A stretch of 64,000 nt of DNA from Mugil cephalus (lineage: Eukaryota; Chordata; Actinopteri; Mugiliformes; Mugilidae). Below, one piece after another: positions 1-64,000 of this stretch (the first letter of the stretch is position 1; each line of letters begins with the position of its first letter). A program made the position numbers and the translations under genes. Under the pieces are notes generated by a model. It did not search any database. It was not told where the DNA came from and saw only the letters and a program-made list of their open reading frames with translations. The DNA lies in NCBI RefSeq assembly GCF_022458985.1, contig NC_061774.1, positions 16,330,197 to 16,394,196 on the forward strand, written 5' to 3'.

Positions 1-291
1 TAAATTTAACTTTTGAGGTCAGTGTGGTCCAAGGTATTTGATGTTGTTGAGTGAATTGAAAAGCTCTTGCGGGCTAAAAAAGGAGGTACGCGGAGGCACT
101 GCAGTGGGGGGGTCACAAAATCTTTGGTTGATTAGACATTTTTTATATATATTTCTTAAAATTTCCCCCACAAATTTAAATTTCTTTCAATACACATTAA
201 CTTGAACCCAGCACATACAGTAGGTAGGGGTCCATACTTAATATCGCCATCAGTTTGAGGGTCCTTGGAATGACAAAGTTGAAGACCCCTG
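1..291. mobile_element. hAT-type non-autonomous element, right end (left end off window or lost)
   Basis: The stretch from about 60 to 291 ends GTTGAAGACCCCTG, the same terminus as the element at 12522-12959, and shares its internal sequence (a block of CCCCCACAAATTTAAATTTCTTT). No matching left terminus is visible in the first bases, so the copy is partial or begins before the window. Confidence 0.6.
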
Positions 292-2072
292 ATCTATTTA
301 TTAAATTCACAATCAGATTTTTTTTTTTTTTTACGTTTAACTCTCAACTGTTCCCATGTTTCGACGCAGGTTTAGGAACACCGTCCACTGTCCCTTACAA
401 CTGTGACTAAACATCTACGAAAGGCACAGGATCACGAGGATTGAGCTTCAGGCCCGAATCCTCCCGGGCGGACACAGCACGATAATCTGCAATGACGACA
501 CGACTGGACTGATCATGGATGGGAAGAGCCGACATGGTTCCCTCCTCTCAGTGCCTTATGGAACTCTGAGTCCAATCAATGCAACTCATTCACAATGATA
601 TTGCTTTTTGCTTGAAACTCATACAAAACAGAAGAATGGTGCAGTGATTTAAAAAAAAAAAAATCTATGTATAGATATATCTACCTGTATCTACTGTATG
701 TGAATACGGTATAGAGATATAGATAGATATACATTTAACATGAATGAGACAACTAAAGCCATCATTTGCAACCCTAAGCACATTTTGAAGTGCCACAACG
801 ACGACGAATCTTAAGTGTCAAATTGGTTTCTTGTATTCAACATGATCAGATTACTCTCCATCGTTCAGCTGCCAGATTTTCACTGGTTACATGTGTTGAA
901 ATTATTTTATTAGATCTACTCAGTGCGCTGTAAGACACTGGTTATTAGACGATAGCTTTTATACTGCTGTAAGTCACGTCTAGTGACCTTGTACTTGTTT
1001 TAAAAGATAGATCGACCACACTGGAGCGAAATGCCATCCAGCCCAAAACAATGGCGTGCGCGTTGCTTGAACTCTAAACTCTGGTGCTGCTGCCACTGTC
1101 TTCTGAGAGCTTGACGGGACTCGCGGAGATGAGAAGATGATCTGGTTCGGCTTTTACGCACTACTACAGGACCAGGTCATAGTTCGCACTTCCAAATACT
1201 GCCAAGAGTGTATTTTGTATGACAAAGAGAGAGTGTAAAGCAAGCCGAGTAAAAAGAAAATCTGTTTGTGATTTACAGTTTGTAAAATATATCAAAGGTT
1301 TGTCACTCCGAAACGGCCCTTCCCCGAAGTCTAGAGTCGTTCAAATCTTCTGTACATCAAAGTTGAAAACCAAACAAAAAGGATAATTCAATTGTAGATC
1401 AGCTGCAAATCCAGATAAAGGATAACAGTAATGGCTTTTAAACTGTAGTATTTTTGGATTACCTTATCGTTTTCTTTAACAATTGCACATTTTACAATGA
1501 GCTGTGGTTTGCTTTTGATTTGATTTCCTTTAATGAGCATTACAGTGTTTGGTGACTTCACTTAGTAAACAAAAATGAAAAATATACGAATACAGCGGAA
1601 AATAGATTTCTACAAGGTTATACCAGGGAGAGTCCTGAAGCTTAGCACATTTCCATATTGCTGTAATAACTTTTTTTTTCTTTCAAAAAAGACTGTGATT
1701 CCATAGGATTTAGGAAGATATTTATCTAATCACCTGAAACTATGGGCAGGTAGTTTTATATAAAAAAAAAAATAAATCAAATAAACTGACAAATGTAAAG
1801 AAAAAGAAAGAACAAGTTGATAAAGATGTGTACATTTAGATAAATGAGAAGTATTTATATTACATGATGAAAGACTGCTGTTCCCTTTTTTCCTTTTTCT
1901 TTTTCTTTTTCTTTTTTTTTCTAAGAAATTGCATGTGAAATCAGTGATGCTTGAAGAGCTCCGCTACTCACAAACCAACCTTAGGTCGATGTTAGAAGTC
2001 CCTGTTAATTCTTTTGTAAATCAGTTTCACATTTTTCTTTTTTGTACGTCTCACCTTCCGCAAAAACAAAAC

Positions 2073-2080
<8 letters not shown>
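292..2080. other. No supported gene; AT-rich non-coding sequence
   Basis: Poly(T)/poly(A) runs, several AATAAA-like hexamers and no convincing open frame. An acceptor-like polypyrimidine tract and gcag at about 361-370 is followed by short frames that stop within 13 codons. This could be the last exon and long 3' untranslated region of an upstream + strand gene, but nothing recognisable supports that. Confidence 0.3.

Positions 2081-2114
<34 letters not shown>
2081..2114. repeat. (CA)n microsatellite
   Basis: About 17 uninterrupted CA units followed by an AAATA-type tandem stretch. Confidence 0.95.
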
Positions 2115-2118
<4 letters not shown>

Positions 2119-5100
2119 AAAATAAAATAAACAAATAAAAAATGCCGGGCATCGTAGTGGGTACAAAAAGAGCAAAAGATGCATGCATAATTTGCTGAAC
2201 CTCGTTAGTGAGGCGCTGTACAGAGAATTTTAATACATTTTGTAAATAAAAATGTACAGAAAGGGGTTCCGTGTCTGTGTTCATGTCATTGCACAACATT
2301 GTTTGAACTAGTTGCGTAAAGTAGCTCAGGTCAAACACTTTTCAAGTGTGGTGGAGTGGCCTGAAGAGCCCCCTGCAGACTAAGCCACAAAGAGAGGAGG
2401 TTTTCCTATAATAGTCCAATATTGAGCCGTTAGTCAGTGGAAGTGTGTGCATGTTTTGGATCAATAGTAGGCGCCATCTGCTTCGCTCCCGCTCTCCTGC
2501 CTTGCATCCTCTGATTGAGGGCTCCATTGACAGCTTCATCTGGCATGTGATCTTTCTTTCCCTCTCCCTCTCTCCGCAAGATGCATTGTGACATAATCAA
2601 TAATATATTATCATGACCAGCAGAGCATACCGCACACACATGCATGCTGTGCCGCATATAACTCCGTCGCAAGTTTTTAAGCTTTAAAGCGATATCTTTC
2701 AGGATTCACTGTAATGTAGCTAAGGGACAGTTAATCATATAAGGCCTGCTTATTCACACACGGTCTGAGTTCTCTCACATACAGTAAACCGTGACGCTGC
2801 GCGGCATTCTCCGTCACTTTACTGCTTCTGCATTGTCTGGTAAAATGAATTCCCCCCCTTTCCAGAGATCCAGCCTGCCACAGCTCAAATATCAAATCCA
2901 GCAAACATGGCAAAACACCAGTGTTTTTTCATTCATTTTTTGAATGCAGACACTGTTATTCAGGATTTATTCAGCACGCCAGTCCTGTGGAACAGACTCT
3001 GGCTGTATGAAACAGCCCATTTCTGACAAAGCATGAAAGGATATTGCTTTTTTGTTCTTCCTTTGCTTCGCTGCCTGTCTTTTTGTGGTGTTTTCCCCCC
3101 CTTTCTTTTGCCTGGGCTGCTTCCAGGGAGGAATAAGACAACGTGGGGGAGCGGGGTGTGGAGGATGGCACTGCACTGCAGTGCATGATGCTCGTGAGAC
3201 TACTCGAATTAGTTTGCTCACCTATCAAAGGGGGCGCACTGTTTATCCTGCAAGAACAGGAGGAAAAAAAAAACAGAGGCAACAAGTCTGAGGCCTTTTA
3301 TTCAGGCAGTGGACAGTTAATTTAATCACAGGGGCAGGAGAGCCCTTCCACATGAGGACGACTAATCATCCCCCGCTGTCTCGTCACCTGAACGCGTGGA
3401 ACTGCGCAACTAGATGCCGACTCCTGGTGCTCACCGCCTCTGTGGGCCCGTGGCCGCGGAACTTAATCTGATCTAATGCGGACTCCGTCGCCGAGGGGGA
3501 GAAAGTAATAAATGTGTGCGTGAGGAAAGAGGCGAAAGAGCGTGCGAGGAAGCTCAAAAGGCTGGAGAAGGAAGTGTCATGTGGAGCATTCTTTGATTGC
3601 CCCTGCAGAAGAATAAAAAAAAAAAGGCTCTCTGGTTCAGTGGCTCCCCCACTTTGCAGCAGTGCGCTGCAGTCTTTCACCTATCTCCCGCTTCAAGGAC
3701 ACAATGAATAAATCAGATTCCAAGTCAGTTGTTCCATATCCCCCCCTTCTCTGCACTTTAGTTATCTTCAAGTGCACCTGAAGAGACCTGCACTCGACAA
3801 GCTCAGTTGACATTGATTAGCTTCCCAAACATGTGCCCTATTATTTCGAAGAAAAAAAGTTCAAAGTCATTGTCATGAAGGGAGCTTTTTTTTTTTTTTT
3901 TTTTAAATCTTTATTTATTGGCTTTTTGGCATTGGCATCAAACAAAGCAAGTGCAGCAACTTCTTCGCCTTTTTCCCAAACTCCAGATTTATTTGAGCAG
4001 CACTGAACTCTCGTTTGCTGTCATTAAGCTCTTTGAGGCAAGTTTTAATGAATGAAAAGACAATAGAGATGCGGGGAGACAACACGTGGAGATCATATGC
4101 TGCGCCCCTGGGGCACACAACGAGATAATATTAGCACAGGAACACCATGCCTACTCCGCGCTGAATAATAAATAATGATTTACATGAACCGCGGCTCTCG
4201 ACTCTGGAGTCTTAGACATCATCCGCTGCATGAAAGGTTTACATTTGCCGTGTTTTGTTGGCATGTCTCCTGTTTATGCAAAACCTCACTTCTCCAGACA
4301 GTGAATAATGCGGGTGTGACTCACGGAGACCCGAGAAGACAGCAAGAGGAGATCCTGCTGCTGTTTGATTGGACCTGAATGGGCAAGACTCGTGGCACGA
4401 CTTGCGGCGGTCCCTGCAGATCGGAGCGCCGGCCGTCTCCAGAGGCGGGCCCCCTCGTGGGAGTTTTACACGTGACACTCTCAGAGTCTGGAGATAATAG
4501 AGAATGAAGGCTTCCGATGTTCCAAGCGCATACAGTCGACTAAAGTCCTGCCAGCAATCACACCTCAAAGTGAGAGGTCAGGTGATCATAGCAAAGCTGG
4601 CACATTTGCGGAAGTGGCAGCTCAGGGTATAAAAACAGCTCCTTGTCGCAACGAAATCCTCCTTTTTGCTGCGACGTGAACACGAGAGGTTTTTATGATC
4701 AGCACCTGAGAGCCGGAGGAGTCGGTCGATCAGACCGGACGGACGATCCAGCATCACAAATCTCTCCATGGAAAGAAAGAGTCCGCTTTTAGAAGCCCCC
4801 GTAACCCCAGTGGCGCATCGTCAGTGTTGTTTTCACGTTCCTTTAACCTTCCTCCCTGATACCCCTGAAGTCATGTTTTTGCTACATTCCTCTCATTTCC
4901 ATCCGAAAAATAAAAAGCTGAGCTCGGGGAGGCTTTGGAGAAGATGTTGAACCCCTTCCTCAAAACACAAAATATCTTGCGGCTGCATTACATTATTGAT
5001 TGTTAAGGCTCTGTGGAGGAATTGGTAGCTCTCCCTCTACAACAAGGTTTTCACTCCCGTTTTAGCGCTGGTGCAAACTATTGAGAGTAACAAGCCTTGG

Positions 5101-5819
5101 CGCTTTGATTCTGAGAGATGCACACGGAAAACCGATGAAAGACGAACCGTGCTTGCCATTTATCCTTAACATCAAAAAGAAAACGGGGGGGGAAAAAAAG
5201 AATTATAACACAAACTGTATGTCCGTTGCTGTTCATAATTTATAAGTGGTGTATACAATAAACACACTATATTGTTTATAATAAAAAATGCAGTTCAGAG
5301 CAGATGGAGGAGCATGTGTTTATTATCAAACTCGTATGAGGCATCATAAACAGTTAATGAATCACTATAAAGTACAGCTGTAATAATTTTCCGTAACATA
5401 TGTGTTAAAGGTGCAGATCTTTTGGGTTCGTAGCGGATCATAAAAGAAATACTTGTGTAAACTTTCTGGTGAATATTTAGATCAGAAGCTTGGTCCCGGG
5501 CCTGTTTGATATTCTAAGGCCAGCGGGCTCCGAGCCTAGGATAACACGCACACTGACTTCCACAGAACGACAGGATGCCGCGAGCTTGACTCTGTCCAAA
5601 AAGAACTAAGAACTAAGTCTGCCTAACAGCACCTCTTAACCTCAGCGACGAAGGCTGCATTGCTTGCTTGTTTACACAATCAAAACATTAAAACGTATGG
5701 AGCTGGAATCAGTCGTGGATTGGAGAAGTTGCCAGGCAACCAGCCCTTCGGTTTTGACCTTTAGTTTTATAGTGGTATTGTGGTAAATTGTAAAGAAACA
5801 GGATAGAGCATGGTCATTT
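2115..5819. other. No supported gene
   Basis: Mixed-composition unique sequence with poly(T) at 3885-3904 and several A tracts. Small open frames on both strands lack recognisable motifs or splice partners. A GC-richer, less repetitive part at about 4,130-4,960 is the only stretch that stands out. Confidence 0.5.
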
Positions 5820-6150
5820 GTAAGTGATGTGCACTAATGTAGCACTTTTCTGCCTTAGCTGTATGAAAAGCATTAATTCACAAATTCATCGATGGCGGGA
5901 GCTGCTATGTAAGCGATTTGTCCAAGGACACTTGGCAGGACAAGGATTGAACTGAAAACCCAGTGATTAGCAGAGAATCTGCTTTACCAGCTGATTAGAT
6001 CAAGTAGTGAGCTGCTGGTAGATTTTGTAAACACTGGACTACTAGCTGTTTTCCCCTTTGTTCCTATCCCTAAACTAAGCTAAGCTAAGCTAAGCTAACA
6101 GTCCACCTATCTGTAGGCTAAACTTATATCAGACAGGTACCAACAGGGAT
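5820..6150. repeat. Decayed teleost dispersed repeats with (TAAGC)n tract
   Basis: 5,840-6,000 resembles a dispersed fish repeat containing a CCAAGGACACTTGGCAGGACA...GATTGAAC segment. 6,020-6,130 resembles another common fish repeat in reverse orientation, including CTAGCTGTTTTCCCC and about five TAAGC units (6073-6099). Recognition is from memory and both copies are degraded. Confidence 0.35.
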
Positions 6151-6720
6151 GGGAATTAATTAGATTTTGTCGATATCTGTGTCACTGTCAATTCAGCTTA
6201 TCCATCCAATCCTTTCTTAATTCCACTGTCAATTCCTGATCAGTTTCCTGGATGGAAAAAAAAGCAGTCCTTCACAATTTTCATCACAAAACTAGCTGCT
6301 TTGTTATTTGCCAGGACACATTCTCCCCCAGGACGTGAACGCGTTAAACACAAGACATCGTTACTCATCATGTAAAATGGATGAAATGAGACAATATTTG
6401 TACACACAATATGTTTTGTGGGCTGTTTTCTAAGTCACAATGTTCCCGCTGCTTCAATGGCGCCAGTGTGCCAGTGCAGGAAATTTAACATTACCCTCGT
6501 CAACTGAGGTCGACTGAGGTCGGCTGGAGGCGGCTGCTTGTTTGGGAAGCAGGCAGGTCTCAGATCGCTTGTTCTTCTACATGAATCCTTGTCACGGCAC
6601 CTCACAGTTGCAGGGGTGTGAAGTCTTATCCAAAACCGAAAGCTGAAACATGCCCTGGTGTCAGCTGGACTTGCCTTGTGGTGCAAAAACGTGACTCAGT
6701 GATGAGAGAAAACCTCTGAC
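6151..6720. other. No supported gene
   Basis: Unique-looking sequence without a recognisable open frame. A short direct repeat of the type TCAACTGAGGTCGACTGAGGTCG lies at about 6,499. Confidence 0.4.
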
Positions 6721-7055
6721 TGTGCGCGTCCAAGCAGCCATAACATTATGACCTTCTGTGAGAGAAGTGAATAACACTGACCACCTCGTGAAGATACCCC
6801 CCACCCCATGGCAATGACACTCTTTGATGGCAGCAGCCATCCGCGGCAGGATGCAGCCTGACACAGACACACACACAAAAAGATTTTGGGAAATAACAAC
6901 ATGAATAACAGCACAAGGTGTTGATCTGGCCTTCACTAGATTCACTAAATTCACTAGATAAACTGATCAAGTATCTGTGGGAGGCACTGGAACGAGACAG
7001 TCAGAACTGCACAATATTATAAGTAAAGTGGTAATAATGTTATGCCTGATCGCTG
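6721..7055. mobile_element. Tc1/mariner-like deletion derivative
   Basis: Ends ATAATGTTATGCCTGATCGCTG next to TA (7056-7057); the other end carries CAGCCATAACATTATGACC. Internal pieces (GATGGCAGCAGCCATCC, CACAAGGTGTTGA, CTGATCAAGTATCTGTGGGA) match the copy at 19658-20201. The family is a Tc1-like transposon whose full form encodes a DDE transposase; only fragments remain. Confidence 0.75.
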
Positions 7056-7478
7056 TACACTGCATAAGACAGATGAACTATTGTGCTGAGTGTGGGACCA
7101 TTGTTTAGAGGAATCCATAATATCAGAGTCAATACATGCAATTCAGATGGACTGGAGAAATTTGAATGGGGACCGGTTTTCGATTCCCTCCCCCCCGGGT
7201 GTCAGTCCTCTCAAAAACACCTACAACGTGCTGCATCGGAAGCAGGGTTCTGCTTTAAATTCACTGCAGCGGTTCCCACATCTCAAACCGACTATTACTG
7301 GAATGAAATTGAATAACGTCTCCACAACGTCACTGAAAAATCCGCAGGTACCAAGAGACAGCTGCAAGTCAGCGTGGACCTCCATCCCTGCAGAGCACTT
7401 CAGGCTTCTCGCTGAATCTGTGGTTTGATGAATTTCTCTGTTCTGGAGGTGAAAGAAACTCCTATAGGTACCAGCCAA

Positions 7479-7481
<3 letters not shown>

Positions 7482-7559
<78 letters not shown>
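7482..7559. repeat. (TG)n microsatellite
   Basis: About 39 uninterrupted TG units, the longest dinucleotide array in the window. Confidence 0.97.
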
Positions 7560-7560
<1 letters not shown>

Positions 7561-10500
7561 ACAAACTATTGAATGTGTTGAACTGATTTATGCCAGCTTT
7601 GATTGCTCTTGCATGTAGTTTTGTACTTTCACTGAACATGTGGAGGACAGAGAAAAGCACTGGAGGGATCAAGAAAGATCAGAAAAAATGTGGGAGGGGC
7701 TGAGGGCCTGCAGAGCCTCATTAATAGCTCCATTAGAACTGACAAGTAGCTCAGTGTGACTTCACATCTGGACACTGCAGTGGCTCATTATAGCTGCGGA
7801 CAGCTTTTCTTTAATACGCCATAGATTTGGCATGCAGCTGACTGCACGAATATACCCTTTCAAACAGAATTCATGCTGACACAGTGCACACTTCGGCCTA
7901 CATCCATGAACTGAAATAATCATCAGTCATCTGCAAAGCAGCAAGCTGTTTTTATATTTCTCAAAAGAAATAAATTGCTTTGTTTGAGTTGTGCTGGTCA
8001 CTGGTCTTCAGCAATGCCTTTTACAGTCTAATGTGTAATCCAATCATCATAATAGTTTTTCCTATGATGTTATGATTACTCCCCACAATAACAAAAGGGA
8101 ATATGAGTCAGCTGCGGTCCATCCCTCCAGAAACCACTGATTGGCTCTTGATGAAAGTTCAACTGCATGTTGTTGCTCAACTGCAGCATATTCTAAATCC
8201 CTCTGTTTTGTCCTGGGGCCTGCTCCACAAGATGGATTCTTACTTAACTGTGAGGAATGGTAACATTCTCACATACTCATAAATAAACAGATCGCCCCAT
8301 AGAAAGGTCAATTCATAATTTGTTGACTCATCCGAGAGTCGTGTGCAATAATATCCGACCGATCTGGGCCATGTTCCCCAAAAGCTTCTTGAAGCTTAAA
8401 CGATTGTAGCACATGGACTTACAATCAAACTCAGCCTTGAAGGAATAGTTTGACATTTTGGAAGATATGATTATTGGCTGCGAGCTGAAGTGCTTTAGCG
8501 TGGACCGCGGTTTTTCAGGGAGAGTAATTCGCAGTGTTTAAAGACGTATGATGGAATATAGCAACGCTGCTAAACTCAAGAGGCTGATCTTCACCTTGGA
8601 TAACCCACGTCCAGCCAATCACGGGGGATGAATGAAGGGCGCATGGCGGCAGCTATTATGTAGCAGTGTTATAATAGACGGCGGGCACTAGCTAGCCCTC
8701 TTAGACTGATATATTTGCCATTAGGCCCATTCATGCTGTATAAAGAGAAGCTTACAAGTGTATCCGTGGCCTGTGTGTCACCTGTGCCGATATGTAGCCT
8801 AGCCTTCTGTGACTGCGAGCCGTTTAACCGGAGAATTTGCATGATTAAAAACTTCCATAGCTCGGTCCCGAAGGATCTTATGACTGTAGACTACACGGAT
8901 CTCAGAGCAACTGCACACCACAGCACCACAATCAGCAACATTTCACCTTGAACCTTTTAAAAAATGCATTAATTTGCCCGAGGCAGTGGCTTATTTTGCT
9001 GACTGACCGAGATATATTCATGTTCCTGTTGCTCTATACAGTGTTTGAATTAGATTACATTAAATTAAAGGGCATTTTTATAAATAACATCATCTTACTC
9101 CTGGAGAGCCACTGATTTTAGGAGAACGTTTCTGCGGTGTTATTATAATTTTGTCACTACAGTAGACTGTAGATAATAACCTGTTCTCCGCAGTATTAGA
9201 TCTGTATGCGAAAGCAAAGGGGGCCCCGCCAGAACCTGACAGTGCATGAAGTCCCATCATTGTTTTAAAATAGCCGGCTTCCACAACTCCTGCAACAAAG
9301 TGAAACAAGGTTCAGGCCGAGACGTTGCTTGAATAACAAGGATGAACAAACTCAGAGAAGTAATTTTATTTATTCACTGAAGCATCAGAGGAAGTAGAAC
9401 AGTGTGTCTGCAAGCAAGTGTGAGAAGTAGGAGGGGGGGGGGACGCGGTAATACTCCAGTTGTTTGATGTTTCTATTTACAACTGACAGCGGTTACAAGA
9501 TAATAGCTAAAGCTTTTTAAATTTGACAAGCCCTTGAGCAAATAAATAAAATGTAACCCCCGAATGCGAAGATGTAAAAAAAAAAAAAACAACAACAACA
9601 ACAAAGCCTCCGTGAGACGAACTGAGAGGATGTGCCCGGCTCATTACTGCAGTGGATGAGCGACAGAGTCCAGGTCTTTGAACAGGAAGTGATGTTCCCG
9701 TCACAGCAACTCCTCTAGAACCTAATTAGGGCACAAAAGGCAGAGCGGCTCCTGCTTGTCGCCCAGGTGCGTGGCGAGCAAGCGCCTCGAAACACCTTTG
9801 AGCAATCATCAAGAAATTATATCAAAGCTCGACTCCAAATTGCTTTTCTGTGCTCCTTTTTTAATCACGCATGCTAGGTTTCAGTGGATGAGACAGAAAG
9901 AGCAAATGCCATCTAAACTGTGTGTTTTGCATACAAAAGTCAGTGCACACAGTGGTCTTTAATGAATCTCATTATAAGCACAAAGTCAATTACAGAGGAT
10001 TTCCACATAGGCGGCTTAACTACCGTTGTACAGTGGCTTTGCAGGGATACAGGTCTTTTAATGAGATATCTTAGCCTGCGCATGAAGGCTGGTGTTGCTT
10101 CATGTTAAAATATCTTTGGTTTTGAATTAATGAGGTGCTGTTTTACGCACTCCCGAGCTGTGCAGTTTCACATCTCATAAGAGCCCTAAGGTTAGGGTAA
10201 CAGTGTTTGCTAGGGTTTGCGCCGCAGAATTGCTTCACTCCGTACAGTTTATGTTGCTGACGCAGGAAGGTTACATTGTTTTTCTGTAAAATATTTCCGC
10301 CTTTCTGTTTATGTATTCCCATGCTGTGCCCGGGACTGGTAAAAAAAAATAAAATAAATCCAGACTTGTTTGAAAAACATTACGATAGCGTGGTCGCGGC
10401 TACATATTTTATCCACCGTCCCGAACAATATCACATCATCTCTGAAGTGAAATTCCTGCCGGCATAATGGGAAACCTTAAAAGGGGGTAAAGGAGTGAGG

Positions 10501-10917
10501 TGGGAACACTGTCTTGTCTGAATTCAGAGGACTAGCCGTTTTGAGTGGCGTCATCAGCATATTTTCACACTCACTGTCACTGCCTTCATTGACCGTAGCG
10601 GCAAAGACACTTCATCTGGTGCGCCGCTTGATGGTCGCTATTCAACGGGGATCGGGCTCAATAGAAGTGCAGAGCCTGCAGGAAGGCCGCGTCCAATCAC
10701 GGTGAGCGGACAGGCGGTGCCAGACCGAGAGAGAGATGGAGCGCTGCGAGAGATATTGTTGTCCAGAAATTGCATTACAGGAATGCGCGAACAATGGAAA
10801 TAGGTCTGGCCAATACATTGTCTGTAAATGTCACTGCGGCTTTTGTGTTTAGCTCATGCAAAAGAAAAAAGGAGTTTGGGAAAAAAGGCTCCATATTAAA
10901 AACACATACGGCCACTA

Positions 10918-11018
10918 CGGCCAAACTTACACTTTTCCCTCACACAAAGTAACGATAAAAAAAAAGAACTTTTTTTTTTATCGTTACTTTGTGTGAGGGA
11001 AAAGTGTAAGTTTGGCCG
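10918..11018. repeat. Long near-perfect inverted repeat
   Basis: Arms 10918-10966 and 10969-11018 are reverse complements apart from one extra T in the A/T tract, with a two-base centre. The arms start CGGCCAAACTTACACTTTTC. The flanks do not match each other. Confidence 0.9.
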
Positions 11019-12521
11019 GAAAAAATGTTTTACAGTGCCAAATTTATGGGATTTTTCAATTGTCTGCACATAACACCCGTGTCTTATGTGCAGGGCTATT
11101 TTTGAGCCATCTCCCTCAGCAATAGCTCAGTTTAATAGAACAGTAACGGGATACTAGCCTAGAACAGTGTTCAATTTGATTACGCAGTTCATGGGGACTG
11201 CGGACTTTGATAAAGGATTGATTTATTTTTCAGGGAGCTTGAAATAATAATCCTCTGCTAAACCTTCATGGCCTCCAGGCTCGAACTTTTAATAACGTTA
11301 TGAGAGAGACGAGAATAGTGCACCACTCCGGGCTCGGTGCGGCTCCGCTCAGCCGTCCTGTACAATAGGCTCTTCCTGTAGCTGTTGGTGCTTCTGCATG
11401 ATGGGTTGTTTGTTTTTGATTCTTCTATAAGCCGTCCAGGAATGCGCCCTTGGCTTTTATCTCAAAAGTCATATGTGCACTTAAATAACCAGTGGCGTGA
11501 GTCACTGCGCCGTTGTGAGATTACAAAGACAGTAGTTCTTTGTAAAGGCTACACAGTCCTCATAATAGATGTGCAGCTTGTTATTAAAAACCAGACGAGA
11601 ACATAGAGGTTACAGGCTTTGTGGGGGCTGCAGCCAAATGCGAAAATTAGGAAAGGCTGAGGGGAGGGCACATGAGGGAGATTGCGATATAAACAGGCTG
11701 AACGGCCTTGAACTGCCACTGGGGGCTCATAAAAACTGAATGGAGACTGTGCTTTGTGTGAATTATTTAAATCTGCAGGGCAAAGACCCTACAGCTGCTG
11801 CGTTCTCAGTGGGTAGGTGTGGAAATGTACATCACCGCTTACATAGCACGCAAGGTTTGAAGTTTGGGGATGAAAATGAGTCACAGAAACAGACATGCCT
11901 TTCTACAGTAGCCTGGAACGGACAAACCAAACACTGGGCGATAGTGGCAGCTACTGCAGTTTCTCTTTAAAGGCTCGGAAAGACAACGATGACCCAGTGG
12001 GCAGCAACATAAAACATAAAACCTCACAACTACACTAGGCGACGCTAAACACCTGTAAATTGCAGCCTTAAAAGGTCTATGTCTTTGTTTACATGCGCAT
12101 TTAAGCCACATGTCACAATAACCTCCCCTCATATGGGATGTTTAACATTACTGGCATAAGACTGAAGTCCAGCACATAGTCTGAACATGTAATTATAAGG
12201 CTTTTTTACATGGGTGAAAGAATGCGTCTTAGCAGATGGGAGGGATTTTTGTAACCTTAGGCTAGATTGATACAAATATGAGACAAGTGTTTATAGCTTG
12301 GCATAGACATAAAGGAAACAGCTGGGCTGTAAATGCAACAAAATCCATGCACCTGCCAGCTCATTTAAAATTTACCCATACGTTTTATTTATGTGCTGCA
12401 GGCAGATAATACAACCTTCAGCTAACTAACTGGAGATTGTGGACACTTAGGAGTTTCAGGGGTTGCAATTAACAACAGCCTGGACCGGACACACAACACT
12501 GGGGGCTTCTACTCTTTAATG

Positions 12522-12554
12522 CACAGGTCTTCAACCGGGGATTAGACATCTTTT

Positions 12555-12587
<33 letters not shown>

Positions 12588-12959
12588 GTAGAAATAGAAA
12601 TAAAAAAAACTTTGTTTGTCCTGCAATGGGGAAATTGCAGTTACAGCATACATAGGGGCAGAAACGTAAAAAGAATAAATAGTGGACTGTGAAAAAGATA
12701 AAAAATAAAATAGAATGGAATAAATAATGTACAAGTATTGGTATATATACAAAAAGTATTGAATTGCAATAGCCTGGGAAGGAAAGACCTCCTTTTAATT
12801 TCCCCCCACAAATTTAAATTTCTTTAAACACACAGTAATTTGAATCCAACATATATTAGTAAAGGGATAAGGGATAGCTTACCACTGAATGCGAAATGAC
12901 AATAATAATAATGTACATTTATGAACAGCACTAGGCTGAGTTTACGTTGCAGACCCCTG
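12522..12959. mobile_element. hAT-type non-autonomous element with 8-bp target duplication
   Basis: Left end CACAGGTCTTCAAC and right end GTTGCAGACCCCTG are imperfect inverted termini. CTTTAATG occurs directly on both sides (12514-12521 and 12960-12967), the 8-base duplication expected of hAT elements. Contains a 28-base T tract (12560-12587) and no coding capacity. Confidence 0.85.
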
Positions 12960-12967
12960 CTTTAATG

Positions 12968-15900
12968 TGTGAACTGGGCAGCATTATATTCTATGGTGGC
13001 ACTGGGACTTGCGGATGCCGATAAACCGGGAAGGCTGGTGAGGACAGTCGCTCCATGAGGGTGATGGAACAGTGTGGAGGTTTAAAGCCATAATGGACAA
13101 CCCCTCTCATTCAATCTATATTAAACAAAGTCATGCCTCGGATCGTCACGGAGGCTCTTAAGCCACGTCACCGAGTACCCCTCAGCCTCCACTGATTGTG
13201 TTCAGACAGCGACTTCGCACATGAAGTCCCTTTCTGCTAACTCTCTTTCAATTTCAGAGGTGTCACTTTGATTTTCCTCCACTGGGAATCGAAAGTGGCA
13301 CATCCTCAAGTTGTGCTTGGCTGCGCCACCCGTCTGCCGCATGTAGCTTTAAATTTACTGTACAAGCATGATACCAGTCTTCACATTTAACAGCAAAAGC
13401 CACTATGTTTAATCCAGTAACTAAAACAAACCATTTTCCACCGAATATAACTCTGTTCTGTTCTAAGCATTGAGATTTAATCATGGGGGTAAGACAGATG
13501 GTACCTTTTTTGTAACTCGTTCGGTTTGATTTCCAGGTAGTCGCATACTTTGATGGCGTGGTGCTCAGCCGCGGGTGTATTGTGCGCTTGGAGCTAAAAG
13601 CGTAGGAGCATAGCAGAGTGCGGAGAGACTGGATCAAAAGTTAACTAACTGTGGGCTCACTACAAAGCTCCATAAAGCAAAGGGAACCTGCAGATTTTTC
13701 TCTGAATGTATGCCATCGCGATCAAACCCCGTTCGCAACACTTAGACGGCAGATTAACTGACCACAGCCGGTCTAAGGAGACGGACTGTCGCATGAAATA
13801 TCTGCAGTCGTCGCTGTCTCATTGCAAAAATGCATCGGCACACTAATGCTCCTGTCTGACTGGGGCTACGCTGTGAGGTACCGCACGCCCCCACACTACC
13901 TCCCACACAGACTCCACACATCATATCATTAGGTTGAGATGAGATAGGTGTCTGGCCTTACCCGCTATCATCCGACCAAGATGTTATTATTTCACCAGCC
14001 GGCGCTCGTCTCCCTCAGCCACAAAAGCTCATTACAATTGATAACTGATAGCATCGCTTAATCACGACTGGACAAAGGCCACGGCCATCCCAACAAGTCC
14101 CCCGATTGAATTAATGTTATTCATTAAGCCCCAATGAGAGCCTTTACAGATGCTGCGACCTTATCCTGCCACTTCATCTTGTTGGGGATTGACTGAGGTA
14201 GAATACAAGCTCGGCTGGGTGGGTGAGTGGAGAAAAAGAGAAAAAAAAAAGAAATGAGAGAACGAGCCCAGAGGAGAAAGAGAGGAATGTAAAGCATGTG
14301 AGGTGTTCATTTCGTTGCTACTAGACTGACAGATTCCCACTGGGAGGAATGGTGCCAACACAGATTGTCCCAGACCAGATTACCATCAGCTTTGCGGTGA
14401 CTTGAGCATGCCTGGACTAATGGCCCTCCAATGCCACATTTCATCAAAAGTCTCCTGAAACATATGTGAACTACATTACAGAGAAGGGGGAAATCACTTC
14501 TTCCTCATTAATAGGACTAACCTGAGGCGTAATACGCGCTCAGGGACCCCCAGACCTTGAGTTAGAGGACATCATTCAGCTGCTGTTTTAAAAACCCGCA
14601 CTAGCACGAACGCGCCTGCCCGTACAATATGAATCATTTACAGCCGTGCTCCAACAGCTTGCTAACACGCTGCTGCACTCCTGGACTCCCCCAAGCAACC
14701 CCGGACCTGCAGCACAGGAATACACAACGATTTTGACCCCAGATGTCCACGCAGAGACGAAATGTTGTGTAGTTAAGGCAGAATTGTGCCCTTTTCACCC
14801 CACGGGGAGGGCTTAGCGTCGGGTTGGGGGTTACTGCACTCGTCCTCCCCTAATTATGCTCTGGACCTGGCTGGGGCTTGGCTGGTTACTGCAGACACGT
14901 GCAATGAGTTCTTCAGTGGTCTTGTTACAGATGTGCTTTGTAATCCCAGGAAATGGCCTAAGACCCTCCGAGTTAGAGGTAAAAAGAAAAATATGTTGGA
15001 ACACTGATATTTGCTTTAGGACAGAAAGTTTAATGCAATGACAGACAAATGGAAAAGGGGAAATTCCTCCATATTTTTTTGTGCTACGTTATAATTGAAT
15101 TTTGTTTATTAACCACGTTTTTAAATGTTTACATTTGCCCTGGAGGGGAAGTGACCGAAGGTTCGACTTAAACACGAGCTCTTTTTGTAACCTGGAGAAG
15201 TTCTGGCATCAATTTACATGATTTCTTTTAGTAGTATCTTTTACATAAACTATATTCAGAAATGACAGAACATTTATGGAAATGTCCACATTAGAGTGTG
15301 ATTCTTGGCGTCGGGGACACAGGATAGTTTTTCTCATGTTACTGCTGACCTTATGTCAGGACGTTTTGTAAAAATATTTTGTTCTTAGTGAGTTAAGTAT
15401 CCAGTTGGCTTTTCATTACATTGTTACAATTGTCTCCTCGATTATGTTGCATTTTATTTGGCTGTGAATGAAGCTCTACATTTATATAGGCTTATGTAAA
15501 TGTATAGAGAGGTTGTCGGGGTTGATGGAGGGCTTGCAAAAAAAGACTGTTTTTTGCACACTGAGTGAGCAGCGTATGACACACAACACCATGTGGCACT
15601 ATCGCATTTTGCATTCTTGGTGATTCTCAGTGATTCTTGGTTATGTTGCTCTCAATAGCCACGTTTAAATTGAGCCAGATAATCCGGTTTAGAAGCCCAA
15701 AGCAAATGAAAATACTCCATATAAACACCTCAATCAGAATAAACAGTCCAAACCAAATTAAATTTCATTTAAAAAGGTCCATCAAAAATTTATTGAAGCC
15801 GAGATAGACTGAAGCATGGAACAGTTTCGAAACTGCTGGAAAACCTTCAAGACTGGCTAATAAGGATAAGGCTAACACAATAGCAAAAGTGGATATGACC

Positions 15901-18900
15901 CCCCAAACTTTCTGAATCAAGCTGTTGCTTTAAGAATAAAACTGTAAGAACAATAGCAACTACTATGCTGATTAGACGAGAGATCAGTCACAGGATGTAA
16001 AACGGTACATCTAAACATCAGATCAGGATAGATCACCTCACATGTGAACAGCTGACCTAAAACCTTCAATCGGAAAGAGAAAAAAGTCTCCATGTAAACC
16101 CAGCTAATGACTGTCCTTACCTCTAACTCTAACTCTGACCATCTTATGTGTATTTTATGGTGTAAATGCCCTAACACGCTAAATTGTTGCGTTGATCGTT
16201 GGCTTGAGTCTTCTGATCCCTCATTGATTTTTTAACCTCTCTGTCTAAATTCTAATCAGTTTTTTAGCCGAACATTTATGGATGTGGTTAACACTGAAAA
16301 GTTTGTTGGATCATGTGGGATGAGGAGGACTTGAAACATTAACGGCTTTTCATTATACAGAAAGACTAGCTGTAAAAAGCTGAGGCATTTTGCTTCTTTA
16401 AGTAATTCTACACAGATCTCGGAGGGAAGAGACACGCTCCATTTCATTGTGTATGCATTACAGTTAACGTATGTCAAAATGACATAGCTTGATTCGATTT
16501 GATTTCATTTGATTTAAAGCAGCTGGGTCAGCAATGATTGTAGTTCCTTTAACAGTCCACAAGCTCTGCTCCCTCTGCTCTCAGTAAAATAGTGCAGTGT
16601 TCCAGGTGAGAACAACCCCACTAAACAAATAAATACATAAAGAAAGAATCCCAAAACACATATTTGTTTACATCCCCAGCTACTACATGCACACATACTG
16701 TATACCCTTCGCCCCCAGACCAAATGAGCATGAATCACTTTGCAGTATGGCGCCCTCTGTTAAAACACTGTCACCCCGCTGCTGGCATTGTTTAAACGGT
16801 TATTCTTTGAAGTGCATACATTTCATTTTATTGCGCACTTGATGTACAGACCTTCACATATGAAAACAGACCGGGAGCATGTGCATGACACTTGTGACAA
16901 ATGAGCTCAAGACTATTTGGTTTGTGAAAGGTTGCGAAGTGCGTGCGCGTGTTTACACTGGCCACTTAAATTCCTGATTGTTAAGGTTTGGGGACAAGTT
17001 GCTAAGTTATTATAGTTGTTGTATACCCTATACAGACATACATCACTGTCAGCGGCCCGCACGCAAATAGCGGGCCCCCCACTTTTGTGAAGCATATAGT
17101 TGACTAATGAACGTGGTAAACAGCGCATTTCTTTCATTTAGTCACAGCTCAGTCAGTAATTACACAGAGGGATTGCTATCAGAGCAACACTCGCCGTATG
17201 AAGCTTTAGTGGGTCATCTGCAGTAAAACAGAGGGGGCGGGAAACAGTCCTCTGTAGACCTTTCAGGGTTATCAGATTGGCAAGAAGCAGTGGGGAAAAC
17301 ACCCCGTGGAAGACCTGCTAAATGTGGTTGTAATTATCGACTCAGTTGTCACTAATAAACAAACATGCTAGGGGAAAGAGGCAACCACCACCTATGGGAG
17401 GGAGCGACTTTTTTTTTTTTTTTTTTTTTTAGCATTTCATGGCTTAAAGCTCATTTTTGAGCACATGAAAACGAACCTAGAATTTTTAAAGGGGTTTAGA
17501 GGCTCACGGGTCAAAATACTTTACTTTTGCCCTCTGTTTTCCCCCCCCCCCTGTCTTTTTTTTTTTAACCTTCCTCCACTGTGTCTAGTTAAGGCAGTTG
17601 CGGATCATCTGTGAGCCTATTAATTAGCCCAATCACTGGCAAACAGGCCCGCATTATCACTGCAGCACGACAGTCTTTCAACGCTGAAATTAAACCATGC
17701 ACACCACTGTTTCGGTGCCAAGGGGAGTAGAGATTTAGCTCCACTGGCACTGTTCATGGATAAATCACCAGCGCGCTAAGCAGCCTGTAGCACTGGCCAT
17801 GGCAAGAAAAAAAAGCAAAAAGGAGAGGGCAAATTAAATGTGCTGCTGTTTATGACAAAAAAGACTGTTATATATGATGACAAACTAGTGATGAGCACTT
17901 TGGTTCAAAGGGAACCGGTTCTGCGACTTCAAAAGGAGGGAACGTCTGTCAGAATGAGAGCGGGGAGACAAAGGAAAAAAGAAAGGGAGGAAGAATGTGC
18001 GTAACCGTGGAAGAAGAGGGACGCCAAGAAGAGCTCCGGCAAACCAAGGTCTCTTTTTATCGAAGGGGAAAGATGAATGGCAAAAAATGGGGGAATTAAG
18101 TGACGGAGAGAATGAAAGACAGAGGACGGGGGAAGAAGGCAGCGAGCTGAAGAATGTGCACTGTAGCGTGTGTGCGATAGGCATGTACGGGTGTGCACGT
18201 CTGTGCCCAGAAACACTTCCGGACCAGACTTTGGTGTGAGGGAGCATCGCGAAACTGTTTCCAAGCTTTGGGCTTGTTTACTCCCCTTAAAATGCATATG
18301 TTGGTAATAAATCCTGAATTTGCTCATTTATTTTTAGGGAGGGGGACTGCACCTTGCTTTATTAAAGCCATCTATCACTCAGGGCTCCTGAATCAATGGG
18401 ATGCAGAGGAAAGCAGTGTCAGCACGGCGGCACGCAGCGAGAATACCGGCAGCCTGCACAAGTTAGGGGAGAGAGTTGCACCGAGGCAGGAATAGATCAG
18501 AGCATCTGTCATGCATTGAGGATGCATAGTGACAGAGGTCATTTTCTTATGTGCATGAATATGATATACACGGGGATGTGTGTGCCGGCCACTTTCGCAG
18601 CAGAGGAGAAGATTAGTTTAAATATTGCACGTTCTGAAGAGGGAATTCTGAAAAATGTATCAGGTGCGGTATGCAAATACAGACCTAAGTGCAGCGAAGG
18701 TAATTAATTACACTCAATCTGCATTTCCTATTCAGATATGCAGTGATATCCCGTATGGCGTTCATCTAGGGGGAACCAGGGGTGAACTGCTTCAAACCGG
18801 GCCCATCTGGAGACTGCCTCTCTGGGATTCACTCTCCTGTGGTAGAAAGGGCCACATCAACCTCTTTCCCGCAGCTGCCACATCCAACGCCCAGCCTGCC

Positions 18901-19657
18901 AGGCAGCGCTTGTTAAATAAGTCTGTCGCAGCCCGCGGACCTGAGCAAAAAAGGAATATGGAAGAGATCTGGCTCAGCGGAGGGAGATGAGAGAGCGAGC
19001 AGAGGAGAAAGTTGGAGAGCAACGCCGAGAGTGGGAGGGGATGAATGGGTGGAAGGGAAAATAAGAGTCTGCGGTGAGAGGCGAAGGGTTTCTGTGCACG
19101 CGGACATCAAAGGCTCCAGATTGGTCTGCGCTTTTTTTTTTTTTTTTGTGGGTTGGTACTAATCGGCTAACTCCTCTTCAGACGGAGGGAATGCTACACC
19201 TGAGAGGCGCAACTTTTTTAAAAAGGTGTTAGGAAAGCCTGCCTCCATTGTTCATCCTGAGCTGGGAGTAAGAAGCCGGTTCTCAATAATCAATGCTCGG
19301 TAATCTGTGTCTGCCCACCCGACACCGCCTGTTTATTCATAGAGAGGACAGAGGCCGGGCGTATAGACTTACCAGAGCTGTGGAGTTGACACTTAGCACT
19401 TGTAGTTAAACTCACAAAAGGCAGGCCTGATTTGAATTTTATTGCCGTTCTCTGTAATCTGACTTTCTTCAGACTTGAGAGCATGAATACTGGAATTTAT
19501 GCAATTTGTAGTCCTTTTCCTTTTAAATAACACGGCGTCAGTTGTTAAGAAAAAAGGTGGCAGCTCAGTATTGGCCACGCAACTCGCTTTGTGCTTTGAG
19601 TTGAATGTTATCTTTTGCATTGTAACATGATCTCAATAGCAATACTTTCATAATGTA
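12968..19657. other. No supported gene; possible conserved non-coding stretches
   Basis: Mostly unique sequence. The intervals 13,890-14,130, 14,370-14,660, 17,575-17,780 and 18,290-18,540 are balanced in composition and rich in short homeodomain-like and TAAT/ATTA motifs, the look of vertebrate regulatory DNA, but conservation cannot be seen from one sequence. Poly(T) at 17409-17430. Confidence 0.35.
17886..17935. mobile_element. hAT-like terminus, fragment
   Basis: TAGTGATGAGCACTTTGGTT followed by AAGGGAACCGGTTC resembles the terminal region of the TAGTGATG hAT family also seen at 60995 and 62853. No partner terminus was found nearby. Confidence 0.4.
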
Positions 19658-20201
19658 CACCGATCTGCCACAACATTAAAACAACTGACAGGAGAACTAA
19701 ATAACATCGAACATCTTGTGACAATTCAGTTTTCTGCTGAGAAACTTTTGGACCTGGCATTCATGTGGATGTTACTTAGACATGTAGCACCCACCTAGAC
19801 CAGACCAGACCAGGCACCCCCACCCCCACCCCACCTCTTGATGGCAGCAGCCATCCCCAGAAGGACATAGCCTGACACAGACACACACATTAAAAAAAAG
19901 GTTTGGGAACAACTAAAACAAAAAAGGACCACAAGGTGTTGACTAGGCCTCCAAATTCTCCAGATCCCAAACTGATCAAGTATCTGTGGGATGCACTGGA
20001 ACAAGCCTGATCCTCAGAGGCCCCACCCCTCAACCCACAGGACCCCAAGGCCCCCACTAACAACATTGTGTTGGTTGACAGGGAAGGGGACACCCTCAGA
20101 AGGCCCATGTCCATTCTCTGATGAGTCACAACTGTTTAGGACGCACAAGAGACAACTACACAGTATTGGGAATGTGGTCATTATGTTATGCCTGATCAGT
20201 G
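19658..20201. mobile_element. Tc1/mariner-like deletion derivative, TA-flanked
   Basis: Left end CACCGATCTGCCACAACATT and right end AATGTTATGCC...GATCAGTG lie directly inside TA dinucleotides (19656-19657 and 20202-20203). The interior keeps degraded transposase sequence such as TGGCATTCATGTGGATGTTAC and TCAAGTATCTGTGGGATGCA, but much is deleted and the frame is broken. Not mobile on its own. Confidence 0.85.
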
Positions 20202-20203
20202 TA

Positions 20204-21633
20204 CACTGAGGTGCATTTTGCATTGCATTGCAAAGCTTTTAATGAAATGGAAAAAATATACATGCGCCAGGAGACCTTTTCCCTTTTTTTTTTTTTTTTT
20301 GGCTTATCAAACATCAAACAACTGTAAAAGCGTCTGGAGAAGAAGTAATCTTCGGCATATGTAAACGTGTGCCGTCGTACGGACACAGCTGCGTGCATTA
20401 GCGTCACTGCATTCTTTGTCTTTGCCTCCACACAGCATGAAACGTGTCCAGCGCTAGCTGACATGAAAGATGAACTTGCCACTTGCCAGGTCTTTCTTTT
20501 TCTTTTTTTTTCTTGAGTTTTGCCCCACATCAACTTCTTTTCCTTCTTTGATGTTTAATTGTTTTTCGTTTGTTTTCTTTGCTTCGCTACCAGCGGTTCA
20601 AGTGGAAAAGACAGCAGTGATGGCGTTGAGGAGATGAACAATACACAATGTAATGCACGTTGGAACAAGAGTGCACTGGAAAATGAGAGTATTAATTTAG
20701 ATCCTAAAAACATATTAAAATGTTTATTTTCATGGTCTTTTCATCTGGGAGGAGAAAATAAGTGTTTCAGTAAAACTCTATTGTCACTGACTTTGGTTAA
20801 TGCAAACTTTTTGTGGGAGGATTAGGTTGATTTAATGACATTCTTTGTGTTTATTTTTCTTTTGTGTTGTCTTTAATAAAGTCAAACAATACACTTTCAT
20901 AGTAAAAGGTTACAGTCAGTGTTATCAGTAATAAATTCTTAGTCTCAATTAAAGGACATTAAGTAAAGAGTGGTTTCTGGGTAGTAGGCAATCTGTGTAA
21001 GATTTTAAATGTCATTTCTCTCACGTTATTGGTCAATAGATATTTATAGTAGAAGCCAAATTGGTTTCCAGCTGAGGTCTTAACACAGAGCTGTTCCGGT
21101 AAGTAACCACATAGAGAATAGTAACTGCATCACTTTGGAAGCAGACTCACCTGCTGCGTGGAGAGCCGCGTCCTCATCTAACGCATTTTCTTCTTGCCTC
21201 TTTGTCCCAAACTGCTGCGAGTCATGAGTAACACTTTCGCAAGAAGCAAGACCTGAAAGAGGTGACACATAGTGTCCCCCTGGACGACGCGGAGTAAGTG
21301 CAATTCTGAGCACACAGGAGAAGGGTACACACTGCTTGGTACACACCGTGTCCACCAAAACTGAGAAGTGCTGTTACTGCATGCTGAAGGTTACCTGTCA
21401 ACTCTACTCCTCGTCTAAAGTTTATCACAGCTATGCAAAAACTTCTGACAAAACCACTGTGCCACTCCTCATCTGTTGGTTGAAATGCAACTTTTTTTTT
21501 TTTCCAAATGTTTGCTTCAAGTTTACTTGAGAAAATGAAGAAATGGAGCTAATGGCATTCACAACTAACCAGTTTGGCATCTTCGCATGCTAATATTTGT
21601 TAACTATTTTAGTTTTGCACAGTTAGCACTTCC

Positions 21634-21694
<61 letters not shown>

Positions 21695-24600
21695 CAGCCG
21701 GTTGTTGTTTGCAAAAGGCACAAACTGTGCAGAAAACTTAGCAGAACAAATAATCAGGCTAGTGCATCATCATCATCTGTGAAAGCTAACAGAAACCTCA
21801 AGACTATGTTGCAACAGACTCACACACTTTGGCTGTCCGAGAGGCCTTTTCTGTGTTTACCCTACACCCACATGAGCTGACTTCAGTGGAAAGTGAATGC
21901 GCGCGTCACTCCTGTGACTTTCATATAAGTATTAATAAGCTTTGTGGTTAGAGTCTATTACCGGCAAGTCAATTATAACAGCCAATTATGCAATTATTAC
22001 CGCCTAATTGCAGGTAATGTCGGTGAAAGCCCAAAGTCAAACAGGGACACGCAACAAACTGAATAGTGAATGTAGTCTGCAAGGAAACATGACAGCTTAC
22101 AACATGTTTCCTAATGGCTTTGTACAAGCACTTGGTAAATATTACAACAAACAAGCCACTGTTATCTTATACTTCCACTTCTCCAACGGTGTTCCCATAC
22201 TCTGCGAGTGGCTCGTGACTGATGTGAAGTGCCGAACACAAACATTTTTTAAGAACAGTGACAAAAGCTCTAATTTCAGAATTTCAAGGACTTGCTGTCG
22301 GGCGGGATAGTCTTAAGGTGCCGTGACGCTCATGCATAAATCATGCAATCATCATCAATGCATATTCAGGGAGGCTGTATCGCTCTGCTTCTCAATGGGA
22401 GATAAGAGGGAGCCCGGTCTGTGACAAAACCCAGCTGATTGTAATGAGCTTTTTTGTGGCTTCCTGCGCTGACAAAACAAGCCTAAATTAATCATGATAC
22501 CACCCTCCTACTGCGGCAAGGAAGCCTAATGCTTCCATCGGCACACCCTGTTGTAAATTGGACCCCGAGACAGAAATTTCTGTGATGCGAAGGGAACCAG
22601 GCTCTGAAACGCTTTTCATTTAAGTCATTCATAGCAAATGGGCGAAAAAACATGTTTTCAATAATTGGCTTGCCTTTATGAAACATGAATCAAATGGTTG
22701 CAGTTTGTTTGTTGAACCATCTGCAGTGAAAGGCATTAGATAAGTGAGAGAGGGATGGTGGAAATAACAGCAGCAGAAATACGTACTAAAGTCTACAGCC
22801 TGCGTCACAGGAAGCAAAATATCCGTGAGTGCATGCAATGAAATTTGCATGATTTTTTTTTTTTTTTTTTCATGAATTTATTTGCCAGCTCCATTATGGC
22901 AGCATAGATGTTGGATTTTCAACTAATTACTTTAAATTTCAACAAAGTGGAGTTCACTTCTGACAGGGAATTTGTTACGTGTTCAGATTTGTCACCAAAA
23001 TACTTGTTTGTTGAATGAACCGGTCAAAGATGACATAGAGCACTAAAAGTGTCAGTAAACATATCGCAATGCACAAACTCAGACCTTACCATAAATGTAC
23101 ATTTAGGAATACCACAACCACAAGAGGTGGTCGTCCATATGGACTCTCCTTGTAAACACAGTCAACATAACATAACACAACATAATGGAACTCGGGAAGT
23201 TGTGGTTATGACATGGAAAGTTGTGTACACAGACTGCTTGGCATTCAGACGCTAATGTTGACTGAAATTTGTGACTACTGTTGTCTGTAGCGAGCAACTC
23301 AGTTCAGGAAATGTAAATTTGAAAAGATGAGGTTATCTGCAATGTGAGTAATTTGCATTTACATGTCATGTCATACATAAACATCTATGCAACTGATCAC
23401 AAATATATTAACTTACCATTAACCTCTGTCATTTCTCAAAATGCCAGCAAAGACATGTCAGACTCGTAATGAAACAATGTACAGCATGACTCTATTTGAA
23501 GAAAATGACTGTGCGTATTAGCTAGCAAGCTACATTGATAGATATACTAACTCAAACGTTTAAGGTAAAAGCAGACTTTAAACATATGCAATATAAATGA
23601 TGAAAAAACTGTTTAAAATACAAGGTAAGATATGTATTATTATATACTGTAATAGTCATAAATAAGTATGAAAGTTGTAAGTATGTGAATAAATAAATAT
23701 AGTATTTTGTGAAAGCAGTACAACAGTGAAATGAGTTAGCATTACATCTATGAGTTGTTTGGACCTTGTTTCAGACTGCCTTGAAATATTTTTGACTGAT
23801 TCTGTTTTTTGTTTTTTTAACTGGCATTGGATTCATGCCCATATGCATCTCCTCCAGGGCGACTATGTTTGGTGACATAAACCGATAAGCGGACAAATTG
23901 GGCTACCAGTGCTAAAGTTGTTACACGATAGCAATGATAAAGCTATACTTCCATGGATGCGCAGTTTAAGTGTAAAACATAAATTATAGATAGTGACGTG
24001 CTAGCAGAAAGCGCAGTCCTTTGTCTTTAGGATCCCAATAAAAGTTGTTCGCTACTAAAATGTTCTTGTCCTTACTGTAACAAGCTAGTTAGCTAGCCAT
24101 GCTAACATTTTAAAACTTCCTTTGCTAAACCTGGTTTAATCCCTTGCTTCCGCTTTGATTGTGTGTTTTTAGCTTTGGAAAAGTGCAAACAAAAGCACAC
24201 AGCCCTCTTTACCTTTACTTGAAGTAGAAAAATTCAAAGTGACAACCGTGCAGAGCCAGTGTTCTGGGGAGAGGTCTGGTGAACGGTTAATGCATCAGCA
24301 TTTTGATTTGACTCCAGTTTTGTAGAGCTGTGTGACAGCAGAATGTCACCCCAAATACGTCCCATCTCCCTTTTATGCTGCCAATCACACAAGTCCAATG
24401 CAAATACAGCTGAAATTCAGTGACAGCATTTTAATTGTATTTTTAAAGTGACTTCCTAATTGTGCTGCAGGCAGTCAGAACTGACAGGCCCAAAGTGAAA
24501 AGACAGCAGCTGCTTTGAATTTGTGAAATGTTTGATTTCTGTCTAAATCTTATCTGACAGGTGATGTCATTACCTTATCAGCTTATCCATCATGTGAATG

Positions 24601-27600
24601 TGTACTTTTAGCCAAGAATGATGACACTGTGGAGGTTATGACTTGAGAGGAAGCTGAGGGCATGTCTCATCAGACTCTTTGGTCACACTGAGAAGACATG
24701 CTCTGTCTAACTGATACTTCCCTCATGATTCCATTACCTGAAGTGCCAGAGGGCCCGTGGGACAAGAGCCATCCACACAGGAAGCCAAGAAGCAGGTGAA
24801 GGTAAGGACGAAACGAAGACTCGGTGGACGAGTGGAACATGGATATATCAAAAAGACTTGAATGTCTCCTTCCTTGGCAAACAGATGTCTGGGTTGGGTA
24901 GATTTCATTCCAGCCATGTGCCTCAGGGATATTCTGGGTCTTCTCATTTTAAGGCTCATCTTCCCATTTTTTGCATGTTCAACATTTTGTGATAATAGAG
25001 AAACTGGGTCAAACTAGCACTCTCGCATTCCAGTCTCATCATTTCAACGGAGGGAGAACTTTTGGGCATTTGTATTCACTGCAAATAATTTAGAGTTTGA
25101 AAATTTACTGCCTCAAAAACATGACTTAACTGAAAGTCTCCTAACAGATTTAAAAGGAAACAATCCACTTAAATTTAATCAACGGTTCTTAAGCAGTCAT
25201 CACATAAATTGGCTTTTCATTTACATCTTCTCAGTCGGTAGAGTCAATTTATTCAACCCGAAGAACTTCCCACTGACTGTGTTTAATGTTAGGTGCATGG
25301 GGTAAAAGCTGAAATAATCATGCATTAAATAATGTGTGATTCAGTTATTAGGCTTTGAATCATACAGTTGAAGGTGAACTGAAGCAAATTTTCAAAATCG
25401 ATCAATAATCTCAGCGTTTTTGTCTTAAATACTTTGTGAGTTAAATGTGAAAATGATGCTCAGAACCAGCTGCAACTTGTGAGTTGTGTAATGTGACACC
25501 AGCCGACGCATTTTGGGCTATTTACAGGAACCCTGTATTACTGCTATAGACGGCAAGCTTAAAATATACTGTAAAATGTTCCAGCTCAGTCAAAATTACC
25601 CAGACTAAAGTATTTAACTGTATTATGTGTAGGTTTTTGCAGTACTTTGCTGCAGATACAGCAACATAGTGTAGGACATTCACGCAACTCATCCTCACTT
25701 CTCAACACCTCCAGTTGGAAAGGTGCGTGTATAAATAAAATGCCTAAGTTAAATCAAGTTGAGATCAATAAATGTACATTTACAATACGTTCTTGAGAAA
25801 AGATAAGCCGATTCCACTAAATTCCTGTTTCATGTTTTGCAGCGTACTGACGGACAAATCCCAATTCATCTTGTGAACTGGTGACTGGTGTTTTCCAGAG
25901 GGGTTTAAAAGACGTTAACCGGCATGTTGCAAGCATTATCTCTGTCCTAAGTGCCCTATGAGGCTCTGCTTCAATGTTATCAAATCTCACAACTGCTACA
26001 AAACTTTGTGCTGTGCTCAACACAGGGAAAAAAAGAGCGATACATCCTGTGGGTTCAATATGAGAACAGGGATGCCCCAAAGTAATTTACCCAAAATGAC
26101 CTAGCACATGAATAATGCACAAAAGCCATACAATAGCAAAAATATAACTTTAATGGCTTTACCTCGGCTTATAGAAACTATCCCAGGAGATGTGACATTA
26201 CAAAAAAATTATGTGGAAACCGTAGCTTCCAGAGCAATATCAGCCACAATAAACTTGCTGACAGCAGTAAATATGACTCCCATCTCAGCCTGCAGTTTAA
26301 CCGACGCTGAAAGGCACTGAACTGAAGACTGTACAGAGTGAACCGAGTTTGACAAGGAACTCGGGGAGCGTGTTTATCAATGCAAAATCGTCCTTTTTTA
26401 AAAAAAAAGCCTGTAACAAAGATTCCCCAGGCAGGTGGAACATGGAAAGGGAAGAGGAGTTTATGTGTGAAAGAATGAGAAGGAGGTGGAATGAAAAGAA
26501 GACAGCGTCGAGAAAGCGAAGGAGGGAGACAGTAAAAGCCTGAGCGCCAGCGCCGAGCCTACTTTGACCGAGCGAAGACTATAGGCAGCTTTTTGGACGC
26601 CACCCAGACACCTGGAGCTGTTATCAGGTTGCCGTGAGTGAAGCTTTCAGACGGCCGTGAATGGTAAGCCCGTGCTCAGCACTAACTGGCATTTTAAGTC
26701 TCTTTTCCTCTGACGAAGGTGGCGTCTTAAAGCGGGTCAAGCTGACGGGGCGAGCAGCCGGGACCTCTGTGCCCCAATCTGCTTCAAGAAAATCTGACTG
26801 AATGAAGGGACAACAAGAGCGTCTGGCTGCCAGGGCAAATCCTGGAGCCACATTACACACATCGCAGAACGGAACAGCATGTTCAGTCAGTGATACATCT
26901 GCAAACACGCACATGTGCACATGCACAGATGTAAACACCTAAATCTAAGTAGCTGTGCATACAAATACAGATGGCGACAATCTTCCTCTGGTATGTCTTT
27001 TTGGTATGAGGACAATAATGCAGGCTGCAGTAAAGAAAGGGAACATGGAAGCAAGTTCTTCTGGATACCTAAAATATCGTGAGAAAAGTTAACTTCCCAC
27101 TAACTCAGACCAAAATGTCCTTAAAAAAGTATTTTACTTTAGAAAGGCGTAAAATATGAACAGTTTCTCTAGTGGGGCACCAAAAAGGAAGTATTTTTTC
27201 CCCCACAACACATTTACCTTCAGTGCTTACCTAGCTTTCAGTGACTGTTACTGTTTCAGACGTTTTGACCCGGCGCCTCTGAAAGTAGTTCAGTCAGCAT
27301 CGAGGAGCGTTTTATTGAATAGTGCGGGTTTGCTGCCACTTGTGGTTTTCAATATGGTTCCAAATCATGCAGATAGCTTTAATAGATCCTCGCAGCGAGG
27401 CAGTTCCCAAACTTCAGACAATGCGGGGCAATCTGAATGGGTTCCTTTTTTAATTTCTTTTATGTACATATTTGTGAAACGTAGTGGGTCGGGAACATCT
27501 GGTTGAACTGGCAATGCTTTCCACGGAGAGGGAACTACAACTTAGCCGTCGATGCAACAACAGAGGGATTTGGGAGGCCCCCCTCGTGATTGATACTGTT

Positions 27601-30600
27601 ACATAAAAGTACTCCAAGACTGAATACATGTGTGTGAACAGGAGGGACCGGACTGGAGCGGAAAGGTTACAGGGAACAAATGATTCATCTCCTGAGGGAA
27701 ACAGCTGAAAGGAAAAGACTTTAAAAATGTACAACTTCTGATAAAGAAGTAGAAGTATTGTTTAGTCATAAGGAACTTTCTCATTGTTAATATATAACAT
27801 TGTTAATATAATAATGAAATATTATTACCGTTGCATTGCCATAAGCATAATTTTTTGTGCTAATCGGTGAAACCAAAGTTGTAAAGAGTAGCGGATAAGG
27901 AGTTTAATTATTGAATTAAATGCAAATATTGCGGTACAAAGCAAATCTGACCTTCTCGCGAACACTAAAGATAGAAAAATTGGATAAGAAATCATTTTCT
28001 CATAACAGTTTTGGCCATGAATGTGTGGGAACGTGAATACGTCTTTGCACTGACAATGAATCTAGCTAAAAGGGAGCAGACACAATGAAAACTTGACACT
28101 CATTCATCTTTAGCTGGCGTTCCGGCTGAGAGGAGCTGGAAGGAAAGGCAGACGGAAGAAGGGGAGAAGGAGGAGGGCTTTTTTTTCCCCCACTGAGCAT
28201 TAGTCCTTGGTTCTGTCAGTCAGTGCTGATCCAGCCTTTTAGTTTCCTAGCTGATTCCTCTACTATTCCCTCTGAAATGCTAATATGGCAACTCACTGCG
28301 CCGACGTCAGCCTTTCCGAGCCTCGCATTTAGTTTGTATCGCCTGCGTGATCTCGCATCCTGCCCCTCTGTCCCCTCGTCTGGGTGTGCACAAAAGCAGA
28401 GTTAGCTTGGTTGCAGCTTTTTTTAAAGCATCTACAAACGGAGGAGAAGGTCAGCGGCCATGTAAATTCTGCGTCCTCCAAGAGAAGAAAGGGGGGAAAA
28501 AAAAACAGCCACATACTATTAAACGCCGCTCCTCGTCACAACTCGCCAACGCGGTGACCTTTCTTTGTGCCGCTCCGAGAAGAGCCAATTTAAGGAACCT
28601 TTATCTTCTTTGCGTGTGGATGAAAGCTATAATTTCGTCTGTTTCTCAAAACTTCCTGTGACAGTTCTTTGAGTGTACCTGAATCCCCAGGGCGCCTGCC
28701 AGAGCGCGGGAGAGACTAGTGCTTTCACAGCCTCGACACGCGGTGCCAAGCTCTTCCGCGATGCCGCTGCTGCTACACACGCGCACGTCCCCCCTGACAG
28801 ACACGTCTACACATTCATCCGGGGAAATTGAATATGATGGCAATGAAATAGCGCCTCTGCGTATCAGGACTGGAGCAGTGGGAGTTCAAATTTGGGCGTA
28901 ACCGAATCTGATGCCATCGCTGCGGCTATATCTGAGCCTCCGATCTGACTTGCTCAAAAATTACACTTCACACTGTGATTACAGTGCGGCACGTCTGCAG
29001 TCTATCGAACGTCCCCGCTCTTTGGTTGGCTGAGCCCTTTCCCTGTATCTATTCTAATAAGCGGCAGAGTTAATCGAGAGCATAGACCAACACAGCTTCC
29101 CCCTGGGAGCAGCCAGGCAGTGCTGCTGACTGTGGCGCTGACAGCCAGAGAGCATTAAGCACGGGGGTACTGCCGCCCAGTGCAGGCGCTCAGTGAACCG
29201 TGACGGTGTCATTTCTTTTAATAGGGCCTCTTTCTTTCTCTTACTCTCAGTCTGTTTCCTCCTCTCCCGCTCCTTCTTCTTCTTCGCCTTCCACATATAT
29301 CCCACATATTTCCCGTCTCCACTCCAGTAACGCCAACCGTTAACCCCTACCAGCCTCCTCTTCCTTTCTTTCATTCTGTCTGTAATCCCAGCACTCATTT
29401 GCCTATTTAAAATGCAAGACATGGGGATGCTGTTGTTGCTGAGAACCCCAACGGCGTGTGGGGAACTCTAATTGGTTTGCTTAACCTTCAGAGCACAATG
29501 AGCAGGCTGTAATGAAGGCTCATGATTCATGGCCAGGTAATAAAGCTGAAGAGGGCCGTTTACCCAACAGCACGCACACACACACGCCGTAGGACGCTCT
29601 GAGTAACACACAGCTGCATATGGGATTTAACACAACATCGGGGAGTGTGTTGTCAGACAGACGTATGGTCCCTAATAAAGCCCTAAGCTATTCTACTGAG
29701 AGACTATTGAAAAGCATTCCTTCTTGGCAAGTGATTTTCATCAAAAACATGCAACCAACATGGCGACCAGGTGCGGGCAATTTGAACGCTGGATGCCAGG
29801 AGGGAAAATTATCAGGGGTATGTGACAGTTGACAACATAATGTAAAAGTGTTCATTTCTGCCTGTGACAGGCCAAAGCTGTTCGCACAGTAGGTTTCACG
29901 TGCAGCGGCCCAAAGCCGAGCCAAGTTTCCTAACAGCGCGCTCTGACAAAGGCCTTTCAGAAGGTAACACAACCCGATTTCACTCCCTGATAAGACACGG
30001 ATACGAGGGCTAAGGGAGACTCGTTCGCACCACGAGGCTAATTTAGCACGCGTCTGTGTGTGTGCGTGCGTGCACGCGCGCGGGCGTGCGTGTTTGTGTT
30101 GTGCATGTTTGATGAGGTTTTTTAATGAACTGGCAGACTCTTGGTGGATATTGCTGTGTCAGGCCACACTCTGCCTTTTTAAGGGCTTCTGAATAAGTTA
30201 TGATATTTGGAGAGATAATGAGATGGAGGGAAGGAGATGGAGGGCGTGAAGGAGCTGAACTCATCAGCGGAAAAGTCTTAACACAAAGTGACAGTTGGAG
30301 CTTTGAGGCGCTTTTCAAGGTCAGACTTAAATATTCAGACTGTATAAGAAAAATGCTCATTTAATTTTTTTATTTTTTTTAATTATTTTTTTATTTTGCT
30401 AAATTCCAAAGCACCAATTTCCCACGTTGTATTTTTATCTGAAAATATCCACTTCAAGCTGTGGTTGGAGATTCATTAATAATACTCCCTTTAATGTCTG
30501 CAATTACAAGGACATATTTATATTAAGCATGTATATTTATATACAGTATATTTTACAAAAATTGCAATTACATAAAAAGAAATAAGCCAGGCGGCTATTG

Positions 30601-33600
30601 TTCCAGCCAAAGCCCATGTATGAACTAATGACACTGCTGTACTTCACTTCCATGTGAGTATCAAGCTACAGACAAAACCTTCAGCCTTCAGCCCCTACTG
30701 CCACGCTGGAGCCCTGATGCTCTGACTCACTGATGCACTCTGTCACAGAGGTGCAATGAATTATGGTCACCGCAGTTCGCTAACAAGCACTCAGGGCTTT
30801 GCCACGTTAAATCTTGAAAAACTGAACTACATAATTAAGGCCTCATGTATCATGACACCAGCAATAAATCCAAAGCAAAGGTTTGCCTTTCGAATTGTTA
30901 ATTGAGCCACGTTGTACATCCCGCGGCATCAGCTGAAGCCATCTGTGGGTAACCACAGCCTTACCTGCCTCCACATGTCCATGCCAGTAAATAGTAGTAG
31001 AACTGAGGTCTGCAGCTAACCTGAAAAAGTCAAACCCAATCTGTCTCAAATGTAAAGAAAACTGCGGGATCAGGACATTTTGCCGATGTAGTGTGGATGT
31101 GGCCTGAAAGTCGTGGCAGCCCTTAAGTCAGCTATTCCTGCTGAAAATAAGTTGTGCACTGGTGTTTCTGGGAGGTGGGGAAGTTAACCAGACACATGTG
31201 CTTCCTTGACCTGTAGTTCTGCTGTTAATAGGAGGCACGTTGTACTCAGTAACATTATGTCTCTGTCAGTATTATGGCATCATTAGTGTTAAACAAGGAG
31301 CTGCAACAATACTGCAGAGACAAAAAAGAAAAAAAAAAAGTGGCCCCGCCCAACATCTACACAGAACTCGTACATTTACATTAAAGACAGTGTCACCCAT
31401 TAACGTTGACCAAAGATCTAGCTTCTCTTATCAAGCTAAACCCACAATGAATAGTGTTGTGGTGAACAAGTGACTGAATCCAGCTCCAGAGTAATTCATC
31501 ACTCACTCTGCGGCAGACAGCACGGGAAGCTGCTGTAATGTTAATTCTATGCTGGCTGTGGAATGACTGCAGATCAGATCAGTGTAGGGCATTTTACTTG
31601 GATTTGTCAAGGAGAGAGCGTCTGCAGCAGCACAACCGCAGACCAGACATGTACAAGGGCACTGTGTCCACGTCCATGTGTGAGGTAACCTTGCAACAGG
31701 CAGAGGCATCTATAGCTGTGGGAAATTGTGCAGGAAAAACATGCAACAAAAATCAAGGGCTAAACTAAATTTCTTTGTTTTTTTGTGGAAGATTTGTGGA
31801 AAATTTTGATGAAAACCAATGTGCATGCAATGGTGAACCACTTGGCATAATGTATGCATTACGTAAAGATATTTTCAAACTTCACTTTTCAGATTTGTAA
31901 GCCAAAAAAAAAAAAACACCCCAAAAAACTCAAGGATGCAGAACTACTTGTTGGTTGACTTCCCCACCCGCAGTGAAAGGCAGCACACAGCTGCTTCCTG
32001 AAGCTTTCCCATAGCTCCTTCTGGGATTATCTGCCACCCAGCAGAAGAGATGGATGAGGCAGTCCTGAGTGGTGCTAGGCTTGCTTTGCTGTTATGAACA
32101 TTAAGTCAAAGGGATATATAGCAAGCTACTTCTCATGTAGAGCCTGGTGGAGGCCAGAAGAGAAAACCAGTCGCCTGGAGAGGTGCTTGTTGATCATTTT
32201 TTTCTATTCCCTCCACGTATTGTAATCCAAACCCAGGACCCTATGGATGATAGACGGTTTTTATGCTATTTATATGACACCATCCTGTTGTCTGGGTTGT
32301 GTTGAGCCGCCTCTTTGACTGAGGTGTTCCTGTGTTTACTGAGTCAATGGAATGACCTCAGAGAGACTTAAAACCTGTCATTAAAGGTTAATTCCCCTCA
32401 TCTTGATTACTAGTGCCTTTTATTTCTGGGCCAGTGATGTCACGTGGATATACTGACAACATGCACTTTGCTTCTTCACTGATCTATTACCTACTCCAAA
32501 TCTTCAATCCACATGGGTGACTGCATTCCTCGGGCGCCATATTTCCACCCAAAACACTGCAACAGTGATAGTGAATGTGGTGAAACGTACGCGTCGTGCA
32601 TCCACATAACATTATTAGTTGCTTATTGTTCTGCATCCGGTTGCGAAAGCAACAGTCAGTCAACCCGAGAGGTTTGCAACAATCCCTTAGTTGTGTGTGA
32701 GTGTGTGTGTTTTGTATCTGTATTGTTCACTGTTGCCTGTCATAAAACTGCAAGTGTACGCATTAGTGTGCCAAATCCAAACCAGGCAGTAGCTCATGGT
32801 TTAAACCTATAAACATTTATGTGATTGCACTGCACAATAAAGTCGGTTTAGAAGGAGCCCCCAGATCTCTACATATAATGTTGCTATGATAGACGCTAAT
32901 GGTTTTCATAGCCGTCGAAGTAATATCTGCTGTATGTTGTAAAGACAAAACAGAAAAGTCATTTTACGTAGATTTGGTCCATAACTACACTACCATAAAA
33001 TATCGTTACAATAATACAGAAAACATGTATAATACGAACACAAAGAAATGTAAGCAGGTAGACCTCTTTCCTCTCTTGTTGTCCCCCCCGGTATCCATGC
33101 AGGTATCACAGATAAGCCAAATTTATAGCCCTGAGAGCCGCTGTGCACTGTTGACTGACACCGCATTACATGACGCCTGGGTATCACAGCACAGGTTTTT
33201 CAAACGGTAAGTCTCTTGCTTCGTTTTAAAGTCATCAGCGCGTGAAGGTGTCGGGTGCAGCAGCATCAATACTGCTCTTTGTGGAGCGTTTGTCAGGGAG
33301 AGAGTAAAAAAAAGATATATATATATATGAAAAAATAAGAATACTTTAAAATGAATTAGTTCATTTCGGGTGATAGGACCTTTGCCACTTCTGCCCGGGC
33401 AATTTGATATGTTGCTCTCATGGCGCGCTGCAAATAACTTCTTTGTAAGTTGTTTTCTTTTTCTCTGGTGAGCACAACAGCAATTACGTTCGGTGGTTGG
33501 CCTTTTCACACCTCCCATTTGTATTTTTTTTGAGCCTGTCCATTCAGCTGTTTGAAGGAAGGAATGGGGTTGTATTGTTTAACTACGGCCATTTCCCAGT

Positions 33601-34675
33601 GAGAGCACTGGAGTCATTCATCTTGTAGAGTACAGGTGAACTCACCCCATGAGGGAAAAAATATGAACACTGACCCGAGCAAACAGGTATTTTTCTTCCC
33701 AGCAATGAGTGTGCGGAGAAGGAGCGAGATTGAGGGGGGGGCGAGGAGAAAAAAAAATAAAAAATAAAAAATTGCCTGACGAAGTGCATGGTTGGTGGTA
33801 GACGAAATGGACTAAGGGTCTCGGATAGGAAATGGAATCCCCTGACATATGAGAGTGCTAGATTATCGTGACATGATAGAGGATTCTGTGAAGTCGAATC
33901 AAGGTGGTGGGCTGTAAAATATTCATCCCATTCCGAGCCAGGAGGAAATGTAAGCAGGTAAAACACAAAAGACAGGGAGAAATAAACAAAGAGGGTGGCA
34001 CAGGAAGAGAGGCTGGAGGGCAGATTACCCCTGGGTTCACCTCAGGTGTGCCTCTTGATCATTCTGTTGGCCTGCCTTAGAGATTCTGATAAGGGGAGTG
34101 ACTGTTTATTGAAGGTGGCAGCCTCACACGAACCCCAGAAACAAGCGGCGAGGAAAACATCCAGGGAGCAGAGAGGCTGTAAACTATCATCTCGGTGCAT
34201 ATAAAGCCCCGTATAAACATGCATCTCACTCATATTTCACCTGTTTATTGGACGCAGCTTCGCGGCACATCCCAGATATACAAGTGTCTGCGAGAAGAAG
34301 TTTAAATGACATCTCAGTCATTGTGCTCGCTGTGGGTTACTGAGCAATTTGATGCCTAAAAACCCAAAACGTAAACATTCCTCCAATGAGGGAGCCGGCA
34401 GCAAAGCCCGAAGAATCTAAGCGGGATGAGGGCTCCGTCTTCTGATTCATGAAAATGTGTGATGAATTTCTTTCCAGTGACACACTTTTCGCTGTCATTT
34501 TCTAAACATCAAAACAACAAAAAGAAACTGACTGAGAAACTCTCACAGGGTAAAAAAAAAAAAAAAAGAGTCGGCACACTGTGTATGATTTAGCAAATCC
34601 ACACGCTGTTAAATCCAATGTCACCTAAAGCTGCAATAATCAATATATGCTGAGAACAATAAATCAAGTGTGAAA
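20204..34675. other. No supported gene; long non-coding interval
   Basis: Unique sequence with homopolymer tracts, one CA array and short AT-rich blocks (30,360-30,560; 33,310-33,350). Open frames are short, without motifs or splice partners. 22,310-22,690 has a dense set of TAAT/ATTA-type motifs and Pit-Oct-like ATGCAT/ATGCATAA words, a candidate regulatory stretch. 28,250-28,900 is relatively GC-rich. Confidence 0.4.
21637..21692. repeat. (AC)n microsatellite
   Basis: About 28 uninterrupted AC units. Confidence 0.97.
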
Positions 34676-34805
34676 GGGTTGGTCACAGTGATTGACCCAC
34701 GGATATGCGACAACACACACAAAAACAGGTTAGGAACAACTCAAAGAACATGAAGAACAGCACAAGGCGTTGACCTGGCCTCCAAATTCACCAGATCCCA
34801 TGGGT
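34676..34805. mobile_element. Tc1/mariner-like fragment, third copy
   Basis: GAACAACTCAAAGAACATGA...CACAAGGCGTTGACCTGGCC...AATTCACCAGATCCCA matches the transposase-derived part of the copies at 6721 and 19658. Neither terminus is preserved. Confidence 0.7.
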
Positions 34806-36402
34806 TGATCCACAGATGTATTGTAATTTAGTCATACGTAGTATTCTTCATAATTTTATAATCTTTCTTAATATCCACAGTGGCCTAATCATTTCCTCCT
34901 CAGGCGTTTTCATTTCCCGGATTCAGTAAACTATACTAAACAGGCTCTCACAATTTCCACGGCAATTATTCTGAGTACACAACTTAACTTAATCCTAACC
35001 ACAAGCTCAGAAGAAACAAAATTTAAAATAATAATTCCTGTAAAACTCCTGTTATCCTTTAGTTCGCGCAGAAAACAGAACGGATTCAGCTGAAAACGTC
35101 CCTAAAGGATGCAGGTACTGAACTCTGTTCGACTCAATAAGGATTACAACCTTTCATTCGATTCATACGCCCTTCTTTTGGGTTCCCCTGTTAAACTGTT
35201 AATAACTGTATTGTATATATTTTTTTTTTTGGAAGAAACATGATTTAAACTGACTAACAGTGATGTTCAGCCGTACAGTTTCTTTTCATATCCAGTTCAA
35301 TATCAGCAGGGTTTTCACTTTGTGTCACATGAATGTGCTGTCACTCTTGCAGGGCCTCTGCTTTTCATTAATACAGTTACAGCACAATTTCTCTGCTGGT
35401 GGGGCTGCACAGTAACAGACAAGGTTACTCACAGAGGAGTACTGCTGAGCTCAAGGCCTGGCAAGAAAGTACAGCCTTTTCAGCAGAACATCACTGTTTA
35501 ATGTGTCGCCTGAAACCGGGAAAAGTTGGCATGTGAAAAAAAAAAACTGCTTTCAGGCACAGAAACTTTTATGTGAGACAAAGTGCTATTGTGAATCTTT
35601 TCTTGTCATTTATAGACTATCCAGGGATTAAGTCAGTCATCCGAGCTTCTATTTTGTGATGATGCAGGCTTTAGGAACAATGATACATATTCTTATATGG
35701 GTCAAATGAGTCAGTGTGTAACGTGAAGGCTGTGCATTGTAGTGAGTCTGTTGCCCTTCTCTTCTCAAATCTCCATCTATGGAGTGTTCGGTGTCTTTTA
35801 GCACATTGTTTTGGAGTCATGGCCAGTAAAAAATGTCTGTTAAGCCCACTTCATGACAGACTACACGCTGGTGAAAATAAAGGCACATTTTACAACTACA
35901 GACCCAAACGATTCTGTTGTGAGGGAACAAAATTAGAACTAAGAAGAAAGTGAGGATTGGACTTCGCCAGCTGGAACTAAACATGACCCGGTGGTTTTTG
36001 CTCTGTGTATGGACGTCTAATTAGGAAAGTTCACAAAACTGCACTTTTAATATAATGCATTTTTAATAGACACAGTCTAACTATAAAAACTATAATACTA
36101 TATGGAGAATTTTATACAGATTAATGAATCAGTAGAAATAAGACAACAATGTTTATAATTTGACGCTTTAAGAAGATCATTATTCAAACAGCTTCACTTT
36201 TTATACTTTAATTATTGATGTGATATTCCTTTTATTATTATTTTCAAATAACTGTGCTGAAGTAATGGCTATGAACTCATGCATATATAATACATAACTA
36301 TTAAAACAGGTAGTCATTTGCCATTACAATGTAAGAAAATGTCCGTTTTGTATCATCTCTCTCATATCATATATTTCTTGCCTTTATCTCCTCTATCCCC
36401 AT
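34806..36402. other. No supported gene
   Basis: AT-rich unique sequence without recognisable coding or repeat content. Confidence 0.4.
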
Positions 36403-36406
36403 TTAA

Positions 36407-37022
36407 CCTCCTGAGACCTGAGCTTTTTTTTTAGTATGCATCTTAAATTTCTCCAAGGTATTTGGGATCAGTAAGACCTAGGAAGTGTAAAAACTAAGCA
36501 TCATCTTTCAACAGGAAGTAGCAGTTTTTTGAAAAAAACAAACAAACAAAACTGTCCTCATATGTGGACACTAGGATTATTTCATTATTTATATGATAAT
36601 AAAGTCACAAATGTGTGACAAAACATAAAACTGTTTATTTTAATATATGAACACGGCTTAGCAAAACCAGAATTGCAAACAGTGAAGTCCCAATGTCCTC
36701 AAAGGAGTACTTCCTAATTAGCAAGGTTTTGGCTGACATATTAAACATGAAACATTAATTAGCATGAATAAATAAAGTTTAAGAATAGAAGTTGAAGGGG
36801 TTCTGTTCATTGTCCACTTTTGTCCTGCGATCATCTGTAGAATGAATCCGAAGCAATGCCCGATATCATGTTTTTACCGATCAGGGTATTGACCCTTTGC
36901 TACCACTAGATGGCCCACTAAAGTGTCCATTTACGAGAACAACGGGTTTAAATTAAGTAGAACAAGCTGCAGTAAAACCTAAAACTTAATGTTCCCACAT
37001 GAGAACGCAGGGTCTCAGGAGG
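36407..37022. mobile_element. 616-bp non-autonomous element with TTAA target duplication (piggyBac- or Kolobok-like)
   Basis: A perfect 12-base terminal inverted repeat, CCTCCTGAGACC, lies directly inside TTAA on both sides (36403-36406 and 37023-37026). TTAA duplication is a property of the piggyBac and Kolobok superfamilies. There is no transposase frame; the interior is AT-rich. The intact termini suggest moderate age. Confidence 0.85.
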
Positions 37023-37026
37023 TTAA

Positions 37027-39699
37027 CAGAGGCCATGTGCAAGCATAATAAAAACAGCATCTTAATGCATGAACAAGAGAGTGCCTGGAGAAAACACACA
37101 AAACAAGTCCTTTGAATGCTGAGACAGCCACTAAACGGCCTCAGTTCTATGTGGAACACAGAAATAAAAATCAATTAGGTTTATCGAAACTGTTTCGATA
37201 GTGGGTTTCACACAGCAGGGAGAAAATAGAGGGATGAGAGCAAGGTGAACGAACAAAAGCAGCACAAAGACAGAGAGGGAGCTCTCTGATCTTGATAAGG
37301 ACTCTTAAGATAGACGCCCACAATGAGAGTGAATTAATCATTGTTCGAGGAAATGGCAGACATGGTCCAATTTACAGGAGATTTATAGGTAGGAAATCAA
37401 ATGCCACAGCATATCCATTAGCTAGGGTTACACCTCTGCAATCCAATGCGCAGAAACAATGACTCCTTCCTGAGGAGCTAATGTATGGGCTGGAGAAGTC
37501 TACAACAATTTGCTGTAATATGTAAGGGCATATTCTGTTAGCTATGAATCACACTGCATTCCTTGCGACGGCAATCGAAAGTCGATTTTAATTTGCGCTC
37601 TTTTATCAATGAGAACGGGGGAATTTACGGACGGCAACACTTTAGCCGAGACCGAGCGAGCAGCCATCATCTTCCAGCAGCTTCTCCGAGCCCCGAGCCT
37701 CAGCCCCACCGCTCAACTCTCCGTGGTAAAATATGAGGGCGCCTATTCCTCCCGCAAAACTCTATCATCTGGCAGCAAAAGCCTCTAAATCTTGTTATAA
37801 GCTCAGAGAGGATAGAGTGGCACACCATTTATGAACGCTGCATAGAAGCCCGGGGGATGTTATAAGAATTATTCCTGCTCTTTTCAATGCCAAAATAAGT
37901 AAATAAATAAATAAATAAAAACCCAATCACGACAAAACTGGCTGTATTTGACACAGGCGTTGTGTTGTCTGGAACAAGGCAGTGGATGGGCAGGTGACTC
38001 AGATAGCGGTGTTGTGTTTGAGTTTGACCTTTAGCTCAGAGTTGTCTGACCTCTTCTTTCCAACCAATAACAATCAAAATCTGATAAAAACTGGTATGGA
38101 CTTAAAGCCCTAGGTATTCTCAAACAACTGAAAATATAACAGATTGGTTAGAATTATGGGAAACGCATCCTCTTAACTGTTGCAGTCGTGATTCATCACC
38201 TCAAAGTCATTGTGCCTGCTGCACGGCTGAGAAGCATAGCGAACGCGCTTAGGCTGAGCCCTCCGTCACAGGACCTGTGAGGGTTACTTTAAATGTCTTT
38301 CTCTCTTCGGTTTCATTTTCTTATACGACAACAATGGGGGCATGACATCCTGAGAGATAGAGAGGGAGACCGGGAGGAAAAAAAGAAGATGCTCGATTTG
38401 AGATCAATAGCCCACAGAGAAGCTATAAAATACAAGATGTTTTAAGATTTCATGCTGTTTTATGTTTTAAGTTCGAGCTCATCAGGACACTGGAATGCAG
38501 CGTTATTGATTTACGGCTTGGCAATGCTGCCCTTCAGTGGCAGCTGAATAGAATCACTTTTTTGTCCACAGATGAGTTGGAGAAATGACACTGATTGTGC
38601 TCAGGAGAAAGAAAATGTGGTGCAGCGGCAGCAGGAACAGAATGGACCCAAAGAAATACAGGTATGGAACCCTCCCTTTGTGTGCAGCAGCCACCTTAAT
38701 GATGACAATTTCTGAGTCATTCTTCTCCATTATTCTCTCCGTGCGTCATCAAGTGTCTGAAAGAGCACGTCCCCATGTAGGTCAAGTGCAAGCAAATGTC
38801 AGGTTTTGTCCCAAAGAAATAAACTGCGGCTAATCTAAGATGGTGATCCATCAACCCTCCAAGTTTTGGGCCTCCTTGGTGCGCTGGTTTCATCAGCCCA
38901 AGACTCAAGGGTGAATTGATCCACAGGCTACCTCTGGCTCCTTGCTGAAGACATCAAAGCTTCTGCCCTTTGGACCCCTTTGGATTTTGAGAATGCAGAA
39001 ACCGCAAAGTCACATTCAGTCTCGTTAAAGCATTGTCTTTGGCTTTATTTTGATAACATAAATTTCTAAATACTCAGCTGAGTGACAGAGTGTTTAGAGT
39101 ATCTGATGGTGTTGTACACAAAGTGTTGCTGACCTCACTGTGACTCTCCTCCATGACCGCTATCATGCAGTTCAGCCTGACAGTCCAGATTAAATAGAAT
39201 TACGCCATTTGTAGTCTGTTTGAGGATATCATTTGTAATACTTTTCCACTCTTTGATGACATGACGAAACCATCGACCGCTTGCTCTTGTTCACGGCAAC
39301 ACTTGGCAATATTTACCCGGCCTTTGAATAAGGACCACCTCTCTGTGCCCCGCGTCCATGTGCCACCCACATAACAAAACAAAGTGCCAAACAAAGACCG
39401 CCAGTGAAAAATACCATGACCAAACCCAAAAAAACACACGCATAAACAATATACATCTCGCCAGTGACCAAACCTTCCCATTCATATGCACGTAATAGGA
39501 AATAAACCCCCGAGAGAACGTCTTGAAGTGCGTTTTTGTGTGTCTCCAAGTGGCGCTTTATAATCACATTTGTCACAACATGCTGTCAAGTCCACACATG
39601 AGCCGCAGTGGCGGAGCTTGTCCATTGGGTGTCGCTCAACCACTGCACCGATAGCATCCAGCCCCCAACCTCTGGCCAGCCAGGGCTGTTTAGTAATTG
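37027..39699. other. eda upstream region; no supported gene
   Basis: 37,440-37,760 is balanced-composition sequence that looks regulatory. An exon-like open segment with good splice sites lies at 38572-38661 (see findings). An ATAA tandem tract lies at about 37,898-37,920. Otherwise nothing recognisable. Confidence 0.4.
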
Positions 39700-39735
39700 C
39701 CCCGGACCAATCACAAAGGAGGTGGGCGGGTCTCC
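39700..39735 (+). promoter_or_regulatory. eda: Candidate eda proximal promoter: CCAAT box and GC box
   Basis: A CCAAT box (39707-39711) runs into ATCACAAAGG, which resembles a LEF/TCF site without being a perfect match, and then a GC box GGTGGGCGGG (39721-39730). This sits about 150-180 bases before the EDA start codon in CpG-containing sequence. LEF1 control of the mammalian EDA promoter is established; its relevance here is inference. No TATA box was seen. The transcription start is not determinable. Confidence 0.45.
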
Positions 39736-39882
39736 ATTGTTACTACAGATACTCGTAGAAGTTTGCGCCGACCTGCCGCTGCACCTATGAGTCTCCACGC
39801 AAATGAATAGCCGCGGCCCGCGCGAGACAGACGAGTCGATTATGCCGAGATAAGGAGCATATGACTCGCGCTCCGTGTGATA

Positions 39883-40212
39883 ATGGCATGCGACGGTTCA
39901 CGCGCGGAGGACTTCCCGGACAAAGTGATGCCCGGAGCGGCTCCCTGCACGTGCGGCAAGGAGTGCAGGAGTCGGAGCGGCAGTGTTGTCTTCCTGGGAT
40001 TATTCCTGCTCTCGCTGTGTCTGCACGCCGTCACCCTCGTCTGCTATTTGGATCTGCGGTCCGAGTTCAAAAGGGAAATTATCCACCAGAAGCGGGACTC
40101 TATGCTGACGCTCGCAGGGAATGACCCGTCTGACCCGTCTGACCCGGTGCTGCTCCCGCCCGGACACCCGCGTCTTGACTCCGACAGTAGACCCAGCGGA
40201 GAGGCTCCTGAG
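39883..40212 (+). CDS. eda: eda exon 1: cytoplasmic tail, membrane anchor, stalk
   Basis: 110 codons from the ATG to the donor after GAG (gtaaag). Residues 35-56 are a hydrophobic anchor followed by [11 protein letters not shown], matching the YLELRSELRRE juxtamembrane stretch of mammalian EDA. A small cysteine cluster precedes the anchor (C22, C24, C28). Aspartate/proline-rich stalk sequence with a repeated DPS motif follows. The exon ends in phase 0. A long poly(A) tract starts a few bases into the intron. Confidence 0.95.
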
Positions 40213-43200
40213 GTAAAGACATTAAAAAAAAAAAAAAAAAAAAGAAAGGAAAAAAAAAAAGAAAATTCGTCTATAACTCCGCGTTGTTGTCATTCCTCTC
40301 ACACAGACTCCGTCCGTGTTCACCCAGCCTCCGTTCAGTGATCCTCGGTTCCCGCGCCTCGGTGTCAGGTTTTGCCTCCGTGCTCTTGTTATGGCATGTT
40401 TGCGGGCAACTTATTTTACAGTAGCCTCTCACGAAGTTTTTTGTCGGCTCAGTTTCCAGACAAATGTGTTTGGATTTGCGCTCCTCTCGTGCGTGATTCA
40501 GCTCACAAAGACGCACGAAGGTGTAGGCTTTAAATCTGTCACCTGGCCAAAGTCTCCTGTTCAGGTGAACACAGCCAGGCATCGGCATGTTTTAAAGAAG
40601 CTGACGGAGGCTGCGGTTCCCAATGGGGGAAACATCTCTCAGTTGACACCCGTCAACTTATAAAAATAGCTTTATTTTTCTGTAACCAGACCACATTTAA
40701 CTCCGATTGTCTTGTTTCCAGAGCCCCATCTCAACAGACAGAGGTGGATGCTCAGAAGTTAGGCAGCCTGCCCAGCTGGAATCACAGAGAGAGGGGGTCA
40801 GTCAATGTGCCGGAGCAGGTGGAGGGCAAATTAACTGGATCACCAGCAGGTGCAAAGCCCCAGGGCTGATGTAAATTCATCAGGACTTAGATGGGGCAGT
40901 TGGTACTTGGAGCAGAGCCAGCGTCGTCTCACATGTGTTTTCTTTTCTGGCAGCGGGCTGATTGAACACTCATTGCGTCGTCTGTGGCTTTGGCAGCAGC
41001 CCCTGCATTGCCACCGCCACCGCCACCGCCCGCTGCCATCACACACTCCCTAATTCCATCAGCACAAAAGGGCCCAGTGCACCTCTCAGCTTTTTTTTGC
41101 GTTGCTGGCTCAATTAGCTCATGTGTCACCGGTTGTGTAACCTTTCTGCTGAGAAAATGATCCTCCGTGTGGGGCATTGGCCGGACATTTGGTTGTGCAG
41201 AACTGTCAACTTGATAGTCACCCAGAGGAATTCAAGTCATCCGGGGCGCATGTATTCCTCGGCAGAGAAGATTAATGAGATCCATTGCTCGTGTGGGGAT
41301 TTTCTCAGTGCCATTTTCCTTCCGCGAGCTCGTCCTATTCATTTAGTCCTCTGCGAGTCCTTTGCCAAGCTTATTTTAGATAGTAGCGGTTTCCCCGGTT
41401 ATAGCCGAGTGAGATGGGCCTGGTATTCAGCCCAGATGGTGACGCTTCATGAGGTGAAAGACTGTGGCCCAGCTGTAAATATTTAAAGGCGCTGTGATGC
41501 TGTCCTAGCCAGATGTCTGCATTAAACAACTCTGATTACACATCCCACAGTTTACATAGTTGGAGAAACAGGAGCATGTGGCATTTAGATGCCGCGGCCG
41601 CACTTGTTAGCTTTTCAGCCTTATCCTTTGAAGAGTCTCTTTCGTAGGGCTAAAAAAATTGTTTATTGGATTTTTCACACAAGTCTTCATCAAAGGCTCT
41701 TCAGCAGCTTCAGTGAAATTCGATGGGATGGGCAGGTATACAGACAAGTGCAACGGAACATGAGAAGCATTAAGAAAACAAACCTGAAGAAAAGCAAATC
41801 ATGTAATGGAACAAACATTTCTACCACACTGACATCACATGAAACGCGCGAGATTTGTCATCATGTTATACCAGTGCACGAGCGCGTAACCTCTATTCAG
41901 ATTCATTTATTTTGCGCTGAGGTTGAGTTCTGTTTTGAGAGAGACAAGTGGCGTAATTTGTCGTCGTGCAGAAACACCTTCGCGAGCCTGATTGTTTTCA
42001 GCAGCGCCTGACGGTGTCGGAACAGCCTGGATAACCAGTAAAAGAAATTATAAGAAGAAATAATCGTAATTATGTTGTTTGGAGTGTCCTTGACTGAGAT
42101 TAATGGCAACACCGTGAGGGCAGGTAATGCTAATTTGACTGGAAAGAATGAAACCCAACGCATGAAACCGTGTCTTTTGTGAGTGAGTGGAAAGACAAGT
42201 GGTTATTTTTACTGCGATTAAGTGTTGACCCATGGGGAAGAAAATAGTTTTAATCAAGTGATATTGGCATTTTCTTTCAGTTTAATGCATTTTTTTTATT
42301 GCGTGTTTATCCCGTTCTCTTTTAGCCGCCACCTGCTTGTTCATAGGAAAAAAAAAAGTCAAAGGAAAATTGGCAGGTTTCATTTGCAGATACTTGCCTG
42401 ATCTGAGGAAAATGAATGTGACCGAAGATCTCGGATAAGGATCTAGGCTTTAAAAGCAGTAATGTGAGACAAGGAATTAAATAAAGGAAACCAAAGGTTA
42501 TCACACTGAGTTTGTAACAGCATAACTCCATTTGGAGCTATCTGTGCCTCTTGGGACGTCCATAAAATTCTATTTTATCTCTTCTCGGTTGTTGTCCAGT
42601 CGAAGCTGACACTTTTATATCTTCGGAGAATTAAAGTATACAGTCCGAGGATGTTTAGCAAGAGCCTTGGAAGGGAAATTCATTCATTTCTGGAATGTAG
42701 TTAAAAATTAAGCACCACTTAATATCTCACACTTCTTCAGATCCTACTAGTTGTTTCTCAACGAGAGCAGATGATCTTGGTCATTTATGATCTGGGCCCG
42801 GGAAGTGAACGAACCGCGTTCACCTCAGCAGTCACAGTTGGAATGCCCCTGAGCAAGGCAGTAAATCCCAGCTGTCCGGCAGATCTGCGTAGTTCCCAAC
42901 AATAAAAAAATCCCCTCCCAGGTGCGCACAGCGCTGCAATCTGCGTTGCGACGTAGGAGAGCGAGAGCAAGTGTCGCCCTCGCTCGGCCTGACCCCGATT
43001 CACCTGACGTCAGCGGGGCGTGATGAAAGTCAATCCCAGCTATATTTAATTGTGTTTTATTCTCGAGCCCAACATTTTTCTTTACAACCATTATATGAAA
43101 TAATTTTCTCCTCTGATGTATGCCTTCAAAGTCTCACAAAGAACAGATGCTGAAACATCTGGAGTCTAGTTAACGGCTATTAAAAAAGTCAGTTTGATGG

Positions 43201-46200
43201 GACACAAAGTCCTCTGCAGCGTACGAGCTCTGGGGCGCGTCGGGTGGGCCGTCACCCACATCCAGTTAAATTGCGACCGGGGCGTGATTAGTTAAAACAG
43301 CGGTATGATATGTAGCGAATGGAGTGAGCCCGCACGTCGGAGAGTTAAATCAGTATAGACGCATGAGTCGTAAAAAGCGCACGGAGGTAGAGACATCAGA
43401 GATACGAGGCTGCAAAGTTTTCCTTATAAGCCTGAATCGACTTGACAGACAGATGGCGTAGACGCCCAGTAAAGATTAAGTCCAGAGTCACAAACATCTA
43501 CCAAAATAATAAATTCTCGAGGCTTTTACAGCGTTCATCTAGGAATCACTTTGCCAGCGAGTGTTGCAACAATCTGAAACGTGATTGGCTGCTGACAGGC
43601 TACATTTCCCTTAGGTTGAGCTCCACAGCCTTTTGAGATGACAGTCTATGCATACTGTTATTAAATTACTGAAGCTATGGTTAAAAACACATGGCCTTCC
43701 AGAGAGCGGTGCCTGATACTGGCTGAGGGGAGGACACTCCTTTCGTATGATATTTAAGAAGAAAAACCGCTGTCGTTGAATCCAGGAGTGTGAATCACAG
43801 GAGTGTTATCAGTTCTCCAGAGTGCGCATGCCACTGAAGTTAGTAATGCTTGTACAGCGGTGATGGGCACCCGGGCCGCAACCACAGCCAAGAGCCCTCG
43901 GTTTCAACTCTTCAACTTTGTAACCTCACGCACACAACCACAGTTTAGTGGCTAATTTTCCGAGAGTCCAAGATTTGCTGCAGCCAGAATTCAGAAACAA
44001 CACCGGAGGTCTTGAACTTTTTATTTCTGTGCTCGGCTCAAAGCTTCGCGAATGTCAGAGAATTTAACTAGTTTACGCGTTGAACCTATAGGAATACAAG
44101 CTGTTGTAATGTTAAGTGTTAATAAGGCCAAAAAAAAAAGGCTTGTGATCCCAAAATTGCATATCCCCGGGGTGACTGAATTTTAGTCATATCCTCACGA
44201 AGCAACAGGGAATCGCGTCTTCTGCGCGCAACAGCAACCCCCACGCTTTGAAGACTTGAAAGCCCTCTAATTAATAGCATTTTTTCCCTTGCGCCGAAAA
44301 AAGAATGGTTTACTCAATAGTTGGCACTTGGCATACATACCAACACGTTGTCATCCTGATTTACTGTAACTCTGCGTGCCTTTGAAGGGTATGGAGGCTG
44401 TAAATGTTGTAATGAAGTGAAATGGAGCAAACAAGGGCACAAAACCATTTCTCAAAGTCGCATCGCGTAAGAACTTTTATTTAATCCGCAATACCAGCCG
44501 CACCAGTTTGGTAGTAGCCTAGTAGGCTGCTTGTTTATCTTTTGTCGCTTTGCTTGAGCTTAATCTCGGGCCAGGAATTGGCTGTTGAGTCGTGTTTGGC
44601 TGTCAGAACAGACGAAAGTGTAACGCCATATGCTTGAACATACACCAAGAATCCTTTTGAGAGGTAAAAGCCCCGTACGTGCCAACAGCTGGAGAGGAGA
44701 TGTGGAGGCACCTGCGCACCAAATGAACAGCGAGCGCCGCCGCTCGCAGGAACATCTGGAGGTCTGCGCGTCGATAAACCCCGCTCCAACACATGCTCCC
44801 CGATCGGGCTGGAATTCCCGTGCTCGTAAGGTCAGACATGGCTGGCAGCTGGTCAGGGATGTAGACTTTAACTACTTTGAGCTTGCCCAACGGGGTGTTT
44901 GACATGATACATCTCATCCCTCACCCCGGGAGGGGGGTTCCCACATCTGAGACGAGGTATAGGGGAAAAAAAAAAAAAAAACTCGAAACATAACTTTTCT
45001 TGCCTTCTTGCAGTCTTTCAGTGGATCTGCTCTAAAACCACACAAAGAGGTGCTCAGAGTTCACGCTGCTTTCAGAAGGAGGAGATGCCTTGGTGCCGTC
45101 CGGCTTTAATAACTGTGTTTACTTGATGAAAACGGGGAATATGTCGTTCTTGCACCCAACCGGGATGCAAAGGCTCACACGAAAACAAAAGGGGTCAGAG
45201 TGTCTGTCGGTAAGCTTGTCGTTCATTTCTAGCAGCTAAAAGCTAAAATATACACCTTCACTGTCTTTTGATCCACGCTAAGGTGTCGCATGTGTCACTG
45301 CTTTGGAGTCGTCAGACATCCAAACGGCAAGCAGATGTCCAGCACGGCACGAAGGTTCTCCGGCTGTCTGCCCTCAGCCAACGAGAGCCTCTGCGCGTCG
45401 CGCTCTTTACGTTATTTACGGCGACACTCCAAAGTGCGGCCGAAAGCGATCTCGCGCACTGCGAGGCTCGACGGAAAGGAGGCTCTGGGTGGTCTTTTCG
45501 TGCGCCTCGTGCCAGTTTTCTTTGTCTGTTCGGGTTCTGGGAATCCTCCAAAGACGTGATCAGAACGGGAAGACGCCGAGAAACAGTCTGCGTTTTAAAG
45601 TCCCCGGCATGAAACATTTTGTTGTCGGAGCCAGTCACGTCTTGAGCTCGTTACGGTCAGGTTAGCGCCGTCCTGGAGAGTTCATGTGAATGTAGGTCGA
45701 CCAGAACCAGTCACATAAGAACACAGGCATGCGGTTTGTCCCGCCACTCACTCGCCCATGGGAACACCCCGCCGCTGTAGCGTAGCTTTTCCTGTTTGGA
45801 GGGATGAGCTCAGACCCGCTACATCAGATCCCTTTCTTTGACACTTTCTAGCTTATTCATGCCACCACTGAATAGGGCTGGGACCAGGTGCCATATGAAT
45901 GGGTAACGCTCTCAGATTAACCACAGTTCATGTCCTCCTTTTGTATAAAAAAAGGTGAATTTTAGAGCAGTCGCGTCCAGGTGACTTGTCTCAAACGCCA
46001 GAAACGCAGACAAAAGTGTCTTGGGTTACAGGATAGGTTACAGCCCCAATGGGCCAGACAATGACTTGGCCACAAGTGAATGTGCTGGCTGACAGTGTCT
46101 CACATCTTTTCAAATGCCCCAAGTTGTCTCTGTGCAAACATTATACCCGAAGAATAGAAAGGCCACTTGAAACATGGGTTTCACTCTCAGAAACGTGTAT

Positions 46201-49200
46201 CGTTCATTCCTTTTGTTCGCTTCACGGAACTCACCTAAGGTGGTCTTCCTCGGTGCAAACAGTATTCACGGCATATATACATGTGTGTGCAGTTCAGTCC
46301 CTTTGATCGGGGACTTGAATTTTGTGTAATTTTCCGTACTTATTGGTTTATTTTATTATTTTTTTTTTATGTCCCAGCAGGAGAAGCTACTGCACAGAAA
46401 TAGCGACTTCCACGGCACAGAGGATAGCAGGGGCATAACTCAGAGATCGAAAAGAAGTCCCGGCAGGGAGTCAGAAACAGGTGCGAGAGTTTTTGTTTTT
46501 GTATTTCTCATTCTTTACCACTGTCTTTTATCTTTACGCTTTAATATAAAAAACCGCCGGCTGACACATTTAAACTGTGTTACGCTATTTTTCAAGTTCA
46601 TGTATGTTTAATTCAGTCAAAAGAAAAAGGAAACCGTTGCTCTTTGCTGCACCTGCGTCAGCCCGTTTTCTGGATTCGGCGACGGGCCGGGGCAACAACT
46701 GAGCAATGACTTCTCTAACCTTGTTTGTTTGTGGGGTTTTAGGTTCAGTGTAAGTAATTGGTTTACGGTGGGCTCAACGCTCTTAAATTTTGAAAATGTA
46801 TCGTTAATGGGTTCTCACTTTTTTGTGGAATTGATTTTTTACTGCTTTGTGCTTACTTAACAAAGCAGCTCCACCACATAATGTTGCCGGGTTTATAGAG
46901 CAAGAGTTAAACGGAATGGGACTGATTATTACTTGGATAGCAAACAAGGACAACAAGGAGTTTGGGAGGGTTTCACCAATTTGAAACAGACAGCGAAACC
47001 CGCACAGATTTCCCCCGTCTCCAAAATAATACAAGGTCCCCCAAATGTCTTTTGACAGTGAAACACTTACATACTTTCTAATCCACTTGTGTTATCGGCG
47101 AGGTTCAAGGAATCAGAACGGAGCGCATAAAAAAAAAAAGGGATCGCCGCTCAAGAACACGCACTTCTTTTCGAGAACCAGGTGGCCATTTTTTGTACGA
47201 GACTTTGATGGCTTTCATTAATTCCATTGAATTGATTTATTTTAATCAATAGCTCCGCGGCTAAAGACCATGTGGCTAATACGTCTGAATATGCTTTTGT
47301 AGTTTTTGTTTAGAATCCGAGCTATGCAAATAAAAAGAGCGGAGCCTTTGAAGCTTCACGTCTGAGTGCAACAAGTGCAGCATGATCACAAGGCATTCCA
47401 ATGTCTGTGGCGTGACACCGAATACTTGGGGGGAAGTTTAGTGATTGTGTTTAAATTAGAAGAAAAAACTCACCTTTGAGACTTTCTACATAAATCAGTA
47501 AAGTCCCGAGCCTCTAAACACTAATCATTCCCAGGTCTCTCCTCTGCTCTCAGCACACAGACAAAGGCTTTTGTAATCTCAGCCTTAGATGTGTGCTTGT
47601 GCGTGTGTGTGTGTGTGTGTGTGTCTTGTGTTTCCACATGTGTGTGTGCGTATGTGTGCGTTCTCCGCACTCCTAACGGGCACCAGATTCCAGATAGGGC
47701 TGCTCGTTAAGAGAAATCTATGCGGATGCATCCAGTCATTTAGCCAGAGGAGAAACCCTGGCCATATGTTTGAGGGGGACTCAAACTGTGAGGTTTTAAG
47801 GTTAAATGGCCTTTGTAGTTATAATGACATGGTAAACACAAGAGCGAGCGAGACGGCTTTTTTGAAAAGGATTCTTCAGCTGCACACGGAGCGTATACAC
47901 ACACACACAGATGCACACTGAGTGCATTTTGTCTTTCAAGCGCTGACATAGATGTCCCACCAACAACCCGCGCACGCACACATGGTTGTAAAGGGGAGAC
48001 ACACGCACACATGTACACACACACACTTTCATCTGCATTCTCCATCTGGGCTTAATTCAAAGAAAAGGATTTTGGCAGGATAAAGTATCTCTCTAATGAT
48101 CTTCTCCAGTTCCACTGCCTGTGAATGCTTAAGGCACTTGTTCATACAGAGGAGGTGAAACCACACTTACAAATTACTACACTACAAGATACCACAGACT
48201 GACATACCTCCACTCCAGCGTTCGGCGCGCAGCATCTGAATCTGTTGTTTTAGCCTATTTACGCCACCTGAGCGGACCGGGGCTGGATACTCGAGATGTT
48301 ATCTGAGATGATAATTGCCGAACGAGACCATTTCAAGCTTAATCACGCTGTTTTATGTTTCTTTCAGAATCGACTGGAAAGGAGAGAAGGAAAGAGAAGA
48401 AAAAAGGTATTGCAAAATTCAGCCCAAGTTTCCTTTATCGTGGTTATTGAGCAGACGGCTGCTACCTGCTGCCTGCTCTTTGGAAAAGTTTTTTTTTGAT
48501 ATACAATCCAAACCCAGCCGAAAAACAGTTCCGCTTAAAGTGGACGGCGATCTTTTAGTCGGACAGGAATCTAACTCTGCCCCTTGTCTCTGTTAATATC
48601 TCAATTTCCAATCTGCTCAGATACTATATAGATTTTTAAGCCCTGCGAAAGTAATTTCTGATTTCTGGCTTTATATAATTTTGTCCTTTTTCTCTGCACA
48701 GGGAAAAAGCGGCCGGCGCCGGGGCCCCCTGGTCCCCCCGGTCCCCCGGGGCCACAGGGGCCACCGGGCATCCCTGGAATCCCCGGTATTCCAGGAAGCA
48801 ACGTTGTGGGGCCGGCGGGACCCCCTGGACCTCCTGGGCCGCAGGGACCTCCAGGCGCTCAAGGTCCGGCAGGTATAAGACTTAAAATAGAATACGCTGA
48901 GATAACCGAGACTCCAGCCAGAAAAGTCGAAAATGAGCTGAGAGATTTGTTTCTTAGATTACAGTATTTTCCTGCATGCAGACATTTTCCCACACTAGGA
49001 GGGGGCTCAAGTTGTCAAAATTGATTAACTCATTGCCTGCACAGTGAGAGTTTCTGATTCAGGATGTCAAACATTGCGCGGAATAGCAATGACCTATTGT
49101 TAAACTATGTGAGTGTTTGTTTTGTTTTAATCATCATCTCTGCTTTGTTCCTAGGCAGTGCTAAAGGCCAGAAATTTATCATATCTCTCTCTTATTGTTG

Positions 49201-50662
49201 CAGGGGTCCCCACTGATAAAACCAAAACAAAGGAATTCCAGGTAAGAGTATGTCACCTTTTTGGAATTTAATGATATCCCACGCGGCTCCGGCTTCCCGA
49301 TTAAAACGGCTGCTCTCTTGTTTAATGTGAATCCAGATTAGTCACCAGAGATCTTTGTTTTTCAGCCCGCAGTGGTTCACTTGCAAGGGCAGGAAACAAC
49401 CATCCAAGTGAGAGAAGGTGAGTTTTCGTCCAGTTTGCTCGGTAGTTACAACCCTGTGTGAGATCCAAAACAATAAGCATCCATAATCCCTGCCAGGGCC
49501 CTTTTGTCAGACAGACGTCTGGAACCGTGCACATAGACATGCATGCAAAACCTCAGAATTACAAGAAAATAAATATAAACACTTGATTGACAGATTGTTG
49601 ACATGCAGTCTGTGTTTACTCTGGAGTATCAACATGTCAGAGTGGGTAATTTTTTATTTAACTCTGCTCTTTACTTTCCAAAGAAACCAAACATATTATA
49701 CGCAGGCTATGACTGATATTAACTGTGATCTTAAACAGGATTACAGTTGTTGCAGTAATCCTATAGGTATTACACGATTAGTATACAGCTTTAATTAGCA
49801 GCCAGACCCCACGTCGCATGCCAGCACATTCAGATTATGCTGCTGCAGGAGTGTAAGCATCATTAGCGGGTTTATATTGTGTGTCAGCCATGAGCTCTGG
49901 TTGCAGTTAGGCTGTTTATGTTGACCGTTTCCCTCTTTGTGTGTTTGTTGTGACATGTTTAGATCTGTCTCAAGGCGTCCTTAAGAACTGGAAGATGGTG
50001 TCCATCCATCACCGCGTGTTTAAAATGCACTCTCGCACTGGGCAGCTAGAGGTGCTGTTGGACGGTGTCTACTTCATATATAGTCAGGTAGAAGTGAGTA
50101 CGGTCCTTGACGTAACTCTTGAAATTTACAGTTCAGACTCAGAAGAACTGGCAGGTGTTTTTTTTTTTTCAGTTAAGGTTAACAACCCACTTGTTTTTTT
50201 TAAAACCCATAAATGTTATGAGACATATTTCTTTTCCCCCTGCCTGTCTTAAATATGAAGCTCTATAACTCATGCTCTTGTTGGCTACTCTGACACTGCA
50301 GCTGTTTTAGCTTTAAATAAGCTCTTAAATTATCATGTGGACTTGTTTTGACTACCCCATCTCAGTCTTCTGTGAATATTATGTCCCCTGTCCACCAGGT
50401 GTACTACCTCAACTTCACTGACATTGCCAGCTATGATGTGATGGTGGACTCCAACCCGTTCCTCCGCTGCACTTGCAGCATCGAGACGGGCCAGCGCAAG
50501 TTCAACACCTGCTACACGGCTGGCGTGAGCCCGCTGCGCGCCGGCCAGAAGATCTCCATACGCATAGCCCACGAGTACACACTCATCAACATGACCAACC
50601 ACACCACCTTCCTGGGAAGCGTCAGACTCGGGGAGGCTCCATCTGCTGGGCAGAACGGATAA
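39883..50662 (+). CDS. eda: Ectodysplasin A, complete 8-exon gene
   Basis: Type II membrane TNF-family ligand, shed and secreted to activate EDAR (A1 form) or XEDAR/EDA2R (A2 form) in skin appendage development. Coding exons: 39883-40212, 46381-46480, 48368-48406, 48702-48872, 49204-49241, 49366-49417, 49963-50093, 50399-50662; phases join cleanly to give 374 residues. Order seen: short cytoplasmic part, transmembrane segment about 35-56, furin-type site RSKR at 132-135, interrupted collagen Gly-X-Y domain, and TNF homology domain from about 227 to the end. Exons 6 and 7 are 52 and 131 bases, the same lengths I recall for human EDA. Human EDA-A1 is 391 residues; the difference lies mainly in the N-terminal region and stalk. 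The ATG was chosen for its strong context (A at -3, G at +4). Identity is very secure. Confidence 0.97.
40213..46380 (+). other. eda intron 1 (6.2 kb)
   Basis: Begins with interrupted poly(A) tracts (about 40,221-40,262). Contains one exon-like segment at 40722-40818 in a compatible phase and a small (CCACCG)n-like tract near 41,010-41,035. Several minus-strand and plus-strand open frames around 45.3-45.6 kb overlap each other in a GC-rich patch and show no family motif. Confidence 0.6.
46381..46480 (+). CDS. eda: eda exon 2: furin cleavage site
   Basis: 100 bases, phase 0 to 1, with acceptor cagcag and donor gtgcga. It encodes residues 111-143 including QRSKRS, a match to the furin consensus R-X-K/R-R, which is where EDA is cut to release the soluble trimer. 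The equivalent human exon (106 bases as I recall) has the same phase and carries the overlapping sites mutated in hypohidrotic ectodermal dysplasia. The rest of this exon is poorly conserved, so assignment rests on the furin site, phase and position. Confidence 0.88.
47598..48028. repeat. Opposed TG-rich and CA-rich tracts in eda intron 2
   Basis: TG-rich sequence at 47598-47660 and CA-rich sequence at 47897-48028, interrupted in both cases, within the same intron and in complementary orientation about 250-400 bases apart. Confidence 0.8.
48368..48406 (+). CDS. eda: eda exon 3: basic linker
   Basis: 39 bases, phase 1 to 1, between ctttcag and gtattg. It encodes a lysine/arginine-rich linker ([13 protein letters not shown]), as the short basic exon of mammalian EDA does just before the collagen domain. 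The human exon is 24 bases in my memory, also a multiple of three, so the frame is preserved. Confidence 0.85.
48702..48872 (+). CDS. eda: eda exon 4: collagen Gly-X-Y domain
   Basis: 171 bases, phase 1 to 1. It encodes about 15 Gly-X-Y triplets (GPP, GPQ, GIP types) broken once by GSNVVG, at the same place as the GTTVMG break in human EDA. The three consecutive GIP triplets are also shared. The domain is one triplet shorter than I recall for human (180-base exon). It bundles TNF-domain trimers into the higher-order multimers needed for signalling. GC-rich and repetitive at the DNA level. Confidence 0.95.
49204..49241 (+). CDS. eda: eda exon 5: linker to TNF domain
   Basis: 38 bases, phase 1 to 0, encoding [13 protein letters not shown] between the collagen and TNF domains. 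It occupies the place of the short human linker exon (35 bases in memory). Acceptor ttgttgcag and donor gtaaga are both strong. Confidence 0.88.
49366..49417 (+). CDS. eda: eda exon 6: start of TNF homology domain
   Basis: 52 bases, phase 0 to 1. It encodes [17 protein letters not shown], nearly identical to the first beta strand of mammalian EDA (PAVVHLQGQ...IQV). The same exon length as human and the preserved phase make this certain. Confidence 0.96.
49963..50093 (+). CDS. eda: eda exon 7: TNF domain core with A1/A2 alternative donor
   Basis: 131 bases, phase 1 to 0, encoding [10 protein letters not shown]...FIYSQVE. Two donors lie six bases apart: the distal gaa|gtgagt gives the A1 form, and the proximal cag|gtagaa removes two codons (Val-Glu) to give the A2 form. 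Position and outcome match the mammalian switch that changes receptor choice. Confidence 0.95.
50399..50662 (+). CDS. eda: eda exon 8: C-terminal TNF domain and stop
   Basis: 87 codons plus TAA, starting [14 protein letters not shown]. It has the conserved glycosylation sites NFT and NMT and the paired receptor-domain cysteines (CTCSIETG and NTCYTAG), ending [17 protein letters not shown], which aligns with FFGAIRLGEAPAS at the human C-terminus. The tail is three to four residues longer than human. Confidence 0.97.
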
Positions 50663-51140
50663 CTACACGGCCCGTCTGCATACTCCAAGAGAAACAAAAG
50701 AAAAGAAAAGAAGTTGCTCACAACAGTCACGCTAATCCTGCCTTGTCGTCCTGCCCGATGTAGGATTAATCCAGTGAATTAAAGCAACGTCTAGACCCTC
50801 TCTTGCCCCCGTTTAGGAGAAACTGAACGTGACTTTTGTTCACTTGTCTGTATTAAAAGGACAACAAGGACTGTTACGCTTCGATTCACATTCTGTGCAG
50901 AGTGATGAGCTTTGATGAACCACATGTCCTGCTCACAAAACAAGAGTCTATTTATAGTTCCCATTTTGTGTCAACACAGACGGCATATCTCTTTATAACA
51001 AGGAAGGACACTGCGCTGACAGACACTAAGTAATTACATTATTTTAAGTGCTGTTGAATGATGATCTTGTATCTCCAAAGCAATTGGAAATGTTTTATTT
51101 GCATTTTAGTTCTTTTGTAATAAATTTGGTCAGTTGGTTT
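50663..51140 (+). other. eda: eda 3' untranslated region
   Basis: Non-coding sequence following the TAA. AATAAA at 51119-51124 is the best poly(A) signal; a further cluster of AATAAAA-type hexamers at about 51239-51256 could give a longer form. The interval to the next gene start is only about 1.2 kb, so the promoter of the following TNF ligand must lie in or just beyond this region. Confidence 0.6.
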
Positions 51141-51877
51141 CACAAATCTCCATATGTCCCTGGGTTATACAATGAGTTAAAGGTTATATAAGTGTTCAAA
51201 GCAAGTATAAAGGTATCTATGCAAAGCTATGAAAAAAAAAATAAAATCAAATAAAACTGGAGTTATAAGGTATTCACAGAGCAACAGCACTATATATTTT
51301 GCGCACATTTGCACTACAGCATCCCTGCAGAATATCAGTGATATGTTTTGTTCCAGTGCTATTGTTTAGTTATCTTATGAATGAATCCATGTAGAAAAAA
51401 AAGATAGTTGTTAATACACGCCTGTACATACTGTATATAAAATGGGATATACTTTTGTAAATGGAGTTGATTGATGGATTAAAAATGTTACGTTTTTCTG
51501 TCTAAACTCACTTGTCTGCCTCTTGTGTTTGTGCGGCCGGTAGTATTAATTCGAAAAACGTTGAAAACGTATCTCTCATATTGGACTGAGCTGGCACGAG
51601 TACTGACAAGGACAAATGATTCTTCTGCGAGCGAGGCCTTTGTCTTTATTAAAACGTGGCTTTTAACTTCGACTCCAAGTTTCACAACGCGCTGCGCAAA
51701 GTTGGCTGTAAATTTCATGCAACCTAAATGAGTTCCATCTTGAGAGGCAGAGAGCGAAGATAGTTCCTCATTTGGGGAACTAATTCTGAAACTGAACATT
51801 GATGTTTCCGGAGCTTACTGTTGTGTGACCTCAACCGTCAAGAGTAACTCGGGGACATTCAGACCGAGAGCCTCGCT

Positions 51878-54072
51878 ATGGTTTATACTGCTTTAATATC
51901 ACTAACCGCGTTCATGTTTTGTCTTAGTCTTTTCCTGATGCACAAAGCCAGTGTTTTAGAAAATGATTTTCGCAAACTCCACGGGGACATAATTCTACAA
52001 TTAAATCAGCCACGTTCTGAGGGAGTCAATGGGAGAATGGCCAAAACAAGGGAGGTATGTCACTGATTATACAGGATGGAGTCATCTTGGACATTGTACT
52101 ACTGAGATTTATGCCATTAGTGAGTATTCAGATAGTGCTGCAATAATAAATTTAATCTTAATGCCTTGTTTTCTCTTAGGACATAAAGCCACGTGTTTTC
52201 CAAAAAGTTCAGGGTTCTGTGAAGCTATCTTCTAAGAAAGTAAAGCGGGAACAGAGCATCTCCAGAGGTTGGTTGGAGCTGTGTCCATTAGTTACGGTCT
52301 AATCTGGTAGTGAGACCAGTTAATGAAGAAAAAGTTAATAAAATGAGAGTATGATGTTTATTTCCTTCTCTTGGCAGCTCCAACATCATTTCTGCAGTTT
52401 AAAGCTAATACTAACAAACAACCAGACATAAGAGGTAAAACTAAATTCGAGTCTTTGGCTTTAGCGTTGCGCCGTCTGCCATTATTTTGAATGAATGTGT
52501 CTTGCCTTTTCCCGCAGGAAATATAACCGTGATCCCTTGGACTGTTTCTGCGCAGCAGGGAAATACAATTTCACAAAAGGAAAACAGGATTGTTGTCCAA
52601 GAAGATGGTTATTACTTGGTGTTTGGACAAGTATTGTGTCACTCTAACTTAAGCATAACTAAGTTGATATTGCGTGTGACTTGTTCCAACTTTTCGGCTA
52701 ACGCTCTACTGAAATCACAGGTTTTGTTCGAAAGTCCGAGCACGGTTATGGGTCACATCATCCAAAGCTGGGGATCCGCAGGGAGGAGAGCAACAAGGCT
52801 CTTGCGCTGCCTGCAAGAGATGCCTGATAAAACCCCTGCCAACACATGCTACACCGCAGGTCAGTGAGGCACTAATGCCGGTGGATTTAGTTTCCTTCTG
52901 ACAAAGCCAGAATGGCTGTTTCCACTCTCTGTGCTCAAGGTTGTGCCTTCACTGCTCCCGTACAGACATCTGAGTGGAATTAATCTGTTCTAACGCTTTT
53001 TAGAAAAAGCAAAAGTCGTAATATATTAAACTATTTCCTTATATCAACAGTTTTTTCTGTAATTGTGAACAAGTTTAACATTTCTCCTTCCGTAACAACC
53101 TACGGGCATTTGACTCTTGAAATTCGAAGAGTTTCATTCAAATAAATGTCCGTTAAGCCTGTAGCTAACGCTGAATAACCCACTGATGAAAGTATGGCAG
53201 GACCTACATGTCTCTTGATGTCTCTATGAACAGATCTCCCGATACAAATGTAGAACTCTAATTCATCATGAGAAGACAGAGTAGCATATGAGTTTGAAGA
53301 TTTGAAAATTTCCTACTGCTGCAACGTATTTTAATGGCAAAACTCAAATTGACATTTATTAGTAAACAGTCGCCAGAAATGTCTGGTCCGTGGGCTTGGC
53401 ACTTAACACTGTCAGTCATCAAGGGTTTATGTACAAAACAAGACAACTGCTGCTCTTTTGGCATTGTTTGCGGATCATTTTGAAATATTGTTATGACTGT
53501 TTGCGTAAGAAGAAGCAGCCACAGTGAGCTATTAGATGAGGAACTGCAGGCCTCCAAAGGAACGGGCTCCTTTCACTGTACCCTGCTGCTGGAAGATTCA
53601 TGATCCGTGCAGGGTACAGTGAGATCATATCATATTGTAGTTGTTCAAGGCTAATTATGGCCTGACCTCTTTACCAGAATGGTAGTAGTTTGTTTTCCTG
53701 CCCCCAGATGATTCTTGTGAGCTGTAGTACAAAACCGCATTTGCAACTACAGGCGTCGTTGCTTTAACCAAGAATCTTTGTCGCTTAAAGAGAAAAAAAA
53801 AGATTGGAAAAATGTAACAAATACTAGAAGAATCACCCTCAAATTATTTTCAATTGTGAGAAAATGATCTGCAACTGTGAAACACATATTTCCCTCACTT
53901 TTCCCCTCCGCATTGCATCTCTCCTGATACGATACATTATCTACCCTCTGTTACAGGAACAGTGCAGCTGTTTCAGGATGATGAATTAGAACTGGTTATC
54001 CTAGACAGGCCCAATTCCCTGATCTCCATGGACGAGGACTCGACCTTTTTCGGTGTCATACAGCTGAACTGA
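51878..54072 (+). CDS. tnfsf13b-like: BAFF/APRIL-like TNF ligand (TNFSF13B-type, possibly BALM), complete
   Basis: Type II membrane cytokine of the B-cell survival branch of the TNF superfamily. Exons: 51878-52054, 52180-52267, 52378-52434, 52518-52630, 52721-52859, 53957-54072; 229 residues. An in-frame TAA at 51845-51847 fixes the start, leaving almost no cytoplasmic tail before an anchor at about 2-22. A short coiled stalk, a basic cleavage-like site KKVKR at 78-82 and a C-terminal TNF domain follow. Diagnostic matches: YYLVFGQVLF, MGHIIQ, LLRCLQEMP, NTCYTAG, STFFGVIQLN. The loop between strands D and E is short, as in APRIL, while MGH and the C-terminus look like BAFF. In stickleback the gene beside EDA is called TNFSF13B; fish also have a third relative, BALM. 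I am sure of the family, less sure which member. Confidence 0.9.
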
Positions 54073-54710
54073 AACGGGAGAGTGTGGCAGCGATGATAAG
54101 TGCTCGGCTCAGTTGCTGCAGGAAGTGGGAAACCGACTCTGAGCTGTGTGAGAAGATGCTGATAAAGGAGCGAGTGACAGTGGCAGGAAAACCGCCGGAC
54201 CCTGTTATTAAACGCTGACATAATGACCATTTAAAATTGGCTGTCAGTTTCTTTTTTTTTCTTTTTTTTTTTTTAATCCTTTAGCTTTAAACGCGGATCA
54301 TTCAGGCAGTTTTCGCGGGCCTGTCCGCTAGCATTGTTTCTGTGTGCCACCAGCTCCTTTCATCAGCCTATTTTAGCGTGTCTCTTAATAACTCGCCGGG
54401 CTTCCCTCCTGCTCCACCTGCCTATTTGTTCTTCTTATCTATTTTAGAACAGCTTCCGTTTTCCGAAGACTATGTCAGGAACAAACAAATGTATAAATTT
54501 GTATATCGCTCCGGAGGTGTTTTCCTTTGTTGACATGAAACTTCACAGCTCTGTAAATTATACTTTAGTGCGATTGTTATTTGGCTTTGTGGCTATATTT
54601 AAATGCATTTATCTTTTTTTTGCCTATAAACCTTTTTCTTCCCAATACAAATTATTATAAAGTCATTGTTTATACATTTGTAAAAGCTTAATAAAGCCCA
54701 ACACGGTGAT
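54073..54710 (+). other. 3' untranslated region of the BAFF/APRIL-like gene
   Basis: Follows the TGA at 54070-54072. A canonical AATAAA at 54690-54695 is followed by GT-rich sequence, a typical poly(A) site. It lies only about 120 bases upstream of the TATA-like element of the next gene, so the two genes are very tightly packed. Confidence 0.65.
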
Positions 54711-54816
54711 ATGAACTGGTCAAGTCTTTGTTTGTCTAAATATAGTATCCATGGTGCCTATCTATCATCCACAGCTGTTTATCCCCCCTCCCCTCCTCCT
54801 TTTTTTTTTTATTTTT

Positions 54817-54824
54817 TATATAAA
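54817..54824 (+). promoter_or_regulatory. TATA-like element of the LRRC32-like gene
   Basis: TATATAAA about 96 bases before the LRRC32-like start codon, at the end of a pyrimidine-rich run (CCCCCCTCCCCTCCTCC followed by a T tract). If used, the 5' untranslated region would be about 65 bases. An AT-rich background makes a chance match possible. Confidence 0.4.
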
Positions 54825-54919
54825 GCATAGCTATAAGAGAGTGTGCGTGAGCGTGCACATGAACTCCGACATCAGCAGTGGCACATTTTAGAAGCAGCAG
54901 AAACAGCAGCAGGAGGAGA

Positions 54920-57026
54920 ATGGTCAAACATGTGCTCTCTAATCTCCTGCTACTCTGGTCACTCAGCCTTGACCTCCATAAGACCGGACAGGCACAGCAC
55001 GCTCCGAAGGTAGGTTCAAGATCAGCAAGTTAAAAGCAAGGCGTGTAAAGACAGCACAATATATTGTTTTCTTAGCTCGCAAAGTTGGTGGTTGTTTAAC
55101 TTTGGTCTCCATGGTTCCCTCTTTGATTATGATTAATGTGGCTTTCATTTGAAGGAGCAGTCCTGGAACAACCACAACCTCCTCTCTGTCCCTCTGGATT
55201 TGGATGTGAGCCTCAGAAGTCTGGACCTGTCCAATAACTTCATCAGACAGTTGCACACACTTGCTTTGCCGTACTTGGAGCAGCTGGACCTGAGCAGCAA
55301 CCAGCTGGATCTCATCTCTGAGAGGGCTTTTGAAAACTTGGCTCGACTTGAACTGTTGAATTTGTCCAGAAACGGTCTAAACAACAACCCCGGCAGTAAC
55401 AGCAAAGCCCTGCAATCCCTGAGCCGGCTGAAGAGTTTGGACCTATCAATGAACGGTCTAAATGATGCTTCGGTGGAGCTGTACCTTAAGAACAAATCGT
55501 CTCTTGATCGACTTAAGTTGAGCAGTAACGTCTTAACGAGACTGTCGCATCAGCTCTTCAAAGAGAGTAAAGGTGTGAGGGCCGTTTTTCTGGATGACAA
55601 TCTGATATCAGAGATAGAAGAGGGGACGTTTGAACCACTCAGCCAGTTAGAGACGTTGAACCTGGCCAAAAACAATCTTGTACGCATTTGTGATTTTAAG
55701 TTACATCAAGTCAAATATTTGGATCTCAGCAGAAATTCAATGGAGTTCTTTGTGACACGTGAGGACGACCACTCGTACATGTTGGAAATTCTCGATCTTA
55801 GCTACAACAAACTTCTTTACTTCCCAATCGTCCCGACCAACAACCGCCTGCGGTATCTTCATTTGCAGAATAATATGGTCGGCGCCTTGAAATCAGAGGC
55901 TGCAGCGGTGTCTGCAGTCAACTCTCTTTATAATGAGATCCTGAGTCAGAAAACAGTGAGAAAAAATAACCTGCACGCAAACTGGAGGCTAATGCCGCTC
56001 ATTTACATCGACCTGAGCTTCAACCACTTCAGGTCTTTCCCACTGGAGACACTGAGCCTCCTCACTTCTTTAGAAACTCTGAATTTCAGTAACAACTGTC
56101 TCCAAAACATCTTCTGGAATGTCAGAAATTACAGTCACACAGGACACGTCCGCCAGCTTTACTTTCAATCCTTAAAGCGCCTCGACCTGCAAAGCAACGG
56201 ACTTGCGCATGTTTCCCCGCTCTTCCTCGATGCACTCACACAAATAGAAACGTTGCATCTACAAGACAACTCGGTGCAACCCTGCGCTTTCAACTATCGC
56301 TTGGGAGGCTCTCAAAAAGCACAGCAAATAAATTCCAGCGGATCCTGCGTCACCTTTGGGCAGTTGAGGACGCTCAAACACCTCGATCTTGGAGAAAACA
56401 ACATAAAAGAACTTGAGCCAGGCGCATTTCAAAGAACGTCTTTGGTTTCTCTTAACCTTGCAAAAAATGTGCACATGGTAATGCACGAGGGGGCACTAGA
56501 AGGTGTGGAAACAACTCTTGAATCCTTGATTATCAGTGAAATAAACAGCTCTCATCTGCCTTTACCTTGTATGTCAGCGTTAACCCAACTGAACATGTCG
56601 AACAACCACCTAGACATGATACCAAGCGGTTTAAGTTGCTCTCCTCTGAGAGAACTTGATGTAAGAAATAATGTTTTTGTGACTTTAAATCATTCTTTGC
56701 TTCACGCCTTATCCTTACATCTCGCTGTGATGTTTATTAGTGGGAATCATTTCAACTGCTGTGACAGCGGATGGCTGACAGTCTTAAATGAGAAGAAGAT
56801 CAAACTGCCCGACATCAACAATACCGAGTGCTTCACAAGTGCTAGACACTTCCTCATGTCTGAATATCTAAAGGACTCCTTAGTGTATTGTTCGGTGCAC
56901 ACAAAGGCACAGGAAGTGCATTCAGGACCAATGTTCATAGTGGTTTTATTTGTAACTGTATCATTAGCACTGCTCATCGTGTTCAGTAGGAAGCTGTGCT
57001 GCACACAGAGATCATTTTTAGTGTGA
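54920..57026 (+). CDS. lrrc32-like: LRRC32 (GARP)/NRROS-family leucine-rich repeat membrane protein
   Basis: Type I membrane protein of the family that binds latent TGF-beta and presents it at the cell surface. Exon 1 (54920-55009) encodes a 30-residue signal peptide region ending QAQHAPK; exon 2 (55155-57026) encodes the rest, 653 residues in all against 662 for human GARP. About 20 leucine-rich repeats (LxxLDLSxNxL pattern) are followed by a cysteine-rich C-terminal cap (NCCDSGW...ECF...VYCS), a transmembrane helix at about 622-641 and a very short basic cytoplasmic tail. Exon 2 carrying nearly all the coding sequence fits the family. Segments such as DFKLHQVKYLDLS, NKLLYFP, NNCLQ and CCDSGWL align with GARP. 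The position beside EDA and TNFSF13B matches GARP in stickleback. The N-terminal cap lacks its usual cysteines, and the first TGF-beta-linking cysteine is displaced (see findings). Confidence 0.9.
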
Positions 57027-57610
57027 TATTCCAAATCTATTGTCAGTGATCCATATTATATTGCACACTGTCCCATATAAAGTATGCACACGGGTTATAT
57101 GAAGTAGGCAAACCATATATAGTCAGTGGGAAGGTGGAGAGCAAAGTACACTTCCTGAAGAAAAGCTCAGGGGAGTTTCACTTTGCATGACCCATTTTGT
57201 TATTAGCAGAAGTGAGGCGTAATGGCTGCCTTGGCTGCAAGATTCTGCAAAAAAAAAAAAAAAAAAGACTTCCAGTTGATAAAGCTCACTGAAGACCTCA
57301 TATCATCTGACACATAATTATACTCTCACCCTGTTCAAGCGTTCTCAAATGACTCCAGTGCAAACAACAAGCCTGTGATCCGTGCATCACTTTGTGTGAC
57401 CGGCACAGAGTGAAAATTTGCTTTATCCACTCCCAGAGTGTTAGGATTACGCCACGGGCCAAATCAATAATCAAATGTTAAATTTTATGTTTATTTGCGA
57501 CTAAAACTTTAATTTCATTTTTATGACGTCTGTGGAGATTGCACAACATTCCCAGAATCTGGACTGAAACGTTCAGTGCAATGCCAATAAAGGAGACCTT
57601 GTATCGCTAT
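57027..57610 (+). other. 3' untranslated region of the LRRC32-like gene
   Basis: Follows the TGA. AATAAA at 57586-57591 with downstream TTGT-rich sequence is the likely end of the transcript. An 18-base A tract occurs at about 57249-57266. Confidence 0.6.
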
Positions 57611-59263
57611 CTGTATAAAAACCCATTTTAAAGAAAGGTGGCTCATTTCTCTTCATTTGAATATATATGTCACTATATAAATCAGTTTGAGTTTTGTAAT
57701 GTTTAATTTATGCGGGTCCTTGGAGAATGTTATCACATACAAATGTGGGAACAGTTGTGTTGTACATAATAAACATGCTGTACCTAATAACCACAATATG
57801 TTGGCAGCCTTCATTCAGGAATATGAATACCCTGTTTTCATACCTATAAAATAAATCACTGAGCTTGGGAGAGGAGCAATATCTGTTTTTAGTTGAGCAA
57901 CTCGAATTCCACAGAGTCATAAAATACCGACTGAGGCTACTACCATTTAGTGTGTGTGCACTCTCACTCAATAAATCCAACTGAATTTGGATCCACTAAT
58001 AAAATAAGACTCTCTTTGTAGCACACAAGCTAAACTAACAACACATGAATAAAAGTCTGAACTGGATCCCACTCAGCTGATCCACCAGCAATGATGTGAG
58101 ACTATGGACAGGCTTTATGACATGTGAGTAAAAAAAAAAAAGGCATCAGATAACCTACAAAAAACAAAAAGTAATTACAATCTAAACAAGCAGCTTTTTG
58201 GGTGAAGCCGCTGCCTCGGGATATCCTGTTAAGCAACACTCTACTGACACATCCTTCTTCTTTAAACCGATGCAAATCGCCATTTTGCAATTCTTGTGCC
58301 CATTACTACTTTGTCCACTTGGGACACAGCCAGGCATGCGATGCCAGCATTAGCATCAGAACAGCCAGAATACAATGTGACTCTTGAGCAATATAACTGA
58401 AGGAAATGTCTCTACTGCCCCACCCATGGGTTTTTGGGTACTAGATCAAGTAGCAGCTTGACAAGTTCAAGCAAAGAGCACTTGAAGAATAGAACACTGT
58501 GTGGATAGTATTAGGTGTGAAACCATAGGAATGCAAATAGCAAATTGCATTCATTCTTCTACTTGGTGCATATAGTAGCAGGAATCGGCAGCAGCTTGTT
58601 TGTCTGCAATTACTAAAAGCTTGTCTTACTGTCAGTTTCTCTCGCTAGACTGAAGAAATATCTGAGAATGGAGACTTTTTTTTTGTTGTTTGTTTTTTTT
58701 TTTTAATTTTTATTTCATCACATTGGCTCCTCAAATGGAGCAATCACACTGCCATTAATATTGCACATTGTGTTATTCTGAACCTCAGCATCTGGCTGAC
58801 GTATCTGTTCTCAATTTGATTTGCTCCATGTTATATTTAGAAATATGCTGACTTGGAATTATTTTTTTCTTAACTAATACATCATGCTCCTTCTTCCAGC
58901 ATGCTCTTACAGTAGTTCAGTGAAGAAACTGCAGAAATTAAGGCAGAATGTTTGATTCTGGGCTGTGAAATTACATTTTCATAAAAGCTTATCATGATTT
59001 ACACGAACAACCATGTAGATCAGGATTATACAGTAAGAAATATATATAAAAAATATATATAAAAATGTTGGATTGTACTCTGTAAAGGCAGATTCCCAAC
59101 AAAAGGGATCAAAAGCACAGAATTCAAAAAGGATAGTCCAACATCAGCTGAGCTCTGGGGACTTTTCACTATAAAGTGTTCACGATGAAGTGGGGTCCCT
59201 TATCTCTGTGCTGTAACCTATCATGATCAGAGAAGTATGTAGTATGCAGACTTATTTGTGACT
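57611..59263. other. No supported gene; intergenic
   Basis: AT-rich sequence with poly(T) near 58,677-58,702 and an ATATAT-rich patch at 59,038-59,065. No motif-bearing open frame. Confidence 0.45.
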
Positions 59264-59271
59264 GTCTATAC

Positions 59272-59676
59272 CACAGGTGTCAAACATATGGCCCATGGGC
59301 CAAAAGCGGCCCGCCAGAGGGCCCGATCTGGCCCGCGGGACGAATTTGCAAAGTGCAAAAATTACACTGAAGACATTAACTGCAAATTTTCCAAAGAAAT
59401 TTACTACTTTTCCTTTTACACAATTTTAGTAAGAGCTGTGGACATAACACAACATTGAGTCATACAGAAATTGCACTTCTTTTTCTTAAGAAAAATATGG
59501 TTGTTCAAAGATTTTGTAATAGTGCAGGTCATTAAGTGAAAACACTTTCATAATGTACTTCTTTGTGCTAAAACAAAGGGAAACATTTGAAGTTGTCATT
59601 ATTTGAAGGTCTGGCCCCCTTGAGACCATGTTGTTCTGTACGTGGCCCCTGAAGTAACATGAGTTTGACACCCCTG
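59272..59676. mobile_element. 405-bp hAT-type element with 8-bp target duplication
   Basis: Left end CACAGGTGTCAAACATATGG and right end GTTTGACACCCCTG form imperfect inverted termini; GTCTATAC is directly repeated on both sides (59264-59271 and 59677-59684). The left interior is GGCCC-rich. No coding capacity. This is an abundant non-autonomous family type in fish genomes. Confidence 0.9.
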
Positions 59677-59684
59677 GTCTATAC

Positions 59685-60994
59685 AGTAGTAAGGGATCCA
59701 TTCCTTGTGGTCTTAAATATTCATATTTAAGACCACATTTTCTCTGCCTCACAAGAAACCATCCACTAGTGTTTTAGTTCACACTGTCCAAAAAAAAAAA
59801 AAGAAAAGAAAAAAAAGACACAGGGCAGATGAGTTGAGGAAAAAAACATGAGAATTAAAATCATTCATAACTGACAACAAGGTGCTGTTGCTTCTTCTTC
59901 TTCTCCTTGCTAAGAACTTTCAGTACTGCCACCCTCTGGCTTGGAGCGTACTAAGGCATTAAATGATGTTAATCCCTTTTTTATGGAGTTGATCTTGGTA
60001 TGTATATGCAGTGTATATGTGTATAGCAATAATTATTCTTTATATTGATCAGGTAAAGATCCCAAATGCATCTTACTTCAGTAATAATTATTAACTCTTA
60101 ACTGTGATTGTTTATTATGCAACAGGCTTCATGACCTTTCCTTGAAATTGTCTAGTCAGATTTCTTTTAAAAACTAATCCTTCAATCATGTCACTGAAAA
60201 CAACGCACTGGTTAACACATTATGCGCTGGTTTTGATTGCAAAATTGCATGCCGAGATGTCTATCTAATCGCTTTATACCATACTTCATTATTGAATATC
60301 TATATTCTTTCCAATAACATGTACTTCAATGGGTTATGCATATGTATGATTAAAAAAAGAACAGGGGGATGTACGCTCCCTCACCAGTTCATTAATTACA
60401 CTAGTGAAAACAAACACATCCTCATATACCAGTCCTGCACTAAATCCTCATTCACGACTGTTATGAATCAATTTTATTACTTTTAAGAAGTAATGTGGTG
60501 TTGTCGTGTAAGTAATGCGATAATTCAACTCTACGATCATTTTGGAGGAGGTTGTAGTTTTGTGGTGCTGTTAAACTGGTTTAAATTAAACACTCAAGTG
60601 TTTTTGTTATTTAGCCTAGCCCACAGACTAAAGTGGAGTTGTCGAAACAATAGAAACATGTGTCAGTGCAACACAATATAATTCAATACTACTACAAACC
60701 ACAGCCTCAAAAATGAAAACACGGTTGAATCAACGCCGCCGTGTTATTTTAAATCAATCCATGAGGCTATGATATATTATAATGTTTTCCTAATGAACAG
60801 GTAAGTGAGTTTGCACAACCTACCTTGTCAGGTAACTTTGGGTTTAAAATAACAACTTTCCTTCCACGTTTTAAACCGATGTCAGTCTGCTGCTCTGTCT
60901 TTGTCTTCTATCCTCTACTATCACTTTCTATTAATGTAGTGACAGGTGACTGGAAGTCATCATTACCTAGCGTGGCCTCCATTTTAGGTCAAAC
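59685..60994. other. No supported gene; intergenic
   Basis: Contains the short palindrome at 59706-59737 and A-rich tracts near 59,790-59,820. AT-rich, no recognisable coding sequence. Confidence 0.45.
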
Positions 60995-61605
60995 TAGTGA
61001 TGTGTCGCACGCACAGAGAAGAACCGATGCTTGGTAGTGAATCAGAAGAGCCGGTTCCCAGCAAGCGAGAGCCGGCCTTCAACTATTATTTGTCCTTTCG
61101 CTCGCGTGAGGACAGGGTCGCGTGAGGACAGGGACAGAACTTTGTTTTGATGGCCACGCCATGTGGCCAGTCTCATGTGAGGACTTATAATCATACCATT
61201 ATGTGAAAACAGAGGAGGACAGACGCTGTGGCTGACTGAAAAAGACAACAGACAGCGGTGAGGAAGAGAGTACAGACTCTGGGGATGGGAGAGCGTGTCT
61301 GAAGTGTCTTCAGTGAAAAATGAATATTAAGAGCAGGTTCCACCACAAACCTGCACAAGGACATTTATACTGTTTATTTGCCGAGTTTGGTTCTGTTTTT
61401 GCTTGCGTGGATTTTGATTATGTTTTGGTCATTTGTTTGTACAATTAAAGTATCATTGAAGTATTAAGCAAAAGTTAGAATAACTGCACAAAACGAGACT
61501 TATTAAGCTTCTCGTTCCTGTTCGGGAGCCGAAATAGTCGGCTCTTCATTGGCAGCTGTGGTAAAGATGTCGACTCTCAAGAAAGAGCCAAACTGCCCAT
61601 CGCTA
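60995..61605. mobile_element. hAT-type element with TAGTGATG/CATCGCTA termini
   Basis: Inverted termini TAGTGATGTG and CCCATCGCTA enclose 611 bases containing several GAGCCG/CGGCTC words (AGAGCCGGTTCCC, GGGAGCCGAAATAGTCGGCTC) typical of this fish family. No clear 8-base target duplication: the flanks GGTCAAAC and GATCCTGA differ, so decay or imprecise limits are possible. Confidence 0.6.
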
Positions 61606-61676
61606 GATCCTGATACCAATCAATTGCCAATTCGCCCCATAGTGCTTCCTCCCTTTGAATGATGATAATGATAAGT

Positions 61677-62010
61677 TAGGCGAATCAAACTGATTTTAGT
61701 TCAGACACACTGCCCAGTTTGATGTCAAAGGGGCCAAACCACTAACACAATAGCATGTTCACCCGTAAATGACAACAAATCCAAATGTTTTCCTTTGTTT
61801 AAGTGCAGAGAAGAACATGATGAAAGTGTTTACGTTTAATGACTATTACAGACCGTGTAATCAACAACCAAAAAGAAGTGTAATTTCTGTACATTTCTAC
61901 GTCTCAATGTTGTGTCATGTCCAAAATGTGTGACCCTGTGGAATAGCAGTTACTTTCATTGGGAAATTTGCGGCGTTTTTGGCCCATAGGCCATATGTTT
62001 GACACCTGTG
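61677..62010 (-). mobile_element. Diverged reverse-orientation relative of the 59272 hAT element
   Basis: Read on the minus strand it begins CACAGGTGTCAAACATATGG and shares GACA..ACACAACATTGAG, ..CACTTCTTTTT and AAACACTTTCAT with the copy at 59272, ending near AATCAGTTTGATTCGCCT. The GC-rich left interior of the other copy is missing. No target duplication is recognisable. Confidence 0.75.
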
Positions 62011-62645
62011 ATTTAGAGAAACAGGTAGCAACAGTGATGGCAGCTGGAGTAAAAGAAAAATAACAAGAAAAGTTGTTACCCATACCTTGTTTTCCAAAAT
62101 GTTGGCCACTGATTCACAGTTGTCCAAGGGCTTTTTTCCATCTTGGTTTACTGAGCTGAATTGTTTATTTTCCCTATACAGACAAGCAACGGTAGCAAAT
62201 AGTTATAAATGATAAAATAATTGTGCATTCTTAGAATTATACTGGTACACATTAGTTATCCTCTTGTCCCTTCTCACCCTGTAAACAAAGTCCTTTCAGA
62301 TCAGGGCCAGAGATGGACACAAGACAAACGTATACACTCAAACAATGAAGATAAACAAGCAAATAAACAGACAAAAGAAGTAGTAAGAAAAAATAAAATA
62401 AACAATAAAAAGCAATAATAGTAAATAAATGACCCCCCTGTGTTTGTGTTTAGTGTATTTTTGATTCTATTTATCCCAGGGAAGAAATTACGAATGACCT
62501 GGAAGTATTTCAGTCCCACCTTTACCGACGAACACATTAATGGTTGATTTAATAGTTCAGCAACATTGATATACAGCACATCCTTCATAATTCTTAGGAT
62601 TTTTGTCTCAACGTTACTATTTCAACTTTATTCTTTAAATTTGGA

Positions 62646-62723
62646 CTTTTTTCTCGAAGTGCATGATGAAAAATCTACCTCCTCTCATTTTTTTCTAGTA
62701 GGTGGCCCCAGTACTTTTCCGTA
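62646..62723. repeat. Copy A of a short dispersed duplication
   Basis: A 23-base stretch (62646-62668, containing TCTCGAAGTGCATGATG) and, after a 32-base insertion, GGTGGCCCCAGTACTTTTCC (62701-62723 in full) match copy B at 63473-63518. The bases just before also resemble each other. Confidence 0.8.
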
Positions 62724-62754
62724 TACCAGTGATTCTTTCCTTGACCTCTAAAAA

Positions 62755-62853
62755 AAATGAACGATTGTAACAAGAAGTCTTTTGAACGGCTCTTTGAAAG
62801 GAACTGGTCCTCAAGATCCGGCTCCCTCCAAAGAGCCATAAATCCCATCTCTA
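62755..62853 (-). mobile_element. hAT-type terminal fragment
   Basis: Ends CCCATCTCTA, reverse complement TAGAGATGGG, with CGGCTCTTTGAAAGGAACTG and GGCTCC...AAAGAGCC inside; same family type as 60995-61605. The other terminus is absent. Confidence 0.6.
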
Positions 62854-63108
62854 CACAGGTGTTTGACAACCGAAAAACTGAAAAAAAAAATAACTTTAAC
62901 TGTCCGTAAAGTAGAAGAAGGAGAACAGGAAATGTTGCGTCGCCTAAATCCTCCAAACCTAGAAGCAAAACCGCGAACAAAGACGAGAAAAAAAGACGGT
63001 AGTCTCTAACGACATTTCGGTTGTATGCTAAGTGGCTAAGTGGCTGGCTAATTTAGCTCCTGGTTTAAAAGGAGCCCGGAGTGGACGCGTCGCTCCCCAG
63101 AACACACC

Positions 63109-63972
63109 ATGACTCTTCAGCTGCTACCTGGCCACCGCCACCTGCAACCCTCCACCCACAAAGTCCAGTTAATTTACAAGCTGTTCTTGCTGGAAAATGC
63201 CCGAAATACGCTGGAACAAGAACTGCGCAACTTCACCGACAAGGTACAGACGTTAGCTCAAGTTTAACGATTTTTCAGGTTAGCGGGTTGTGTGAACTTC
63301 TCAGCTAGCTGGTGAGCACACAGGCCACATGGCCAAACAAAAATGGAAAAATAAATAGAAGTGGACGTGGCCAACTAAGTTTGTTCGTTCAGGTCATAAA
63401 GTGAATGGTGAGTAATATTAAAGCCCACGGATGTTTGCTTTAAGTCTTTAAACTTTCTTCTCAACATTTAGGCTTTTTTCTCGAAGTGCATGATGGGTGG
63501 CCATAATACTCTTCCGTACATTTTAGACGCATTGAAACGCTTTCTGCAAATTTAGCAAATGATTAACAAAGTAAATTTTCTATACATCAAACAATAAGCA
63601 TTGCATACTGTTCTGAATTAGTTAAAAATAATTTAATATTGATTTTTTTCTTCTTTTTTCTTTTTTGCCAGGTCTATGAAGAGGTGCAAGGTTTCTTGAA
63701 TTCAGGGTTTCCTGGCGATGTGTTCGGTGATCTTGCAATGGTTTTGGATGTGAAATGTCAAGCACTTACAAAGCTTTCAGCTTTATTAAAAGACCTGGCA
63801 GCTGGTAAGTCAAGAATCCCACTGTTAATGATTCACAGTGTGACTGTGAAGAAGTGTAAAGTGCTAAACCTTTTAGAATAAGTCCAAAAGATTTTCAGCA
63901 AAACCTCCTCTCCTTGCGTTCTTCATTTTCACAGATCCTTGCGATTGTGTCCCACCCGCTGACAAAAACGGG
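63109..63972 (+). CDS. Unrecognised spliced gene, first three coding exons, cut by window edge
   Basis: Exons 63109-63243, 63672-63804 and 63935-63972 join in phase with good splice sites (aag|gtacag; ttgccag|gtc; ctg|gtaagt; cacag|at; ggg|gtgaga) to 102 codons. The product starts MTLQLLPGHRHLQPST and continues with helical, leucine-rich sequence (LIYKLFLLENARNTLEQELRN; ALTKLSALLKDLAA) and then DPCDCVPP. No signal peptide or membrane segment is visible. The helical, heptad-like character suggests a coiled-coil or helical-bundle protein. I do not recognise the family. The gene model is inferred from open frames and splice sites alone, but three exons joining in phase make it likely. A different frame (ATG at 63081) is open through exon 1 but does not join exon 2 in phase. 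Confidence 0.6.
63473..63518. repeat. Copy B of the short duplication, in intron 1 of the right-edge gene
   Basis: 23 identical bases followed by GGTGGCCATAATACTCTTCC with four differences from copy A over 23 bases, and without copy A's 32-base insertion. Confidence 0.8.
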
Positions 63973-64000
63973 GTGAGAACAAACCAACTAAAGCCTCTCG

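Follow-up and report, generated by a model that had tools for sequence, protein, structure and literature searches.

Tandem alternative donors at a short in-frame distance form a general class of splice sites, and at many subtle tandem sites both forms are made without separate roles. Ectodysplasin-A (EDA) resembles this class in having two GTs a multiple of three bases apart, so that the frame is kept, and differs from it in that the residues between its donors switch receptors in mammals. According to the accessible part of a structural study, receptor binding of the human protein is decided by these two residues, Val307 and Glu308, which make no contact with EDAR in the EDA.A1-EDAR crystal structure and lengthen strand C (PMC9918506). 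With the longer strand, as described in the same text, Tyr310, Tyr311 and Tyr343 pack at the EDAR interface, and Phe314 is buried in A2 (PMC9918506).

Fish eda has already been treated in A1/A2 terms. For the threespine stickleback, the accessible text describes cloning of A1, with A2 brought up in relation to mammals (PMC3976036), and for zebrafish a vertebrate eda alignment carries a legend that marks the residues deleted in an alternative form (PMC2542418); an A2 mRNA in fish is not shown in the accessible parts of either account. A further paper leaves EDA isoforms, splicing and XEDAR or the A2 receptor unmentioned (PMC12516321). One naming of EDA2R in a fish was found in the literature, in the accessible part of a scale study of Gymnocypris that names eda2r among differential genes (PMC10837935), and the available text of another paper reports BLAST matches to EDA2R relatives in sea urchin and sea anemone (PMC13367198), so that a receptor is expected in fish. 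Given this published treatment, the tandem arrangement is itself expected in a fish, and the instance described here extends a known vertebrate splice switch to one more species.

The window, which is the whole 64,000-nucleotide stretch of Mugil cephalus DNA analysed, contains a gene of eight coding exons at 39883-50662 on the plus strand, whose splice sites were read by hand and whose translation was checked:

39883-40212, plus strand: EDA exon 1, coding part, from the start codon (splice-site reading)
46381-46480, plus strand: EDA exon 2, holding RSKRSPGR (splice-site reading)
48368-48406, plus strand: EDA exon 3 (splice-site reading)
48702-48872, plus strand: EDA exon 4, collagen repeats (splice-site reading; Pfam Collagen)
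49204-49241, plus strand: EDA exon 5 (splice-site reading)
49366-49417, plus strand: EDA exon 6 (splice-site reading)
49963-50093, plus strand: EDA exon 7 in its long (A1) version; A2, the short version, stops at 50087
50088-50093, plus strand: GTAGAA, the Val-Glu codons of A1 and the intron start of A2 (proximal donor, CAG/GTAGAA)
50094-50099, plus strand: distal (A1) donor, GAA/GTGAGT (sequence reading)
50094-50398, plus strand: EDA intron 7, A1 form, 305 bases, 3' end ccaccag
50399-50662, plus strand: EDA exon 8, coding part, to the stop codon TAA

The reading frame is full and open, with consensus-like splice signals, and encodes 374 residues in the A1 form. Exon 8 opens with GTGTACTAC at 50399, directly after ...ccaccag. 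Read by eye, the translation has a hydrophobic segment in exon 1 that would correspond to a membrane anchor and, in exon 2, the sequence RSKRSPGR, which we take to be a furin-like site. Pfam matches above cut-off are found for Collagen (residues 163-218) and, C-terminal to it, for the TNF domain. In phmmer searches of solved structures, the TNF domain matches EDA chains at 2.4e-52 to 3.9e-49, and the next best match is an APRIL-BAFF fusion at 3.2e-22. The gene is an ordinary fish EDA, and its identity as EDA had been given in the initial annotation. Published primers for stickleback Eda differ from the window EDA at both ends of the coding sequence. Elsewhere, Rfam at gathering thresholds gave no match over the whole window, eight long open reading frames (out of 33) that lie outside the described genes had no Pfam match, and a search for relatives produced 58 pattern matches in genome contigs and 6 in viral contigs, none of which was confirmed.

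Exon 7 ends in CAG (50085-50087), GTAGAA (50088-50093) and GTGAGT (50094-50099), which bears out the earlier reading of two donors six bases apart; a GT six bases upstream is found at one of the seven EDA donors. Both candidate exon ends fall between codons, and the frame is kept either way. Splicing from the distal donor gives SQVEVYY (A1, 374 residues) and from the proximal donor SQVYY (A2, 372 residues), the peptides that the annotation had derived, and the two spliced proteins differ solely in Val286-Glu287. Val-Glu thus occupies the A1-specific position and can be spliced out through the in-frame donor that lies six bases 5' of the distal one. The annotation further held that the mechanism is retained in this fish, which stands for the gene, the donor positions and the predicted peptides; as a statement about splicing it goes beyond the sequence, as the proximal GT is part of a Val codon and an A1-only gene would carry it too.

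The fish forms correspond exactly to human EDA-A1 and EDA-A2. With phmmer, the fish A1 domain aligns gap-free to human EDA-A1 (7x9g, 2.4e-52; 1rj7, 2.5e-52), and its alignment to EDA-A2 (1rj8, 3.9e-49) opens a gap of two residues precisely at Val-Glu; when the A2 peptide is the query the ranking flips, with 1rj8 first and gap-free. The domain, the site and the residues Val-Glu are the same in both species, within an identical stretch of 11 residues, and identity is 18/22 around the site and 78/126 over the aligned domain. The human switch residues Tyr310, Tyr311 and Phe314 are unchanged in the fish, whereas Ile312 is Leu. Lys340, Thr341 and Tyr343, positions named at the EDAR interface, are replaced by Gln, Arg and Phe. 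By analogy with mammals, the fish A1 and A2 products may choose receptors in the same way, although with these three differences the choice need not match the human one. The cysteines of the TNF domain (50399-50662) also differ from human, with Cys352 replaced by Ser and an additional Cys placed two residues beyond Cys332.

In the favoured explanation, which is likely, this ordinary fish EDA uses both of its overlapping in-frame exon 7 donors, yielding an EDAR-binding A1 and an EDA2R/XEDAR-binding A2. U1 would define the end of exon 7 at either of the two overlapping 5' splice sites; the distal site would keep Val-Glu in the TNF domain, within strand C, giving EDA-A1, and the proximal site would remove it, giving EDA-A2. 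Judged from the sequence, use of both donors in Mugil cephalus is likely. It is unlikely, though compatible with the splicing part of this explanation, that both forms are made but A2 lacks a role of its own in the animal, which is the case at many subtle tandem sites. The accessible literature divides on this point: EDA2R knockout mice are free of ectodermal dysplasia (PMC6325906) and a part for EDA.A2/XEDAR in ectodermal dysplasia has been called unlikely (PMC9918506), whereas the binding of human receptors hinges on the very two residues concerned (PMC9918506) and a regulatory part in ageing is ascribed to EDA2R (PMC12686597).

Two measures of donor strength were applied, a bit score from vertebrate donor base frequencies and the pairing energy with the 5' end of U1. 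By base frequencies the proximal donor (1.01 bits) is 3.2 bits weaker than the distal one (4.24 bits), while by U1 pairing it is the stronger (-8.0 versus -7.1 kcal/mol). The order of the donors depends on the measure, and the assertion in the initial annotation that the proximal donor is weaker therefore holds for base frequencies only. The six other donors of EDA score from 0.31 to 8.19 bits, and the proximal site outscores those of exon 3 (0.31) and exon 4 (0.60) but falls short of the remaining four (2.98 to 8.19); in U1 pairing it surpasses the distal donor and four further EDA donors. Among the 47 other GTs inside EDA coding exons, exon ends excluded, one matches its base-frequency score and none pairs with U1 as well, and 5.6% of the 7387 GTs on both strands of the window reach that base-frequency score. 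The two donors are near enough in strength to compete.

Because Val is always encoded by GTN, an argument for selection on splicing must rest on the free synonymous bases, here CAG against CAA, GTA or GTG against GTC or GTT, and GAA against GAG. With codon use taken from EDA and the neighbouring leucine-rich-repeat gene, CAG-GTA-GAA is expected with a probability of 0.028 (2.8%). The single GTA among the 23 Val codons of EDA is the one at the proximal donor, and with Glu encoded by GAA in place of GAG the distal donor loses 3.2 bits. These bases lean towards selection for two usable donors, without proving it, and as a sign that the proximal donor is under selection they were set aside, the signal being only mild, with 6.5% of synonymous choices scoring that site as well or better. 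It is distinctly unlikely that the distal donor alone is used, with A2 absent or noise and the proximal site a by-product of a Gln-Val-Glu needed for EDAR: the obligatory GT of Val, the retention of CAG followed by GTA or GTG in 34% of codon-weighted choices, the advantage of the distal donor in base frequencies and the lack of an A2 mRNA in the accessible fish accounts speak for such a by-product, and the proximal U1 pairing unequalled within the coding exons, the costly GAA, the solitary GTA and the alternative form marked in the zebrafish legend (PMC2542418) speak against it. Predicted RNA folding over both donors (121 bases) was no better than that of shuffled sequence (z 0.27), since 114 of 200 shuffles folded equally well or better.

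A third GT lies upstream within exon 7:

50052-50053, plus strand: upstream GT, 42 bases 5' of the distal donor, weak (-1.03 bits, U1 -5.4)

In a human minigene study with the donor at c.924, the variant c.924+7A>G shortened exon 7 by 42 bases, and splicing of the wild-type exon 7 minigene is given as normal, data not shown, with the two forms unmentioned in the accessible text (PMC9339965). The GT at 50052 is at the same distance as the donor used by that variant; the fish base at +7 of the distal donor is A.

Downstream of EDA and in the same orientation is a TNF-ligand gene (52518-54069) that matches BAFF and APRIL, with the exon at 52518 starting about 1.86 kb past the EDA stop codon:

52518-52630, plus strand: BALM-like exon, ending ...GYYLVFGQ at CAA/gtattg
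52631-52720, plus strand: BALM-like intron of 90 bases, phase 0, between Gln and Val (inferred from protein homology)
52721-52859, plus strand: next BALM-like exon, VLFESP...CYTA (protein homology)

In view of the BAFF/APRIL matches and the published linkage of EDA and BALM (PMC5316386), this neighbour is probably BALM. In the accessible text of that work, EDA is named as the nearest known outgroup to BAFF, APRIL and BALM, and synteny is cited in favour of a linkage between EDA and BALM in the ancestor of jawed vertebrates (PMC5316386); BALM is described elsewhere, in a source seen in part, as absent from tetrapods and zebrafish (PMC6001812). The BALM intron, as placed by homology, coincides in position with the proximal (A2) donor of EDA, and its donor CAA/GTATTG is weak (-2.72 bits, U1 -3.4). 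The 90-base intron keeps the reading frame and contains no stop codon, so that its retention would add 30 residues.

The position of this intron raises the matter of which EDA form came first. The A1 (160 residues) and A2 (158 residues) peptides, of the same extent, were compared with solved structures at E up to 10 (41 matching sequences for A1; the best 60 of 61 for A2). By hand count, 34 distinct non-EDA TNF-family sequences are common to both lists, many of them the same ligand and not independent; A2 scores higher than A1 for 28 of them (two by 0.1 bit), equal for 2 and lower for 4. Higher scores for A2 are seen with ‘Protein eiger’ (6zt0, 40.2 versus 34.3; 6i50, 35.4 versus 30.2), to which A2 aligns gap-free through the site, and with BAFF, TRAIL and RANKL; GITRL is nearly equal, and the lower scores are with APRIL (two sequences, 38.5 versus 40.1), lymphotoxin-alpha (7dov, 13.2 versus 15.6) and LIGHT (4kg8, 11.9 versus 13.0). 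TWEAK, FasL, TL1A and TNF are matched by A2 only among the matches listed, as are amicyanins, which are not TNF ligands, and the weak end of the match list is accordingly noise. Members 6, 14, 18, 12 and 11 are taken here to be FasL, LIGHT, GITRL, TWEAK and RANKL, respectively. Pfam TNF likewise scores A2 at 42.6 bits and A1 at 39.3 bits. MAFFT alignments of BALM, BAFF and APRIL with A1 or A2 were also tried and rejected as evidence, since both forms were gap-free at QV and no decision followed.

The scores suggest that the A2 length is ancestral and that Val-Glu was added by a six-base move of the donor into the intron. On this view the ancestral exon stopped where the proximal donor lies, a state that BALM seems to have kept (Gln/Val, phase 0). 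An intronic GT recruited as a second donor would then have turned the first six intron bases into Val-Glu, extending strand C and producing the EDAR-binding surface. That EDA-A2 is ancestral and EDA-A1 derived is put forward tentatively, with somewhat less than even confidence, because the closely related APRIL scores better with A1 and the MAFFT alignment gave no decision. If correct, it would account for why two donors overlap at all, the EDAR-binding form would have arisen after EDA split from BAFF/APRIL/BALM, and the pathway's skin-appendage branch would owe its origin to a splice-site shift of six bases. The idea was not found among the titles and abstract openings listed for related literature, although a related remark is possible in an Eiger structure paper whose accessible text mentions both EDA forms (PMC6684607). 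Word searches for intron positions found no introns or splicing in PMC7674686, no introns or exons in PMC11762692 and no introns in PMC5316386. This proposed ancestry of the two forms is the less expected part of the analysis and the one worth follow-up.

Further downstream, 55137-57026 is a single long open reading frame whose best match is LRRC32/GARP (6.1e-69), followed by LRRC33 (7.2e-48). The order EDA, BALM and GARP-like gene resembles that of the stickleback Eda region.
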